64,000 nucleotides of DNA from Thioalbus denitrificans (GTDB taxonomy: Bacteria; Pseudomonadota; Gammaproteobacteria; DSM-26407), in the NCBI RefSeq assembly GCF_003337735.1, contig NZ_QPJY01000001.1:206150-270149 (forward strand), read 5' to 3'. Position 1 is the first letter of the stretch, and each line of letters starts with the position of its first letter. The position numbers were made by a program, and so were the translations under genes. The notes under the pieces are model-generated. The model saw only the letters and a list, made by a program, of their open reading frames with translations. It searched no databases and was not told where the DNA came from. Positions 1 through 64,000 of the stretch are shown one piece after another.

Positions 1-220
1 TGGAGGCACATTCAGCGAGTCGCGGGCCGGCCAGAGGCAAGGCGCGCTTGTGCAGGAAGTGCAGGTCCCCTTGCAAGCAAGCGCTACGCTGCAGATGGCC
101 GGCCTGCGGCGCGCCCGCAGGGAGCCCCCCGAAAGGGCCATGACGGCGTTGCAGCGCTGGACAAGGGAACAACCATTGCCTGCGCACTGCGCCTTGTCCT
201 GGCGCTTTCGGGGGGCTCTG
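1..220. repeat. Dispersed intergenic repeat, truncated by window edge
   Basis: Non-coding stretch downstream of the leftward ntrX. Its reverse complement begins near a GGGGGGCTCCCT block and ends with CGACTCGCTGAATG then TGCCTCCA. Both ends, without the roughly 95 bp between them, recur at 35284-35322, so this is a repeated element and not unique spacer. Positions 121-135 and 205-219 are inverted copies (14 of 15 pairs), and 159-166 pairs with 192-199, giving a long imperfect hairpin. No convincing coding frame is present. The rest of the gap to 320 shows nothing recognisable. Confidence 0.6.
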
Positions 221-320
221 AAAGTACCTCCAAGAGTGGCGCAGCAGTACCCGAGCGGCCGTCAGGCCGTTCCCCCTTGTGCCCCGCGTCTCCGGGAGTG
301 GCGCGGGCAACCAGCCGGCC

Positions 321-1694
321 TCACTTGCCGCCGCCCACCTGGCGCGGGTCGATGCCCAGGGCCTTGAGCTTGCGGTAGAGGTGGGTGCGCTCCACCCCGG
401 CGAGCTTCGCCACCTGGCTGACGTTGCCGCCGCTGGCCTGCAGGTGGTGCTCGAAGTAGGCCTTCTCGAACAGCTCGCGCGCCTCGCGCAGGGGCAGGTC
501 CAGCACGCCGGGGGCGGCCAGTCCGCCCGCGGCCAGGCTCGCCTCGCCCAGGGCCTGTTCCACCTCCTCCAGCCCGATTTCGTCGCCGCTGCCGAGAATC
601 AGCAGCCGCTGCACCAGGTTCTTCAGCTCCAGGACGTTCCCGGGCCAGCTGTAGAGGCGCAGCCGGTTCTGGGCCGCCAGGGAGAAGTGCCGGTAGGGCA
701 GGTTGTCGTGGTCCACGAACCGGTCCACGTAGAAGTTGAGCAGATCCGGCACGTCCTCGGCATGTTCGCGCAGCGGCGGGATGCGCAGCGGGACCACGTT
801 GAGGTGGTAGTAGAGATCCTCGCGGAAGCGGCCGTCGCGAACCTCCTGCTCCAGGTTGCGGTGGGTGGCGGCGATGATGCGCACGTCCACCTTGACCGGC
901 TCGGTGCCGCCCACCCGCCGGAAGGCCTGGGTCTCCACTGCGCTCAGCAGCCGGGCCTGGGTCTCGGGATCCATGTCGGCCACGTCCTCGAGGAACAGCA
1001 CGCCGCCGTTGGCCTGTTCCAGGCGGCCGAAGTGGACCTCCTCGCCCTCCTCGCTGCCGAACAGCTCCACCGCCGAGTTCTCCCGGGCGATGATGGCCAC
1101 GCCCACGTCCACGAACGGGCCGTCGCGGCGGGCGCTGCAGTGGTGCAGGTAGCGGGCCAGGGTCTTCTTGCCGCTGCCCGCCTCGCCGGAGATGAGCACG
1201 CGGCTGTCGTGCTGGGCGATGCGCTCCACCTGTTCGCGCAGCGCCTGCATCAGCTGGCTCTTGCCCACCGGCTCGAAGACGGTCTGCACCTGGCGGCGCA
1301 GGCCCACGTTCTCGCGGGCGAGCTTCTCCGCCTGCAGCGCCCGCTCCACGGTGAGCAGCAGCTTGGCCAGGGACAGGGGCTTTTCCAGGAAGTCGTAGGC
1401 GCCGAGCCGGGTGGCTTCGACGGCGGTTTCCACGGTCCCGTGGCCGGACATGACGATGACGGGCATCTCCAGGCCGTTGTCTCCGCGCCACTCCTTCAGC
1501 AGGGTGATGCCGTCAACGTCCGGCAGCCAGATGTCCAGCAGTACCAGGTCGGGCTTGCGGGAGCGCCGTGCGCGCCGCGCCGCCTCGCCGTTCTCGGCGG
1601 ACTCCACCTGGTAGCCCTCGTCGGCCAGGATCTCCTGCAGCAGGGTACGGATGTCCGGCTCGTCATCGACGACTAGGATATGGGGTGCGCTCAT
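321..1694 (-). CDS. ntrX: NtrX-like response regulator, AAA+ domain lacking GAFTGA
   Basis: Response regulator of 457 residues: receiver domain (about 1-120, phospho-acceptor Asp54 in LVLLDIWLPD), sigma-54-type AAA+ domain (about 140-375) and a C-terminal Fis-type helix-turn-helix (NVSQVAKLAGVERTHLYRKL). It is the presumed partner of the NtrY kinase 17 bp upstream. The AAA+ domain is atypical. The Walker A reads GEAGSGKKT, Walker B has ED in place of DE, and the GAFTGA loop that contacts sigma-54 is replaced by a sequence around GSEEGEEVHFG. NtrX proteins without GAFTGA are known and are thought to act without sigma-54. The exact physiological signal (nitrogen, redox or envelope) cannot be read from sequence. 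Confidence 0.88.
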   Translation of the reverse strand: MSAPHILVVDDEPDIRTLLQEILADEGYQVESAENGEAARRARRSRKPDLVLLDIWLPDVDGITLLKEWRGDNGLEMPVIVMSGHGTVETAVEATRLGAYDFLEKPLSLAKLLLTVERALQAEKLARENVGLRRQVQTVFEPVGKSQLMQALREQVERIAQHDSRVLISGEAGSGKKTLARYLHHCSARRDGPFVDVGVAIIARENSAVELFGSEEGEEVHFGRLEQANGGVLFLEDVADMDPETQARLLSAVETQAFRRVGGTEPVKVDVRIIAATHRNLEQEVRDGRFREDLYYHLNVVPLRIPPLREHAEDVPDLLNFYVDRFVDHDNLPYRHFSLAAQNRLRLYSWPGNVLELKNLVQRLLILGSGDEIGLEEVEQALGEASLAAGGLAAPGVLDLPLREARELFEKAYFEHHLQASGGNVSQVAKLAGVERTHLYRKLKALGIDPRQVGGGK

Positions 1695-1711
1695 GCTTCT
1701 CCGGCTTCAGG

Positions 1712-3955
1712 TCAGGATTCAGGGGCGGCTCTGGCCCCGTGGTTCAACAGCGCGTCGCGGTTCTCGGCCTGGACCGGGAGGCGCAGGCCGAAGCAGACGC
1801 CGCCGGTGGTCAGGTTTTCGGCCCAGATGACGCCGCCGTGCTCTTCCACAATCTTCTTCACGATGGCCAATCCTAGCCCGGTTCCCTTTGGCTTGGTAGT
1901 GACATAGGGTTCGAACAGCTGGCCGAGAATCTCCTCGGGGATGCCCGGACCGTGATCCACGACCCGCAGTTCCACGTGCCGGCAGCCGGTCTCCTCGCTG
2001 CAGCGGGTGGCGATTTCCACCTTCACCGTCGCCTCCCCGGCGGCCTCCTCGGCGTTCCGGAGCAGGTTGTGCAGCACCTGGCGCAGGCGTCCCGCGTCGG
2101 CCTCGATGGCGGGCAGTGCGGGATCCAGCCCGGTCTCGATCTCCAGCGGCCGGCCCGGGCCGCGGTAGAGCTCGAGGATCTCCCGCACCAGGTCGTTGAG
2201 CTGCAGCTGCTCGAGCTGCAGCGCCGGGCTGCGGGCGTAGTTGGAGAAGGCGTTCACCATCTCCTTCATCGCCTCCACCTGCTGCACGATGGTGTGGGTG
2301 AGGCGGTCGAGCACCTCCGCGTCGTTCCCCTCCATGCTGCGCAGGTACTTGTGCCGCAGGCGCTCGGCGGAGAGCTGGATGGGGGTGAGGGGATTCTTGA
2401 TCTCGTGCGCCAGGCGCCGGGCCACCTCGCCCCAGGCGGCGTTGCGCTGGGCCTGGATGAGGGTGGTGATGTCGTCGAACACCACCACGAAGCCGGAGCC
2501 CGGCAGGGCGCTGCCCTGGCACATGAGCACCTGCCGGCCGCCGCCCCCGAACAGGGTCACCTCCTCGCGCCACTCGCGGTTGTCGCGCCGCAGGCGCGGT
2601 TCCAGCACTTCGACGAACTGCTGCAGGTGGGGGTGGCGGACGCCGAGCTCGGTGAAGGGCTGCTTCATGCAGGCGCGGACCTCGGCGCCGAGAATCTGGT
2701 CCGCGGCCTTGTTGCTGGTGCGCAGGACGTGGCGGCGGTCGAGGGTGAGCACGCCCGAGGAGAGGCTGCCCAGCACCGCCTCGAGGTAGGCCCGCTGGCT
2801 CTCGGCCTGGCGCTGGCTGTGGCGCACCTCCTCCTGGGCCCGGGAGATGCGGCGGGTCATCTCGTTGAAGGAGCTGACCAGAAAGCCGAGCTCGTCATAG
2901 CCGGCGGCGGGCAGCTGCTTGTCGTAGTCGCCGGCGGCCACCGCGCGGGTTCCCTCGGCCAGGTCGGTCACCGGCGCCACCAGGCGCCGGGCGGAGTAGA
3001 AGGCCACCCACACGGCCATCAGCAGGGTCAGCAGCAGGACCAGGGACAGGGTGAGGGTGAAGCTGTACTTCAGCGGCGTGCGCATGAACGCCAGTTCGCG
3101 GTACTGGGCGAAGGCAGTCTGGACGCTGTCGGCGAGGTTGCTCATGCGCCCGGCCACCGGGTACAGCGCCTGCAGCACGTAGGTCTCCCCGCCGGGGCTC
3201 ACCGGGTCGGTGCCCACCACCACGCGCACGTGCAGACCGGCGCCCTCGATGGGATCGAGGCCCACATAGGTGTGGCCCTGGTGGACCTGCAGCAGCACCG
3301 CGTCACCCGGGGTGTTGGGGACCAGCTGGGTGGTCTCCACGCTGCTGGTGGCGATGATGGTGCCGTTGCGGGCCATCAGCGTCAGCTCGGTGGCGCCGGC
3401 CCGGGTGCGCATGTCGTCCAGCGCCAGGGCCCGCAGGCTGCCGCCCATCATGATGCCGCTCTCCAGCTCGTCGGTGAGGCTGGTGGTCTGGCGCAGCACT
3501 TCCCGCATGCGGGTCTCGAAGGAGGAGCGGCTGAGCTCCAGGGCGTCGTCCAGCGCCTGCTCCACGCGCACGTCGAACCAGCTGTCGATGCCGCGCAGCA
3601 GGAACTGCAGGGAGAAGGCGTAGACCAGGGTGACCGGCACCACCGACAGGAGGATGAAGATGAGCACCAGCCGGGCGGTGAGCTGGGAGCCGGCCTCGCG
3701 GCGGCGGTACTGGCGCAGCATCCGCGCCAGGTTGGCCGCGATCAGCGCCACCAGCGTGACCAGCCCCACCACGTTCACCAGCAGCAGCAGGGAGTAGAGG
3801 TTGCCGAAGCGCTGGGAGTTCTCCGTGGCGTTGCTCATCAGCAGCAGGGAGGCCAGCAGCAGCAGGAACAGGCCGAACATGGCCCAGGCGGAAGCGCGCC
3901 CCGGCCGCCGGGGCGGCTGGTTCAGCGGCGTATTGGCGGTGGGCTCAGGGCGCAT
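1712..3955 (-). CDS. ntrY: NtrY-like membrane histidine kinase
   Basis: Sensor kinase of 747 residues. Three hydrophobic segments lie in the first 120 residues and another at about 305-330, flanking an extracytoplasmic sensor region. These are followed by HAMP (about 330-385), a PAS-like region, HisKA with the phospho-acceptor in LAHEIKNPLTPIQ, and an HATPase domain with GPGIPEEI and KGTGLGLAIVKKI. It autophosphorylates and should pass phosphate to the NtrX-like regulator immediately downstream. Its start overlaps the end of the DUF4390 gene by 11 bp, which argues for translational coupling. Length and architecture are normal for NtrY. Confidence 0.9.
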   Translation of the reverse strand: MRPEPTANTPLNQPPRRPGRASAWAMFGLFLLLLASLLLMSNATENSQRFGNLYSLLLLVNVVGLVTLVALIAANLARMLRQYRRREAGSQLTARLVLIFILLSVVPVTLVYAFSLQFLLRGIDSWFDVRVEQALDDALELSRSSFETRMREVLRQTTSLTDELESGIMMGGSLRALALDDMRTRAGATELTLMARNGTIIATSSVETTQLVPNTPGDAVLLQVHQGHTYVGLDPIEGAGLHVRVVVGTDPVSPGGETYVLQALYPVAGRMSNLADSVQTAFAQYRELAFMRTPLKYSFTLTLSLVLLLTLLMAVWVAFYSARRLVAPVTDLAEGTRAVAAGDYDKQLPAAGYDELGFLVSSFNEMTRRISRAQEEVRHSQRQAESQRAYLEAVLGSLSSGVLTLDRRHVLRTSNKAADQILGAEVRACMKQPFTELGVRHPHLQQFVEVLEPRLRRDNREWREEVTLFGGGGRQVLMCQGSALPGSGFVVVFDDITTLIQAQRNAAWGEVARRLAHEIKNPLTPIQLSAERLRHKYLRSMEGNDAEVLDRLTHTIVQQVEAMKEMVNAFSNYARSPALQLEQLQLNDLVREILELYRGPGRPLEIETGLDPALPAIEADAGRLRQVLHNLLRNAEEAAGEATVKVEIATRCSEETGCRHVELRVVDHGPGIPEEILGQLFEPYVTTKPKGTGLGLAIVKKIVEEHGGVIWAENLTTGGVCFGLRLPVQAENRDALLNHGARAAPES

Positions 3956-4529
3956 GGCCAGGCTGCAGCGGCCACTCGACCCATTCGCTCTTCAGGCGCC
4001 AGTCCCGGGACAGGTAGGCCATGGGGCGCAGCGGCGAGGGCAGTGCCTCGGTGTGCAGCCGGACCCGGACCCGGCCGCGGTATTCGTCGCCGGCGACGAG
4101 CAGCGGCTGTTCCAGCAGCGGCAGACCGCGGATGCGCTCCACGCTGGCCAGCGCATCCTCCAGGTGGGTGTGGCTGGTCTGGACCCCGGTGTTGAGATTC
4201 TTCACCAGGTAGCGCCGGCTGAGGGCGTGGTGGCGCAGCTGGTAGCGCTGTTCCAGGCTGGCCACGGTCTGGTCCCAGAGCCAGGGCCGCTGCTGCACCA
4301 CCTCGATCTCGACACCGAGAATCAGGGGTACGCCGTTGACCAGCGCGTCGCGCACCTCCCCTTCCAGCTCCAGGTCCAGGTCCGCATCCATGCGGTAGAC
4401 CCCGTCCACCAGCTGGGAGCGGACTTCGCGCACCCTGAACTCCGCCGCCAGCGCGGTGGTGGCCGCGAGGGTCAGGCACAGGGTCAGCAGCGTGGCCAGG
4501 TGGCGGTAGTGGACAATGGTGCCGTGCAT
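3945..4529 (-). CDS. DUF4390 family secreted protein
   Basis: Protein of 194 residues starting MHGTIVHYRH, chosen because the signal peptide (hydrophobic to about residue 28, cleavage near TALAAEF) begins there. A longer open frame upstream only overlaps rsmB. The mature part matches the DUF4390 family (for example the VRSQLVDGVYRMDADLDLEL region), a proteobacterial exported protein of unknown function usually found between rsmB and an NtrY-like kinase. The same order is seen here: 34 bp after rsmB and overlapping ntrY. That conserved position suggests a periplasmic role linked to the NtrY sensor, but this is inference. Confidence 0.8.
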   Translation of the reverse strand: MHGTIVHYRHLATLLTLCLTLAATTALAAEFRVREVRSQLVDGVYRMDADLDLELEGEVRDALVNGVPLILGVEIEVVQQRPWLWDQTVASLEQRYQLRHHALSRRYLVKNLNTGVQTSHTHLEDALASVERIRGLPLLEQPLLVAGDEYRGRVRVRLHTEALPSPLRPMAYLSRDWRLKSEWVEWPLQPGHAP

Positions 4530-4563
4530 GTCGGGGCTCGTGCGCTTGTGTGGTTGCGCCCGG

Positions 4564-5874
4564 TCAGGGTTCCGCCGGCTTCTCCAGCCGGGCATAGAAG
4601 AACCCGTCACGGTCCTCCTGCCCGGGAAGAATCTGACGGCCCACGGGACGCGCAAGGCCCCACCCGGCAGCGATGGGACGCTCGCGGGCATCCCCATGCG
4701 TGGCGAGAAAGGCCTCAACCACCTGCTCGTTCTCCGCGGCCAGCGCCGAGCAGGTGGCGTAGACAAGCATACCCCCGGGGCGGAGCAAGGGCCACAGGGC
4801 GGTGAGGATGGCGGCCTGGGTGCGCGCCAGCTCCGGGATGTCCGCGGGACGGCGCAGGAGCTTGATGTCGGGATGGCGGCGGATGACCCCGGTGGCCGAA
4901 CAGGGCGCATCGAGCAGGATGCGGTCGAAGGGCGTCCCGTCCCACCAGCCCTCCGGGCGGGCCGCATCCCCGCTGCTGAGCGTGCAGCCGAGGCCGAGGC
5001 GGTCGAGGTTTTCCCGCACCCGTCCGAGGCGCTCGGCGCTGATGTCGAGCGCCACCAGCTCCGCCAATCCGGGGGTGAGTTCCAGGATATGGGCGGTCTT
5101 GCCCCCCGGGGCGGCGCAGGCGTCGAGCACCCGCTGTCCCGGTGCCGCCTCGAGCAGTACGGCGGCCAGCTGGGCCGCGGCGTCCTGGACCGACACCTCG
5201 CCGTGATCGAAGCCGGGCAGGCTGCGAACCTCGGCCACGGGATCGATGCTGACCGCCCAGGGCTGTCCCGGGACGGGGCGGGGATCGAGGCCGGCCGCGG
5301 CCAGTCGCTCGAGGTAAGCGGCGGGATCGGGGTGGTGCAGGCGGCTGATGCGCAGGGTCATGGGCGGCTGGCGGTTGTTGGCCGCGACGACCGCCTCCCA
5401 CTCCCCGGGCCAGTCCGTGCGCAGCCGCTCGAGCAGCCAGTCCGGGTGGGCATGGCGCGCCACGGGATCCCCGTCGGCGCGGCGGTTGAGCTCGGCGCCG
5501 CGGCGCTGGTAGCCGCGCAGTACGGCGTTGACCAGGCGGGTCGCCCAGGGCCGCCCGAGGGCGCGGGCCGCCTCGACGGTCTCCGCCACGGCGGCGTGGG
5601 CCGGGATGCGCAGGTGCTCGAGCTGGTAGAGCCCGACCCACAGCAGTGCGCCCAGTTCCGCGTCGCGCGCCTTCAATGGCTGGTTCAGCAGCTGGCCCGC
5701 CAGCCAGGCCAGCCGCGGTTGCCAGCGCAGGGTGCCGTAGCAGAGCTGCTGCAGCAGGGGGCGGTCGCGGGGCGCGCGCACCTGCCCCAGTGCCGGGGGC
5801 AGGACCGTGTCCAGGGAGCGGCCCTGGGCAGCGACCTGGTTGACCACCCGCGCGGCCAGAGCGCGCAGGTTCAT
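4564..5874 (-). CDS. rsmB: 16S rRNA m5C967 methyltransferase RsmB
   Basis: Protein of 436 residues, close to the E. coli length of 429. The N-terminal third is the NusB-like RNA-binding domain and the C-terminal half is the SAM methyltransferase with DACAAPGGKTAHILE. Both catalytic-site cysteines are present, in LLDAPCSATG and VYATCSAL. It methylates C967 of 16S rRNA in the cytoplasm. The start MNLRALAARVVNQ was chosen from domain length; the upstream extension overlaps fmt. It follows fmt by 26 bp, the canonical fmt-rsmB arrangement. Confidence 0.95.
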   Translation of the reverse strand: MNLRALAARVVNQVAAQGRSLDTVLPPALGQVRAPRDRPLLQQLCYGTLRWQPRLAWLAGQLLNQPLKARDAELGALLWVGLYQLEHLRIPAHAAVAETVEAARALGRPWATRLVNAVLRGYQRRGAELNRRADGDPVARHAHPDWLLERLRTDWPGEWEAVVAANNRQPPMTLRISRLHHPDPAAYLERLAAAGLDPRPVPGQPWAVSIDPVAEVRSLPGFDHGEVSVQDAAAQLAAVLLEAAPGQRVLDACAAPGGKTAHILELTPGLAELVALDISAERLGRVRENLDRLGLGCTLSSGDAARPEGWWDGTPFDRILLDAPCSATGVIRRHPDIKLLRRPADIPELARTQAAILTALWPLLRPGGMLVYATCSALAAENEQVVEAFLATHGDARERPIAAGWGLARPVGRQILPGQEDRDGFFYARLEKPAEP

Positions 5875-5900
5875 GTGGGCAGGGATGGTTTCACGGCGAT

Positions 5901-6854
5901 TCACCCGGCGGGCGTGGCTTCGGCGCCGAGACGCAGGCCGGGGGCGAAACCGCGCTGGGCGTTGAGGAAGTCCCGGGCCGGCAGGGACCGCCCGCCGGGC
6001 AGCTGCAGCCGCTTCAGCCGCAGGATGCCCGCGCCGGTGGCCACGTCGATGCCGTTGCGATCGGCCGCCACCACCGTCCCCGGCGCCGCCCGGGACGGTC
6101 CCGGGCGCGGCTCGGCCTCCCAGATCCTGAGGTTTTGATCCCCGAGCCGGGTGAAGGCCACCGGCCAGGGATTGAAGGCGCGGACCTGCCGGTCCAGCTC
6201 GGCGGCGCTGCGGCTCCAGTCGATCTCCGCCTCGGACTTTTCCAGCTTGGCGGCATAGTTGGCCAGGGCCTCGTCCTGGGTCTCGGCGGCGAGGGCGCCG
6301 GCCTCGAGTCCGGCAAGGGCCTCCACCAGGGCCCGTGCCCCCAGGTTGGCGAGCCGGTCGTGCAGGGTCTGGGCGGTGTCCCCGGCGCCGATGGGGCAGC
6401 TGACCCGCAGCAGCATCGGGCCGGTATCGAGGCCGGCCTCCATCTGCATGATGGTGACGCCGCTCTCGGCGTCGCCGGCCAGGATGGCGCGCTGGATCGG
6501 GGCCGCGCCGCGCCAGCGCGGCAGCAGGGAGGCATGGACGTTGATACAGCCCAGCCGCGGGGTGTCGAGCACCGCCTGGGGCAGGATCAGGCCATAGGCG
6601 ACCACCACCATGATATCCGCCCGCCACGCCGCCAGCTCCCGCTGAGCGTCGGGATCGCGCAGCGTGGGCGGCTGGCGGACGGCCAGGCCCTGCTCCAGGG
6701 CCAGGGCCTTGACCGGGCTGGCGGTCAGCTTGCGTCCTCGACCCGCGGGACGATCGGGCTGGGTGTAGACGGCGCAGACCTCGTGCGGTGATTCCAGCAG
6801 GGCCTGGAGGCAGGTGGCCGCGAACTCGGGCGTGCCGGCGAAGATGATGCGCAA
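5901..6854 (-). CDS. fmt: Methionyl-tRNA formyltransferase
   Basis: Protein of 317 residues that formylates initiator Met-tRNA. The start is read as TTG at 6852-6854, giving the family N-terminus [19 protein letters not shown] ribosome site lies four bases before it at 6859-6863, and no ATG fits. The formyl-folate site is visible as [15 protein letters not shown], followed by the catalytic-domain Asp region. def normally lies directly upstream of fmt, but here it is 2.5 kb away (9387-9890) behind an inserted regulatory locus. The short ribosome-site spacing and TTG codon suggest modest expression. Confidence 0.94.
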
Positions 6855-7021
6855 GGGTCCTCCGGGAAGTCGGTCGAATCGGGTATCGGCGCCCGCGCTG
6901 GCGCATGGAAGTGCAGTAGTGTACTGCGCCGCCGTGGCCGGTGCATGCGCTCTCCCGTCCGCGGGGTTCCGGACCCGGTGCCGGGGGCGATGGCCGGGGC
7001 TTCGACCGACGCCGCCCGATT

Positions 7022-7123
7022 CACCACGAAGGCACGAAGTGCACGAAGAAAGAGGCAAATGGCGATCGAGGCCCTATCGGCAGATCTTCCGACTCCCTTC
7101 GTGCGCTTCGTGTCTTCGTGGTG
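7022..7123. repeat. Inverted micro-repeat hairpin, CACGAAG family
   Basis: The left arm (7022-7049) is built of CACGAAG-type units and the right arm (7096-7123) is its inverted copy with about four mismatches in 28. It lies in the long gap between fmt and the sigma-54 regulator. It is one of seven arrays of 7-9 bp units found in intergenic gaps of this window (see 33664, 38012, 54546, 55766, 58572, 60053). No coding sense. Confidence 0.75.
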
Positions 7124-7197
7124 CAACGCTTCTTTCTGGAAATGCCCCCGTTACACCGAACGCGCCCCGGGCAAGGCAGGTCGTTCCACTCGGGCGC

Positions 7198-7227
7198 AAA
7201 AAAAAACGCACCCAGTGGGTGGGTGCG
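7198..7227 (-). terminator. Intrinsic terminator of the leftward sigma-54 transcript
   Basis: Read on the minus strand: an 8-bp stem CGCACCCA / TGGGTGCG (7207-7214 and 7220-7227) with a 5-base loop, followed at once by nine Ts (7206-7198). This is a textbook rho-independent terminator. The only visible leftward unit that would use it starts at the sigma-54 promoter at 7655-7670. fmt itself begins further left and is not upstream of it. Confidence 0.85.
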
Positions 7228-7362
7228 CAAATAGGGACTGCCAGATGGAGGATTGCACTGATTCCGGTGCCGTGGCCCTCGCGGGCTGCGTTACCGACCC
7301 CCCAGTGCACAGGGGGTTAAGCTCTTTCGATTGCTGTCATGTCCCGGGCCTCGGCCTGGGAT

Positions 7363-7452
7363 TCATGCTCCCTTGCGTCCGAATACGAACAGCAGCAGCG
7401 TGATGGTCAGGCTCGCCACGATTCCGGCGATGGTCAGACTGTCCAGGCACAT
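7363..7452 (-). CDS. Putative 29-residue single-pass membrane peptide
   Basis: An ATG at 7450-7452 opens a 29-codon frame ending in TGA. The peptide has a short polar start (MCLDS), one continuous hydrophobic segment (about residues 6-24, TIAGIVASLTITLLLFVF) and a positively charged end GRKGA. This is the layout of a bitopic small membrane protein such as the accessory peptides of membrane complexes. It lies between a sigma-54 promoter (7655-7670) and an intrinsic terminator (7198-7227) and is the only plausible peptide I find in that transcript. The ribosome site is weak (purine-rich but no GGAGG), so translation is not certain. I do not recognise a family, and the function is unknown. Confidence 0.5.
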   Translation of the reverse strand: MCLDSLTIAGIVASLTITLLLFVFGRKGA

Positions 7453-7654
7453 TGCTTTGGCTTCGCTCTCGCTTGCGGTCGGTCAAATCGGGTGGAGATG
7501 CCAGTATCTCCGCCATCTCTGATACACTTACACTCTGTGCGGGTTTGCCTCGCGCGGCCAATCGAAAACCCACGCTGCAAGCCTTGCTGAACCAGCCCGC
7601 CCGGAAGTGCAAAGGGTGATTCGCTGAATCCGGTTGCTCTTGGTCGCAATACCA

Positions 7655-7670
7655 AGCAATCCATGTGCCA
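7655..7670 (-). promoter_or_regulatory. Sigma-54 (-24/-12) promoter
   Basis: The minus strand reads TGGCACATGGATTGCT, which matches the RpoN consensus TGGCACG-N4-TTGCW at all but one base, with correct GG/GC spacing. Transcription would start near 7644 and run left through the 29-codon gene to the terminator at 7198-7227, an RNA of about 440 nt. A sigma-54 activator with intact GAFTGA is encoded divergently at 7944-9299. Confidence 0.75.
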
Positions 7671-7722
7671 TGTTTTTTATATACCCTGATGCGGACATGG
7701 AAAATGCAGTGAAATTCGTGAG

Positions 7723-7750
7723 TTGATATATGCCGTCCGTTTTGTAATAA
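7723..7750 (+). promoter_or_regulatory. Possible sigma-70 promoter of the sigma-54 activator gene
   Basis: TTGATA (7723-7728), 16 bp, TAATAA (7745-7750) in a locally AT-rich stretch about 190 bp before the regulator start. This is a plausible but unproven -35/-10 pair. Confidence 0.35.
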
Positions 7751-7882
7751 ATTGTAACAGAAGGATTTTTGTCCTATAGCCAGAGACTTGTCGCCACTGC
7801 GCCCCATGGCGTGCCGGCTCCATCGTGGATATTCCGGCCCGGGCATTGGCCCTGTTTTTTATCCGTGTAAAGGGCAAAATGC

Positions 7883-7927
7883 TGTCATTATTGGCAGACA
7901 AGGCGCATAATCCTGCCATATTTGGCA
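7883..7927. promoter_or_regulatory. Paired TGYCA-N4-TGGCA operator-like palindromes
   Basis: Two inverted repeats of the same form, TGTCA-TTAT-TGGCA (7883-7896) and TGCCA-TATT-TGGCA (7914-7927), lie 31 bp apart, three helical turns, immediately before the activator gene at 7944. The second is the core of a longer perfect 10-bp palindrome, 7909-7932. Spacing and symmetry suit two dimers of the Fis-type DNA-binding domain of that activator. They would act as enhancer sites for the leftward sigma-54 promoter about 270 bp away and as an autoregulatory site. Confidence 0.6.
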
Positions 7928-7943
7928 GGATTCCGGGTTCGCC

Positions 7944-9299
7944 ATGAATAGCATTGCCTCTCCCTCGCTCCCCCTCCCCGGCCTGGAGGCCGTCCTCGAC
8001 TCCTTTCCGGAACCGATGGTGCTGCTCGATCGCGACTATCGGGTGGTGGCGGCGAATGAGACCTATCTGCGGGACTACCAGGATGACGTGCCCGTGGCGG
8101 GGCGTTGCTGTTACGAGGTGTCGCACCACTATGACCGCCCCTGCGACCAGGTGGGCGAGGATTGTCCGCTGAGCGAGAGTCTGCGCAGCGGGCAGATGCA
8201 CCGGGTGCTGCACGTACACCACACCCCGCGCGGCCATGAGCATATCGAGGTGGAGACCCTGCCCATCCGCGGCGGGAGCGGTGAGGTGGAGTTCTTCCTC
8301 GAGCTGCACCGGCGGGTGCGGGGGTTCGCCGCCGAGCCCGGCAGTCCCGGGCTCGTGGGGCGCTCGCAGGCCTTCAACCGCATGCTGGAGCTGATCCAGC
8401 GGGTCGCGTCCAGCGAGACGGCGGTGCTGCTGCAGGGGGAGTCGGGGACGGGCAAGGAGCTGGCGGCCAAGGCGGTGCACCTGGCCAGCCCGCGCTCCCA
8501 GGGCCCCTTCGTGCCGGTGGAGTGTTCCGGCCTGACCGAGTCGCTGTTCGAGAGCGAGTTGTTCGGCCATGTGCGGGGGGCGTTCACCGGCGCCCACAGC
8601 CAGAAAGTGGGCCTGGTGGAGTCGGCCCGCGGGGGGACGCTGTTCCTGGACGAGGTGGGGGATGTGCCGCTGGGGCTGCAGGTGAAGCTGTTGCGCCTGC
8701 TGGAGACGCGCACCTACCGGCGGGTGGGCGACGTGGAGACCCAGAATGCCGATTTCCGCCTCATCTGCGCCACCCACCGCGGCCTGAAGGCCATGGTGGG
8801 CGAGGGGTCCTTCCGCCGCGATCTCTTCTATCGCATCAGCACCTTCCCGATTCACCTCCCCGCCCTGCGGGAGCGGCACGAGGATCTGCCGCTGCTGGTG
8901 CATACCCTGCTGCGGCGCATCGCGCCGGCCCGGCGCCTGCGGCTCGATCCGGCCGCCATGAACTGCCTGTTGCGCTACGCCTTCCCGGGCAATATCCGGG
9001 AGCTGCGCAACATCCTCGAGCGCGCCACCCTGCTGTCCGACGGGGAGGTGATCCGACCGGAACACCTGCCTGAAGTCTGCGATGGGGGGGAGACGGCGGA
9101 GGTCCTGCCGCCCCGGTTCCGCCAGATCCTGCCCCTGGAGGACCTGGAGCAGGCCTACCTGCGCTGGGCTTCGGCACGCTTCCCCGGGAGCAAGAAGGAG
9201 CTGGCCGAGCAGCTGGGCCTGAGCGAGCGCACCCTCTATCGCAAGCTCGCCGAGGCCGATGGCAGCGCAGGAGCGGTGGCGGGGGATTCCCCGCCGTGA
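7944..9299 (+). CDS. PAS-AAA-Fis sigma-54-dependent activator
   Basis: Enhancer-binding protein of 451 residues: an N-terminal PAS-type sensor (about 12-130), a sigma-54 activating AAA+ domain (about 140-375) and a Fis-type helix-turn-helix at the end ([19 protein letters not shown]). The AAA+ domain has Walker A GESGTGKE, an intact GAFTGA loop and Walker B LFLDEVGD, so it should work with RpoN, unlike the NtrX-like protein at 321. The PAS domain carries a cysteine-rich stretch ([16 protein letters not shown] and GEDCPL) often seen in such sensors and possibly a metal or redox site. It has no receiver domain and no kinase partner nearby. The likely target is the divergent sigma-54 promoter at 7655-7670. 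The ligand is unknown. Confidence 0.88.
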
Positions 9300-9386
9300 C
9301 GGCCGGGCACCCGTCGCGGCGCTGATTCCCGACCCGCGCGCCCGGTCCCGCCGGCGCAGTGGATCAGCCTCAAGTCCGACAGGCTG

Positions 9387-9890
9387 CTAGAGCGTCTGGC
9401 GGCGGACCTTCTCGAGCTTCTTGCGGATGCGCTGGCGCTTGAGCGGCGAGAGGTAGTCCACGAACAGCTTGCCCTCCAGGTGATCCATCTCGTGCTGGAT
9501 GCAGACCGCCAGCAGGCCGTCGGTGTCCAGCTCGAACGGGTTGCCGTCGCGATCCAGCGCCCGGACCCGGATCCGCTCCGCCCGCTCCACCGGCTCGTAG
9601 ATGCCCGGCACCGAGAGGCACCCCTCCTCCATCTGCTCCATTCCCTCCGCCGCCAGGATCTCGGGATTGATGAGGCACAGCGGCTGGTTCTTCTCCTCGG
9701 AGATGTCCACCACCAGGATGCGTTTCTGGATGTTGACCTGGTTGGCGGCCAGCCCGATGCCCGGTGCGTCGTACATGGTTTCGAGCATGTCGTCGACGAT
9801 GCGCCGGATCGAGTCGTCGACCCGCTCCACCGGCTTCGCCTCCAGGCGCAGCTGCGGGTCGGGATAGTGCAGGATGTGAAGTATGGACAT
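9387..9890 (-). CDS. def: Peptide deformylase
   Basis: Protein of 167 residues that removes the formyl group from nascent peptides. All three metal/active-site motifs are present: [17 protein letters not shown] (Cys ligand) and QHEMDHLEG (His ligands and catalytic Glu). Normal family length. It is read leftward, divergent from lysM, and is separated from fmt by the sigma-54 locus. Its 3' end abuts a short sequence (GTCCGACAGGCTGCTAG, about 9373-9389) that I recall as a common intergenic motif in related genomes; this recollection is not checked. Confidence 0.97.
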
Positions 9891-9906
9891 GGGAATCCGC
9901 CGAGCG

Positions 9907-9936
9907 TTGGTGTAATTGGTGTATATACTTGGTGTA
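9907..9936. promoter_or_regulatory. Triple TTGGTGTA repeat in the def-lysM divergent region
   Basis: TTGGTGTA occurs three times in 30 bp (9907-9914, 9916-9923, 9929-9936), the last two followed by TATA. The cluster begins 17 bp before the def start codon in an AT-rich island within the 304-bp divergent gap 9891-10194. It could be an operator or part of the def promoter; no known consensus is recognised. The rest of the gap holds GC-rich hairpins and a weak GATAAT near 10126. Confidence 0.45.
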
Positions 9937-10194
9937 TATATTTAACTGTCTACTCTTATAACCGGGCAAGTCTCACCAGTGTCGGGCCGCATCGCTGTCA
10001 GACCCCGCCAGGACGGACGGGGTTCCCCCCTGAGGGAGGGGGCGGGCTGCGGCCCGAACCGTGGGTTACAGGATAACAAATAGGAAAAGTGTGGCCCGGT
10101 TCTCCCCTGTCGGAGTGTTCGGTCCCGGATAATGACCCTGCGAGCGGCATGCGATGCCGGACATGTTCATGGAGATCTGAAGGGAACGCCAGCT

Positions 10195-11214
10195 ATGAAG
10201 AGACTGATTGGCTTGGTACTTGCGCTGTGCGTGGGCCTGGCGGTGGCGGCCACCCCGGAGTTGCGGCCCGATCACCCCGACCGCTACGTGGTGGTGAAGG
10301 GGGACACCCTGTGGGACATCAGCGGCAAGTTTCTCCGCTACCCGTGGTTCTGGCCCGAAATCTGGCAGGTCAACCCCCAAATCGCCAACCCGCACCTCAT
10401 CTATCCCGGTGACGTGCTGACCCTGGTGTACGTGGACGGCAAGCCGCGGCTGATGCTGCAGCGGGGCGGAACGGTGAAGCTCTCCCCGCGGATACGCACC
10501 TCGCCGCTCGAGGACGCCATTCCCACCATCCCCATGGAGACCATCCGCCCGTTCCTGGTGGGCGCGCAGGTGGTGAGCCAGGAGGAGATCGACGCCGCCC
10601 CCTACATCGTGGCCAGCGTCGGCGAGCACATCATCGCCGGGGCCGGGGACCGGGTCTACGTGCGCAAGGTGGAGGACGACGCCCAGACCCGCTTCAACGT
10701 CTTCCGGCCGGGCGGCCCCTACATCGATCCGCAGACCCAGGAGGTGCTGGGCTACGAGGCCATCCACGTGGGCCAGGCGGACCTGCAGCGGACCGGCGAT
10801 CCCGCCACCCTGATGCTGGCCACCACCACCCGCGAGGCGATCGACGGCGATCGGCTGCTGCCGATCCCCGAGGAGCCGGTGCGCCCCTACTTCATGCCGC
10901 GGGCGCCGGAGCAGGAGGTGGAAGGCCAGATCATCTCCGTCTACGACGGCGTGACCCAGATCGGCCAGTACCACACGGTGGTGATCAACCGCGGTATCCG
11001 CGACGGCCTCGAGCCCGGCCACGTCCTGGCGGTCTACCAGGCGGGCAACGTGATCGAGGACCCGGTGACGCCGGATCCCCGCGACACGGTGCAGCTCCCG
11101 GATGAGCGCGCCGGTGTGGCGATGGTCTACCGGACCTTCGACCGGGTGAGCCTGGCGCTGATCATGCGGGCCACCCAGGCCATTCACGTGCTGGACAAGG
11201 TGCGCAACCCCTGA
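10195..11214 (+). CDS. LysM-domain exported protein
   Basis: Protein of 339 residues with a signal peptide (MKRLIGLVLALCVGLAVAA) and a LysM peptidoglycan-binding domain at about 32-80 (YVVVKGDTLWDISGKFL, then NPHLIYPGDVLTLVY). The remaining 250 residues form the conserved C-terminal region of the LysM protein normally found between def and dprA in gammaproteobacteria. The start was chosen at the signal peptide, with AAGGGAA upstream. It probably sits in the periplasm on the cell wall. Its function is not established. Confidence 0.88.
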   Translation: MKRLIGLVLALCVGLAVAATPELRPDHPDRYVVVKGDTLWDISGKFLRYPWFWPEIWQVNPQIANPHLIYPGDVLTLVYVDGKPRLMLQRGGTVKLSPRIRTSPLEDAIPTIPMETIRPFLVGAQVVSQEEIDAAPYIVASVGEHIIAGAGDRVYVRKVEDDAQTRFNVFRPGGPYIDPQTQEVLGYEAIHVGQADLQRTGDPATLMLATTTREAIDGDRLLPIPEEPVRPYFMPRAPEQEVEGQIISVYDGVTQIGQYHTVVINRGIRDGLEPGHVLAVYQAGNVIEDPVTPDPRDTVQLPDERAGVAMVYRTFDRVSLALIMRATQAIHVLDKVRNP

Positions 11215-11246
11215 GAGCCGATGCGGCAGGCCGGCGGCGTCCGTGC

Positions 11247-11268
11247 CCGGACCGCCGCGGCGGTCCGG
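11247..11268. repeat. Perfect 22-nt palindrome between lysM and dprA
   Basis: The left half CCGGACCGCCG is followed directly by its exact inverted copy. There is no T-run, so it is not a standard terminator. It could stabilise or end the lysM message or be a protein site. Confidence 0.6.
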
Positions 11269-11329
11269 CCGGGAAACCTCCGCCCGTCGCGAGCGGGCGG
11301 CAACGGCAGGAAGCCGACGGAGGGTCGGG

Positions 11330-12463
11330 ATGACCCGTTCACCTACCCATGAGCCCGGCCTGCGCGCCTGGCTCACACTGCTGCGGGCCCCCGGTGTGGG
11401 GCCCGCGGCGTTCCGCGATCTCCTCGCCCGGGGCGTGGCGCCGGAGGCGGTTTCCGGCGCCACGGCCGCGACCCTGAGCCGGCTGGGCCTCGACGCGGCG
11501 GCCCGGGCCTGGCTGCAGGCGCCCGACGCGGCGTGCATCGATGCCGATCTGGACTGGGTCGCCCGCCCGGGCAACCATGCCCTGACCCTCGCCGATCCCG
11601 CCTATCCGGAGCTGCTGCGCGCGCTTCCCGATGCGCCGCCGGTGCTCTTCGTGCATGGCAATCCGGGTGTGCTGGCCCAGCCCCTGCTGGCGCTGGTGGG
11701 CAGCCGCAATCCCACTCCCGGGGGGCGGGACAACGCCGCCGCCTTCGCCCGCCACCTCGCCGCCGGGGGACTGGGCATCGTCAGTGGCCTGGCGCTGGGT
11801 ATCGACGCCGCGGCCCATGAGGGCGCCCTGGCGGCGGAAGGCTTGACGGTGGCGGTGCTGGGGCACGGGCTGGACCGGGTCTATCCCGCCGCGCACCGGG
11901 ACCTGGCCCACCGCATCGCCGCCGGCGGTGGTGCGCTGGTGTCCGAATTCCCGCCGGGCGTGCCGCCCCGGGCCGAGCACTTCCCCCGCCGCAACCGCAT
12001 CATCAGCGGCCTCAGCCTCGGGGTGCTGGTGGTGGAGGCGGCCATTCGCAGCGGTTCGCTCATCACCGCCCGGACGGCCGCGGATCAGGGCCGGGAGGTG
12101 TTCGCCATCCCGGGCTCCATCCATAACCCCCTCGCCCGCGGCTGTCACCGCCTCATCCGCCAGGGGGCGAAACTGGTGGAGACCGCGGCGGACATCCTCG
12201 AGGAACTGGGGTCCCTCTACCTGGCCGGTCTCGAGGGCCGCGCCGCCGCGGATTCGGCGCCCGTGCCGGAGACGGCCGGCGCCGATCCCGACTACCGGCG
12301 CCTGCTCGAGGCGCTCGGCCACGACCCGGTTTCGGTGGACGTGGTGGTGGACCGCAGCGGATTGACCCCGGAAGCGGTTTCCTCCATGCTGTTGCTCCTA
12401 GAACTGCAGGGTGTCGTAGAGTCCGTACCCGGCGGGTTGTTTACCCGGGCAACGAGGGCCTGA
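11330..12463 (+). CDS. dprA: DNA-processing protein DprA
   Basis: Protein of 377 residues that loads RecA on single-stranded DNA during natural transformation. It has an N-terminal SAM/HhH-like region (about 10-70), a Rossmann-type core with VGSRNPTPGG, SGLALGIDAAAHEGAL and FPRRNRIISGLS, and a C-terminal winged helix (about 315-375). The ATG at 11330 follows GGAGGG, a good ribosome site. It ends one base before smg. Together with pilMNOPQ in this window it suggests competence machinery, although pili have other uses. Confidence 0.95.
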   Translation: MTRSPTHEPGLRAWLTLLRAPGVGPAAFRDLLARGVAPEAVSGATAATLSRLGLDAAARAWLQAPDAACIDADLDWVARPGNHALTLADPAYPELLRALPDAPPVLFVHGNPGVLAQPLLALVGSRNPTPGGRDNAAAFARHLAAGGLGIVSGLALGIDAAAHEGALAAEGLTVAVLGHGLDRVYPAAHRDLAHRIAAGGGALVSEFPPGVPPRAEHFPRRNRIISGLSLGVLVVEAAIRSGSLITARTAADQGREVFAIPGSIHNPLARGCHRLIRQGAKLVETAADILEELGSLYLAGLEGRAAADSAPVPETAGADPDYRRLLEALGHDPVSVDVVVDRSGLTPEAVSSMLLLLELQGVVESVPGGLFTRATRA

Positions 12464-12464
12464 G

Positions 12465-12944
12465 ATGAAAGAGAATGTACTGGACGTCCTGATGTACCTG
12501 TTCGAGAACTTCATGAACAGCGAATCGGGGCCGGAAGCGGACCAGGATTCCCTCAGGCAGGAACTCGAGGACGCCGGCTTCCACCGCAGCGAGATCCACA
12601 AGGCCTTCTCCTGGCTGGAGGGGCTGGCCGAGCAGCAGTCCGAGCAGCCCCAGGGCGTCGCCTGCGGCACTGCCGCGCTGCGGGTGTTCACCGACCAGGA
12701 GGTCAAGAAGCTCGACCTGGAGTGCCGGGGCTTCCTGCTGTTCCTGGAGCAGGTGGGAGTCCTGGACGGCTGCATGCGCGAGTTGGTGATCGACCGGGTC
12801 ATGGCGCTGGACAGCGACGAGATCGACATCGACCAGTTCAAGTGGATCGTGCTCATGGTCCTGTTCAACCAGCCCGGCCAGGAAGCGGCGGTCGCCTGGA
12901 TGGAGGATTTGATGTTCGAGGGACCGGGCGGCAGCCTCCATTGA
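12465..12944 (+). CDS. smg: Smg protein (DUF494)
   Basis: Protein of 159 residues starting MKENVLDVLMYLFENF, matching the small acidic Smg/DUF494 family always found beside dprA and topA. No catalytic motif is evident and the molecular function is unknown. It starts one base after the dprA stop, so the two are co-translated. Confidence 0.92.
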   Translation: MKENVLDVLMYLFENFMNSESGPEADQDSLRQELEDAGFHRSEIHKAFSWLEGLAEQQSEQPQGVACGTAALRVFTDQEVKKLDLECRGFLLFLEQVGVLDGCMRELVIDRVMALDSDEIDIDQFKWIVLMVLFNQPGQEAAVAWMEDLMFEGPGGSLH

Positions 12945-13002
12945 GAGGTTGACAGGTGCGGTGCCGGTCGGGGACCGTACCCGGGCACCGGGATCGAGTT
13001 TT

Positions 13003-13064
13003 CATGCGGCATCCCACCGCATGCGCGTCAGGTACCCGCTGCTGAGGCGGGTTTTCTTTTTTTC
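13003..13064 (+). terminator. Hairpin pair with T-run after smg
   Basis: A first stem CATGCGG / CCGCATG (13003-13009, 13017-13023) is followed by ACCCGC / GCGGGT (13034-13039, 13047-13052) and then TTTTCTTTTTTT. The second is a classical intrinsic terminator ending the lysM-dprA-smg unit 42 bp before topA. Confidence 0.8.
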
Positions 13065-13106
13065 TGGCGGGAAACAACGGAACCTTAGAGAAGAGACGTC
13101 GTCGTT

Positions 13107-15560
13107 GTGAGCAAGAACCTGGTTATCGTGGAGTCGCCGGCCAAGGCGAAGACCATCGAGAAGTTCCTCGGCGGGGATTTCGTCGTGCGATCCTCCTATG
13201 GTCACGTGCGCGATCTGCCGCGCAAGGGCCTGTCCATCGACGTGGACAACGGTTTCGAGCCGACCTACGAGATCAGCGCGGACAAGCAGTCCACCATCCA
13301 GGAGTTGCGCCGCGAAGTGAAGACGGCGGTCACCGTCTGGCTCGCAACCGATGAGGACCGCGAGGGGGAGGCCATCGCCTGGCACCTGGCCGAGGCGCTC
13401 GGCCTGGACGTGGACGAGACCCGCCGTATCGTGTTCCACGAAATCACCAAGCCGGCGATCCTGGACGCCATCGCCAGGCCCCGGAACATCGATCGCGACC
13501 TGGTGGACGCCCAGCAGGCCCGCCGCATCCTCGACCGGCTGGTGGGCTACGAGCTCTCCTTCGTGCTGTGGAAGAAGATCAGCAAGGACCTCTCCGCCGG
13601 CCGCGTGCAGTCGGTGGCGGTGCGCCTGGTGGTGGAGCGGGAGCGGGAGATCGATACCTTCAGCGCCAGCTCCACGTTCAAGGTCAGTGCCGACTTCGAC
13701 CTGGGCGAGGGTGTCACGCTGAGTGCGAAGCTGGGGCGGGACTTCCCCACCGAGGCCGAGGCGCGGGCCTTTCTCGGGCAGCTGCAGGGGGCGGAGTTCC
13801 GGGTCGAGGGACTGGAGGTCAAGCCGGCCACCCGTTCGCCGCGGCCGCCCTTCACCACCTCCACCCTGCAGCAGGAGGCCTCGCAGAAGCTCGGCTTCTC
13901 GGTGCGCCAGACCATGGTGATCGCCCAGCGCCTCTACGAGTCGGGACGGATTACCTACATGCGTACCGACTCGGTCAATCTCTCCGACCTGGCCCTGGGC
14001 CAGGCCCGGGAGGTGATCAGCGGCCGCTTCGGCCAGCCGTATGCCCACACCCGGCGCTTCAAGACCCGCTCGGCCAGCGCCCAGGAGGCCCACGAGGCCA
14101 TCCGGCCGACGGACCTGGCCGTGGACAACATCGGCGGCGATCGCAACGAACAGCGCCTCTACCAGCTCATCTGGCGCCGGACGCTCGCCTCGCAGATGGC
14201 CGATGCGCGCATCGAGCGCACCACGGCCAGCATCGCCATCTCCACGGTGGAGGACCGGCTGGTGGCCAAGGGCGAGGTCCTCACCTTCGAAGGCTTCCTC
14301 AAGGTCTACCAGGACAATGGCGACGAGGAGAAGATGCTGCCCCCCCTCACCGTGGGGCAGGCGCTGAGCCCGGCCGAGATCCGGGCCCGCGAGAGCTTCA
14401 CCCGCCCACCGGCCCGCTACACCGAGGCCACGCTGGTGCGCAAGCTCGAGGAGATGGGCATCGGCCGCCCCTCCACCTACGCGCCCACCATCTCCACCAT
14501 CCAGGACCGCGGCTACGTCAGCAAGGAGGACCGCGAGGGCGAGGAGCGCCAGGTGCGGATCCTGGTGTTGCGCGAGCCGGGGGTGGTGAACGAGGACAAG
14601 ACCGAGGTCACCGGCGCCGAGAAGGGCAAGCTGTTCCCCTCCGACATGGCCGGGGTGGTCACCGACTTCCTGGTGAAGCACTTCAGCGAGGTCATCGACT
14701 ACAATTTCACCGCCAACGTGGAGGCGGAGTTCGACGAGATCGCCGCCGGCAAGAAGCGCTGGCGCGACATGCTCGCGGAGTTCTACGGACCGTTCCATGC
14801 CGATATCGAGCGCGCCGAGGACCTCACCCGCGAGGAGGCCTCCCAGACGCGCCAGCTCGGAACCGATCCCGAGTCGGGCAAGCCGGTGAGCGTGCGTATC
14901 GGTCGCTTCGGCCCCTATGTCCAGATCGGCACCCGCGAGGACGAGGACAAGCCGCGTTTCGCCGGTCTGCGCCCCGGGCAGCGCATGGACACCATCACCC
15001 TCGAGGAGGCCATGCAGCTGTTCCAGCTGCCCCGCTTCCTGGGCGAAACGCCCGAGGGCGAGGAGGTCACCGCCAATATCGGCCGCTTCGGCCCCTATGT
15101 GAAGTTCGACAACAAGTATGTCTCCATCCGCGGCGATGATCCCCACAGCATCACCCTCGAGCGGGCGCTGGAGCTGATCCAGGCCAAGAAGGAGGCGGAC
15201 GCCAACCGCGAAATCAAGGTCTTCGAAGGCTCGTCGGTGCAGGTGCTCAACGGCCGTTACGGTCCCTACATCACCGATGGCAAGAAGAATGCGCGGGTGC
15301 CCAAGGACCGCGAGCCCGCGAGCCTGACCCTGGAGGAGTGCCAGCAGCTGCTGGCCGAGGCGCCGGAGCGGCGCGGACGCGGCCGGATGAAGAAGGGTGC
15401 GGCGGCCGGAACCGCGAAGAAGAAGGCCGCGGTCAAGAAGAAATCGGCGCCCAAGAAGAAGGCGGCAGTCAAGAAGAAGGCGGCGCCCAAGAAGAAGGCG
15501 GCAGTCAAGAAGAGCGCAGTCAAGAACAAGAGCGTACCGAAGCAGAAGGCATCCGGTTGA
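13107..15560 (+). CDS. topA: DNA topoisomerase I, Lys-rich tail type
   Basis: Type IA topoisomerase of 817 residues, GTG start (family N-terminus MSKNLVIVESPAKAKTIEKFL). The Toprim domain spans about 3-115 with acidic DEDREGEAIAWH. The catalytic tyrosine is Tyr284 in SGRITYMRTDS. The C-terminal part has three topoisomerase repeats (IGRFGPYVQIG, IGRFGPYVKFD, LNGRYGPYITDG) and ends in about 55 residues of Lys/Ala repeats (KKKAAVKKK type). There are no CxxC zinc ribbons such as E. coli TopA has; the region after the active site holds almost no cysteine. It relaxes negative supercoils; the basic tail probably binds DNA and aids processivity. Confidence 0.97.
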   Translation: MSKNLVIVESPAKAKTIEKFLGGDFVVRSSYGHVRDLPRKGLSIDVDNGFEPTYEISADKQSTIQELRREVKTAVTVWLATDEDREGEAIAWHLAEALGLDVDETRRIVFHEITKPAILDAIARPRNIDRDLVDAQQARRILDRLVGYELSFVLWKKISKDLSAGRVQSVAVRLVVEREREIDTFSASSTFKVSADFDLGEGVTLSAKLGRDFPTEAEARAFLGQLQGAEFRVEGLEVKPATRSPRPPFTTSTLQQEASQKLGFSVRQTMVIAQRLYESGRITYMRTDSVNLSDLALGQAREVISGRFGQPYAHTRRFKTRSASAQEAHEAIRPTDLAVDNIGGDRNEQRLYQLIWRRTLASQMADARIERTTASIAISTVEDRLVAKGEVLTFEGFLKVYQDNGDEEKMLPPLTVGQALSPAEIRARESFTRPPARYTEATLVRKLEEMGIGRPSTYAPTISTIQDRGYVSKEDREGEERQVRILVLREPGVVNEDKTEVTGAEKGKLFPSDMAGVVTDFLVKHFSEVIDYNFTANVEAEFDEIAAGKKRWRDMLAEFYGPFHADIERAEDLTREEASQTRQLGTDPESGKPVSVRIGRFGPYVQIGTREDEDKPRFAGLRPGQRMDTITLEEAMQLFQLPRFLGETPEGEEVTANIGRFGPYVKFDNKYVSIRGDDPHSITLERALELIQAKKEADANREIKVFEGSSVQVLNGRYGPYITDGKKNARVPKDREPASLTLEECQQLLAEAPERRGRGRMKKGAAAGTAKKKAAVKKKSAPKKKAAVKKKAAPKKKAAVKKSAVKNKSVPKQKASG

Positions 15561-15624
15561 AGGGTGCCGGAGTGTCCGCCCGTGCCCGGGCGGGCGTCAG
15601 CCCCTGATGAACAGGTAGAGAATC

Positions 15625-16131
15625 ATGAGCGAGCCGTTTGTAGCCGTGTTGATGGGATCCGACTCCGATCTGCCGGTCGTCCAGGCGACCCTGGATGTGC
15701 TGGCCAAGCTCGAAGTGCCCTGCGAGGTCAAGGTGACCTCCGCCCACCGTACCCCCGAGACGACCCGCAGCTACCTCGCCGACGCCGAGGCCCGGGGCTG
15801 CCAGGTATTCGTCTGCGCCGCCGGTTTGGCGGCCCACCTGGCCGGAACCGTGGCCGCCCATACCCTGCGACCGGTGATCGGGATTCCCATCGACGCCGGC
15901 CCCCTGAACGGACTCGACGCCCTGCTCTCCACCGTGCAGATGCCGGGCGGCATACCCGTCGCCTCGGTGGCCATCGGCAAGGCCGGGGCGAAGAATGCCG
16001 GCTACCTGGCGGCCCAGATGCTGGCGCTGGCCGATGCCGACCTGGCCCGCCGCCTGCGCGAGGAGCGCGAAGCCTCGGCCGAGGCGGTACGCCAGGCGGA
16101 CGCCAGGCTGCAGGAGCGGCTGCCGGGCTGA
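15625..16131 (+). CDS. purE: N5-carboxyaminoimidazole ribonucleotide mutase
   Basis: Protein of 168 residues catalysing the N5-CAIR to CAIR step of purine synthesis. The class I motifs are present: GSDSDLPVV and the catalytic SAHRTPE loop, plus [10 protein letters not shown] and PVIGIPI. It follows topA by 64 bp. The partner purK, commonly next in related genomes, is not here. Instead a leftward flavoprotein gene begins its 3' end 184 bp away. Confidence 0.97.
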
Positions 16132-16315
16132 AGCGACGGCAGGTCCTTCCCGGTCCTCCGCTGCGCCCGGCGCGTCCTGCGCCCAGGCGGGAGGATGGGG
16201 GGTTCCTCCCCAGGCGCCGGCATGGAGTCCCGCCCCCCCCGGCGGTGCCGTAACCGGACGTGGCTGATTGCCGCGCCGGCCGCCCCCGAGCCTTCGCCCG
16301 GGTGCGTTCATGGTC

Positions 16316-17980
16316 TCAGGTCCCCTTCCCGCCGGCACGCTCCGCTTCCTGCGCGGTATAGCGCCCGGGCGAGAGGATGTCGCCGGGGTCCAGGACCGCG
16401 CGCAGGCGCGCGGCGAGCGCGCCGGCCCCAGGCGCCAGCCGGGCAAAGCGATCCATCTCCTCCACGCCCAGCCGGTAGGGCAGCAGCCCCCGGTCGCGGC
16501 CGGCCTGGAACAGGGCGGCGAAGCAGCGCCGGGCCTGGTCCCCGTGCAGCGCATCGGCCCGGTCGAACAGCAGCGGCACCGTGCTGTCGAAGCAGCGCGC
16601 CGACAGGCTGGTCAGGGTGATCAGCGGGTCGATCCCGTGCTCCAGCGCGACGCGGGTGACCATCCCGGCGTAATCCGCCACCGTCTCCGGGCGCATGGGC
16701 ACCAGCGGCGAGTACCAGAGCACCCCGCAGCCGTCCCGGGCCGGATCCCGCGCCCCCGGCTCCCCCCCTCGGCCCGCGCGCCAGCAGGCCAGCGGCAGGG
16801 CCACCTCGTTGGGGATGCCCTCGAGGATCTCCAGCCCCAGCGCCAGGCTTTCCAGGCGCGCCCGCGCCCCTTCCCCCAGCGCGCCCGGTATCAGGCGGGA
16901 CAGGCCGCGCAGTGGGCCCAGCCGGCCCCGGTTGAGGAACAGCGCCCGGGTCGGCACGCCGCGCAGGTGCCGGCGGACCCGGGCCCGGGCTGCGCGCACC
17001 ACCGCCGCGGTGCCGTACAGGGCGCCGACGCCGAGCCAGGCCGGGAGCCGCTGGCGCCGCGCCAGCCGCGCCACGACCTCCTCCGGCACCGCCTGCCGGG
17101 GCGGAACCTCGGCGGCGGGAAACGGTTCCACCATGGACACCACCCGGCGCCGGTTCATCAGGTTGATGGAGCCCGACACCCCCTCCAGGTCGGTGAGAAT
17201 GGCCCGCACCGCGGCCACCGCCGCCGGCAGGTGGGACTCCTCGCGGAGCTCGAAGAAGAAGCTCTCCACCCGCTCGGGACGGTGCGCCAGGGCGATGGTG
17301 CCGGCGGTGACCACGCCGAAGGCGCCCTGGGTGAACAGGCCGTCCAGGTAGGGACCGATGCCCCACTTGAAGACCTCGTCCACGTCCGGTGCACCCATTT
17401 CCGCCAGCGCCGGCCGGTAGAGGCTGCCGTCGGCCAGCACCGCCTCCAGGGAGGTGACGGCGCCGAAGTGATCGGCGTAGGGCGTGAGGCCGTAGCCACG
17501 CTCCAGGGCGTTGCCGAGCAGGCTGCAGCGGGGCCCGGCGCCGGTGGCCGGGACCATGAACGGCAGCCGGTGACGATCCAGGTGCGCGCGCAGCTGCGCC
17601 TGGGTCACCCCCGGCTCGACGGTCACCGTGGCGAGCTCGGGATCGAGCCGGCGGATGGCCCTGAGCCCGGAGAGATCGAGCACCATGCACCCATCGCGCA
17701 CGGGATGGGCGCCGCCGTAGCCCCAGTTGTTGCCGGTGCTGATGGGATAGAGCGGGACGGCGTGGCGCTGCGCCAGCCGCACCGCCTCCTGGACCTCGGG
17801 CACGGTGCCTGGCAGGAGGGCGCCCGCCAGGGCGCGCCGGGTGCCGCTGGTGTCCTGCGGGTAGCGGGCCCGGGCCTGGTCCGGGCCGAGCACCCGCGCG
17901 GTGCCCAGCACCTCGCGCCAGGCCGCGAGGGCGCTCGCGTGGCGTTCGTCGGGGGGGAGTGCGTCGTTGCCCATGGTCAC
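16316..17980 (-). CDS. VAO/PCMH-family FAD-linked oxidase
   Basis: Flavoprotein of 554 residues. The N-terminal FAD-binding PCMH domain (about 45-265) shows YPISTGNNWGYGG and AGPRCSLLGNALERGYG. The C-terminal cap (about 300-545) ends in LDPGDILSPGRY, the typical close of vanillyl-alcohol oxidase and 4-cresol dehydrogenase relatives. It should oxidise a phenolic or other small alcohol or amine substrate; the substrate and whether FAD is covalent cannot be told from sequence. No signal peptide or cytochrome partner is adjacent. It is divergent from the acyltransferase at 18130 across a 149-bp gap that may hold a shared promoter, so the two may work together. Confidence 0.82.
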   Translation of the reverse strand: MTMGNDALPPDERHASALAAWREVLGTARVLGPDQARARYPQDTSGTRRALAGALLPGTVPEVQEAVRLAQRHAVPLYPISTGNNWGYGGAHPVRDGCMVLDLSGLRAIRRLDPELATVTVEPGVTQAQLRAHLDRHRLPFMVPATGAGPRCSLLGNALERGYGLTPYADHFGAVTSLEAVLADGSLYRPALAEMGAPDVDEVFKWGIGPYLDGLFTQGAFGVVTAGTIALAHRPERVESFFFELREESHLPAAVAAVRAILTDLEGVSGSINLMNRRRVVSMVEPFPAAEVPPRQAVPEEVVARLARRQRLPAWLGVGALYGTAAVVRAARARVRRHLRGVPTRALFLNRGRLGPLRGLSRLIPGALGEGARARLESLALGLEILEGIPNEVALPLACWRAGRGGEPGARDPARDGCGVLWYSPLVPMRPETVADYAGMVTRVALEHGIDPLITLTSLSARCFDSTVPLLFDRADALHGDQARRCFAALFQAGRDRGLLPYRLGVEEMDRFARLAPGAGALAARLRAVLDPGDILSPGRYTAQEAERAGGKGT

Positions 17981-18129
17981 CTCCCTGTGCGGGGCGCTTT
18001 CGTTGCTACAATTCTAGCGGATTGAACGGCCGGCACGGCTTATCCCTTCACCGGCGCCGGCTGCGAGACCGCCGCATACGGATCCGACGCGGGATTCCGG
18101 ATCCCCCATCCCGTGCAGGGAGCGCACTC

Positions 18130-18861
18130 ATGTTGATGTTCCGTGATTCCCACTTCGACGGCCTGCTCGCCGACTGCCCCGATCTGCACACCCGCTGTCA
18201 TCGACTCCGCTACCAGGTCTACTGCGTGGAACACGCCTACGAGCCGCGCGATCAGCCGCTTGCGGGCGAGGAGCACGACGCCTGGGACAGCGCCGCGGTG
18301 GCCTTCCTGCTCACCCACCGGGCCAGCGGCGTGGACGTGGGCACGGTCCGGCTGGTGCTCGCCGACAGCCCGGACGGACTGCCCTTCAGCCGGGCCATGG
18401 CCGGCCACCCCCTGCATCTGCCGGAGTGCCGTGGCCGGGTGGCGGAGGTCTCGCGCCTGGCGGTATCGAAGACGTTCCGGCGGCGGGTGGAGGACACCCA
18501 CGCGCCCTGGAACCACCCCCTGGAGCGGCCCCTGCAGGATGGGGCCCCGGCCCACCCGGGGCCGTTGTTCGGGCTGCTGCGCTGCCTCTACGCCTGGTGC
18601 CGCGAGGCCGGAATACCGGGCTGGTGCGCCATGATGGAGCCCGCCCTGGCCCGGCGCCTGGCCGCGATCGGCATCGTGGGCGAGGTCCTCGGCCCGGTCA
18701 TCGATCACCACGGCCGGCGGGCGCCCTACCATTTCCCCCTCGCGGCGGCGGAGGTGCGGCTGCGCGCGCAGCAGCCGGCGCTGTGGGCCTACATCACCGG
18801 CGCGGCGGGGCCGGCCGGCGCGGCGGAGGCGCCGCAGGGAAGGCGCCGCACGGGGGTTTGA
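18130..18861 (+). CDS. N-acyl amino acid synthase-like acyltransferase (PEP-CTERM/exosortase-associated type)
   Basis: Protein of 243 residues with a GNAT-like fold of the autoinducer-synthase/FeeM class: RYQVYCVEHAYEPRD near the start, GTVRLVLAD, and EVSRLAVSKTFRRR, which is the usual conserved core. Members attach an acyl chain from acyl-ACP to an amino acid or amine, and one subfamily travels with PEP-CTERM/exosortase loci. No exosortase is present in this window. The start is the first of two close methionines (MLMFRD). It is divergent from the flavoprotein gene. The product may be a lipid-like signal or membrane lipid, which is inference. Confidence 0.7.
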   Translation: MLMFRDSHFDGLLADCPDLHTRCHRLRYQVYCVEHAYEPRDQPLAGEEHDAWDSAAVAFLLTHRASGVDVGTVRLVLADSPDGLPFSRAMAGHPLHLPECRGRVAEVSRLAVSKTFRRRVEDTHAPWNHPLERPLQDGAPAHPGPLFGLLRCLYAWCREAGIPGWCAMMEPALARRLAAIGIVGEVLGPVIDHHGRRAPYHFPLAAAEVRLRAQQPALWAYITGAAGPAGAAEAPQGRRRTGV

Positions 18862-18955
18862 CTCCGGCCGTCCCGCCCGTCGAGAATCCCCCCGTGGCCA
18901 CGGGAGTGCGGGTGATGGGCGGGAGCAGGCGGGGCATGGCGGAAATCCGGGGACA

Positions 18956-20462
<1,507 letters not shown>

Positions 20463-20468
20463 GCCGGC

Positions 20469-20912
20469 TCATTTCTCGCCGGTGCGGGTCCCGGCCGCCT
20501 CGGGATGGCGGGCCATGCGCTCCAGCTTCTGGCTCAGGTACTCGTTCTGCATGTGGTCGGCCATCTTCTGGAACGCCTCGGAGAGGGTCCCCCGCAGCGG
20601 CTTGGGCACCTGCTGATCCTCCAGCGCCCGGTTCATGCACAGCATCCACTGCTCCCGCTCCCGGTCACCGATGGCGAAGGGCAGATGACGGGCGCGCAGC
20701 CGGGTCTGGCCGTGCGGCTCCTGGTGCTGGTTCGGGCCGCCGAGCCAGCCGGAGAGGAACAGGGCCAGCTTGTCCCGCGCCTGGTCCAGGCTCTTCGCAT
20801 GCATGGCGCGCAATTCCCGCACCGCGGGCAGCGTGTCCATGAGTTCGTAGAATCGATCCACCAGGGCCTTGACGCCCTCTTCACCGCCGAGTTGCTCGTA
20901 GGGGCTCATCAT
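20469..20912 (-). CDS. Group II truncated haemoglobin
   Basis: Protein of 147 residues. The start ATG at 20910-20912 is preferred to an upstream GTG because AAGGTG lies six bases before it. It shows the 2-on-2 globin pattern of group II: YEQLGGEEGVKALVDRFYEL, FLSGWLGGP with a conserved Trp, and the proximal histidine in RARHLPFAIG. The tail is longer than usual and polar. These globins bind O2 or NO and help redox or nitrosative stress defence. The setting next to hemF and cytochrome bd suits microaerobic life. An imperfect FNR-like site at 21003-21016 was not accepted as a box. Confidence 0.88.
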   Translation of the reverse strand: MMSPYEQLGGEEGVKALVDRFYELMDTLPAVRELRAMHAKSLDQARDKLALFLSGWLGGPNQHQEPHGQTRLRARHLPFAIGDREREQWMLCMNRALEDQQVPKPLRGTLSEAFQKMADHMQNEYLSQKLERMARHPEAAGTRTGEK

Positions 20913-21056
20913 GACAGTCACCTTTGACACCGTCCTTCCCGCCTGGGCTGGGATTGTCCATCCGAACCTGGCTAAGATGGCGCAGAGTTCCGGCTCGAGT
21001 CATTGACAATTGTCGGGTGCGGTGCGGCAACCCGCAGGTCGGCGGTGTGCCGCCGT

Positions 21057-21347
21057 TCAGTCGAGGATGGCGGCGGCGACACCGAGCAGGGCCGCCGCCA
21101 TCGCCCAGCGCCCCCAGCCGAGCAGGCGCCGGAACAGCGGCCGGCGGGGTTCGAATCCGATGCCCGTGACGATGCCGGCGGCGGTGCCCCAGAGCACGAG
21201 CACCAGCAGCGGCAGGCGCAGATCGCCCGGGAGGCGGGCGATGGCGTCGGCCCGCAGGAACACCGCCGCCACCAGGGCGGCGGTGAGCAGAAGGGTGAGG
21301 GGGCCCGCCCAGGCGGGGCGGGCCCGGTTTGCCTGCCGTGGAATCAT
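21057..21347 (-). CDS. ybgE: Cyd operon protein YbgE
   Basis: Protein of 96 residues with about three hydrophobic segments (LTLLLTAALVAAVFL, LLVLVLWGTAAGIVTG, WAMAAALLGVAAAIL), the size and layout of YbgE/CydE, an inner-membrane protein encoded after cydX. Its role in oxidase assembly is unsettled. It follows cydX by 19 bp in the same leftward operon. The identification rests on position and topology as much as on sequence. Confidence 0.75.
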   Translation of the reverse strand: MIPRQANRARPAWAGPLTLLLTAALVAAVFLRADAIARLPGDLRLPLLVLVLWGTAAGIVTGIGFEPRRPLFRRLLGWGRWAMAAALLGVAAAILD

Positions 21348-21366
21348 GCGGCCGGGAGCCGGTTGC

Positions 21367-21477
21367 TCAGCAGGGCTTGTCGGCGTCGAGGTCGCACTCC
21401 GACTCCAGCCACATCACGTTGATGATGCCGAAGGCGCTGGCGAGCAGCACGCCCAGTATCCAGGTGAAGTACCACAT
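21367..21477 (-). CDS. cydX: Cytochrome bd small subunit CydX
   Basis: A 36-residue gene. The protein starts MWYFTWILGVLLASAFGIIN and continues with VMWLESE, the hallmark CydX transmembrane helix, then a short acidic, cysteine-containing tail (ECDLDADKPC). CydX is a structural subunit needed for stable haem binding in cytochrome bd. A GGAGG site precedes the ATG, and the gene lies 16 bp after cydB. Confidence 0.95.
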   Translation of the reverse strand: MWYFTWILGVLLASAFGIINVMWLESECDLDADKPC

Positions 21478-21493
21478 AGTCTGTTCCTCCCTA

Positions 21494-22636
21494 TCAGTAG
21501 GCGGCGTGGTCGTTGTCGCGCACGAACTGCACCGTGAACTTGCCCCACAGCTGCCGGTAGCACCACACGGTGTAGGCGAGCACGATGGGCAGGAAGATCA
21601 TCGTGGCCCAGAACATCACCGTCAGGGTCAGGTGGCTGGAGGGGGCGTCCCACAACGTCAGGCTGTGGTTGGGATCCACCGACGAGGGCATGACGAACGG
21701 GAACATGGAGAAGCCCGCCGTGAGGATGACCCCCGCCAGGGCCAGGGAGCTGAACAGGAAGCCCCAGCCCGGACGATTGCCGCGGGCGGTGAGGACCGCC
21801 AGGGCCGCGCCGCCGAGGCCGAGTGCGGGGGCGGCCAGCATCCACGGGTAGGCCGCGTAGTTGGCCAGCCAGGCGCCGGCCTCCTGCACCACCTCCTTCG
21901 CCAGCGGGTTGGGCAGGGCATCGGTGGCGGGCATCGACACGATGCGGTAGCCGTCGATGCCGAGCACCAGCCAGATGCCGGCCAGGGCGAAGGTGACGAT
22001 CAGCGCCACTCCGAACAGCTGGGCGGCGCCCCTGGCGCGCTCGTAGATCACCCCCTCGGTGCGCAGCATCAGGTACATGGCCCCGTGCATCACCAGCATG
22101 GAGAGGCTGACCACGCCCGCGAGCAGCGAGAAGGGGTTGAGCAGGCCGAAGAAGCCCCCGTCATAGTAGGGCAGGAGGTTCTGGTCGTAGTGGAAGGGCA
22201 GGCCCAGCAGCAGGTTGCCGAAGGCCACGCCGAACACGGTGGCCGGAATCGCGCCGCCGGCGAACAGGCCCCAGTCCCACCAGCTGCGCCAGTTCTTGTT
22301 GGGCAGCTTGCTGCGGTAGTCGAAGCCCACCGGTCGGAAGAACAGGGCGAACAGCACCAGCAGCAGGGCGACATACAGCCCCGAGAAGGCGGCCGCGTAG
22401 ACGGCTGGCCAGGCGGCGAAAATGGCGCCGCCCGCGGTGATGAACCACACCTGGTTGCCGTCCCAGTGGGGGCCGATGGAGTTGATGATGACCCGCCGCT
22501 CCTCGTCGTTCTTGCCCAGGAAGGGCAGGAGCGCGCCGGCGCCCATGTCGAAGCCGTCGGTGATGGCGAAGCCGATGAGCAGCACGCCCACGAACAGCCA
22601 CCAGATGAGCTTCAGGGTTTCATAGTCGAGAATCAT
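21494..22636 (-). CDS. cydB: Cytochrome bd ubiquinol oxidase subunit II
   Basis: Protein of 380 residues, about the E. coli length, with roughly eight membrane helices. The family start is seen (MILDYETLKLIWWLFVGVLL, then GFAITDGFDMGAG) as are the WDGNQVWFITAGGAIFAAWP and DYRSKLPN regions. It pairs with CydA to form the bd oxidase of the inner membrane, which reduces O2 with quinol at high affinity without pumping protons. GGAG precedes the ATG, 13 bp after cydA. Confidence 0.97.
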   Translation of the reverse strand: MILDYETLKLIWWLFVGVLLIGFAITDGFDMGAGALLPFLGKNDEERRVIINSIGPHWDGNQVWFITAGGAIFAAWPAVYAAAFSGLYVALLLVLFALFFRPVGFDYRSKLPNKNWRSWWDWGLFAGGAIPATVFGVAFGNLLLGLPFHYDQNLLPYYDGGFFGLLNPFSLLAGVVSLSMLVMHGAMYLMLRTEGVIYERARGAAQLFGVALIVTFALAGIWLVLGIDGYRIVSMPATDALPNPLAKEVVQEAGAWLANYAAYPWMLAAPALGLGGAALAVLTARGNRPGWGFLFSSLALAGVILTAGFSMFPFVMPSSVDPNHSLTLWDAPSSHLTLTVMFWATMIFLPIVLAYTVWCYRQLWGKFTVQFVRDNDHAAY

Positions 22637-22649
22637 GGTGGAATCTCCC

Positions 22650-24254
22650 TCAGTCGTTGGCGCGCTGCTGCAGCGGCTGGGTGGCCAGCGCCGGGGCGCC
22701 GCCCGCAGCCTGCTCGAAGTGGTAGCGGCCCAGATGCAGCGAGCTCGGACCCAGGCGGGCGAACTTGAACATCAGGTACATCTCGAACACCAGCAGCAGG
22801 GTGTAGAAGCCGATGAAGCCGGCCAGGCTGAAGTAGAGGTCGCCGGCGGAGAGCACCGAGGTGCTCACGGGGGTGGGCAGCACCTCGCCGATGGTCCAGG
22901 GCTGGCGGCCGTACTCGGCCACGAACCAGCCCAGCTCACAGCTCAGCCACGGCAGCGGGATGCTGAACAGCGCGAGCCTGAGCAGCCAGCGCTTCTGCTC
23001 CGCCGTGCGCCGGATGGTGAGGTAGAAGGCCGCGGCGAAAATGAACAGCATGATGAAGCCGAAGGCGACCATGATGCGGAAGGCCCAGAACAGCGGCCAC
23101 ACCTTCGGGATGCTGTCGTCGGCCGCCATCTGGATCTGCTCCTCGGTGGCGTCGGTCACCTTCTCGGTATAGGGCTTGAGCAGCAGCCCGTAGCCGAGAT
23201 CGACCTTGACCGCCTCGAACAGGGACTTGGTCTCCTCGGAGGTGTCGCCCGAGCGCAGCTTCTGCAGCAGGCCGTAGGCCACGATGCCGTTGCGGATGCG
23301 CTCGAGGTGCTGCGCCCGCAGCTCGTTGAGGCCGGCGATCTCCTCGCTGGTGGAGCGGGTGGCGATGAGCCCGAGCAGGGCCGGGATCTTGATCGCCATG
23401 GCGGTGGTCTGGGTCTCCTCGTCCGGGAAGCCGAACAGGGTGAAGGCGGCCGGCGGCTCCTGGGTCTCCCACTCCGCCTCGATGGCGGCGAGCTTCACCT
23501 TCTGCACGTCGCCGAGCTCGTAGCCGCTCTCGTCACCGAGGACGATGACCGACAGGGCGGAGGCGAGGCCGAAGCCGGCGGCGATGGCGAAGGAGCGGCG
23601 GGCGAAGCCGAGATCGCGGCCCTTGAGCAGGTAGTAGGCACTGATGCCGAGCACGAACAGCGCGCCGGTGACGTAGCCGGCCGAGACGGTGTGGACGAAC
23701 TTCACCTGGGCCACCGGGTTGAGCAGCACTTCGGCGAAGCTGACCATCTCCATGCGCATGGTCTCGTAGCTGAACTCGGAGCCCACCGGGTTCTGCATCC
23801 AGCCGTTGGCGACCAGGATCCAGAGTGCCGAGAGGTTGGAGCCGATGGCGGTCAGCCAGGTGACCAGCAGGTGCTTCTGCTTGGAAAGGCGGTCCCAGCC
23901 GAAGAAGAACAGGCCGATGAAGGTGGACTCGAGGAAGAAGGCCATCAGGCCCTCGATGGCCAGCGGGGCGCCGAAAATATCGCCCACGTAGTGGGAATAG
24001 TAGGCCCAGTTGGTCCCGAACTGGAACTCCATGGTGATGCCCGTGGTGACGCCGAGGGCGAAGTTGATGCCGAACAGCTTGCCCCAGAACTTGGTCATGT
24101 CCCGGTAGACTTCCTTGCCGGTCATGACATACACCGACTCCATGATGGCCAGCAGGAAGGACAGGCCGAGCGTCAGGGGCACGAACAGGAAGTGATACAT
24201 GGCTGTGGCGGCAAACTGGATCCGCGACAGCTCGATCACGCTTTGGTCAATCAT
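22650..24254 (-). CDS. cydA: Cytochrome bd ubiquinol oxidase subunit I, long Q-loop
   Basis: Protein of 534 residues starting [14 protein letters not shown]; further upstream codons are unsupported. Haem ligands are visible: His21 in [12 protein letters not shown] (E. coli His19), the His in [11 protein letters not shown] (His186) and the Met in [10 protein letters not shown] (Met393). The Q-loop is the long E. coli-type form with two strings of acidic and polar residues (about 250-400), so it is a canonical bd oxidase and not the CIO type. It is first gene of cydABX-ybgE. An FNR box lies about 240 bp upstream at 24496-24509. Confidence 0.97.
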
Positions 24255-24495
24255 CGCTTGACTCCCGGTTGCAGGTGGATGATCCCGGGTGGCTGGCGGG
24301 CCAGTCCTGGTGCCGGTCCAGCGGCCCCGCACGAGTAGAGTCGAGTATCAGTCTGTTCGCTTCCGCTGGTGCGGCACCGCTTTCCCGCGCATCGGGCCAT
24401 GGCCCGGGTCGCCGTATCCGGAACGGTGCACTTGTGCACGGTGGAGCTTAGGGAAATGTTGAAGCCGCAAGCATTGATATTCCGCAGAATTTGGA

Positions 24496-24509
24496 TTGAT
24501 GGTTATCAA
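24496..24509 (-). promoter_or_regulatory. FNR/ANR-type box upstream of cydA
   Basis: A perfect TTGAT-N4-ATCAA match in the 584-bp gap 24255-24838 between cydA and the NifX-like gene. Both flanking genes read left and the right one ends here, so the box most likely controls cydABX-ybgE. TATCAAT follows 16 bp downstream on the minus strand as a possible -10. Apart from this and the hairpin at 24799, the gap shows no gene. Confidence 0.8.
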
Positions 24510-24798
24510 TTAACAGCCACATCAACGGGTTAGGCGGGTGGGTCGGTGGCTGGATTATAGTTGCCCTGACAATGCGGGCGCGGGATCGCTCTCCTGCCCC
24601 CGACCGGGGAGCGGATACGGACCCACCGGGGCGGGATGGAACGGGGAAGTCGTTGCCCGGGCGCAGGCGGCGGCTCGGCGATGGGGCTGAAGAGCAGGTG
24701 CCGGAGGCGGCCGTCGCGGACTGCCGCCCTGGTCGCGGGTTGTGCATGGGCGGCCAGCGGGGCGCCGGGCCGGAGTCTGCCGCATGTCTCGCGGCCAT

Positions 24799-24826
24799 GC
24801 CGGGACACGCAGTGGCGTGTCCCGGC
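24799..24826 (-). terminator. Strong hairpin after the NifX-like gene
   Basis: A 12-bp perfect stem (24799-24810 with 24815-24826) and a 4-base loop, 12 bp beyond the stop of the leftward NifX-like gene. There is no T-run, so it is either a weak terminator or an RNA-stabilising end. Confidence 0.55.
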
Positions 24827-24838
24827 GGGCCTGGCGGC

Positions 24839-25186
24839 TCAATGGTGGTGGTCGTGGGGAAGGGGCGGCGGCAGTGTCCCGTCGAAGAAGCGGCGGATGG
24901 CGGCCAGGGGATCGGTCTCGCCGGTGACGGCCACCCGGATTCCCCGTGCGGCCAGGCGGTGGACGAACCCGGCGCCGGCGCCGCCGGTGATGAGGACATC
25001 GACCCCGTCCACCGGGTGGACACCCGCGCCGCGGAACTCGTGGAAGGCGAGCTCACGCGGCAGATCCAGGCGCTCGACCTCCAGGGGCTCCTGGCCGGGC
25101 TCGGCGCTGTAGACCAGGAACCGGCGGCTCTTGCCGGCGTGACCGGTCACGGTACGGAAGTTCTGGCTGGTGATGGCGAATTTCAT
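24839..25186 (-). CDS. NifX/dinitrogenase Fe-Mo cofactor-type domain protein
   Basis: Protein of 115 residues of the small NifX/NifB-C-terminal-like family: starts MKFAITSQNFRTVTGHAGKS and has the GVDVLITGGAGAGFVHRLAARGI core. It ends in a histidine-rich HDHHH tail that could bind metal. Family members bind iron-sulfur or iron-molybdenum cluster intermediates. No nitrogenase genes are nearby, so a general metal-cluster or regulatory role is more likely. It is the last gene of a leftward trio with the unknown gene at 25250 and the TDT transporter at 25696. Confidence 0.72.
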   Translation of the reverse strand: MKFAITSQNFRTVTGHAGKSRRFLVYSAEPGQEPLEVERLDLPRELAFHEFRGAGVHPVDGVDVLITGGAGAGFVHRLAARGIRVAVTGETDPLAAIRRFFDGTLPPPLPHDHHH

Positions 25187-25249
25187 CGGATTCGGTCTCC
25201 GTGGAAGAGGCGGCGGGCCCGTACTCCGGCACCCGCAACCCCGCTGCTG

Positions 25250-25642
25250 TCAGAGGTTCTTGACGGCCTTGGCCCAGCTCTCCATGGAGTTGTTGGCCAC
25301 GGGCATGGGGGCCTCCATGAAGTTGATGACGAAGCGGTCGCTGAGTTCGGTGACGCCGATGGAGCGCGGACGCACCGCCATGACCGCCGGGTTCGGCAGG
25401 GCGATGCCGAAGCAGAACACGATGTTCCTGGCGTCGAGGATGTCGGCGCTGATCTGCCCCGCTTCCAGCGCTTTCGTGTGGCTGTAGTGATCGAAGATGG
25501 CGATGAAGCGGGCCACGTCGTGGGCGTCGATGCGCTCCTTGAAGAAGGCGATGATTTCGTCCACCGACCGGAAGCGGGTCTCCTCCTTGCTCACCTCGAG
25601 GGTGAAGATGGGGTACTTCTCCTGGAACAGGCTCTGTTTCAT
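25250..25642 (-). CDS. Conserved hypothetical protein, 130 aa
   Basis: Soluble protein of 130 residues starting MKQSLFQEKYPIFTLEVSKEE, with no signal peptide or membrane helix. Visible features are a charged N-terminal half with FFKERIDAHDVARFIAIFDH and the later NIVFCFGIALPNPAVMAVRPR with one cysteine. I do not recognise the family. The context is between a TDT-type transporter and a NifX-like protein, all leftward with gaps of about 55-65 bp. The ATG is chosen at the family-like start; a longer frame upstream would overlap the transporter. Confidence 0.65.
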   Translation of the reverse strand: MKQSLFQEKYPIFTLEVSKEETRFRSVDEIIAFFKERIDAHDVARFIAIFDHYSHTKALEAGQISADILDARNIVFCFGIALPNPAVMAVRPRSIGVTELSDRFVINFMEAPMPVANNSMESWAKAVKNL

Positions 25643-25695
25643 GTGGTGTTCTCCGGTGTAAGCAGATGTCGAGCGATGAAAGTCGATTCCCGGAT

Positions 25696-26652
25696 TTACT
25701 CCTCGACGCAGATCTCCCCGCGCCCCATGGCGATGGCGGTGCGCACCAGCAGCAGCACGATGACCGCGGCGAGCAGCGCCAGCAGTCCGAGTCCGAGGGC
25801 CTGGAAGCGGCCGTCGCCGGTCTGCTCGAACATCGCCAGGGTGGCCACGGTGATGGCCGCCAGCGGGAAGGAGTAGGCCCACCAGGAGAGGAAGAACTGC
25901 AGCCGGGTGAACTTCCGGTACTGGGTGAACAGCAGCAGGGTCAGGAACAGCGCCGTGTAGTAGAGCACCCGGGCGAAGGCGTCCAGCCCGCCGCCGAGCT
26001 TGAGGTAGGCGAGGAAGCCCACCGCCGGCGGGGCGATGAGGATGAAGAAGGTGGGCACCAGCTTCGCGGGCAGCGGGTTATGGAAGATGACCCGGTAGAG
26101 GACGATGACCAGCAGCACCACCCAGAACACCAGTCCGATGCTGAAGAAGAACCACGAGCTCTCCGTATAGCCCAGCGGAACACCGGCGATGGGCACCAGG
26201 ATGTTGCCCACTACGGGAATGAACCAGGCCGGGTTCATGTGCTGGATCTGGAAGTGCTCGTGGTTGATCCAGGCCCCCAGGACGTAGAGCGTGAACAGCA
26301 GGTGCGCCACGCTGCCGGTGATCCACAGCGCCTCGGCCAGTGCCGGCTGACTGTGCAGGGTGCAGATGCTGAGCAGCACCAGGCTGATGGAAACGGTGGG
26401 GAAGAAGCTCAGCTTGACCGGGTGGTGCAGCTCCTGGCGCACGGCGCCGGGATGGCGGAGGAGCTTGGCCAGGTAGACCAGCGCGATGAGCAGGAACACC
26501 CCGCCGGTCACCGCGGCCATCAGGTTGCCGGCATGGAGCGGCAGCAGCTGCATGGCCTCGCTTTTCAGCAGGGCGATGGTGAAGCCTGAGAGTCCCATCA
26601 CCACCGCGAAGAAGGGGATGGGGAAGTGCATCAGTCTCGAGTCGGTGTTCAT
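25696..26652 (-). CDS. TehA/SLAC1 (TDT) family transporter
   Basis: Membrane protein of 318 residues with about ten helices. The opening HFPIPFFAVVMGLSGFTIAL and the NPAWFIPVVGNILVPIAG region are typical of the TDT (tellurite-resistance/dicarboxylate transporter, SLAC1) family, which conducts small anions such as sulfite, nitrate, chloride or C4 acids. The substrate here cannot be assigned. It heads a leftward trio with the genes at 25250 and 24839. Upstream, 26653-26973 holds two GC-rich hairpins but no gene. Its position next to fnr and nap makes an anion role in respiration attractive but unproven. Confidence 0.82.
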   Translation of the reverse strand: MNTDSRLMHFPIPFFAVVMGLSGFTIALLKSEAMQLLPLHAGNLMAAVTGGVFLLIALVYLAKLLRHPGAVRQELHHPVKLSFFPTVSISLVLLSICTLHSQPALAEALWITGSVAHLLFTLYVLGAWINHEHFQIQHMNPAWFIPVVGNILVPIAGVPLGYTESSWFFFSIGLVFWVVLLVIVLYRVIFHNPLPAKLVPTFFILIAPPAVGFLAYLKLGGGLDAFARVLYYTALFLTLLLFTQYRKFTRLQFFLSWWAYSFPLAAITVATLAMFEQTGDGRFQALGLGLLALLAAVIVLLLVRTAIAMGRGEICVEE

Positions 26653-26940
26653 GTCCGTTCCTCGGGTGATTTGACGGGTCCGACCGCCCGTCACGGTTGC
26701 GTCGGGCGCGCCTGGAAGCGCGACACAATGGCGTTTCCGGCACCCGGGTGCAGTGACTATGTCACCGGGGTGGAGCGCCGGGTGGACTCCACCCACGGGA
26801 GAATCCCGATGGTGCGTCGGCCATCGCGATGGAGTGGATTGGATGTACTCCCTGCCCTCAGGCGCGGGAAACCGCGCACCAGGCCGAAGTTCCACCCCGT
26901 GGATTCAGGGCAGTGGATCAGTGAGCTGGGGGGGATACTA

Positions 26941-26962
26941 GCGGCGCCCGGACGGGCGCCGC
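26941..26962 (-). terminator. Hairpin after fnr
   Basis: GCGGCGCCC and its inverted copy with a 4-base loop, starting 11 bp past the leftward fnr stop. GC-rich stem without a T-run. The remaining gap to 26652 also contains a GGGTGGAG...CTCCACCC stem near 26769-26800. Confidence 0.55.
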
Positions 26963-26973
26963 ATTGAAGATCG

Positions 26974-27675
26974 TCAATCGGCGGCGATGGTCCGCAGGGA
27001 CTTGATATCGCAGCGGAAACGGCCCGGTGCGATCTCGGCGATGACATTCTTGCGCTTGAACTCCGCCACCATGCGGCTGGCGGTTTCGGTGGTGATGCCG
27101 AGCATGGCGCCCACATCCTCGCGGCTGAACAGTTCGCAGGCGGGCTCGCCGTTGCGTTCCACCAGCCGCAGCAGGAGCCGGGCCACGCGCTGGCGCGCCG
27201 TGCCGGTGGAGAGCTGGGTGAGCCAGGCGTCGGCCTCGCTCAGGGCCCGCTGCCAGCGGCGCATCAGCTCCTGGTGCAGCCCCGGGTTGTCCCGATCCAG
27301 GCGCTTCACCACGTCGATGGGCAGGCGGCAGACGGAGGCCGGCTGCAGCACTACCGCGTCGTGCTGGTAGGGCTGGCCCAGCAGGGCCTCGAGTCCCGCC
27401 ACGTCGGTGCTGTGCACCAGTCGCACGATGCGCTGGCCGCCGTCGGGCAGGTACTGCACCAGCTTCAGCAGACCGCTGCGGATGGTGTAGACCGCGTCGC
27501 CCGGATCGCCGGCACGGTAGAGCACCTGGTGCGGGGCCAGGTTGAACTCTTCGATGGGCCGATGAATCTGGTCGAAATCCTTCTCCTCCAGCCCGGCGAA
27601 GAGCACCGAGGTGCGTAGGCTGCAGTTCAGGCAGTCGGCCTCGCCGCGCCAGGCGGCTTTGGAGGTGATGCTCAT
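26974..27675 (-). CDS. Crp/Fnr-family regulator with incomplete FNR cysteine set
   Basis: Protein of 233 residues: cAMP-type beta-roll (about 25-140), dimer helix, and C-terminal helix-turn-helix with LGITTETASRMV, keeping the E-x2-S-R residues that read TTGAT half sites. E. coli FNR holds its [4Fe-4S] cluster with Cys20, 23, 29 and 122. Here Cys15, Cys18 and Cys116 align with three of them, but the Cys29 position is Val24. It may use another ligand or sense something else. It lies between cyd and nap, both of which have FNR-type boxes. A box at 27782-27795 overlaps its own likely -35, so autoregulation is likely. The start MSITSK follows GAGCACCAT-type spacing and is tentative. Confidence 0.85.
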   Translation of the reverse strand: MSITSKAAWRGEADCLNCSLRTSVLFAGLEEKDFDQIHRPIEEFNLAPHQVLYRAGDPGDAVYTIRSGLLKLVQYLPDGGQRIVRLVHSTDVAGLEALLGQPYQHDAVVLQPASVCRLPIDVVKRLDRDNPGLHQELMRRWQRALSEADAWLTQLSTGTARQRVARLLLRLVERNGEPACELFSREDVGAMLGITTETASRMVAEFKRKNVIAEIAPGRFRCDIKSLRTIAAD

Positions 27676-27781
27676 GGTCGGCGATGGTGCTCGCTGGTGA
27701 CGCCTTGCGGGTGGCCCGAGTGCAAACATCCGGTCACCGCGAATCGTGTTGACATATGAGTATATCACCACAGATACAACG

Positions 27782-27795
27782 TTGATCCAGATCAA
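27782..27795. promoter_or_regulatory. FNR/ANR-type box, fnr-nap divergent region, site 1
   Basis: Perfect TTGAT-CCAG-ATCAA, 106 bp before the regulator gene and 133 bp before napF. On the minus strand it is followed, after 17 bp, by TATACT, so binding would overlap the promoter of the Fnr-like gene itself. Confidence 0.8.
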
Positions 27796-27830
27796 GAACG
27801 CATACAAAAAGTAGGTATTGGCGGGCCGGC

Positions 27831-27844
27831 TTGATGTAAGTCAA
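27831..27844 (+). promoter_or_regulatory. FNR/ANR-type box, fnr-nap divergent region, site 2
   Basis: TTGAT-GTAA-GTCAA, one mismatch, 84 bp before the napF start and 49 bp from site 1. Its position fits activation of the nap operon. Confidence 0.72.
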
Positions 27845-27927
27845 TGGGTTAGCTGAATGCGATAGGAACATCCACCTTACCAGGACGACGCGGTCACTGT
27901 TTACCACTCTGGGGAGAGGGCCGGTAG

Positions 27928-28470
27928 ATGGGTGTTCAGCTGCACAGAAGGCAGTTCCTGCGGGGGGATTTCCGGTCACGGAATCACCCCCGGCGCCCAC
28001 CCTGGTCTCGTCCCGAGTCCGAGTTCACCCACCTCTGCGACCGCTGTGGCCACTGCATCAGCCGCTGCGAGTCACGGATCCTCGTCAGCGGCAGCGGCGG
28101 CTTCCCCGAACTGGACTTCCGGCACGGCGAGTGCACCTTCTGCGCCGCCTGCCTGGAGGCCTGTCACAGCGGCGCCCTGCGCCGCGCGCCGGCAACCGGT
28201 TCCCGCCCCGCCCGGCCCTGGCACGCCGTGGTGAGCATCGGCGCCGATTGCATCGCCCGGCGGGGAGTGGAGTGCCGGGTCTGCGGCGAGCAGTGCGGGG
28301 AGCGGGTGCTGCGCTTCCGCCTGCGTGCGGGCGGGGTGGCCCTGCCCGAGGTCGGGGCGGCGCCCTGCTCCGGATGCGGCGCCTGTGTCGCCCCCTGCCC
28401 GACCGGGGCGGTGGAAGTCACGCTCACGCCCCTCGACGAACACCCATCCCAGGAGGTCATTTCGTCATGA
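27928..28470 (+). CDS. napF: NapF ferredoxin-type protein
   Basis: Cytoplasmic iron-sulfur protein of 180 residues, first gene of napFDAGHB. Four cysteine groups can hold [4Fe-4S] clusters: CDRCGHCISRC, CTFCAACLEAC, CIARRGVECRVCGEQC and CSGCGACVAPC. The third is spaced oddly, as is usual in NapF. It assists NapA maturation before Tat export. An N-terminal RRQFLRG segment resembles a Tat-like start but no hydrophobic stretch follows. The stop overlaps the napD start (ATGA). Confidence 0.92.
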   Translation: MGVQLHRRQFLRGDFRSRNHPRRPPWSRPESEFTHLCDRCGHCISRCESRILVSGSGGFPELDFRHGECTFCAACLEACHSGALRRAPATGSRPARPWHAVVSIGADCIARRGVECRVCGEQCGERVLRFRLRAGGVALPEVGAAPCSGCGACVAPCPTGAVEVTLTPLDEHPSQEVISS

Positions 28471-28727
28471 ATCTCTGCAGCATGGTGCTCAATGCCAGGC
28501 CCGCGCAGGCGGCCGCGGTCAGGACCCGGTTGGAGGCTATCGAGGGCGTGGAGGTTCACGCCGTCAGCGATACCGGCCGCCTGGTCCTCACCCTCGAGCA
28601 CCCCGACCGCACCTATTACGCCGAAACCATGATGCAGATGCATAACGTGGCGGGCGTGCTGAGCGCCGCCCTCATCTACGAATTCCACGATGAACAAGAG
28701 GTCACCCAGAAGGAGGTGTCGCAATGA
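28467..28727 (+). CDS. napD: NapD chaperone for nitrate reductase
   Basis: Protein of 86 residues starting [14 protein letters not shown], the usual opening of NapD, the cytoplasmic chaperone that binds the NapA Tat signal peptide. The conserved [19 protein letters not shown] segment is present near the end. It overlaps napF by 4 bp and napA by 4 bp (ATGA at both joins), so translation is tightly coupled. Confidence 0.95.
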
Positions 28728-31225
28728 AACTGTCACGGCGCGATTTCATCAAGTCCAACGCCATTGCCGCGGCGGCCGCCGCGGCCGGCGTCACGGTTCC
28801 CGGTGCCCAGGCGCTGGCACAGGCGGCGGCGGATGAGGGCATCCGTTGGGACAAGATCCCGTGCCGGTTCTGCGGTACCGGGTGCAGCGTGCTCGCCGGC
28901 GTCAAGGATGGGCGCATGGTGGCCAGCCAGGGCGATCCCGACGCCCCGGTGAACCGGGGCCTGAACTGCATCAAGGGCTACTTCCTGAGCAAGATCATGT
29001 ACGGCAAGGATCGCCTCACCCAGCCGCTGCTGCGCAAGAAGAACGGCCAGTTCGACAAGAACGGCGACTTCGAGCCGGTCTCCTGGGACGAGGCCTTCGA
29101 CGTCATGGCCCAGAAGTGGAAGGCGGCGCTGAAGGACAAGGGGGACAGCGGCGTGGGCATGTTCGGCTCGGGCCAGTGGACGGTATGGGAGGGCTACGCC
29201 GCCTCCAAGTTCATCAAGGGCGGCCTGCGCTCCAACAACCTCGATCCCAATGCGCGCCACTGCATGGCCTCGGCCGTGGTGGGCTTCATCCGCGCCTTCG
29301 GCATCGACGAGCCCATGGGCTGCTACGACGACCTGGAGCATGCCGACGCGTTCGTGCTCTGGGGCGCCAACATGGCGGAGATGCACCCGATCCTCTGGTC
29401 GCGCCTCACCGACACCCGCCTGACCAAGCCGGGCTGCGAGGTGCACGTGCTCTCCACCTACGAGAACCGCTGCTTCGAGCTGGCCGACAACGGCATGGTG
29501 TTCGTGCCGCAGACCGATCTGGCCATCCTCAACTACATCGCCAATTACATCATCCAGAACAAGGCCTACAACAAGGACTTCGTGGAGCAGAAGGTCAACT
29601 TCACCAGGACCGCCACCGACATCGGCTACGGCCTGCGCCCGGATCATCCGCTGGAGCAGAAGGCCGCCAACGCCGGCAGCGGCAAGCTGGAGAAGATCAG
29701 CTTCGAGGAGTACGCCAAGGCGGTGGAGCCCTACACGCTGGAGTATGTCGCCGAGCTCTCCGGTGTCCCGGCCAAGCAGCTGGAGCAGCTGGCGAAGGTC
29801 TATGCCGACCCGAACAAGAAGGTCTCCTCCTACTGGACCATGGGCTTCAACCAGCACACCCGCGGCAGCTGGGTCAACGGCCTGCTCTACAACGTGCACC
29901 TGCTGGTGGGCAAGATCTCCGAGCCCGGCAACAGCCCCTTCTCGCTGACCGGACAGCCCTCGGCCTGCGGCACCGCCCGCGAGGTGGGCACCTTCGCCCA
30001 CCGCCTGCCGGCGGACCTGCTGGTGGCCAAGGACGAGCACCGCGCCATCGCCGAGAAAATCTGGAAGCTGCCCGAGGGGACCATCAATCCGAAGGTGGGC
30101 TTCCACGCCGTTCTCATGCACCGGATGCTCAAGGACGGCAAGATGAACTGCTACTGGCAGATGTGCAACAACAACATGCAGGCCGCCGCCAACATGAACG
30201 GCGAGAGCTACCCCGGCTGGCGGAATCCGGAGAATTTCATCACCGTCTCCGACCCCTACCCCACCGTCTCGGCAATGGCCGCGGATCTCATCCTGCCCAC
30301 CGCCATGTGGGCGGAGAAGGAGGGCGCCTACGGCAACGCCGAGCGGCGCACCCAGTTCTGGCGCCAGCAGGTGAGGGCGCCGGGCGAGTCGCGCTCCGAC
30401 CTGTGGCAGATCATGGAGTTCGCCAAGCGCTTCACCGTGGACGAGGTGTGGCCCGAGGAGCTCATCGCCAAGATGCCCGAGTACCGCGGCAAGACCCTCT
30501 ACGAGGTGCTCTACGAGAACGGCCAGGTGAACGCCTTCCCCCGGCAGCAGGTCACCGACGAGGCGGGCAACGCCTACGACAACGACGAGATGGAGCATTT
30601 CGGCTACTACGTGCAGAAGGGGCTGTTCGAGGAGTACGCCTCCTTCGGCCGCGGCCATGCCCATGACCTGGCGCCCTTCGACGCCTACCATACGGCCCGC
30701 GGCCTGCGCTGGCCCGTGGTGGACGGCAAGGAGACCCTGTGGCGGTTCCGCGAGGGCTACGACCCATACGTCAAGGCCGGCGAGGGGGTCAAGTTCTACG
30801 GCAAGCCCGACGGGCGCGCCAACATCATCTTCGCGCCCTACGAGCCGCCGGCGGAGAGCCCGGATGCGGATTTCGACCTGTGGCTGTGCACCGGCCGCGT
30901 GCTGGAGCACTGGCACTCCGGCTCCATGACCCGGCGCGTGCCCGAGCTCTACCGGGCGGTGCCCGACGCGGTGGTGTTCATGCACCCGAACGACGCCAAG
31001 AAGCGGCGGCTGCGCAACGGCAGCAAGGTGAAGGTGGTGTCGCGCCGGGGCGAGGTGCTGACCCGGGTCGAGACCCGCGGGCGCAACCTGCCGCCCGAGG
31101 GGCTGGTGTTCATGCCCTGGTTCGACGCCGGCCAGCTGGTGAACAAGCTCACCCTCGATGCCACCTGCCCGCTGTCCAAGGAGACGGACTACAAGAAGTG
31201 CGCGGTGAAGGTGGAGCGGGCCTGA
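28724..31225 (+). CDS. napA: Periplasmic nitrate reductase catalytic subunit
   Basis: Molybdopterin enzyme of 833 residues, about the E. coli length of 828, reducing nitrate to nitrite. A Tat signal ([15 protein letters not shown]) is followed by the [4Fe-4S] motif C-x2-C-x3-C...C ([13 protein letters not shown] and LNCIKGYF). The molybdenum-ligand cysteine is in [13 protein letters not shown]. The C-terminal molydopterin-binding domain is complete ([17 protein letters not shown]). It needs NapD, NapB and a quinol-oxidising route by NapC or NapGH, all encoded here. Confidence 0.98.
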
Positions 31226-31284
31226 GGCAGTCCTGATGCGGGCCGCCGGCGCTGCACGCCGGCGGCCCGCGGAGACGGAGAACG

Positions 31285-32160
31285 ATGAACGGTGGCAGTG
31301 GCGAGAAGGGCAGCGGCCATCCGGCGCAGCCGGGACGGCGGCGGTTCCTGGGAGATCTGGCGCGTACGGCCTGCGGAGTGGGCGTGCTGGGACTGGGGCT
31401 CGGCCTGCATGCCAGCCGGGCCAACGCCCTGCCGGCCGCCGCCATCCGCCCGCCGGGCGCCCTGCCGGAGGCGGAGTTTCTGGCCGCCTGCACCCGCTGC
31501 GGTCTCTGCGTCCGCGGCTGTCCCTACGATGTGCTGAAACTGGCGGGCCTGCTGGACGAGGCCCCGGCGGGTACGCCCTATTTCGTGGCCCGCACGGAGC
31601 CCTGCGTGATGTGCGAGGACATTCCCTGCGTGCCGGTCTGCCCCACCGGCGCCCTGGATCATGCCCTGACCGACATCCACGAGGCGCGCATGGGGCTGGC
31701 GGTGGTGGTGGACCACGAGGCCTGCATCGCCTTCCAGGGTCTGCGCTGCGAAGTCTGCTTCAACATCTGCCCGGTGCGGGGCAAGGCCATCACCCTGGAC
31801 CTGCAGCACAATGCCCGATCCGGCAAGCATGCGCTGTTCATCCCGGTGGTGCATTCGGCGGACTGCACCGGCTGCGGACTGTGCGAGAAGGCCTGCATCC
31901 TGGAGGAGGCGGCCATCAAGGTGCTGCCCATGCGGCTGGCCAAGGGTGAACTGGGCCACCACTACCGTCTCGGCTGGGAGCAGAAGGCCGAGCATGGCGG
32001 CAGCCTGGTGACGCCGGACCAGCAACACCGGTACAACCTGCCCGAGGGAGTGCGCTACGAGCATGGCGGCCGGGGGCTGATCATCGACGAAGGTGCGGAG
32101 TCGCCCTACTCCGACAATCCGCTCGATACCCTCAACCGCGGACTGGAGCCGGATCGATGA
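31285..32160 (+). CDS. napG: NapG ferredoxin-type quinol dehydrogenase subunit
   Basis: Protein of 291 residues with a Tat signal ([15 protein letters not shown]) and four [4Fe-4S] motifs in the mature part: [43 protein letters not shown] and [11 protein letters not shown]. NapG works with NapH at the periplasmic side to pass electrons from menaquinol or ubiquinol to NapB-NapA. It follows napA by 59 bp, with GGAG before the ATG, and overlaps napH by 4 bp. Confidence 0.96.
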
Positions 32161-33077
32161 GCGGCGGAGGAAAAACCGGACTGACGGCCACGCTGAACCG
32201 GGGCTGGTGGCAAACCCGCAAGTGGCTGGTGCTGCGGCGGGTGAGCCAGCTGGGCATCCTGGGACTGTTCCTGCTCGGACCGCTGGCGGGCGTGCGCATC
32301 ATCGACGGCAATCTCTCCTCCAGCCTGCTGCTGGATACGGTCCCGATGACCGATCCGCTGCTGTTCCTGCAGATGCTGGTGGCGGGGTTCCTGGTGCCGG
32401 CCGGCACGGCGGTGCTGGGCGCGGCGCTGGTCATGGGCTTCTACCTGCTGGTGGGCGGGCGGGTGTTCTGCAGCTGGGTCTGTCCGGTGAACCTGGTGAC
32501 GGATGCGGCGGGCTGGCTGCGGTTGCGGCTCGACCTCCACGGCGGGATCAACCTTGCCCGCTCGACCCGCTACTGGATGCTGGCGCTGGTGCTGCTGCTC
32601 GCCCTGGCGACCGGGAGCCTGGCCTACGAGCTGGTCAACCCGGTCTCGTTGCTGCACCGGGGCATCATCTTCGGGCTCGGATCCGCCGCCTTTGTGGCCC
32701 TGGCGCTGTTCCTGTTCGACCTGTTCGTGGCCCGGCGCGGCTGGTGCGGCCATCTCTGTCCGATGGGCGCCTTCTACGGACTGGTGGGCGCGGTGAGCCC
32801 GGTCAGGGTACGGGCGGATCAGCGCGCGGCCTGCGATGACTGCATGGAGTGCTTCGTGGTCTGTCCCGAGCCGCAGGTGATCAGGCCGGCGCTCAAGGGT
32901 GCGGAGGCCGGGCGTGGCCCGGTGATCCTGGCCGGTGAGTGCACCAATTGCGGCCGTTGCATCGAAGTATGCCCCCAGGAGGTGTTCGCGTTCGGGCTGC
33001 GCTATCCCAACCGGGAGCGGGGGCAGGGGAGTGAAACGCGGAGTTCGCCGGGCCTGAGCAAGGGTGCGGCTACGTGA
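32157..33077 (+). CDS. napH: NapH membrane quinol dehydrogenase subunit
   Basis: Membrane protein of 306 residues with about four helices, for example [12 protein letters not shown] and [15 protein letters not shown]. Two CxxxCP motifs (CSWVCPVN and CGHLCPMG) follow the helices, and a cytoplasmic end carries two ferredoxin clusters ([24 protein letters not shown]). It forms the quinol dehydrogenase with NapG. The start overlaps the napG stop (ATGA). Confidence 0.95.
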
Positions 33078-33106
33078 CTGGTAACGATTGAGAGGTGGAG
33101 GTGGCT

Positions 33107-33541
33107 ATGAAGAAACATATCTTGACCATACTCACGGGCGCACTCGTGTTGCTCGCTTCGGTGTCGGCGACCGTGGTCGCGGCCGAGGCGGTGGAATCGC
33201 TGCGCGGGGGGCTGTCCATCGAGGAGCAGAACCAGAGCTTCGAGCTGAAGCGGCAGATGACCGCGGCTGGCGGCTTCGACCGGGGCTGGAAGCAGCAGCC
33301 GCCGCTGGTGCCGCACAAGGTGGACAACGACCGCATTTCGGTGCGCGAGAACACCTGCCTGCGCTGCCACAGCGAGAAGAACTTCGAGAAGGAGAAGGCG
33401 CCCCGCATCGGTGACAGCCACTACCTCGACCGGGACGGCAACAAGCTCGATACCCTCTCCAGCCGGCGCTGGTTCTGCACCCAGTGCCATGTGCCGCAGG
33501 TGGACGCGGCACCGCTGGTGGAGAACACCTTCGGCCGCTAG
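33107..33541 (+). CDS. napB: NapB dihaem cytochrome c
   Basis: Protein of 144 residues, start at ATG 33107 because GGAGG lies five bases before it; an upstream in-frame GTG would break that site. It has a signal peptide (MKKHILTILTGALVLLASVSA) and two haem motifs, CLRCH and CTQCH, as expected for NapB, which carries electrons to NapA in the periplasm. It is last gene of the nap operon, followed by a strong terminator at 33608. Confidence 0.95.
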   Translation: MKKHILTILTGALVLLASVSATVVAAEAVESLRGGLSIEEQNQSFELKRQMTAAGGFDRGWKQQPPLVPHKVDNDRISVRENTCLRCHSEKNFEKEKAPRIGDSHYLDRDGNKLDTLSSRRWFCTQCHVPQVDAAPLVENTFGR

Positions 33542-33607
33542 CGGCCGGGTTCCTGCACGGCTGCAGGATTGCAACAGGACCGGGACCCACTCCCTGTCTC
33601 CGAACCT

Positions 33608-33634
33608 GGGTGCGCCTCGGCGCACCCTTTTTTT
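33608..33634 (+). terminator. Intrinsic terminator of the nap operon
   Basis: GGGTGCGC / GCGCACCC stem (8 bp, 4-base loop CTCG) followed by seven Ts, 66 bp past the napB stop. Confidence 0.9.
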
Positions 33635-33663
33635 GGATAAGGGATAAGGCGGGTGGTTTACTG

Positions 33664-33732
33664 CCGTTTTCCGTTTTCCGTTTTCCGTTTTCCGTGTTCC
33701 GGAATCACGGAATCACGGAATCACGGAATCAC
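33664..33732. repeat. Back-to-back micro-tandem arrays (CCGTTTT)n and (GGAATCAC)n
   Basis: Four perfect 7-bp units CCGTTTT (33664-33691), a variant CCGTGTT, then four perfect 8-bp units GGAATCAC (33701-33732). The join GTGTTCCGGAATCAC is itself palindromic. The last unit overlaps the stop codon of leftward xthA. Not a CRISPR: the units are too short and there are no spacers. Confidence 0.85.
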
Positions 33733-34502
33733 GCCACATCGAAGTCCGCGATCACCGGGGCGTGGTCTGAGGGGCGCTCCCAGCCGCGCGGGGTCCGGTC
33801 CACCGTGCAGGCGCTGCAGGCCGCGGCCAGCTCCTGGCTGGCGAGAATGTGATCGATGCGCAGGCCGTTGTTGCGGCGGAAGGCGGCGGCCCGGTAGTCC
33901 CACCAGGAAAAGACGGCCTCGGGCTGATCGAAGCGGCGGAAGCAGTCCACCAGCCCGAGCGCGGTGAGGCGGCGGAAGGCGGCCCGCTCGGGCTCGCTCA
34001 CCAGCACCTCGCCGGCCCAGGCGGCCGGGTCATGGACGTCGCGATCCTCGGGGGCGATGTTGAAATCCCCCACCACCACCAGGCGCGGGTGGCGTGCGAG
34101 TTCCTCCTCCAGCCACTCGCCCAGCGCCTCCAGCCAGGCCAGCTTGTAGCGGTACTTGTCCGAGTCCACCGCGGCGCCGTTGGGCACGTAGAGATTGATG
34201 AAGCGCACCTGGCCGGCGGTGGCCGCCAGCACCCGGCGCTGCTCGTCGGGGAAGCCCGGGATCTCGGTCGCCACCCCGGTGAGCCCGGGGTCGCGGCTGA
34301 GGACCGCCACGCCGTTGTAGGTCTTCTGTCCGCTGTACAGCGCATGGTAGCCGGCCTCGGCCAGCTCCGCGGCGGGGAAATCGGCATCCTGCAGCTTGGT
34401 TTCCTGCACGCCGAGCAGGTCCGGGCCGGCCTCGGCCAGCCAGGCGACCACCTGGGGCAGGCGCACGCGCAGAGAGTTCACGTTCCAGGTGGCGATGCGC
34501 AT
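33729..34502 (-). CDS. xthA: Exodeoxyribonuclease III
   Basis: Protein of 257 residues of the XthA AP-endonuclease family, acting in base excision repair. Conserved sites are visible: [26 protein letters not shown] (metal Glu), [22 protein letters not shown] and the closing [10 protein letters not shown]. It reads left between napB and napC and so splits the nap genes. Its start is about 190 bp from napC, with an FNR-type box in the gap. Confidence 0.96.
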
Positions 34503-34560
34503 CTCGATGTATTGACCTCGATCATGAAAACCCGTCGAAACCCCCGCCCAATAACCCTGA

Positions 34561-34574
34561 TTGATTTAGGTCAA
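34561..34574 (+). promoter_or_regulatory. FNR/ANR-type box upstream of napC
   Basis: TTGAT-TTAG-GTCAA, one mismatch, 118 bp before napC and 58 bp before xthA. A TACCAT lies 21 bp after the box, the spacing expected for an activator centred at -41.5. Confidence 0.72.
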
Positions 34575-34691
34575 TGTGGGGGTGCAGGGGGGTTCTACCA
34601 TCAAACTCGACCAGCCGGCACCGGGACAAGCTTACACCACCGGGTCCCGCCGTCATCCGGCATACCACGGCCCAAGGGGGAGGGAGCGATC

Positions 34692-35279
34692 ATGACACGG
34701 GTTGGCATGCAGAAAAGCGCCGGTTTCTCGGTAATTTCCGTTCTCATCATCGGCGTGATCCTGGGCGTGATCGGATGGGGCGGCTTCAACTGGGCGATGG
34801 AGCTCACCAATACCGAGACGTTCTGCATCTCCTGCCACGAGATGGAGGAGAACGTCTACCAGGAGTACCAGGAGACGATCCACTACAGCAACCGCACCGG
34901 TGTCCGGGCCACCTGTCCCGACTGCCACGTGCCGAAGGAGTGGATCCACAAGGTCAAGCGCAAGATCCAGGCCAGCAACGAGCTCTACCACAAGGCCATC
35001 GGCAGCATCGATACGCCGGAGAAATTCGAGGCCAAGCGCCTGGAGCTGGCCCTGCATGTGTGGCAGACCATGAAGGCGACCGATTCGCGTGAATGCCGCA
35101 ACTGCCACGATTTCGAATCCATGGACTTCATGGCGCAGCAGTCCCGCAGCGCCGATTATCACGACACCGCCATCGACAGCGGCCAGACCTGCATCGACTG
35201 CCACAAGGGTATCGCCCACCACCTGCCCGAGGGCTGGCAGGCGGCGGCGGAGAGCGCGGGGCTGGCAGGCAATCCCTGA
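34692..35279 (+). CDS. napC: NapC/NirT-family tetrahaem quinol dehydrogenase
   Basis: Protein of 195 residues with one N-terminal membrane anchor (VISVLIIGVILGVIGWGGFNW) and four haem motifs (CISCH, CPDCH, CRNCH, CIDCH). This is the NapC/NirT pattern for moving electrons from quinol to periplasmic reductases. GGGAGCG precedes the ATG. It is separated from napFDAGHB by xthA and has its own FNR-type box, so it may serve other periplasmic acceptors as well. NapGH is also present, so the cell has two quinol routes to NapB. Confidence 0.94.
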   Translation: MTRVGMQKSAGFSVISVLIIGVILGVIGWGGFNWAMELTNTETFCISCHEMEENVYQEYQETIHYSNRTGVRATCPDCHVPKEWIHKVKRKIQASNELYHKAIGSIDTPEKFEAKRLELALHVWQTMKATDSRECRNCHDFESMDFMAQQSRSADYHDTAIDSGQTCIDCHKGIAHHLPEGWQAAAESAGLAGNP

Positions 35280-35283
35280 GCAC

Positions 35284-35322
35284 GGGGGGCTCCCTTCGGG
35301 CGACTCGCTGAATGGGCCTCCA
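35284..35322. repeat. Partial copy of the dispersed repeat at 1-220
   Basis: GGGGGGCTCCCT (35284-35295), five bases, then CGACTCGCTGAATG and a GCCTCCA end (35301-35322). Both blocks match the reverse complement of 119-130 and 1-23, so the middle of about 95 bp is missing. It begins 4 bp past the napC stop. Confidence 0.65.
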
Positions 35323-35402
35323 GGAGTGACGCAGCACACTGGACGGTTCGACCGGGCTCTGCCGCGGCCTGGCGCGCCGGGCGGATGGCGGGGATGGGCC
35401 AA

Positions 35403-35435
35403 GGGGGATGGGAGGCCGGCGCCCTCCCCTCCCCC
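35403..35435 (+). terminator. Purine/pyrimidine hairpin before rpmE
   Basis: GGGGGATGGGAGG (35403-35415) can pair with a pyrimidine-rich inverted arm (35422-35435). There is no T-run. It may close the napC transcript before the rpmE promoter 8 bp later. Confidence 0.4.
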
Positions 35436-35442
35436 TAACCCC

Positions 35443-35471
35443 TTGTGTTCCAATGAACCTTTGGCTATCAT
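35443..35471 (+). promoter_or_regulatory. Sigma-70 promoter of rpmE
   Basis: TTGTGT (35443-35448), 17 bp, TATCAT (35466-35471), giving a start near 35478 and a short leader before the rpmE ATG at 35542. The remainder of the 35280-35541 gap is the repeat and hairpin above. Confidence 0.65.
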
Positions 35472-35541
35472 TCCCGCCCTTACCGCATGCGGTGCCCGGC
35501 ACAGGACCGGGTAGCGGCATCACTGTACGAGAGGCCTGATC

Positions 35542-35748
35542 ATGAAACCGGATATCCATCCCGCCTACAACGAGGTGACCGTCACCTGCAGTTGTGGCAG
35601 CGTCTTCAAGACCCGCTCCACCAGCAACAAGCCGGACATGCACATCGAAGTGTGTTCTGCCTGCCATCCGTTCTACACCGGCCAGCAGAAGATGATGGAT
35701 ACCGCCGGCCGCGTGGATCGCTTCCGCCAGAAGTACGGCATGAAGTAA
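35542..35748 (+). CDS. rpmE: 50S ribosomal protein L31, zinc form
   Basis: Protein of 68 residues with the zinc ligands Cys16, Cys18, Cys38 and Cys41 (TCSCGS, VCSACH) of the C+ form of L31. The start [12 protein letters not shown] is standard. It has its own promoter and is followed four bases later by the nuclease gene, which may be translated by coupling. Confidence 0.98.
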
Positions 35749-35752
35749 GCCG

Positions 35753-36595
35753 GTGCGGCAGTCTGCAAGCGGTCGAAGGGCGCCCCTGGTGGGCGCCCTT
35801 TTCGTCTGTGGCCTCCTCCTTCCGGCACCGCTTCCCGCCGTTGCCGGCTGCGCCGCTCCGCGGGTGGATGCGCGGGTGCAGGTGGCGCGGGTCAACGACG
35901 GCGATACGGTCACCCTGGCGGATGGCCGCCGGGTGCGCTTCATCGGTCTCGACACGCCGGAGATGAACTACGGCTCGGGCCGGCCGGAACCGCTGGCGGT
36001 GCAGGCCCGGGACGCCGTGACCGCGCTCCTCGGGCCCTCCCGCAGCCTGCTGCTGCAGTACGGCCGGGAGCGCGAGGATCGCCATGGGCGCCTGCTGGCC
36101 CATCCCTATCTGGCCGACGGCCGCAGTCTCACCGCCCAGTTGCTGGAGCGGGGCCTGGCGCCGGCGCTGGTCTATCCGCCCAATCTCTGGAACCTGGACT
36201 GCTATCAGGCCGCGGAACGGCGGGCGCGCACCGCGCGCCGCGGCGTGTGGGCGCTGGCGCCGTTCAGGCCGCGCCCGGTGGGGGAGTACCGCGGGCGCTC
36301 CGGCCACTACGGCGTGGTGGAGGGCGAGGTGACCGCCATTGCGCGCAACCGGGGCGGGGTCTGGCTGACCCTCGATGGGCACGCCACCCTGCAGGTGGCG
36401 CCGGAGGCCCAGCCCCATTTCGATGGCTGCCGGTTCGAGGCGCTGGTGGGGCGGGCGGTGCGCGCCCGGGGACGGCTGACCCGGCGTGGTGAGCACTGGC
36501 GAATGCGGCTGCGGCACCCGGCGCAGCTGGAGGCGGCCGCCGGTGACGGCGGCTCCCAGGCGCAATGCCCCCTCCCGGCGGCGGCCGGATCATAA
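35753..36595 (+). CDS. Secreted thermonuclease-like protein
   Basis: Protein of 280 residues, GTG start four bases after the rpmE stop. An N-terminal signal peptide (about 10-32) precedes an SNase domain at about 38-160. Nuclease residues are recognisable: VNDGDTVTL, GRRVRFIGLDTPE, QYGREREDRHGRLLAHPYL, and the Leu-rich AQLLERGLAP helix. After residue 185 comes an extra domain with GVVEGEVTAIARNRGG and WLTLDGHATLQV that reads like an OB-fold. It is probably exported and cuts nucleic acids or binds them; activity is inferred. Confidence 0.8.
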   Translation: MRQSASGRRAPLVGALFVCGLLLPAPLPAVAGCAAPRVDARVQVARVNDGDTVTLADGRRVRFIGLDTPEMNYGSGRPEPLAVQARDAVTALLGPSRSLLLQYGREREDRHGRLLAHPYLADGRSLTAQLLERGLAPALVYPPNLWNLDCYQAAERRARTARRGVWALAPFRPRPVGEYRGRSGHYGVVEGEVTAIARNRGGVWLTLDGHATLQVAPEAQPHFDGCRFEALVGRAVRARGRLTRRGEHWRMRLRHPAQLEAAAGDGGSQAQCPLPAAAGS

Positions 36596-36603
36596 AACGA
36601 ATC

Positions 36604-36630
36604 TTGTCTTTCTTAAGTTTCTTGTATAAT
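36604..36630 (+). promoter_or_regulatory. Promoter of malic enzyme gene
   Basis: TTGTCT (36604-36609), 15 bp, perfect TATAAT (36625-36630), in an AT-rich island 44 bp before the ATG at 36674. The spacer is short but the -10 is exact and preceded by TTG. Confidence 0.65.
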
Positions 36631-36673
36631 CGAAAGCTTTCACCTACCTGATTGCGAAGGATGGATTGCACCC

Positions 36674-37924
36674 ATGGCGGAAGATCTCAAGCAGGCGGCA
36701 CTGGACTACCACGCTAACCCGAAGCCCGGCAAGATCGCCATCCAGGTCACCAAGCCCACGGCCAACCAGCGTGACCTGGCGCTGGCCTACAGTCCCGGCG
36801 TGGCCGAGCCGGTGCGGGCCATCATGGCGAACCCGGCGGATGCCTACCGCTATACCGCCAAGGGCAACCTGGTGGGGGTCATCAGCGACGGGACCGCCGT
36901 GCTCGGCCTGGGCAACGCCGGTCCGCTCGCCTCCAAGCCGGTGATGGAGGGCAAGGGGGTGCTGTTCAAGCGTTTCGCCGACATCGACGTGTTCGACATC
37001 GAGGTGGACGCGAAGGAGCCGGAGGCGTTCATCGACACGGTGGCGCGCATCGCCCCCACCTTCGGCGGCATCAACCTGGAGGACATCGCTGCCCCCCACT
37101 GCTTCGAAATCGAGCGGAAGCTCTCCGAGCGGCTGGATATCCCCGTTTTCCACGACGATCAGCACGGTACCGCCATCATCATCGCCGTGGGCCTGCTCAA
37201 CGCCCTGGAGCTTCAGGGCAAGGCGCTGGATGAGGCGCGCATCGTCACCGTCGGCGCCGGTGCGGCGGGTATCGCCGGGATGCGCCTGCTGGTGGACCTG
37301 GGTGTGCCGCGGGAGAACATCCTGCTGCTGGACAGCAAGGGCGTGATCCACTCCGGCCGGCAGGACCTCAACGCCTACAAGGCGGAGTTCGCCGCCGCGA
37401 CCGATCGGCGCACCCTCGAGGACGCCATCGCGGGCGCCGATGTCTTCATCGGGCTCTCCAAGCCCGACCTGCTCAGCCCGGAAATGCTGCGCTCCATGGC
37501 CGATCGGCCGGTGGTGTTCGCGCTGGCCAATCCGGATCCGGAGATCCGGCCGGAGCTGGCCCACTCGGTGCGCGGCGATCTCATCATGGCCACCGGGCGC
37601 AGCGACTACCCGAACCAGGTCAACAACGTGCTCGGCTTCCCCTACATCTTCCGCGGGGCCCTGGACGTGCGCGCCACGACCATCAACGAGGCGATGAAAA
37701 TCGCCTGCGTGGAAGCCCTGCGGGGGATTGCCCAGGAGCCGGTGCCGGCGGAGGTGCTGGCGGCCTACGGCCTGGAGAGCCTCGAGTTCGGTCCCGAGTA
37801 CATGATTCCCAAGCCCCTCGATCCGCGGCTGCTGGAGCGGGTGCCGCCGGCGGTGGCCCGGGCCGCCATCGACTCGGGCGTGGCGACGCTCCCCTACCCC
37901 GCCCACTATCCGGCGCAGTCCTGA
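36674..37924 (+). CDS. maeB: Malic enzyme, short form without PTA domain
   Basis: Protein of 416 residues making pyruvate and CO2 from malate. The malic N-domain includes [12 protein letters not shown] and [15 protein letters not shown], with metal-binding [13 protein letters not shown]. The NAD(P)-domain has [16 protein letters not shown] and ends with [10 protein letters not shown] and [21 protein letters not shown]. coli MaeB (759 residues) carries an extra phosphotransacetylase-like half that is absent here. Cofactor preference is not certain. It sits between the nuclease and the pbp1a/pil cluster. Confidence 0.94.
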
Positions 37925-37927
37925 AGC

Positions 37928-37961
37928 GGCGGCTGCCGGGCCCGGGAGGACGGCAGCCGCC
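37928..37961 (+). terminator. Hairpin after malic enzyme gene
   Basis: 11-bp stem GGCGGCTGCCG / CGGCAGCCGCC around a 12-base loop, four bases past the stop. No T-run; it may be a bidirectional end with the convergent gene at 38152. Confidence 0.6.
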
Positions 37962-38011
37962 AAGGGTCTGGCGCCGGGCGGTTCGGCCCTCCGGACCCGG
38001 GCCCGCATTTG

Positions 38012-38124
38012 CCACCCCGGAGACACGGAAACCAGGCAATCCGGGGGGGCGCGGGCACCCTCCCTTCAGGGTCGTTCGTTGCGGCCCATGTGGCGGCAGT
38101 CACATCCCCCGTCTCTCCGTGGTG
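38012..38124. repeat. Degenerate inverted micro-repeat, CACGGAGA family
   Basis: The left arm (38012-38030) and inverted right arm (38107-38124) agree at about 14 of 17 positions and are built of CACGGAGA-like units. It is in the convergent gap between maeB and the gene at 38152. Confidence 0.55.
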
Positions 38125-38151
38125 TAATTGTGCCTTTCCGCGGCGCTCCCT

Positions 38152-38757
38152 TCACTCCACCGCCAGCAGCGCCTCCACGCGGGCGGTGTTGGCCCGCTCC
38201 GCGGGTCGCCCGTCCACCGGGCTCAGGGGGGTGTTGCGGGGGCCGTCGGAGGAGAACACGGTCAGGTCGATGACCGTGTCGCCGGCGACGAAACGGAAGC
38301 CGGGCAGGGTCTGGTGCCCGTTTCCGGACAGGCGCAGGCGCATGTCGCGGGGTTCGAAGGGGATGCCGGCGTCGTCCAGGGCAAAGGCGACTTCCTCCGG
38401 GGCGGCGGCGAACAGGTGCAGATCGATGACGCTGTTGACCCCGGCGGTGCCGCTGAGCACCGGCCCCACCAGGCGGGGATCGAAGCGGGCCAGCAGGCGC
38501 ATGGCGTTGAGTGCCGTGCGGCGCAGCTCCCGCAGGCGCGCGGGCTGGGAGTCGGACTGGAACAGCTGCTGGTAGGCGCGCAGGGCCAGCTCGATCTCCT
38601 CGTTCCGGGGCATGTTGCGGGTGCCCTCGGCGCCCAGGTGTCCCGCGGCCTTGCGCTTGGCCTGCAGGAAGTCGTTGAGCCCCTCGGCGGCCATGATGCG
38701 GGCCGCCTCCTCGGCGATCAGCTGGCGTACCCGCCGGTCACGCGTACTCTGGCCCAT
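38152..38757 (-). CDS. Conserved hypothetical protein, nucleotidyltransferase-like
   Basis: Soluble protein of 201 residues. The start ATG at 38755-38757 was chosen because GGGAG lies six bases before it; another ATG two codons upstream abuts that site. The N-terminal 90 residues are charged and helical (RVRQLIAEEAARIMAAEG, LRAYQQLFQ). The second half has SGTAGVNSVIDLHLFA and later AGDTVIDLTVFSS, a spacing that vaguely recalls minimal nucleotidyltransferases, but the full GSxxxGxxSDxD pattern is not there. I do not assign a function. It follows mrcA on the minus strand with a 74-bp gap. Confidence 0.68.
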   Translation of the reverse strand: MGQSTRDRRVRQLIAEEAARIMAAEGLNDFLQAKRKAAGHLGAEGTRNMPRNEEIELALRAYQQLFQSDSQPARLRELRRTALNAMRLLARFDPRLVGPVLSGTAGVNSVIDLHLFAAAPEEVAFALDDAGIPFEPRDMRLRLSGNGHQTLPGFRFVAGDTVIDLTVFSSDGPRNTPLSPVDGRPAERANTARVEALLAVE

Positions 38758-38831
38758 CTGCATCTCCCATCCGGGCTGCGGCGGGATGGCCCCCGCGCAG
38801 GTTCGTTGTGGCGGCGCACCGGTCCCGCGAC

Positions 38832-41243
38832 TCAGAACAGCCGCTCGGGAGCGCTGCCCCCCCCGCTTCCGGTCCCCAGCGGGGCCACGGCGGTCTGCTG
38901 GGGCACCGTATCCTCCCTGAAGGTCTCGAAGATGGCGTCGGGCTGGTCGCCGCGCGCCAGCAGTCCGGTGTCGGGGTCGATGCGCACGGTCACCAGGCCC
39001 TCGGGTTCGGGCTGGACATGTTCGGGTCGCCCCTTCAGGGCCTCGCCCATGAACTGGATCCACATGGGCAGGGCCGCGCGGCCGCCGGTTTCCCGGTTGC
39101 CCAGTGAGCGCGGCTGATCGAAGCCCACCCAGCAGGTGGTCACGACGTCGGCGTTGAAGCCGGAGAACCAGGCATCGAGCTGGTCGTTGGTGGTCCCGGT
39201 CTTGCCGCCGATATCGCCGCGTCCCAGTTCCAGGGCGCGGCGGCCGGTGCCGCGCTTGATCACATCCTGCAGCAGCGAGGTGATGAGCCAGCTGTTCTGC
39301 GGCGTGAGCACCCGGGTCGCCACCACCGGGGGCTCGTCCCCGCTCGCGGTCCGCCCCACCGGCAGCAGCGGCAGGGCGCCGGGAAGCCCCGGCTCGGGGC
39401 AGTCGCGGCAGACGGTGGCGGGCCGCGCCTCGAACAGCACCTCGCCGCGGGTATTCTCGATGCGGGCCAGCGCATGGGGCTCCACCCGGAAGCCGCCGTT
39501 GGCGAACACCGCGTAGCCGCCCACCAGTTCCAGGGGGGTGAGGACGCCGGTGCCCAGGGCCAGGGTGAGGTTGCGGGGCAGGGAGTCGGGCCGGAAGCCG
39601 AAGCGCTGGACGTAGTCCACTGCGTACTCGATGCCGATCTCGCGCAGCAGGCGGATGGAGACCAGGTTGCGGGACTTGTACAGGGCCTCCCGCAGGCGCG
39701 TGGGTCCGAAGAAGCGGCCGCTGTAGTTCTCCGGGCGCCACAGCTTCTCGGCGCCGGCATCCTCGTACACCACGGGGGCGTCGTTGATGATGCTCGCCGG
39801 GGTGAAGCCCTTCTCCAGGGCCGCCGAGTAGATGAAGGGCTTGAAGTTGGAGCCGGGCTGGCGCTCGGCCTGGGTGACCCGGTTGAACTTGCTGCGGTTG
39901 AAATCGAACCCGCCCACGAGGCTGAGGATGGCCCCGGTGTCGGGGTTGAGCGAGACCAGGGCGCCTTCCACCTGGGGCAGCTGGCTGAGGGCCCACTGGT
40001 CCTCCCCGGTGGGCCGGATGCGCACCAGGTCACCGGGAGCGAGCACGTCGCCGGCGCGCTTCGGCGCCGGGCCGGTGGCGTTGTCGCTGCGGTAGGCGCG
40101 GGCCCATTCCAGGCCCTCCCAGGGGATCTCCACGTCGGTGCCGTCCGCCAGCCGGACCCGGGCCGAGCGCTCCTCCACGCCCATGACCAGGGCCGGTATC
40201 TGTCCGCCGGTGACGGGGGTGTCGCGCAGGCGCTGCAGGCCCGCCTCGGGGTCCGCCGGATCGGTCCTGGCTTCCGGTCCGCGCCAGCCATGCCGGCGGT
40301 CATATTCGAGCAGGGCGCTGACCAGGGCATGGTTGGCGCTGTTCTGGAGCCGGCTGTCGATGGTGGTGGTGACCCGGTAGCCGTCGGTGTAGGCGGCGTC
40401 ACCGTAGCGGGCCACCATCTCGGTGCGGATCATCTCGGCCAGGTAGGGGGCGTCGGCCTCCACCTCCTGGCCGTGATAGCGGGCGGTGTTGGGCGTGGCC
40501 AGCGCCGCCTGGTAGGCGTCCGGCTCGATGAAGTCCAGGCTCCGCATGCGGCCGAGGACGTAGTTGCGCCGGGTCAGCGCCCGTTCGGGGTCGGCGATGG
40601 GGTTGTAGCGGGAGGGCGCCTTGGGCAGGCCGGCGATCATGGCGTATTCGGCCAGGCTGAGCTCGGCGAGCGGCCGGCCGTAGTAGACCTGGGCGGCGGC
40701 GCCGACACCGTAGGCGCGGTTGCCGAGGTAGATCTTGTTCAGGTAGAGCTCGAGGATCTCCTGCTTGCCGAGTTCGCGCTCGATCTTGAGCGCGAGCAGG
40801 ATTTCGTTGAACTTGCGCAGGAAGGTCTTCTCGCGGCTGAGGAAGAAGTTGCGCGCCACCTGCATGGTGATGGTGCTGCCCCCCTGGCCCTTCTCGCCGG
40901 TGCGCAGCAGGTGCCAGGCCGCGCGCAGGATGCCCTGGTAGTCCACGCCGGGGTGATGGAAGAACCGGTCGTCCTCGGCGGCGAGCACCGCCTGGATCAT
41001 CGGCTCGGGGATCTCGGCGTAGGAGAGCGGGATGCGGCGCTTCTCGCCGAATTCGGCGATGAGACTGCCGTCGGCGGCGAAAATCCGCAGCGGAACCTGG
41101 AACTGCATATCCTTGAGGCTTTCGGTGGACGGCAGCTTGGGCGCCAGGTAGACGTAGGCCCCGCCCGCGGCGACGGCTCCCAGCAGCCCCAGGGCGAAGA
41201 GGGCGGAGAGGAGACTGAACAGCAGCTTGGTGAGGCGTTTCAT
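38832..41243 (-). CDS. mrcA: Penicillin-binding protein 1A
   Basis: Bifunctional peptidoglycan synthase of 803 residues. There is an N-terminal membrane anchor (about 5-30). The glycosyltransferase domain (about 55-230) has AAEDDRFFHHPGVD, GGSTITMQVARNFFL and LNKIYLGNRAYG. An OB-like insert follows, then the transpeptidase (about 420-720) with catalytic Ser in QPGSNFKPFIYS, SRN and GGKTGTTND. It is divergent from pilM, the usual layout in Gammaproteobacteria. Confidence 0.97.
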   Translation of the reverse strand: MKRLTKLLFSLLSALFALGLLGAVAAGGAYVYLAPKLPSTESLKDMQFQVPLRIFAADGSLIAEFGEKRRIPLSYAEIPEPMIQAVLAAEDDRFFHHPGVDYQGILRAAWHLLRTGEKGQGGSTITMQVARNFFLSREKTFLRKFNEILLALKIERELGKQEILELYLNKIYLGNRAYGVGAAAQVYYGRPLAELSLAEYAMIAGLPKAPSRYNPIADPERALTRRNYVLGRMRSLDFIEPDAYQAALATPNTARYHGQEVEADAPYLAEMIRTEMVARYGDAAYTDGYRVTTTIDSRLQNSANHALVSALLEYDRRHGWRGPEARTDPADPEAGLQRLRDTPVTGGQIPALVMGVEERSARVRLADGTDVEIPWEGLEWARAYRSDNATGPAPKRAGDVLAPGDLVRIRPTGEDQWALSQLPQVEGALVSLNPDTGAILSLVGGFDFNRSKFNRVTQAERQPGSNFKPFIYSAALEKGFTPASIINDAPVVYEDAGAEKLWRPENYSGRFFGPTRLREALYKSRNLVSIRLLREIGIEYAVDYVQRFGFRPDSLPRNLTLALGTGVLTPLELVGGYAVFANGGFRVEPHALARIENTRGEVLFEARPATVCRDCPEPGLPGALPLLPVGRTASGDEPPVVATRVLTPQNSWLITSLLQDVIKRGTGRRALELGRGDIGGKTGTTNDQLDAWFSGFNADVVTTCWVGFDQPRSLGNRETGGRAALPMWIQFMGEALKGRPEHVQPEPEGLVTVRIDPDTGLLARGDQPDAIFETFREDTVPQQTAVAPLGTGSGGGSAPERLF

Positions 41244-41365
41244 GGCGGGCGGCGGCTTGGTGGGTGGGGGTTGTGAATTTCTGTTGCGTGAACTATTTAC
41301 AACTCTAATAAGGAATCTTCGTGTATAAGGTGTGTGAACCGGTCGGCGAATTGATGGTAATTCAC

Positions 41366-41393
41366 TTGATCGCTTTTCCGGCGCGACTAGTAT
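41366..41393 (+). promoter_or_regulatory. Promoter of the pilMNOPQ operon
   Basis: TTGATC (41366-41371), 16 bp, TAGTAT (41388-41393) in the AT-rich 208-bp gap between mrcA and pilM. This gap is notably poorer in GC than its surroundings. Confidence 0.6.
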
Positions 41394-41427
41394 TTAATGT
41401 GCTGGACTATTAATCAATGGTAAGTAG

Positions 41428-42516
<1,089 letters not shown>

Positions 42517-42517
42517 C

Positions 42518-43096
42518 ATGGCCCGTATCAACCTGTTGCCGTGGCGCGAGGAGCGTCGCAAGGAAAGACAGCGGCAGTTCCTGGGCATGCTGGTGGGTTT
42601 CGCCCTGCTGGCGGGTGCCATCGTCCTCTATGTGCACATGCATATCGGCTGGATGATCGATGACCAGGAGGCCCGCAACAACTACCTGAACCAGGAAATT
42701 GCCATCCTGGACAAGAAGATCAAGGAGATCCAGGAGCTGGAGAAGGAGAAGGCGCGGCTGCTGGCGCACATGAAGATCATCCAGGAGCTGCAGGCCAACC
42801 GGCCCGTGGTGGTGCACCTCTTCGACGAGATGGTCAAGACCATCCCCGAGGGGGTCTTCTACAACAATCTCGAGCGGCGCGGCACCACCCTGACCATGCG
42901 CGGCGTGGCGGAATCCAACACCCGGGTCTCGGCGCTGATGCGCAACACGGAGGCCTCCGACTGGGTCACCTCGCCGAAGCTCAACATCATCGAGACCAAG
43001 CGGGCTGAAACGGCGCGGGAAAGCAACTTCATCCTGCAGGTGCAGCAGAAGCAGCAGGGCGAGGCCGCCGCGGACGGGGGAGGGGCGAAACGATGA
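42518..43096 (+). CDS. pilN: Type IV pilus assembly protein PilN
   Basis: Inner-membrane protein of 192 residues. The conserved cytoplasmic start MARINLLPWREERRKERQ is the PilM-binding motif. One membrane helix follows (FLGMLVGFALLAGAIVLYV), then a coiled coil (about 50-95) and the ferredoxin-like periplasmic domain. It overlaps pilO by 4 bp. Confidence 0.97.
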   Translation: MARINLLPWREERRKERQRQFLGMLVGFALLAGAIVLYVHMHIGWMIDDQEARNNYLNQEIAILDKKIKEIQELEKEKARLLAHMKIIQELQANRPVVVHLFDEMVKTIPEGVFYNNLERRGTTLTMRGVAESNTRVSALMRNTEASDWVTSPKLNIIETKRAETARESNFILQVQQKQQGEAAADGGGAKR

Positions 43097-43680
43097 ACCT
43101 GTCCGATCTCAACAACCTCGATTTCGGCAACGCCGGCTCCTGGCCGGGAGTGGCCAAGGCCATCGCCATCATCCTGCTGTGCGGCGCGGTCCTGGGCGCG
43201 GGCTACTGGTACGACACCCAGCACCAGTGGGAGGCCTACAAGAAGGTGCAGCGCCAGGAGGGCGAGCTCAAGCAGGTCTTCGAGAAAAAGCAGCACAAGG
43301 CCGCCAACCTGGAAGCCTACCGGCAGCAGATGGTGGAGATGAAGGAGTCCTTCGGCGCCATGCTGCGCCAGCTGCCGGGCAAGACCGAGGTGGCCGGCCT
43401 GCTGGTGGACGTCTCCCAGACCGGTCTGGCCAGCGGGCTCGAGTTCGAGCTGTTCAAGCCCGAGAACGAGCAGCGCAAGGAGTTCTACGCCGAGCTGCCC
43501 ATCCGCATGCGGGTGGTGGGCACCTACCACCAGTTCGGCGATTTCGTGAGCGGGGTCGCCGCCCTGCCGCGCATCGTCACCCTGCACGACTACACCATCA
43601 GCAAGCGCGGGGGATCGGATCGGCTGGTGATGGATGTCACGGCGAAGACCTATCGCTACCTGGATGAGGGGGGGCAGTAA
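43093..43680 (+). CDS. pilO: Type IV pilus assembly protein PilO
   Basis: Protein of 195 residues starting MNLSDLNNLDFGNAGSWPG, with one membrane helix (about 22-42), a coiled coil (about 45-85) and a periplasmic ferredoxin-like domain. It forms a heterodimer with PilN in the alignment complex. The stop codon shares one base with the pilP start. Confidence 0.96.
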   Translation: MNLSDLNNLDFGNAGSWPGVAKAIAIILLCGAVLGAGYWYDTQHQWEAYKKVQRQEGELKQVFEKKQHKAANLEAYRQQMVEMKESFGAMLRQLPGKTEVAGLLVDVSQTGLASGLEFELFKPENEQRKEFYAELPIRMRVVGTYHQFGDFVSGVAALPRIVTLHDYTISKRGGSDRLVMDVTAKTYRYLDEGGQ

Positions 43681-44228
43681 TGGATTCGAAGAAGAGCCCG
43701 GTCGCCCTCATGCTGACCGTAATGGTCCTGGGCGGGCTGGGGCTGACGGGATGCGGCACCGGCGACAAGATGGCCGATCTGCGGGCCTACGTGAGCGAGG
43801 TGAAGGCCCGCCCCGTCACGCCGATCGAGCCCCTGCCCGAGATCAAGCCCTACGAGACCTACGCCTACCAGGTCCATGAGATGCGGGATCCGTTCGAGCC
43901 GCCGGCCGGCCCCGAGCCCGTGCAGGTGGCCCAGGAACAGGCGGGCGGTCCGCAGCCCGATCCGAACCGGCCGCGGGAGCCGCTGGAGATGTTTCCGCTC
44001 GACAGCCTGCGCATGGTGGGAATCCTGGAACGCGAGGAAACCACCTTCGGGTTGGTCAAGGCCAGGGACGGAACCCTGTTCCGGGTCCAGGAAGGCAACT
44101 ATCTGGGCCAGAATCACGGCAAGATCCTGCGCATATCGGAACAGCAAATCGACTTGATGGAAATCGTTCCGAACGGTACTGGCGGCTGGATGGAGCGGTC
44201 TGCCTCACTGGCACTGAACGAAAAGTAA
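43680..44228 (+). CDS. pilP: Type IV pilus lipoprotein PilP
   Basis: Lipoprotein of 182 residues. A lipobox (VLGGLGLTGCGTG, lipid Cys near residue 24) follows the signal peptide. A flexible Pro-rich region and the C-terminal beta-domain (SLRMVGILEREETTFGLVKA) come after. It links PilNO to the secretin PilQ. Confidence 0.96.
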   Translation: MDSKKSPVALMLTVMVLGGLGLTGCGTGDKMADLRAYVSEVKARPVTPIEPLPEIKPYETYAYQVHEMRDPFEPPAGPEPVQVAQEQAGGPQPDPNRPREPLEMFPLDSLRMVGILEREETTFGLVKARDGTLFRVQEGNYLGQNHGKILRISEQQIDLMEIVPNGTGGWMERSASLALNEK

Positions 44229-44244
44229 TCCCGAGGGGACACGC

Positions 44245-46395
44245 GTGATGATCACGGATAAATTTACCGCGCTCTTAGGCGCCGGACGGGGGGAACGGGT
44301 CGGCACCGCACGGAAGTCCGGTGGCGGCCTGGTATGGACCGGACTGCTCCTGCTGCTGCTGCCGGTACTCACGGCATCCGCCCAGCAGGGGGTCGCCCTG
44401 CAGCAGGTGGATGTCTCCACGCTTTCCGGGGATCGGGTTCAGATCCAGCTGGGCTTCAGCGGTCCGGCACCGCAGCCGCAGGGGTTCACCATCGACAATC
44501 CCGCGCGGGTGGCGCTGGACTTCGTCGGGGTCAGCAACGCCCTGCCGGTCAAGAGCCAGCCCATCGACGCCGGGGTGGCGCGCAGCCTGACCGCGGTCGA
44601 GGCCCAGGGCCGCACCCGGGTGGTGCTCAACCTCTCCGAAATGGTGGCCTACGAGACCCGGGTCCAGGGCGACAAGGTCTTCGTGACCCTGGGCGGCGGC
44701 GCCAGGACCGCTCAGGCGGCCGCCCCGGCGCCGGTGGCGCGCGACGTCATGCCCTCGGGACCCCGCATCACCGAGGTGGACTTCCGCCGCGGCGCCGCCG
44801 GCGAAGGCCGGGTGCTGGTCGCGCTCTCCGATCCCTCCATCGTCACCGACGTGCGCCAGGAGGGCACCCGGGTGGTGGTGGACTTCCTCAACACCTCCCT
44901 GCCGCCCGAGCTGGCGCGGCGGCTCGACGTGACCGATTTCGCCACGCCGGTGCAGTTCATCGAAACCTCGGCCCGGCGCGGCAACGTGCGCATGGTGATC
45001 ACCCCCACCGGCGAGTACGAGCACCTGGCCTACCAGAGCGACAACCAGTTCGCGGTGGAGGTCCGCCCCCTGACCCGCGAGGAGAAGGTGGAGAAGGAGG
45101 AGGAGTTCAAGTACACCGGCCAGAAGCTGTCGCTGAACTTCCAGGACATCGAGGTGCGGGCCGTGCTGCAGCTGCTGGCCGACTTCACCGGGCTGAACCT
45201 GGTGGCCAGCGATTCGGTGCGCGGCAACGTCACCCTGCGGCTGCAGAACGTGCCCTGGGACCAGGCGCTGGACATCATCCTCAAGACCAAGGGGCTGGAC
45301 AAGCGCATCGATGGCAACGTGATGATGGTGGCCCCGGCGGAGGAGATCGCCGCGCGGGAGAAACTGGAGCTCGAGACCAAGCAGCAGGTGGCCGAGCTCG
45401 CCCCGCTGCGTTCCGAGATCCTCCAGGTCAACTACGCCAAGGCAGCCGACATCGCCGCCCTGCTGAAGGCCAAGGAGAACAACTTCCTCTCCTCCCGCGG
45501 CAGCGTGACCATCGACGACCGCACCAACGTCCTGCTGGTGCAGGACACGGCGGAGAAGCTCGACGACATCCGCGCGCTGGTGGCGAAGCTGGACATCCCG
45601 GTGCGCCAGGTGCTCATCGAGTCGCGGGTGGTGGTGGCCGATACCACCTTCCAGCACGCCCTGGGCGTGCGCTTCGGCATCACCACCGACCGGGAGACCG
45701 GCGGCGACGTCATCAACTACGGCGGCGTGACGGGCAACGCGGCGGGCGCCGACACCCTCTACAACGGCGGCATCCCGACCCAGAACAACCGCTTCAACGT
45801 CAACCTGCCGGCGGGCGATGCCGGGTTCGGCACCTTCGGGACCATCGGTCTCGCCCTGGCCAAGCTGCCCTTCGGGTTCCTGCTCGATCTCGAGCTCTCG
45901 GCCATGGAGGCCGACGGCCGCGGCGAGGTCATCTCCAGCCCGCGGGTGCTGACTTCCAACCAGAAGGAGGCCTCCATCGAGACGGGTACCGAGGTGCCCT
46001 ACCAGGAGGCCACCTCCAGCGGCGCCACCAACGTGGAGTTCAAGAAGGCGGTGCTGAGCCTGAAGGTGAAGCCGCAGATCACGCCCGACGACCGGGTCAT
46101 CATGGACCTCTCCATCACCAAGGACGCCGTCAACCAGGAGGTGACCGGCGGCGGCGGCGAGCCGGGCATCGACACCAACTCCATCTCCAGCCAGGTGCTG
46201 GTGGACAACGGCGAGACGGTGGTGCTGGGCGGCGTGTTCGAGCAGAACCGGACCAGCGGCGTGCGCCGGGTGCCCTTCTTCGGCGAGCTGCCCTACATCG
46301 GCTGGCTGTTCCGCTCCAACTTCAAGGAGGACTCGAAGAAGGAGCTGCTCATCTTCGTCACGCCGAAGATCATCAAGGAGACCCCCAAGCTCTAG
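44245..46395 (+). CDS. pilQ: Type IV pilus secretin PilQ
   Basis: Outer-membrane secretin of up to 716 residues. The GTG at 44245 is followed by ATG; GAGGGG sits best for the GTG, but either is possible. There is a signal peptide (about 30-48) and two AMIN domains (about 50-260) that bind peptidoglycan. The STN and N-domains lie at about 290-470, and the secretin core (about 480-712) has VLTSNQKEASIETGTEVPYQ and VVLGGVFEQNRTSG. It forms the gated pore for pilus extrusion and DNA uptake. It is followed by a strong hairpin at 46417. Confidence 0.97.
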   Translation: MMITDKFTALLGAGRGERVGTARKSGGGLVWTGLLLLLLPVLTASAQQGVALQQVDVSTLSGDRVQIQLGFSGPAPQPQGFTIDNPARVALDFVGVSNALPVKSQPIDAGVARSLTAVEAQGRTRVVLNLSEMVAYETRVQGDKVFVTLGGGARTAQAAAPAPVARDVMPSGPRITEVDFRRGAAGEGRVLVALSDPSIVTDVRQEGTRVVVDFLNTSLPPELARRLDVTDFATPVQFIETSARRGNVRMVITPTGEYEHLAYQSDNQFAVEVRPLTREEKVEKEEEFKYTGQKLSLNFQDIEVRAVLQLLADFTGLNLVASDSVRGNVTLRLQNVPWDQALDIILKTKGLDKRIDGNVMMVAPAEEIAAREKLELETKQQVAELAPLRSEILQVNYAKAADIAALLKAKENNFLSSRGSVTIDDRTNVLLVQDTAEKLDDIRALVAKLDIPVRQVLIESRVVVADTTFQHALGVRFGITTDRETGGDVINYGGVTGNAAGADTLYNGGIPTQNNRFNVNLPAGDAGFGTFGTIGLALAKLPFGFLLDLELSAMEADGRGEVISSPRVLTSNQKEASIETGTEVPYQEATSSGATNVEFKKAVLSLKVKPQITPDDRVIMDLSITKDAVNQEVTGGGGEPGIDTNSISSQVLVDNGETVVLGGVFEQNRTSGVRRVPFFGELPYIGWLFRSNFKEDSKKELLIFVTPKIIKETPKL

Positions 46396-46416
46396 GCCCG
46401 GGAACGGCGCTGAAGG

Positions 46417-46451
46417 GCACCGGGGCGCCTGCGGGCGCCCCGGTGCGTTTT
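46417..46451 (+). terminator. Hairpin terminator after pilQ
   Basis: Perfect 13-bp stem GCACCGGGGCGCC / GGCGCCCCGGTGC with a TGCG loop, followed by GTTTT. This separates pilMNOPQ from aroKB. Confidence 0.75.
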
Positions 46452-46495
46452 CGGAAGCCTTGATTGGATGACACCGCTCGGGCGATCATCACCGG

Positions 46496-47038
46496 ATGCA
46501 TCCAAACGAGAACATCTTCCTGGTGGGGCCCATGGGCGCCGGCAAGACCACCATCGGGCGCCTGGTGGCGCGCAGTCTCAGCCGCGAGTTCCTCGATTCC
46601 GATCACGAGATCGAGGCGCGCACCGGGGCGGACATCCCCTGGATCTTCGACGTGGAGGGCGAGTCGGGATTCCGGCGCCGCGAGCGTCTGGCCATCGACG
46701 ACCTGACCCAGCTCAAGGGCGTGGTCCTGGCCACGGGCGGGGGCGCGGTGCTGGACCCCGACAACCGCCGCCATCTGGGCTCCCGCGGCATGGTGGTCTA
46801 CCTGTGCACATCGGTGGACCAGCAGCTGGACCGGACCCGCAAGGATCGCAACCGTCCGCTGCTGCAGACCGAGGATCCGCGCCGCCGCCTGGAGGAGTTG
46901 ATGGCGATCCGGGATCCGCTCTACCGGGAGATCGCCGACCTGGTCATCGAGACCGACGGCCGGACGGCCCGCTCGGTGGCGAGCGAGATTGTCAGGAAAC
47001 TGCGGCTGGGGCCGGATGCCCCCGAGGCACGGGAGTGA
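46496..47038 (+). CDS. aroK: Shikimate kinase
   Basis: Protein of 180 residues phosphorylating shikimate in aromatic amino acid synthesis. Walker A is [12 protein letters not shown]. The shikimate-binding [27 protein letters not shown] and TGGGAVL segments are present. The start [13 protein letters not shown] has a weak ribosome site. It is followed 12 bp later by aroB, the common aroKB pair. Confidence 0.96.
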
Positions 47039-47050
47039 GGAAGTGAAGGC

Positions 47051-48133
47051 ATGATAACCCTGCAGGTGGACCTGGGTGAGCGCAGTTACCCGATACATAT
47101 CGGCCCCGACCTGATCGGCCGCGCGGAGCTGGTCCTGTCCCGGCTGCCCGGCAGCCAGGTGCTGATTGTCAGCAACGAGACGGTGGCGCCGCTCTATCTC
47201 GATCGGGTGGCGGCCATGTTCCCCGACCAGCAGGTGGATACGGTCATCCTCCCCGATGGCGAGGAGTTCAAGACGCTGGAGACGACCCAGCGCATCTTCG
47301 ATGCACTGCTGGCGCAGCGTCACAACCGCACCACCACCCTGGTGGCTCTGGGCGGGGGCGTGGTGGGGGACATCTGCGGGTTCGCGGCGGCCTGCTACCA
47401 GCGCGGGGTGGCCTTCATCCAGGTTCCCACCACCCTGCTGGCGCAGGTGGACTCCTCCGTGGGCGGCAAGACCGGCGTCAACCACCCCCTGGGGAAGAAC
47501 ATGATCGGGGCGTTTCACCAGCCGCGCTGCGTCATCATCGACACCCGTACCCTCGATACCCTGGATGATCGGCAGCTGTCCGCGGGCCTCGCCGAGGTGA
47601 TCAAGTACGGCCTGATCCGGGACGCCGGCTTCTTCGCCTGGCTGGAGGAGAACCTGGAGCGGCTGCGTGCCCGTGACCAGTCGGCCCTGGCCGAGGCCAT
47701 CGAGCGATCCTGCCGCAACAAGGCGGAGGTGGTGGCCGCCGACGAGTACGAGGCGGGCTGCCGGGCGCTGCTCAACCTCGGGCACACCTTCGGCCACGCC
47801 ATCGAGGCCGGGATGGGTTACGGCACCTGGCTGCATGGCGAGGCGGTGGCCGCGGGGATGCTGCTGGCGGCGGACCTGTCGGTGCGCCAGGGGTTGCTGG
47901 ATCCGGATGCGGTGGCCCGGATCCGGAGCCTGCTGGAACGGGCCGGGCTGCCGGTGCGGGTGCCGGCACTGATGACCGTGGACCGGTTCCTGGAGCTGAT
48001 GGCGGTGGACAAGAAGGTTCTCGATGGCCGCCTGCGGCTGGTGCTCCTGCGCGCCATCGGCGATGCGGTGGTGACCTCCGAGGTGAATCCCGATCACCTC
48101 GTCGCGACCATCGAGGCCTGGCGCGCGGCCTGA
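47051..48133 (+). CDS. aroB: 3-dehydroquinate synthase
   Basis: Protein of 360 residues turning DAHP into 3-dehydroquinate with NAD and a divalent metal. Seen: [55 protein letters not shown]-type AEVIKYGLI and [13 protein letters not shown] (metal His). Normal length. Confidence 0.97.
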
Positions 48134-48169
48134 GCCGCCCGGGCCGGTTATCTCATCCACGAGGGGCCC

Positions 48170-48424
48170 ATGCGCATCTACATGCAGAGTCCGCCCGCCG
48201 ACGACCAGCCGCCCCGGTTCTACCAGCTGTTCCTCCAGCGTGACCTGCTCGGCGGCTGGACCCTGGTGCGCCAGTGGGGTGTGCAGGGTGCCGGTGGACG
48301 GCTGCAGCGGGATACGTTCGCCGACTGGGACAGCGCCCTGGAGGCGCTCATGCAGGCCAGGGATCGACAGCTCGCGAGGGGTTACCGCGTCGTTTTCGCG
48401 GAAAGCCCGCAGCGCTCCGGCTGA
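48170..48424 (+). CDS. WGR-domain protein
   Basis: Protein of 84 residues consisting almost entirely of a WGR domain: FYQLFLQRDLLGGWTLVRQWG followed by a variant of the motif (WGVQGAGGRLQ). WGR domains bind nucleic acid ends in PARPs and bacterial MolR-type proteins; stand-alone copies have no known job. It lies 36 bp after aroB and may be cotranscribed. Confidence 0.82.
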   Translation: MRIYMQSPPADDQPPRFYQLFLQRDLLGGWTLVRQWGVQGAGGRLQRDTFADWDSALEALMQARDRQLARGYRVVFAESPQRSG

Positions 48425-48506
48425 TTTCGATCGGCTCAACCCACTGTAATCCCGGAGTAATCCTCCTTCCGGCGCGGAATCCGGAAATCCCCCGACTGGA
48501 CAGACA

Positions 48507-48535
48507 TTGAGCATGGCGCCTCCCGGCGCTAGAAT
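48507..48535 (+). promoter_or_regulatory. Sigma-70 promoter of gltBD
   Basis: TTGAGC (48507-48512), 17 bp, TAGAAT (48530-48535), with start near 48542 and a leader of about 60 nt before the gltB ATG. No further element was recognised in the 180-bp gap 48425-48604. Confidence 0.7.
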
Positions 48536-48604
48536 GTTCCTCCATTTTTGCCTGGGGTTTTTGTGCCCCGGGCGGCCACCCAGCCGACATGTGACAGCAA
48601 CATC

Positions 48605-54536
<5,932 letters not shown>

Positions 54537-54545
54537 AAGAAACGA

Positions 54546-54675
54546 ATAGACAGGATTAACAGGATGTACAGGATTGGGTCGAAGGCTTGCCCGGCGCAGG
54601 TGGTCCGAGGTGATGTTGCACGCGCCGGCCGTATCTGTACCGGAAATCCTGTTAATCCTGTAAATCCTGTCTATT
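54546..54675. repeat. Inverted micro-repeat hairpin, ACAGGATT family, copy 1
   Basis: The left arm (54546-54575) has three units of the type GACAGGATTA/ACAGGATGT/ACAGGATT. The right arm (54644-54675) is the inverted copy (AATCCTGTT, AATCCTGTA, AATCCTGTC). It fills most of the gltD-hemE gap. A second copy lies at 60053-60273. Confidence 0.85.
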
Positions 54676-54698
54676 GAGGCTTTTCAACCGGGGTCCCC

Positions 54699-55775
54699 AT
54701 GACTGAGCTGAAGAACGACCGTTTTCTCCGGGCGCTGCTGCGCCAGCCCGTGGACGTGACCCCGGTGTGGATGATGCGCCAGGCCGGGCGCTACCTGCCC
54801 GAGTACCGCGCGACCCGGGCCCGGGCGGGGGATTTCATGACCCTGTGCCAGACGCCCGAGCTGGCCTGCGAGGTGACCCTGCAGCCGCTGGAGCGCTTCC
54901 CGCTGGACGCGGCCATCCTCTTCTCCGACATCCTCACCGTACCCGACGCCATGGGCCTGGGACTCTCCTTCGAGGAGGGCGAGGGGCCGGTGTTCGAGAA
55001 CCCGGTGCGCAAGGAACGTGACGTCGATCGCCTGCACGTGCCCGACCCGGAGGGCGAGCTGCGCTACGTGATGGATGCGGTGCGGCTGATACGGCGCGAG
55101 CTGGACGGCCGGGTGCCCCTCATCGGCTTCAGCGGCAGTCCCTGGACCCTGGCCACCTACGTGGTCGAGGGCGGCACCAGCAAGAACTTCGCCCGGGTCA
55201 AGGGGATGCTGTTCGATCGTCCGGTCCTGCTGCACCGGGTGCTGGAGGTGCTGACCCAGAGCGTCATCGCCTACCTCAACGCCCAGGTGGCCGCCGGCGC
55301 CCAGGCCCTGATGGTGTTCGACACCTGGGGCGGCGTGCTGACGCCCCGCGCCTACCGCGAGTTCTCCCTGGACTACATGGCGCGCATCGTGGAGGGTGTC
55401 ACCCGGGAGGCCGATGGCCGGCGGGTGCCGGTGATCCTGTTCACCAAGGGCGGCGGGCAGTGGCTGGAGGCGATTGCCGCGACCGGCTGCGACGGGGTGG
55501 GGCTGGACTGGACCACCGATCTGGCCGACGCCCGCGCCCGGGTCGGTGACCGGGTGGCCCTGCAGGGCAATCTCGATCCCTGCGCCCTCTACGCCGGCCC
55601 GGAGCGGATCCGGGACGAGGTGGCGGCGGTGCTGGCCTCCTACGGCAAGGGCACGGGCCACGTGTTCAACCTGGGCCACGGCATCCACCCGGACGTGAAG
55701 CCCGACCACGCCGCGGCCCTGGTGCAGGCGGTGCACGAACTCAGCGCGGCCTACCATCAACCGGGTAACGGATGA
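54699..55775 (+). CDS. hemE: Uroporphyrinogen decarboxylase
   Basis: Protein of 358 residues decarboxylating uroporphyrinogen III to coproporphyrinogen III. Signatures are [18 protein letters not shown] near the start and later [17 protein letters not shown], with [13 protein letters not shown] near the end. With hemF it supplies haem for the many cytochromes here. Its stop codon lies inside the repeat at 55766. Confidence 0.98.
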
Positions 55776-55824
55776 AGGATGAAGGATGAAGGGGGTGATA
55801 CCCTTCATCCTTCATCGGTAACCC
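55766..55824. repeat. Inverted micro-repeat hairpin, GATGAAG family
   Basis: GATGAAG units in the left arm (about 55766-55793) and inverted CTTCATC units in the right arm (55801-55817), flanked by near-matching GGTAAC and GTTACC-like ends. It lies in the convergent gap between hemE and the SH3 protein gene and may serve as a terminator for both. Confidence 0.75.
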
Positions 55825-55842
55825 TGCTGCCCTGTATCCTGC

Positions 55843-56493
55843 TCAGAGCCGGAAGCCGCCCAGGCGCCGGCGCTGGCGGCGGTCCATCCAGCGGGTGCCC
55901 AGCAGGAATCCCGCCAGCAGGGACCCGAGCGCCAGGCCCAGCCAGGCCAGGGGGGGGATGACGGCCGGCCCGGTTCCCCCGGGGGCGGCTGCAGCCGGTG
56001 ACTCCTCGCCGCGCAGCACGGCCGCGGCCCGCTCGATACGGGCCCTGAGGGCCGCGTTCTCCACCCGCAGCCGGGCGTCCCCATCGTCCACCGGCGGCGA
56101 CGGCCCATCCCGGGCCTGCAGGCGCTCGTTCTCCACCCGCAGCCGGTCGATCTCCTCCCGTGCCTTCTGCAGGCGATCCTCGGTGGTCAGCAGTCGCAGC
56201 CGCGCCGGCTGCTCCCCCATCAGGAAGGCGCTGTCGACCCATCCCTCGGTGCCGTCCGCGGCGTGGATCCTGGCCATGCCGTCCTGCTGCTCCAGCACTT
56301 CCACCGGGGTGCCCGTGGGCAGCGTGGCCTCGGCGGCCGCGGCCGGGTCGGGTGCGGCCCGGACCTCCAGCAGCAGCTGATCGCTCACGTAGCGGGTCTC
56401 GGTGGCGGCCCGGGGGGTCGGCGCCGGCAGCAGCAGGAGCAGCAGCGCCACGGTGGCCAGGGACAGGGGACGGAGGCGGTTGTACATGATCAT
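55843..56493 (-). CDS. SH3-domain membrane-anchored protein (YgiM-like)
   Basis: Protein of 216 residues: a signal peptide (to about residue 30), a bacterial SH3 domain (about 35-95, YVSDQLLLEVRAAPD and GTEGWVDSAFL), a coiled coil (about 105-165) and a C-terminal membrane helix (LAWLGLALGSLLAGFLLG) followed by basic residues. This is the TIGR04211-type SH3-and-anchor architecture. The function is unknown, perhaps cell-envelope. Its start shares a base with the prlC stop (TGATG), so the two are coupled. Confidence 0.85.
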   Translation of the reverse strand: MIMYNRLRPLSLATVALLLLLLPAPTPRAATETRYVSDQLLLEVRAAPDPAAAAEATLPTGTPVEVLEQQDGMARIHAADGTEGWVDSAFLMGEQPARLRLLTTEDRLQKAREEIDRLRVENERLQARDGPSPPVDDGDARLRVENAALRARIERAAAVLRGEESPAAAAPGGTGPAVIPPLAWLGLALGSLLAGFLLGTRWMDRRQRRRLGGFRL

Positions 56494-58535
56494 CAGGCGG
56501 CGATGCCGTTGTGGCGCAGCAGGGCGTCGATCTCGGGCTCCCGGCCGCGGAACTCGATGAACAGCTCCATGGGCTCCTGGGCACCGCCCCGTTCCAGGAT
56601 GGTGCGCAGGAAGCGGCGACCGGTCTCGGCGTCGAAGATGCCCTCCTCCTCGAACAGGGAGAAGGCGTCGGAGGCCAGCACTTCCGCCCACTTGTAGCTG
56701 TAGTAGCCGGCCGCGTAGCCGCCGGCGAAGATGTGGGAGAAGCTGTGCTGGAAGCGGTTGAAGGCCGGCGGGGCCACCACCGCCACCTGGGCCCGGACCT
56801 CGTCGAGGATCTCCTGCACCCGGGCGCCGCGCGCCGGGTCGTACTCCAGGTGCAGGCGGAAGTCGAACAGGCCGAACTCGAGCTGGCGCACCATCTGCAT
56901 CCCCGCCTGGAAGTTGCGCGCGGCGCGCAGGCGCCGGATGAGCTCCGGGGGCAGGGGCGCGCCGGTTTCGTGATGCCCGGAAATGAGCGCCAGCGCCTCC
57001 GGCTCCCAGCACCAGTTCTCCAGGAACTGGCTGGGCAGCTCCACCGCGTCCCAGGCCACGCCGTTGATCCCCGCCACGCTGGCGTGATCGATGCGGGTGA
57101 GCATATGGTGCAGGCCGTGGCCGAACTCGTGGAACAGGGTCAGCACCTCGTTGTGGGTGAACAGCGCCGGGCGGCCCTCCACCGGCGCGTTGAAGTTGCA
57201 GGTGAGGTAGGCCACCGGCACCTGCACCCGGCCCTGCGCGTCGACACGGCGGACAATGCACTCGTCCATCCACGCCCCGCCGCGCTTGTGGGCGCGGGCG
57301 TAGAGATCGAGGTAGAACTGGCCGCGCACCTCGCCCGCCTCGTCCACCAGCCGGTAGAAGCGTACGTCCGGGTGCCAGGTGTCCACCCCGGGCTGGAGTT
57401 CGGCGCGCACGCCGTAGAGCCGCTCCACCACGGCGAACAGCCCCTCCAGTACCCGCGGTTCGGGGAAGTAGGGGCGCAGATCCTCCTGGGAGAGCTGGTG
57501 CCTGTGGCGGCGCAGCTGCTCCGAACAGTAGGTGATGTCCCAGCTCTCGAGCCGCTCCAGGCCGTGGTGCTCGCGGGCGTAGCGGTGCAGCTCATCCAGC
57601 TCCTCCCGGGCCATGGCGAGCGAGCGCCCGGCCAGGTCCTCGAGGAAGGCGAGCACCGCCCCGGTGTCCGGCGCCATCTTGGTGGCGAGCGAGCGCTCGG
57701 CGTAGTTGCGGAAGCCGAGCAGCTGGGCCAGCTCGTGGCGCAGGGCCAGGATCTCCTCCATCACCGGTCCGTTGTCCCAGCGCCCGGCATGGGGGCCCTG
57801 GTCCGAGGCCCGGGTGACGTAGGCGGTGTAGACCGCCTCGCGCAGGGGGCGGTGATCGGCGTAGCTCATGACCGCGAAATAGCTCGGGTACTCGAGGGTG
57901 AAGACCCAGCCGTCGAGCTCCCGGGTGGCGGCGGCCTGGCGGGCCGCCGCCAGGGCGCTGTCCGGGAGGCCTGCCAGCTCGGCCGTGTCGGTCACCTGCC
58001 GGAACCAGGCGTGGGTGGCGTCGAGCAGGTTCTCCTCGAACTTCGAGGTGAGGGTGCTGAGGCGCTGCTGGATGGCCCGGAAGCGTTCCCGGCGCTCCGG
58101 GTCGAGGGCGACGCCGGCGAGGCGGAAGTCGCGCAGCGCATTGCTGACGATGCGCTGGCGGACCGGGTCCAGGGTGCCGAACCCGGCGTGCTCGGCAATG
58201 GACCGGAAGGCGGCGTAGAGCGCCTCGTTCTGACCCATCTCGGTGGCATAGTCGGAGAGTTTGGGCAGGCAGGCGTTGTAGGCGGCGCGCAGCTCCGGGG
58301 TGTTCACCACCGCGTTCATGTGGCTCACCGGCGACCAGGTGCGGTTGAGCCGATCCTCCAGTGCCTCCAGGGGGGCCACCAGGCTGTCCCAGGCATAGTG
58401 ATCCGTGGCCGCCAGCAGCGCCGCCACCCGGCTGCGGTTCTCCTCCAGCACCGCGTCGATCGCGGGCTCCACGTGCTCCGGGCGCAGCGCCGGAAAGGGC
58501 GGCAGCCCGGTCATGTTCAGCAGGGGGTTGTCCAT
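56493..58535 (-). CDS. prlC: Oligopeptidase A (M3 metallopeptidase)
   Basis: Cytosolic zinc peptidase of 680 residues, same length as E. coli PrlC. The active site reads [13 protein letters not shown] (HExxH with third ligand Glu further on in a typical [12 protein letters not shown]-like region). It degrades signal peptides and short peptides after the proteases. Divergent from gor over a 155-bp gap. Confidence 0.97.
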
Positions 58536-58571
58536 GGGATTCAGCGCGTTGTCGTGAGAGGGGGAAAGATA

Positions 58572-58603
58572 CCAGTTTCCAGCCGCCAGCGGCCAGCTTC
58601 CCG
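58572..58603. repeat. Period-7 micro-repeat, GCTGGNN family (single arm)
   Basis: On the minus strand four units GCTGGCC, GCTGGCG, GCTGGAA, ACTGG run in tandem in the prlC-gor divergent gap. No inverted partner is visible, unlike the other arrays. Confidence 0.55.
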
Positions 58604-58690
58604 GTCTGCCTGACCCGCGGCCGGCGGCTGCACCTTTGCCATCCCCGCCCCGTTCCGCTAGATTCGGCCTCTGTTCGAGAGGAGGCTGAC

Positions 58691-60043
58691 GTGTCCAGCA
58701 AACACTATGATCTGATTGCCATCGGCGGCGGCAGCGGCGGGCTCTCCGCGGCCGAGCGGGCGGCGACCCACGGCGCCCGCTGCGCGGTGGTGGAGGCCGG
58801 CCGCATCGGCGGCACCTGCGTCAACGTGGGCTGCGTACCGAAAAAGGTGATGTGGTTCGCCGGCTCCATCGCCCATACCCTGCGCGATGCCGCCGACTAC
58901 GGCTTCGACGTGCGCAGCGGCGGGCTCGACTGGGGCCGCCTGGTGGCTGCCCGCGAGCGCTACATCGGCAACATCAACACCTGGTACCACGGCTATCTCA
59001 AGGATTCCGGCATCGACGAGATCCGGGGTCACGCCCGCTTCCTCGACAGCCGCACCCTCGAGGTGGAGGGCGAACGCTACAGCGCCGATCACATCGTCAT
59101 CGCCCCGGGCGCCGTACCGCGGCTGCCGTCGATTCCCGGCGCCGAGCTCGGCATCACCTCCGACGGCTTCTTCGCCCTGCAGGCGCAGCCGCGCAAGGTG
59201 GCGGTGGTGGGGGCCGGCTACATCGCCGTGGAGCTGGCCGGCGTGCTGCAGGCCCTCGGCTCCGAGGTCACCCTCGTCATCCGCCGCGAACACGTGCTGG
59301 ACGGCTTCGACGCCCTGCTGCGGGAGACCCTGCTGGAGGTGATGCAGGACGAGGGCATCCAGGTGGTGACCAATACCACGCTCACGGCGGTGGAGCGCAG
59401 TGACGACGGTCTCCGGCTGCACTGCGACCACGGCACCGAGCTGGCGGGCTTCGACAGCCTGATCTGGGCCATCGGCCGCGATCCCGCCACCGCGGACCTG
59501 AACCTGGAGGCGGCCGGGGTGGAGACCGACGCCAACGGCTTCATCCCCACCGACCCGTTCGAGAACACCAACGTTCCGGGCATCTACGCGGTGGGCGACG
59601 TGACCGGCCGGATCGCGCTGACGCCGGTGGCCATCGCCGCCGCCCGCCGCCTGGCCACGCGCCTGTTCGGCGGGCGGCCGGAGCTGAGGCTCGACTACGA
59701 GAACGTGCCCACGGTGGTCTTCAGCCACCCGCCCGTCGGTACCGTCGGCCTCACCGAGGCCCAGGCGCTGGAGCGGTTCGGCCCCCAGAGCGTGAAGTGC
59801 TACCAGACCAGCTTCACCCCCATGTACGCCGCCCTCACCTCCCACCCCTCCCCCACCGCCATGAAGCTGGTGACCGTGGGGGCGCAGGAGAAGGTGGTGG
59901 GCGTGCACATCATCGGGCTGGGCGCCGACGAGATGCTGCAGGGCTTCGCCGTGGCGCTGAAGATGGGCGCCACCAAGGCTGATCTGGACAACACCGTGGC
60001 CCTGCACCCCACCAGCGCCGAGGAATTGGTCACCATGCGCTGA
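58691..60043 (+). CDS. gor: Glutathione-disulfide reductase
   Basis: Flavoprotein of 450 residues reducing GSSG with NADPH. The start is GTG at 58691 after GGAGG, giving the family N-terminus [18 protein letters not shown]. The redox disulfide is in [16 protein letters not shown], the NADPH domain in [17 protein letters not shown], and the C-terminal catalytic His-Glu in [13 protein letters not shown]. Same length as E. coli Gor (450). Confidence 0.96.
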
Positions 60044-60052
60044 GATCTGGAA

Positions 60053-60273
60053 CTAGACAGGATTGACAGGATGTACAGGATTTAAGGAGTTTATCCACGG
60101 AGGGGGGAAGCGGGGTGGATCTGACGCACGGCCACGAGGGGCGCCTCTTCGTGGTCGTGTCCTTGCCAAATCAGTGCCGTGTCCTGCACCAGGTTCGTCA
60201 GTGGTTGGTCCGAAATGTAGCCGGTTTGTGGTGCCTGACGCGCTTTTCCAAATCCTGTAAATCCTGTCTATTT
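60053..60273. repeat. Inverted micro-repeat hairpin, ACAGGATT family, copy 2
   Basis: The left arm (60053-60083) and right arm (60250-60273) are near-identical to the arms at 54546-54675, but the loop is longer (about 165 bp) and unrelated. The loop contains its own CCACGA...TCGTGG near-palindrome around 60130-60155. It fills the 238-bp convergent gor-aroE gap; no gene is seen. Confidence 0.8.
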
Positions 60274-60281
60274 GTCCCAAC

Positions 60282-61106
60282 TCACCCCCCGCGCAGCATC
60301 CGGATCACCGGGGCGGTGTCGGGGCGCACGCCCCGCCACAGGGCGAAGGACTCGGCGGCCTGCTCCACCAGCATGCCCAGGCCGTCGATGACCCGCTCGG
60401 CGCCGTGGGCCGCGGCCCAGGTGAGGAATGCGGTGGGCTCGGCCGCGTACATGAGGTCGTAGCACCACGCGCCCGGCGCCAGGCAGCGTCCGGGCAGGGG
60501 CGGCACCTGCCCCTGCAGGCTGGCGGCGGTGGCGTTGATGACCAGGTCGAAGCACTCCTCCTCGGCGAGCACGTCGAAACCGCCGCCGCTCACCGGGCCC
60601 AGGTCACTGTGGTCCGCCGCCAGCTCCTCGGCCCGCCGGGCGGTGCGGTTGGCGATCACCAGGGCCGCCGGCTTCTCCTCCAGCAGCGGGCCGAGCACGC
60701 CGCGGGCGGCGCCACCGGCGCCGAGCAGCAGCAGCCGCCGCCCCGCCACTGCCGCGCCGTGGTTCACGGTCAGGTCACGCACCAGGCCCACCCCGTCGGT
60801 GTTGTCGCCGTAACGACGGCCCTCCCCGCCCAGGACGATGGTGTTCACCGCCCGGGCGCGCTCCGCCCGCGGGCTGCGCGAGTCCACGGCCTCCCAGGCT
60901 TCCTGCTTGAAGGGCACGGTGATGTTGAGGCCGCGTCCACCCTCGGCCGCGAAGCTCTCCAGGGCGTCCTGGAAGCCGCCCAGCGGGACCAGGATGGCCT
61001 CGTAGGTGAGTGCCTGGCCGGTCTGCTCGGCGAAGGCGGCGTGGATACGGGGTGATTTGCTGTGGGCGATGGGATTGCCCATCACCCCATAGCGGTCCAC
61101 TGGCAT
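60282..61106 (-). CDS. aroE: Shikimate dehydrogenase
   Basis: Protein of 274 residues reducing 3-dehydroshikimate with NADPH. Seen: YGVMGNPIAHSKSPRIHAAF at the start, the catalytic Lys in LNITVPFKQEAW, GDNTDGVGLVRDL, and the nucleotide loop LLLGAGGAARGV. Same length as E. coli AroE (272). Confidence 0.97.
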   Translation of the reverse strand: MPVDRYGVMGNPIAHSKSPRIHAAFAEQTGQALTYEAILVPLGGFQDALESFAAEGGRGLNITVPFKQEAWEAVDSRSPRAERARAVNTIVLGGEGRRYGDNTDGVGLVRDLTVNHGAAVAGRRLLLLGAGGAARGVLGPLLEEKPAALVIANRTARRAEELAADHSDLGPVSGGGFDVLAEEECFDLVINATAASLQGQVPPLPGRCLAPGAWCYDLMYAAEPTAFLTWAAAHGAERVIDGLGMLVEQAAESFALWRGVRPDTAPVIRMLRGG

Positions 61107-61185
61107 GGTCGGTCTCGGCTCAGGCTGAAAAGGGGTTCCTAGTCTAGCAAGGACGGCGGCGGGTTGACCGGGTTACTGGAATTCA

Positions 61186-61199
61186 TTGACAAAAATCAA
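61186..61199 (+). promoter_or_regulatory. FNR/ANR-type box before the cytochrome c genes
   Basis: TTGAC-AAAA-ATCAA, one mismatch, 156 bp before the cytochrome c ATG at 61355 and 80 bp from the aroE start. Confidence 0.65.
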
Positions 61200-61277
61200 G
61201 TAAATTGTGGGCGCTCGAACTGCCGGCAGTCGCTGCCGGAGCGGGTGGGCGCCAGGACGAGGATGAGGATCGTCAAT

Positions 61278-61311
61278 AACAACAATCGATCGTGAACAAC
61301 AATCGATCGTG
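61278..61311. repeat. Perfect 17-bp tandem duplication with palindromic core
   Basis: AACAACAATCGATCGTG occurs twice in direct tandem (61278-61294, 61295-61311). Each unit contains ATCGAT and CGATCG. It lies between the FNR-type box and the cytochrome c start and could be a pair of operator sites. Confidence 0.8.
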
Positions 61312-61354
61312 TCAAACCATCCGAAGCGAAATCCTACGAGGGAGTGAACAAGCA

Positions 61355-61672
61355 ATGCGCAAGCTCAACCTTTCCGTGCTGGTCCTGGCTGCGTCCCTGG
61401 CCGCCGCCGCCATGCCGACCCTGGCCGCCGATGGTGCCGCCCTGTATGCCCAGAAGACCTGCAACGCCTGCCACGGCGCCGATGCCAAGACCCCCATCAT
61501 GCCCACCTACCCCAAGATCGCCGGCCAGAACGAGCAGTACCTGGCCGCGCAGATGAAGGACATCAAGAGCGGCGCCCGGGCCAATGGCCAGACCGCCGCC
61601 ATGAAGCCCATCATGGCCATGGTGAGCGATGAGGAGATCGCCGCCATCGCCGCCTGGCTGGCCACCCAGTAA
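61355..61672 (+). CDS. Small monohaem c-type cytochrome
   Basis: Protein of 105 residues with a signal peptide (to about Ala24) and one haem motif, CNACH (Cys36-His40). Downstream YPKIAGQNEQYLAAQM is typical of the class I c5/c553-like domain found in half of a cytochrome c4, and a Met-rich MKPIMAMVS region can give the sixth ligand. It is a periplasmic electron carrier, likely to oxidases or reductases. The start MRKLNL is the signal-peptide start; GAGGGAG precedes it by 10 bp. Confidence 0.9.
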   Translation: MRKLNLSVLVLAASLAAAAMPTLAADGAALYAQKTCNACHGADAKTPIMPTYPKIAGQNEQYLAAQMKDIKSGARANGQTAAMKPIMAMVSDEEIAAIAAWLATQ

Positions 61673-61772
61673 ACATATCCGGCCGTACCCGTTCGCGGGT
61701 GCCGGAACCGGGTCCGCCGCAACGACGGGCCCGGTTCCGTTCCGGCCGCCGAATTCCGCCCGAGGGGGAACC

Positions 61773-62462
61773 ATGAGGCGCATGCCGGCATCACTGCCGT
61801 GGATTCTTCCGGGCCTGTTCCTGGCCGCCGGGGGCGCTGCGGGCGCCGGCGAGCTGGACGAGGCCCTGCACCGGCAGCCCGTTGCCGGGAATGCCGTCTC
61901 CAACTACGAGGTCTGCGCCGCCTGCCACATGCCCGAGGGCTGGGGCACGGTGGATGGCGAGATCCCGCAAATCGCGGGCCAGCACCCGAATGTCATCATC
62001 AAGCAGCTGGCGGACATCCGCGGCGGCAACCGGGACAATCCGGGCATGCGCCTGTTCGCCTCGAAGGAGGTCATCGGCGGTCCGCAGGCCATCGCCGATC
62101 TCGCCGCCTACATCGCCGCCATGCCCATGACGCCGCGCACCGGCGTCGGTCCGGGTAGCGACCTCCAGCACGGCGCCGTGCTCTATCGCGAGCACTGCGT
62201 GCGCTGTCACGGGGAGTATGGCGAGGGTGACGATGCCCGTTTCTACCCGCGCATCCAGGGCCAGCACTACCGCTACATGCTGCGCCAGTTCGAGTGGATC
62301 CGGGACGGCAGGCGACGCAATGCCAATCCCGAGATGGTGCGGCAGATCGCCGATTTCAGCGAACGCGACATGAAGGCGGTCATCGACTTCGCCTCGCGCC
62401 TGCGGCCCTCGCCCGAGCGGGTGGCGCCGTCCGTCCACTACAGCAACCCCGACCTGCCCTGA
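61773..62462 (+). CDS. Dihaem c-type cytochrome (c4-like)
   Basis: Protein of 229 residues with a signal peptide (about 1-26) and two haem motifs, CAACH and CVRCH, each in a class I-like domain (PQIAGQHPNVIIKQLADIRGG and PRIQGQHYRYMLRQFEWIRD). This is the two-domain c4 layout. It lies 100 bp after the monohaem cytochrome, with GAGGGGGAA before the ATG, and is probably in one operon with it. The arginine- and glutamate-rich second domain is more divergent. Confidence 0.88.
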   Translation: MRRMPASLPWILPGLFLAAGGAAGAGELDEALHRQPVAGNAVSNYEVCAACHMPEGWGTVDGEIPQIAGQHPNVIIKQLADIRGGNRDNPGMRLFASKEVIGGPQAIADLAAYIAAMPMTPRTGVGPGSDLQHGAVLYREHCVRCHGEYGEGDDARFYPRIQGQHYRYMLRQFEWIRDGRRRNANPEMVRQIADFSERDMKAVIDFASRLRPSPERVAPSVHYSNPDLP

Positions 62463-62574
62463 GTTGCCGGGGTCCGCTTGAAGGGGACGCCGGCCTCTCC
62501 TGGCCGGGGTTGACTTGTGGGCGGAGAGAGGGGGCGTGCGCTTGCCAGCGCCGCCCCGGCGTGGATGATGGGAT

Positions 62575-64000
62575 ATGCCTCTTCCGCAACAGCGAGACCG
62601 TCCCGTGGAGCCTGCCGCCCTTCCGCCCTCCCCCGCCGCCTGGCTCCGGCATGCGGCGCACCGCATGCCGGAGGCCCCGGCCCTGCACCACGGCCAGGAG
62701 GCCTGCAGCTACGCGGACCTGGAGGCACGTGTGGGCGCGCTGGAGCGGCGGCTCGCCGCGTGGAGCGCCGGCGCCGGCGGCGGCCTGGCGGTGCTCAGCC
62801 GGGATCGGCTGCTGACCGCCCTGCTCCTGCACGCCGCGCCGCGGGCCGGGCTGCATCTCCTGCCGCTCAACCCCGATCTGCCGGCGGCGCTGCTGGAGCG
62901 GCTCCTGCGCCTGGGCGGCGCCACCCGGGCGGTCAGCGACGGCCCCCCTGCGCCGGATGCACTGCCGACCCTGACCGGGGCGCAGCTGCTGAGCGCCGGG
63001 CCGGCGTCCGGAACGTTCGTGGCGGAACCGCTGGCGGTGGAGGCGATCCACCTGGTCATCGCCACCAGCGGCAGCAGCGGCGAGCCCAAGGCGGTTCCGC
63101 TCAGCGGCCTCAACCTGGCCGCCGCCGTGGCCGGCTCGCGCACGGTGCTGCCCCTGGGGCCCGGGGATGTCTGGCTCGCCTGCCTGCCCCTGTTCCATGT
63201 GGGCGGGGCGTCCATCCCCCTGCGGGCCGCGGCGGCGGGAGCCGCCGTGGTGCTGCATCAGCGGTTCGTGCCGGAGGCGGTGCTGGCCGACCTCCACGCG
63301 CGGGCCGTGACCCATCTCTCGCTGGTACCGGCCATGCTGGCACGGTTGCTGGAGGTGTCCGGCGGAGCGCCGCCCCGGGGGCTGCGCCACGTGCTGATGG
63401 GTGGGGCCGCGCTCCCCGGTCCGCTGGCCGAGCGGGCGCTGGCGGCCGGCTGGCCGCTCTGTGCCAGCTACGGCATGACCGAAGCGGCCTCGCAGGTGGC
63501 CACCCGCTGTGGGCTGCGCCCGGGCTGGCGGCCCGGGGACGTGGGATCGCCCCTGCCCGGGATGGAGGTGACGATAGTGCCCGAGCCGGGCGTGGCAACC
63601 ACAACCGGCGTGGGCCGGATCCGGGTGCGCGGCCCGGCCGTGATGGCAGGCTATGCCGGGGCCGGGCGGCCCACCGGCGCGGGAATCGAGGCGGGGTGGT
63701 TCGTTACCGGCGACCTGGGCAGCCTCGCGCCCGACGGCTCGCTCACGGTGCTGGGCCGGGCCGACGAGGTGGTGGTGACCGGTGGGGAGAATGTCCACCC
63801 GGCGCAGGTGGAGTCGGCCCTGTCGGGCTGCCCGGGGGTCGTGGAGGCGGCTGTCGTCGCGCTGGACGATCCGGTCTGGGGGGCGCGGCTGGTGGCCTTC
63901 GTCACCGGCGCGGCGGATCCCGGGGCGGTGCTGGAGTGGGCCCGCGCCCAACTCCCCTCCCCGTGGCGGCCGCGGGCGGTCCAGCGCCTCGGGGCGCTGC
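62575..64000 (+). CDS. AMP-forming acyl-CoA ligase, MenE-like, partial
   Basis: The frame opens at ATG 62575 and runs off the right edge after 475 codons. It is an ANL-superfamily ligase. The P-loop reads ATSGSSGEPKAVPLS, the A5-type motif ASYGMTEAASQ, and the later motifs GWFVTGDLG and GRADEVVVTGGENVHP; the final C-terminal lysine motif is beyond the window. The compact N-terminus resembles o-succinylbenzoate-CoA ligase (MenE), which would fit menaquinone synthesis beside nap, but another carboxylic acid substrate is possible. An in-frame stop lies just before the ATG. Confidence 0.8.
   Translation, partial: MPLPQQRDRPVEPAALPPSPAAWLRHAAHRMPEAPALHHGQEACSYADLEARVGALERRLAAWSAGAGGGLAVLSRDRLLTALLLHAAPRAGLHLLPLNPDLPAALLERLLRLGGATRAVSDGPPAPDALPTLTGAQLLSAGPASGTFVAEPLAVEAIHLVIATSGSSGEPKAVPLSGLNLAAAVAGSRTVLPLGPGDVWLACLPLFHVGGASIPLRAAAAGAAVVLHQRFVPEAVLADLHARAVTHLSLVPAMLARLLEVSGGAPPRGLRHVLMGGAALPGPLAERALAAGWPLCASYGMTEAASQVATRCGLRPGWRPGDVGSPLPGMEVTIVPEPGVATTTGVGRIRVRGPAVMAGYAGAGRPTGAGIEAGWFVTGDLGSLAPDGSLTVLGRADEVVVTGGENVHPAQVESALSGCPGVVEAAVVALDDPVWGARLVAFVTGAADPGAVLEWARAQLPSPWRPRAVQRLGAL

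Follow-up and report, generated by a model that had tools for sequence, protein, structure and literature searches.

A predicted sigma-54-dependent gene for a conserved small membrane protein beside a FisR-like activator in Thioalbus denitrificans

Introduction

FisR, as described in Cupriavidus and Acinetobacter, is a sigma-54 activator of SQR and PDO genes, and in Acinetobacter a FisR governs an SQR/PDO operon that is divergent and has a predicted sigma-54 promoter (PMC7315123). Among small membrane proteins, CcoM is a 36-residue subunit of the cbb3 oxidase of Pseudomonas stutzeri (PDB 5djq chain N; PMC10433244), and YoaI of E. coli is a 34-residue membrane protein that activates EnvZ-OmpR (PMC11853020). 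Annotation overlooks such proteins, and guessing what they interact with is difficult.

Here we analyze a locus in which an activator gene is divergent from a short unit on the minus strand, within a stretch of 64,000 nucleotides (hereafter, the window). Judging from the sequence, this locus most plausibly encodes a small membrane protein of a genuine, conserved kind, controlled by a sulfide-sensing switch of known type. In a preliminary description, RpoN control of a tiny membrane protein was said to match no known system. This holds for the peptide family, as neither the target nor the family was found described in the literature searched, but not for the regulator, whose FisR-like type is already known.

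The activator and the peptide unit are flanked by def (9890-9387) and fmt (minus strand, start near 6855), within window positions 6855-9890. In Gammaproteobacteria, def and fmt are usually adjacent; neither gene was found near the other FisR-like loci that we fetched. Between the terminator of the unit and fmt, a 32-nt inverted repeat of the CACCACGAAG...CTTCGTGGTG type was seen at 7017-7048 and 7097-7128.

Results

Reading the sequence directly confirmed all of the elements first proposed for the locus, namely the promoter, a unit of about 440 nt, the terminator, the 29-residue frame and the divergent activator. The sigma-54 promoter TGGCACATGGATTGCT (7655..7670, minus strand) reads TGGCAC-ATGGA-TTGCT from 7670 to 7655, with correct spacing of the GG and GC elements, and relatives carry one at a comparable position. 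From the GC at -13/-12, the +1 position is predicted at 7644. The intrinsic terminator (7198..7228, minus strand) has a 9-bp stem, a 5-nt loop and nine T and, taken together with the promoter, implies a predicted transcript of 445 nt (7200..7644, minus strand), of which the first 192 nt (7453..7644) form the leader. In the 4.14 Mb genome, a pattern search for TGGCAY-N5-TTGCW gave 21 sites, as compared to 3 for the reversed control, and a divergent sigma-54 site is found at the same place in 25 of 56 homologous activator loci when a somewhat looser pattern is used. The promoter, initially called near-consensus, is therefore beyond chance. Another frame of the same transcript, of 59 codons (MAEILASPPDLTDRK..., 7337-7516, minus strand), overlaps that of the peptide; it is part of a listed open frame of 169 codons and probably arose by chance.

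The activator (7944..9299, plus strand) contains the Pfam domains PAS_4, Sigma54_activat and HTH_8. These domains and the intact GAFTGA motif bear out the earlier claim of an RpoN activator, while its assignment to the FisR-like class is new. Its layout is that of FisR, with a PAS-type sensor, an AAA+ domain carrying GAFTGA, a Fis-type HTH and no receiver domain. The sensor region holds Cys56, Cys67 and Cys74, spaced by 11 and 7 residues, and nearly every one of about 58 aligned homologues retains all three. In Cupriavidus FisR, the cysteines are C53, C64 and C71, with the same spacing. The window activator shares three sensor-region cysteines with the FisR of Cupriavidus, whereas Acinetobacter FisR is without them (PMC7315123).

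For comparison, 80 homologous activator loci (L001-L080) were fetched and the content of the divergent slot was counted over 56 of them. In 38 of these 56 loci, the slot is taken by SQR, the sulfide:quinone oxidoreductase (15), a cytochrome bd-type oxidase (12) or persulfide dioxygenase (11). Together with the divergent sigma-54 sites, this layout matches that known for FisR (PMC7315123). On the strength of domains and cysteines, the activator is FisR-like, a type of sulfide-sensing switch already known, and is predicted to respond to sulfide or sulfane sulfur. As its target here is the peptide unit, and as no SQR, PDO or cyd gene adjoins the locus, it is called FisR-like and not a functionally proven FisR.

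Two candidate upstream activator sites, TGTCATTATTGGCA (7883..7896) and TGCCATATTTGGCA (7914..7927), lie 31 bp apart in front of the activator gene and follow the pattern TGYCA-N4-TGRCA. This pattern is enriched upstream of FisR-like genes, with 20 distinct sites at 15 of 38 loci, as compared to about 0.1 expected from mononucleotide shuffles, and the reverse complement of the site at 7914 is identical to sites in L001 and L044. Throughout the source genome, the pattern occurs 8 times, which is not above the control (7), and the only close pair is that at 7883 and 7914. Moreover, among the 21 genomic sigma-54 sites, only the peptide promoter has such palindromes upstream. As these two properties coincide, the peptide unit appears to be the sole clear target of the window activator in its genome, the regulon being judged by pattern search alone.

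Other places in the same genome were considered as well. The cydAB-type oxidase genes of the window (22.6-24.3 kb, minus strand), 15 kb from the peptide unit, were rejected as an activator target, as neither a palindrome nor a sigma-54 site was found upstream of them. A second FisR-like gene (G000:C4:126037-127347; loci L084 and L115), 45% identical to the window activator, lies just downstream of an SQR gene, upstream of which an imperfect sigma-54-like site, TGGCAC-N5-GTGCA, was read by eye. One of the genomic sigma-54 sites (G000:C10:33777-33792, L102) is located 75 nt before a SoxY-like gene.

The frame at 7452-7363 (minus strand; feature 7363..7452) encodes MCLDSLTIAGIVASLTITLLLFVFGRKGA, with a best 19-residue mean hydropathy of 2.46. 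Its charges, D4 near the start and R26-K27 near the end, suggest that the C-terminus would face the cytoplasm. The ribosome-binding site, GCGAGAGCGAAGCCAAAGCA-ATG, is poor and weaker than those of related genes. When this single sequence was searched against 369 genomes of the class, one promising weak match was returned, a 40-residue protein of genome G137 (E 0.019) with M-x-x-D-S-L-T-I at the same place. A profile of the two sequences recovered members in other genomes of the order to which G137 belongs, and profiles A2 and A3 then extended the family to further members of the class, reaching 16 of the 369 genomes at E<=0.001. The family consists of single-pass membrane proteins of 29-46 residues, spread over Gammaproteobacteria, that begin with M-x-[FI]-D-[AST]-[LF]-T-[IVL]-[AST]-[GA] followed by one hydrophobic stretch. 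Most members carry cysteines in the tail, which the window copy lacks.

Profiles of hydrophobic peptides may drift when iterated, and the family was therefore checked in three ways, by leave-out profiles, codon positions and ribosome sites. Among the 1178 six-frame segments of the window, the window peptide ranks first under a profile built without it (E=1.9e-6; next best 2.2), and a profile that also omits the paralogue, the genus ortholog and G137 still finds it at 2.4e-5. In most close ortholog pairs, the third codon positions take most of the changes, for example 5 of 6 between the two genus orthologs, and 15 of 22 and 14 of 20 in two other pairs. Many members are preceded by GGAG-type ribosome sites. 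Such codon patterns argue that the family is under purifying selection. The 29-residue single-pass membrane peptide of the preliminary description is thus borne out, and it belongs to a recurring family, which that description had not seen.

Genomes often hold two or three copies. The source genome has a second member (G000:C1:705219-705311), whose ribosome site is better than that of the window copy and whose ortholog is present in the other genus genome. That genome, which is 87% complete and the only other one of the genus, gave no match to the window copy itself, so that the latter is found in one genome only. In G387, two different members lie in tandem (L208:7608 and 7973, minus strand). 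Longer proteins of about 105-150 aa at L165, L170, L162 and L169 present a related membrane segment (MAIDALSIAAIIVSL...) first and a soluble part after it. Searches of the window peptide and its family against Pfam, NCBIfam, PHROGs and PDB sequences gave nothing convincing, with no Pfam or NCBIfam model above cut-off, and the peptide and its relatives had no match in plasmid and phage sequences. Around homologous activators, the divergent sigma-54 site recurs at 25 of 56 loci, and no other family member was found among the 80 fetched loci.

Control differs between family members. Two other members have sigma-54 promoters, TGGCATAAGCGCTGCA (G137) and TGGCACGTTTTCTGCA (G393), 61 and 64 nt before the start codon, while most have none. 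Three members besides that of the window (G137, G081 and G178) adjoin other sigma-54 activator genes, an association that is suggestive only. The palindrome ATATTAG-N6-CTAATAT, at 11 or more matches out of 14, is found in 15 of 29 member upstream regions, as compared to 0.95 expected from dinucleotide shuffles. The enrichment is seen at a spacer of 6 only, and the three sigma-54 members lack this element. It is mostly placed 32-92 nt before the start codon (e.g., L168, L217, L161, L159 and L160) and in several cases seems to overlap the -35/-10 region. BigR or SqrR was rejected as its owner, as the intergenic regions of BigR-type operons on plasmids carry a different AT-rich repeat and contain no match above 11/14. 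Further neighbours include Fnr-like regulators, an EnvZ/OmpR-like pair, a type III SQR-like protein, a peroxiredoxin and a dihydrolipoyl dehydrogenase, which together give a loose redox and signalling theme.

Discussion

The reading that we favour, and that we hold to be rather probable, is that of a sigma-54-dependent gene under FisR-type control for a small membrane protein that probably joins or tunes a larger membrane complex. Its anatomy (promoter and terminator), the type of its regulator and the family membership of its product can be read from the sequence. The mechanism would run as follows. A rise in sulfide or sulfane sulfur would be sensed by the FisR-like protein, which, bound to the two palindromes some 210-260 bp ahead of the promoter, would activate sigma-54 RNA polymerase at 7655-7670. 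The resulting mRNA of 445 nt would yield the 29-residue single-pass protein, most likely joining or tuning a respiratory oxidase, a quinone enzyme or a membrane signalling protein. We infer the induction by sulfide or sulfane sulfur, the translation of the window copy and the action on a partner in such a complex. The earlier proposal of an RpoN-controlled tiny membrane protein divergent from its activator thus holds by sequence, while its suggested role as an accessory to a membrane complex is kept in inferred form, as that of a sulfide-induced accessory or modulator. Against this reading stand the weak ribosome site and long leader of the window copy, the lack of a family member at any other of the 80 FisR-like loci, the lack of a sigma-54 promoter in most members, and a similarity to CcoM and YoaI that is only slightly above shuffles; the partner is a predicted one.

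The weak ribosome site, together with the stand-alone unit, its strong terminator and the 192-nt leader, could also be taken to mean that the RNA itself is the product, i.e. a sigma-54 small RNA under FisR-like control with a logic like that of CrcZ or NrsZ, the frame being incidental or secondary. This alternative, raised in the preliminary description, gains no support, as neither the transcript (fold z -0.40) nor the leader (+0.16) folds better than shuffles, no Rfam match is found at gathering or at E<=1, and the frame belongs to a conserved protein family under purifying selection. A search of a plasmid collection gave no DNA match. A regulatory RNA is not favoured and we consider it unlikely, though translational control would be compatible with the weak ribosome site and the long leader.

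A remnant locus, whose promoter once drove a sulfide-oxidation operon, since lost or relocated, and whose transcript serves no function today, would fit the divergent slot normally holding SQR, PDO or bd oxidase genes and the present place of the genome's SQR, beside the second FisR-like gene. It would be unexpected, however, for a decaying remnant to hold a member of a conserved family framed by an unbroken promoter, a pair of activator sites and a terminator, and we rate this a shade less likely still than the RNA. Small, hydrophobic peptides, often present in two or three copies per genome and in tandem in G387, also recall stress-controlled toxins of the type I toxin-antitoxin style. Many members, nonetheless, have good ribosome sites and a shared operator, the N-terminal motif and Cys-rich tails are conserved, and no promoter-like site is found on the opposite strand within the unit; a toxin is, in our judgement, very improbable.

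Beyond the favoured reading of this locus, we tentatively propose, at somewhat less than even confidence, that reactive sulfur or oxidants lead a widespread gammaproteobacterial family of redox- and sulfur-regulated single-pass micro-proteins to tune a membrane complex of respiration or signalling. Control of the family would pass through FisR-like or other sigma-54 activators in some species and through ATATTAG-N6-CTAATAT in others. The family may be an unrecognised small player in the bacterial handling of reactive sulfur or redox stress at the membrane. It has more than 25 members and no curated model above cut-off, and the shared operator should reveal a common regulator. With a likely signal, an activator of its own and a clean promoter, the window peptide lends itself to direct tests of both induction and loss of function. 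Should its partner prove to be an oxidase or a sensor kinase, the peptide would reveal how rising sulfide leads to an adjustment of respiration or signalling at the membrane.

Of the known small membrane proteins, CcoM is likewise single-pass, and its start, MFVDNVVLAGVV, resembles the M-x-[FI]-D-x-x-T-[IVL]-A-G of the family, although the conserved Thr is absent from CcoM. Against the family profile, CcoM scores 6.8 bits, with 9 of 2000 shuffles as good; the best match of any member to the NCBIfam CcoM model is E=0.033, and CcoM was not returned among the PDB matches of the family's profile search. YoaI resembles the peptide in size, in its single pass and in being stress-regulated, and one relative of the family (L157) lies directly downstream of an EnvZ-OmpR-like pair. 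It scores 7.3 bits, with 15 of 2000 shuffles as good, and the NCBIfam YoaI model reaches E 0.71 against the trimmed G137 member. As these similarities are only slightly above shuffles, neither protein is claimed for the family. CydX, CydP and other small oxidase subunits come to mind because FisR-like loci frequently have bd oxidase genes as targets, and at L008 such an operon begins with a 60-residue membrane protein; CydX, however, has no sequence similarity to the family, and the peptide unit is not beside cydAB. For the regulator, the likeness to FisR extends over the domain layout, the GAFTGA motif and the divergent sigma-54 promoter, while the divergent unit encodes a 29-residue membrane protein in place of sulfide-oxidation enzymes.
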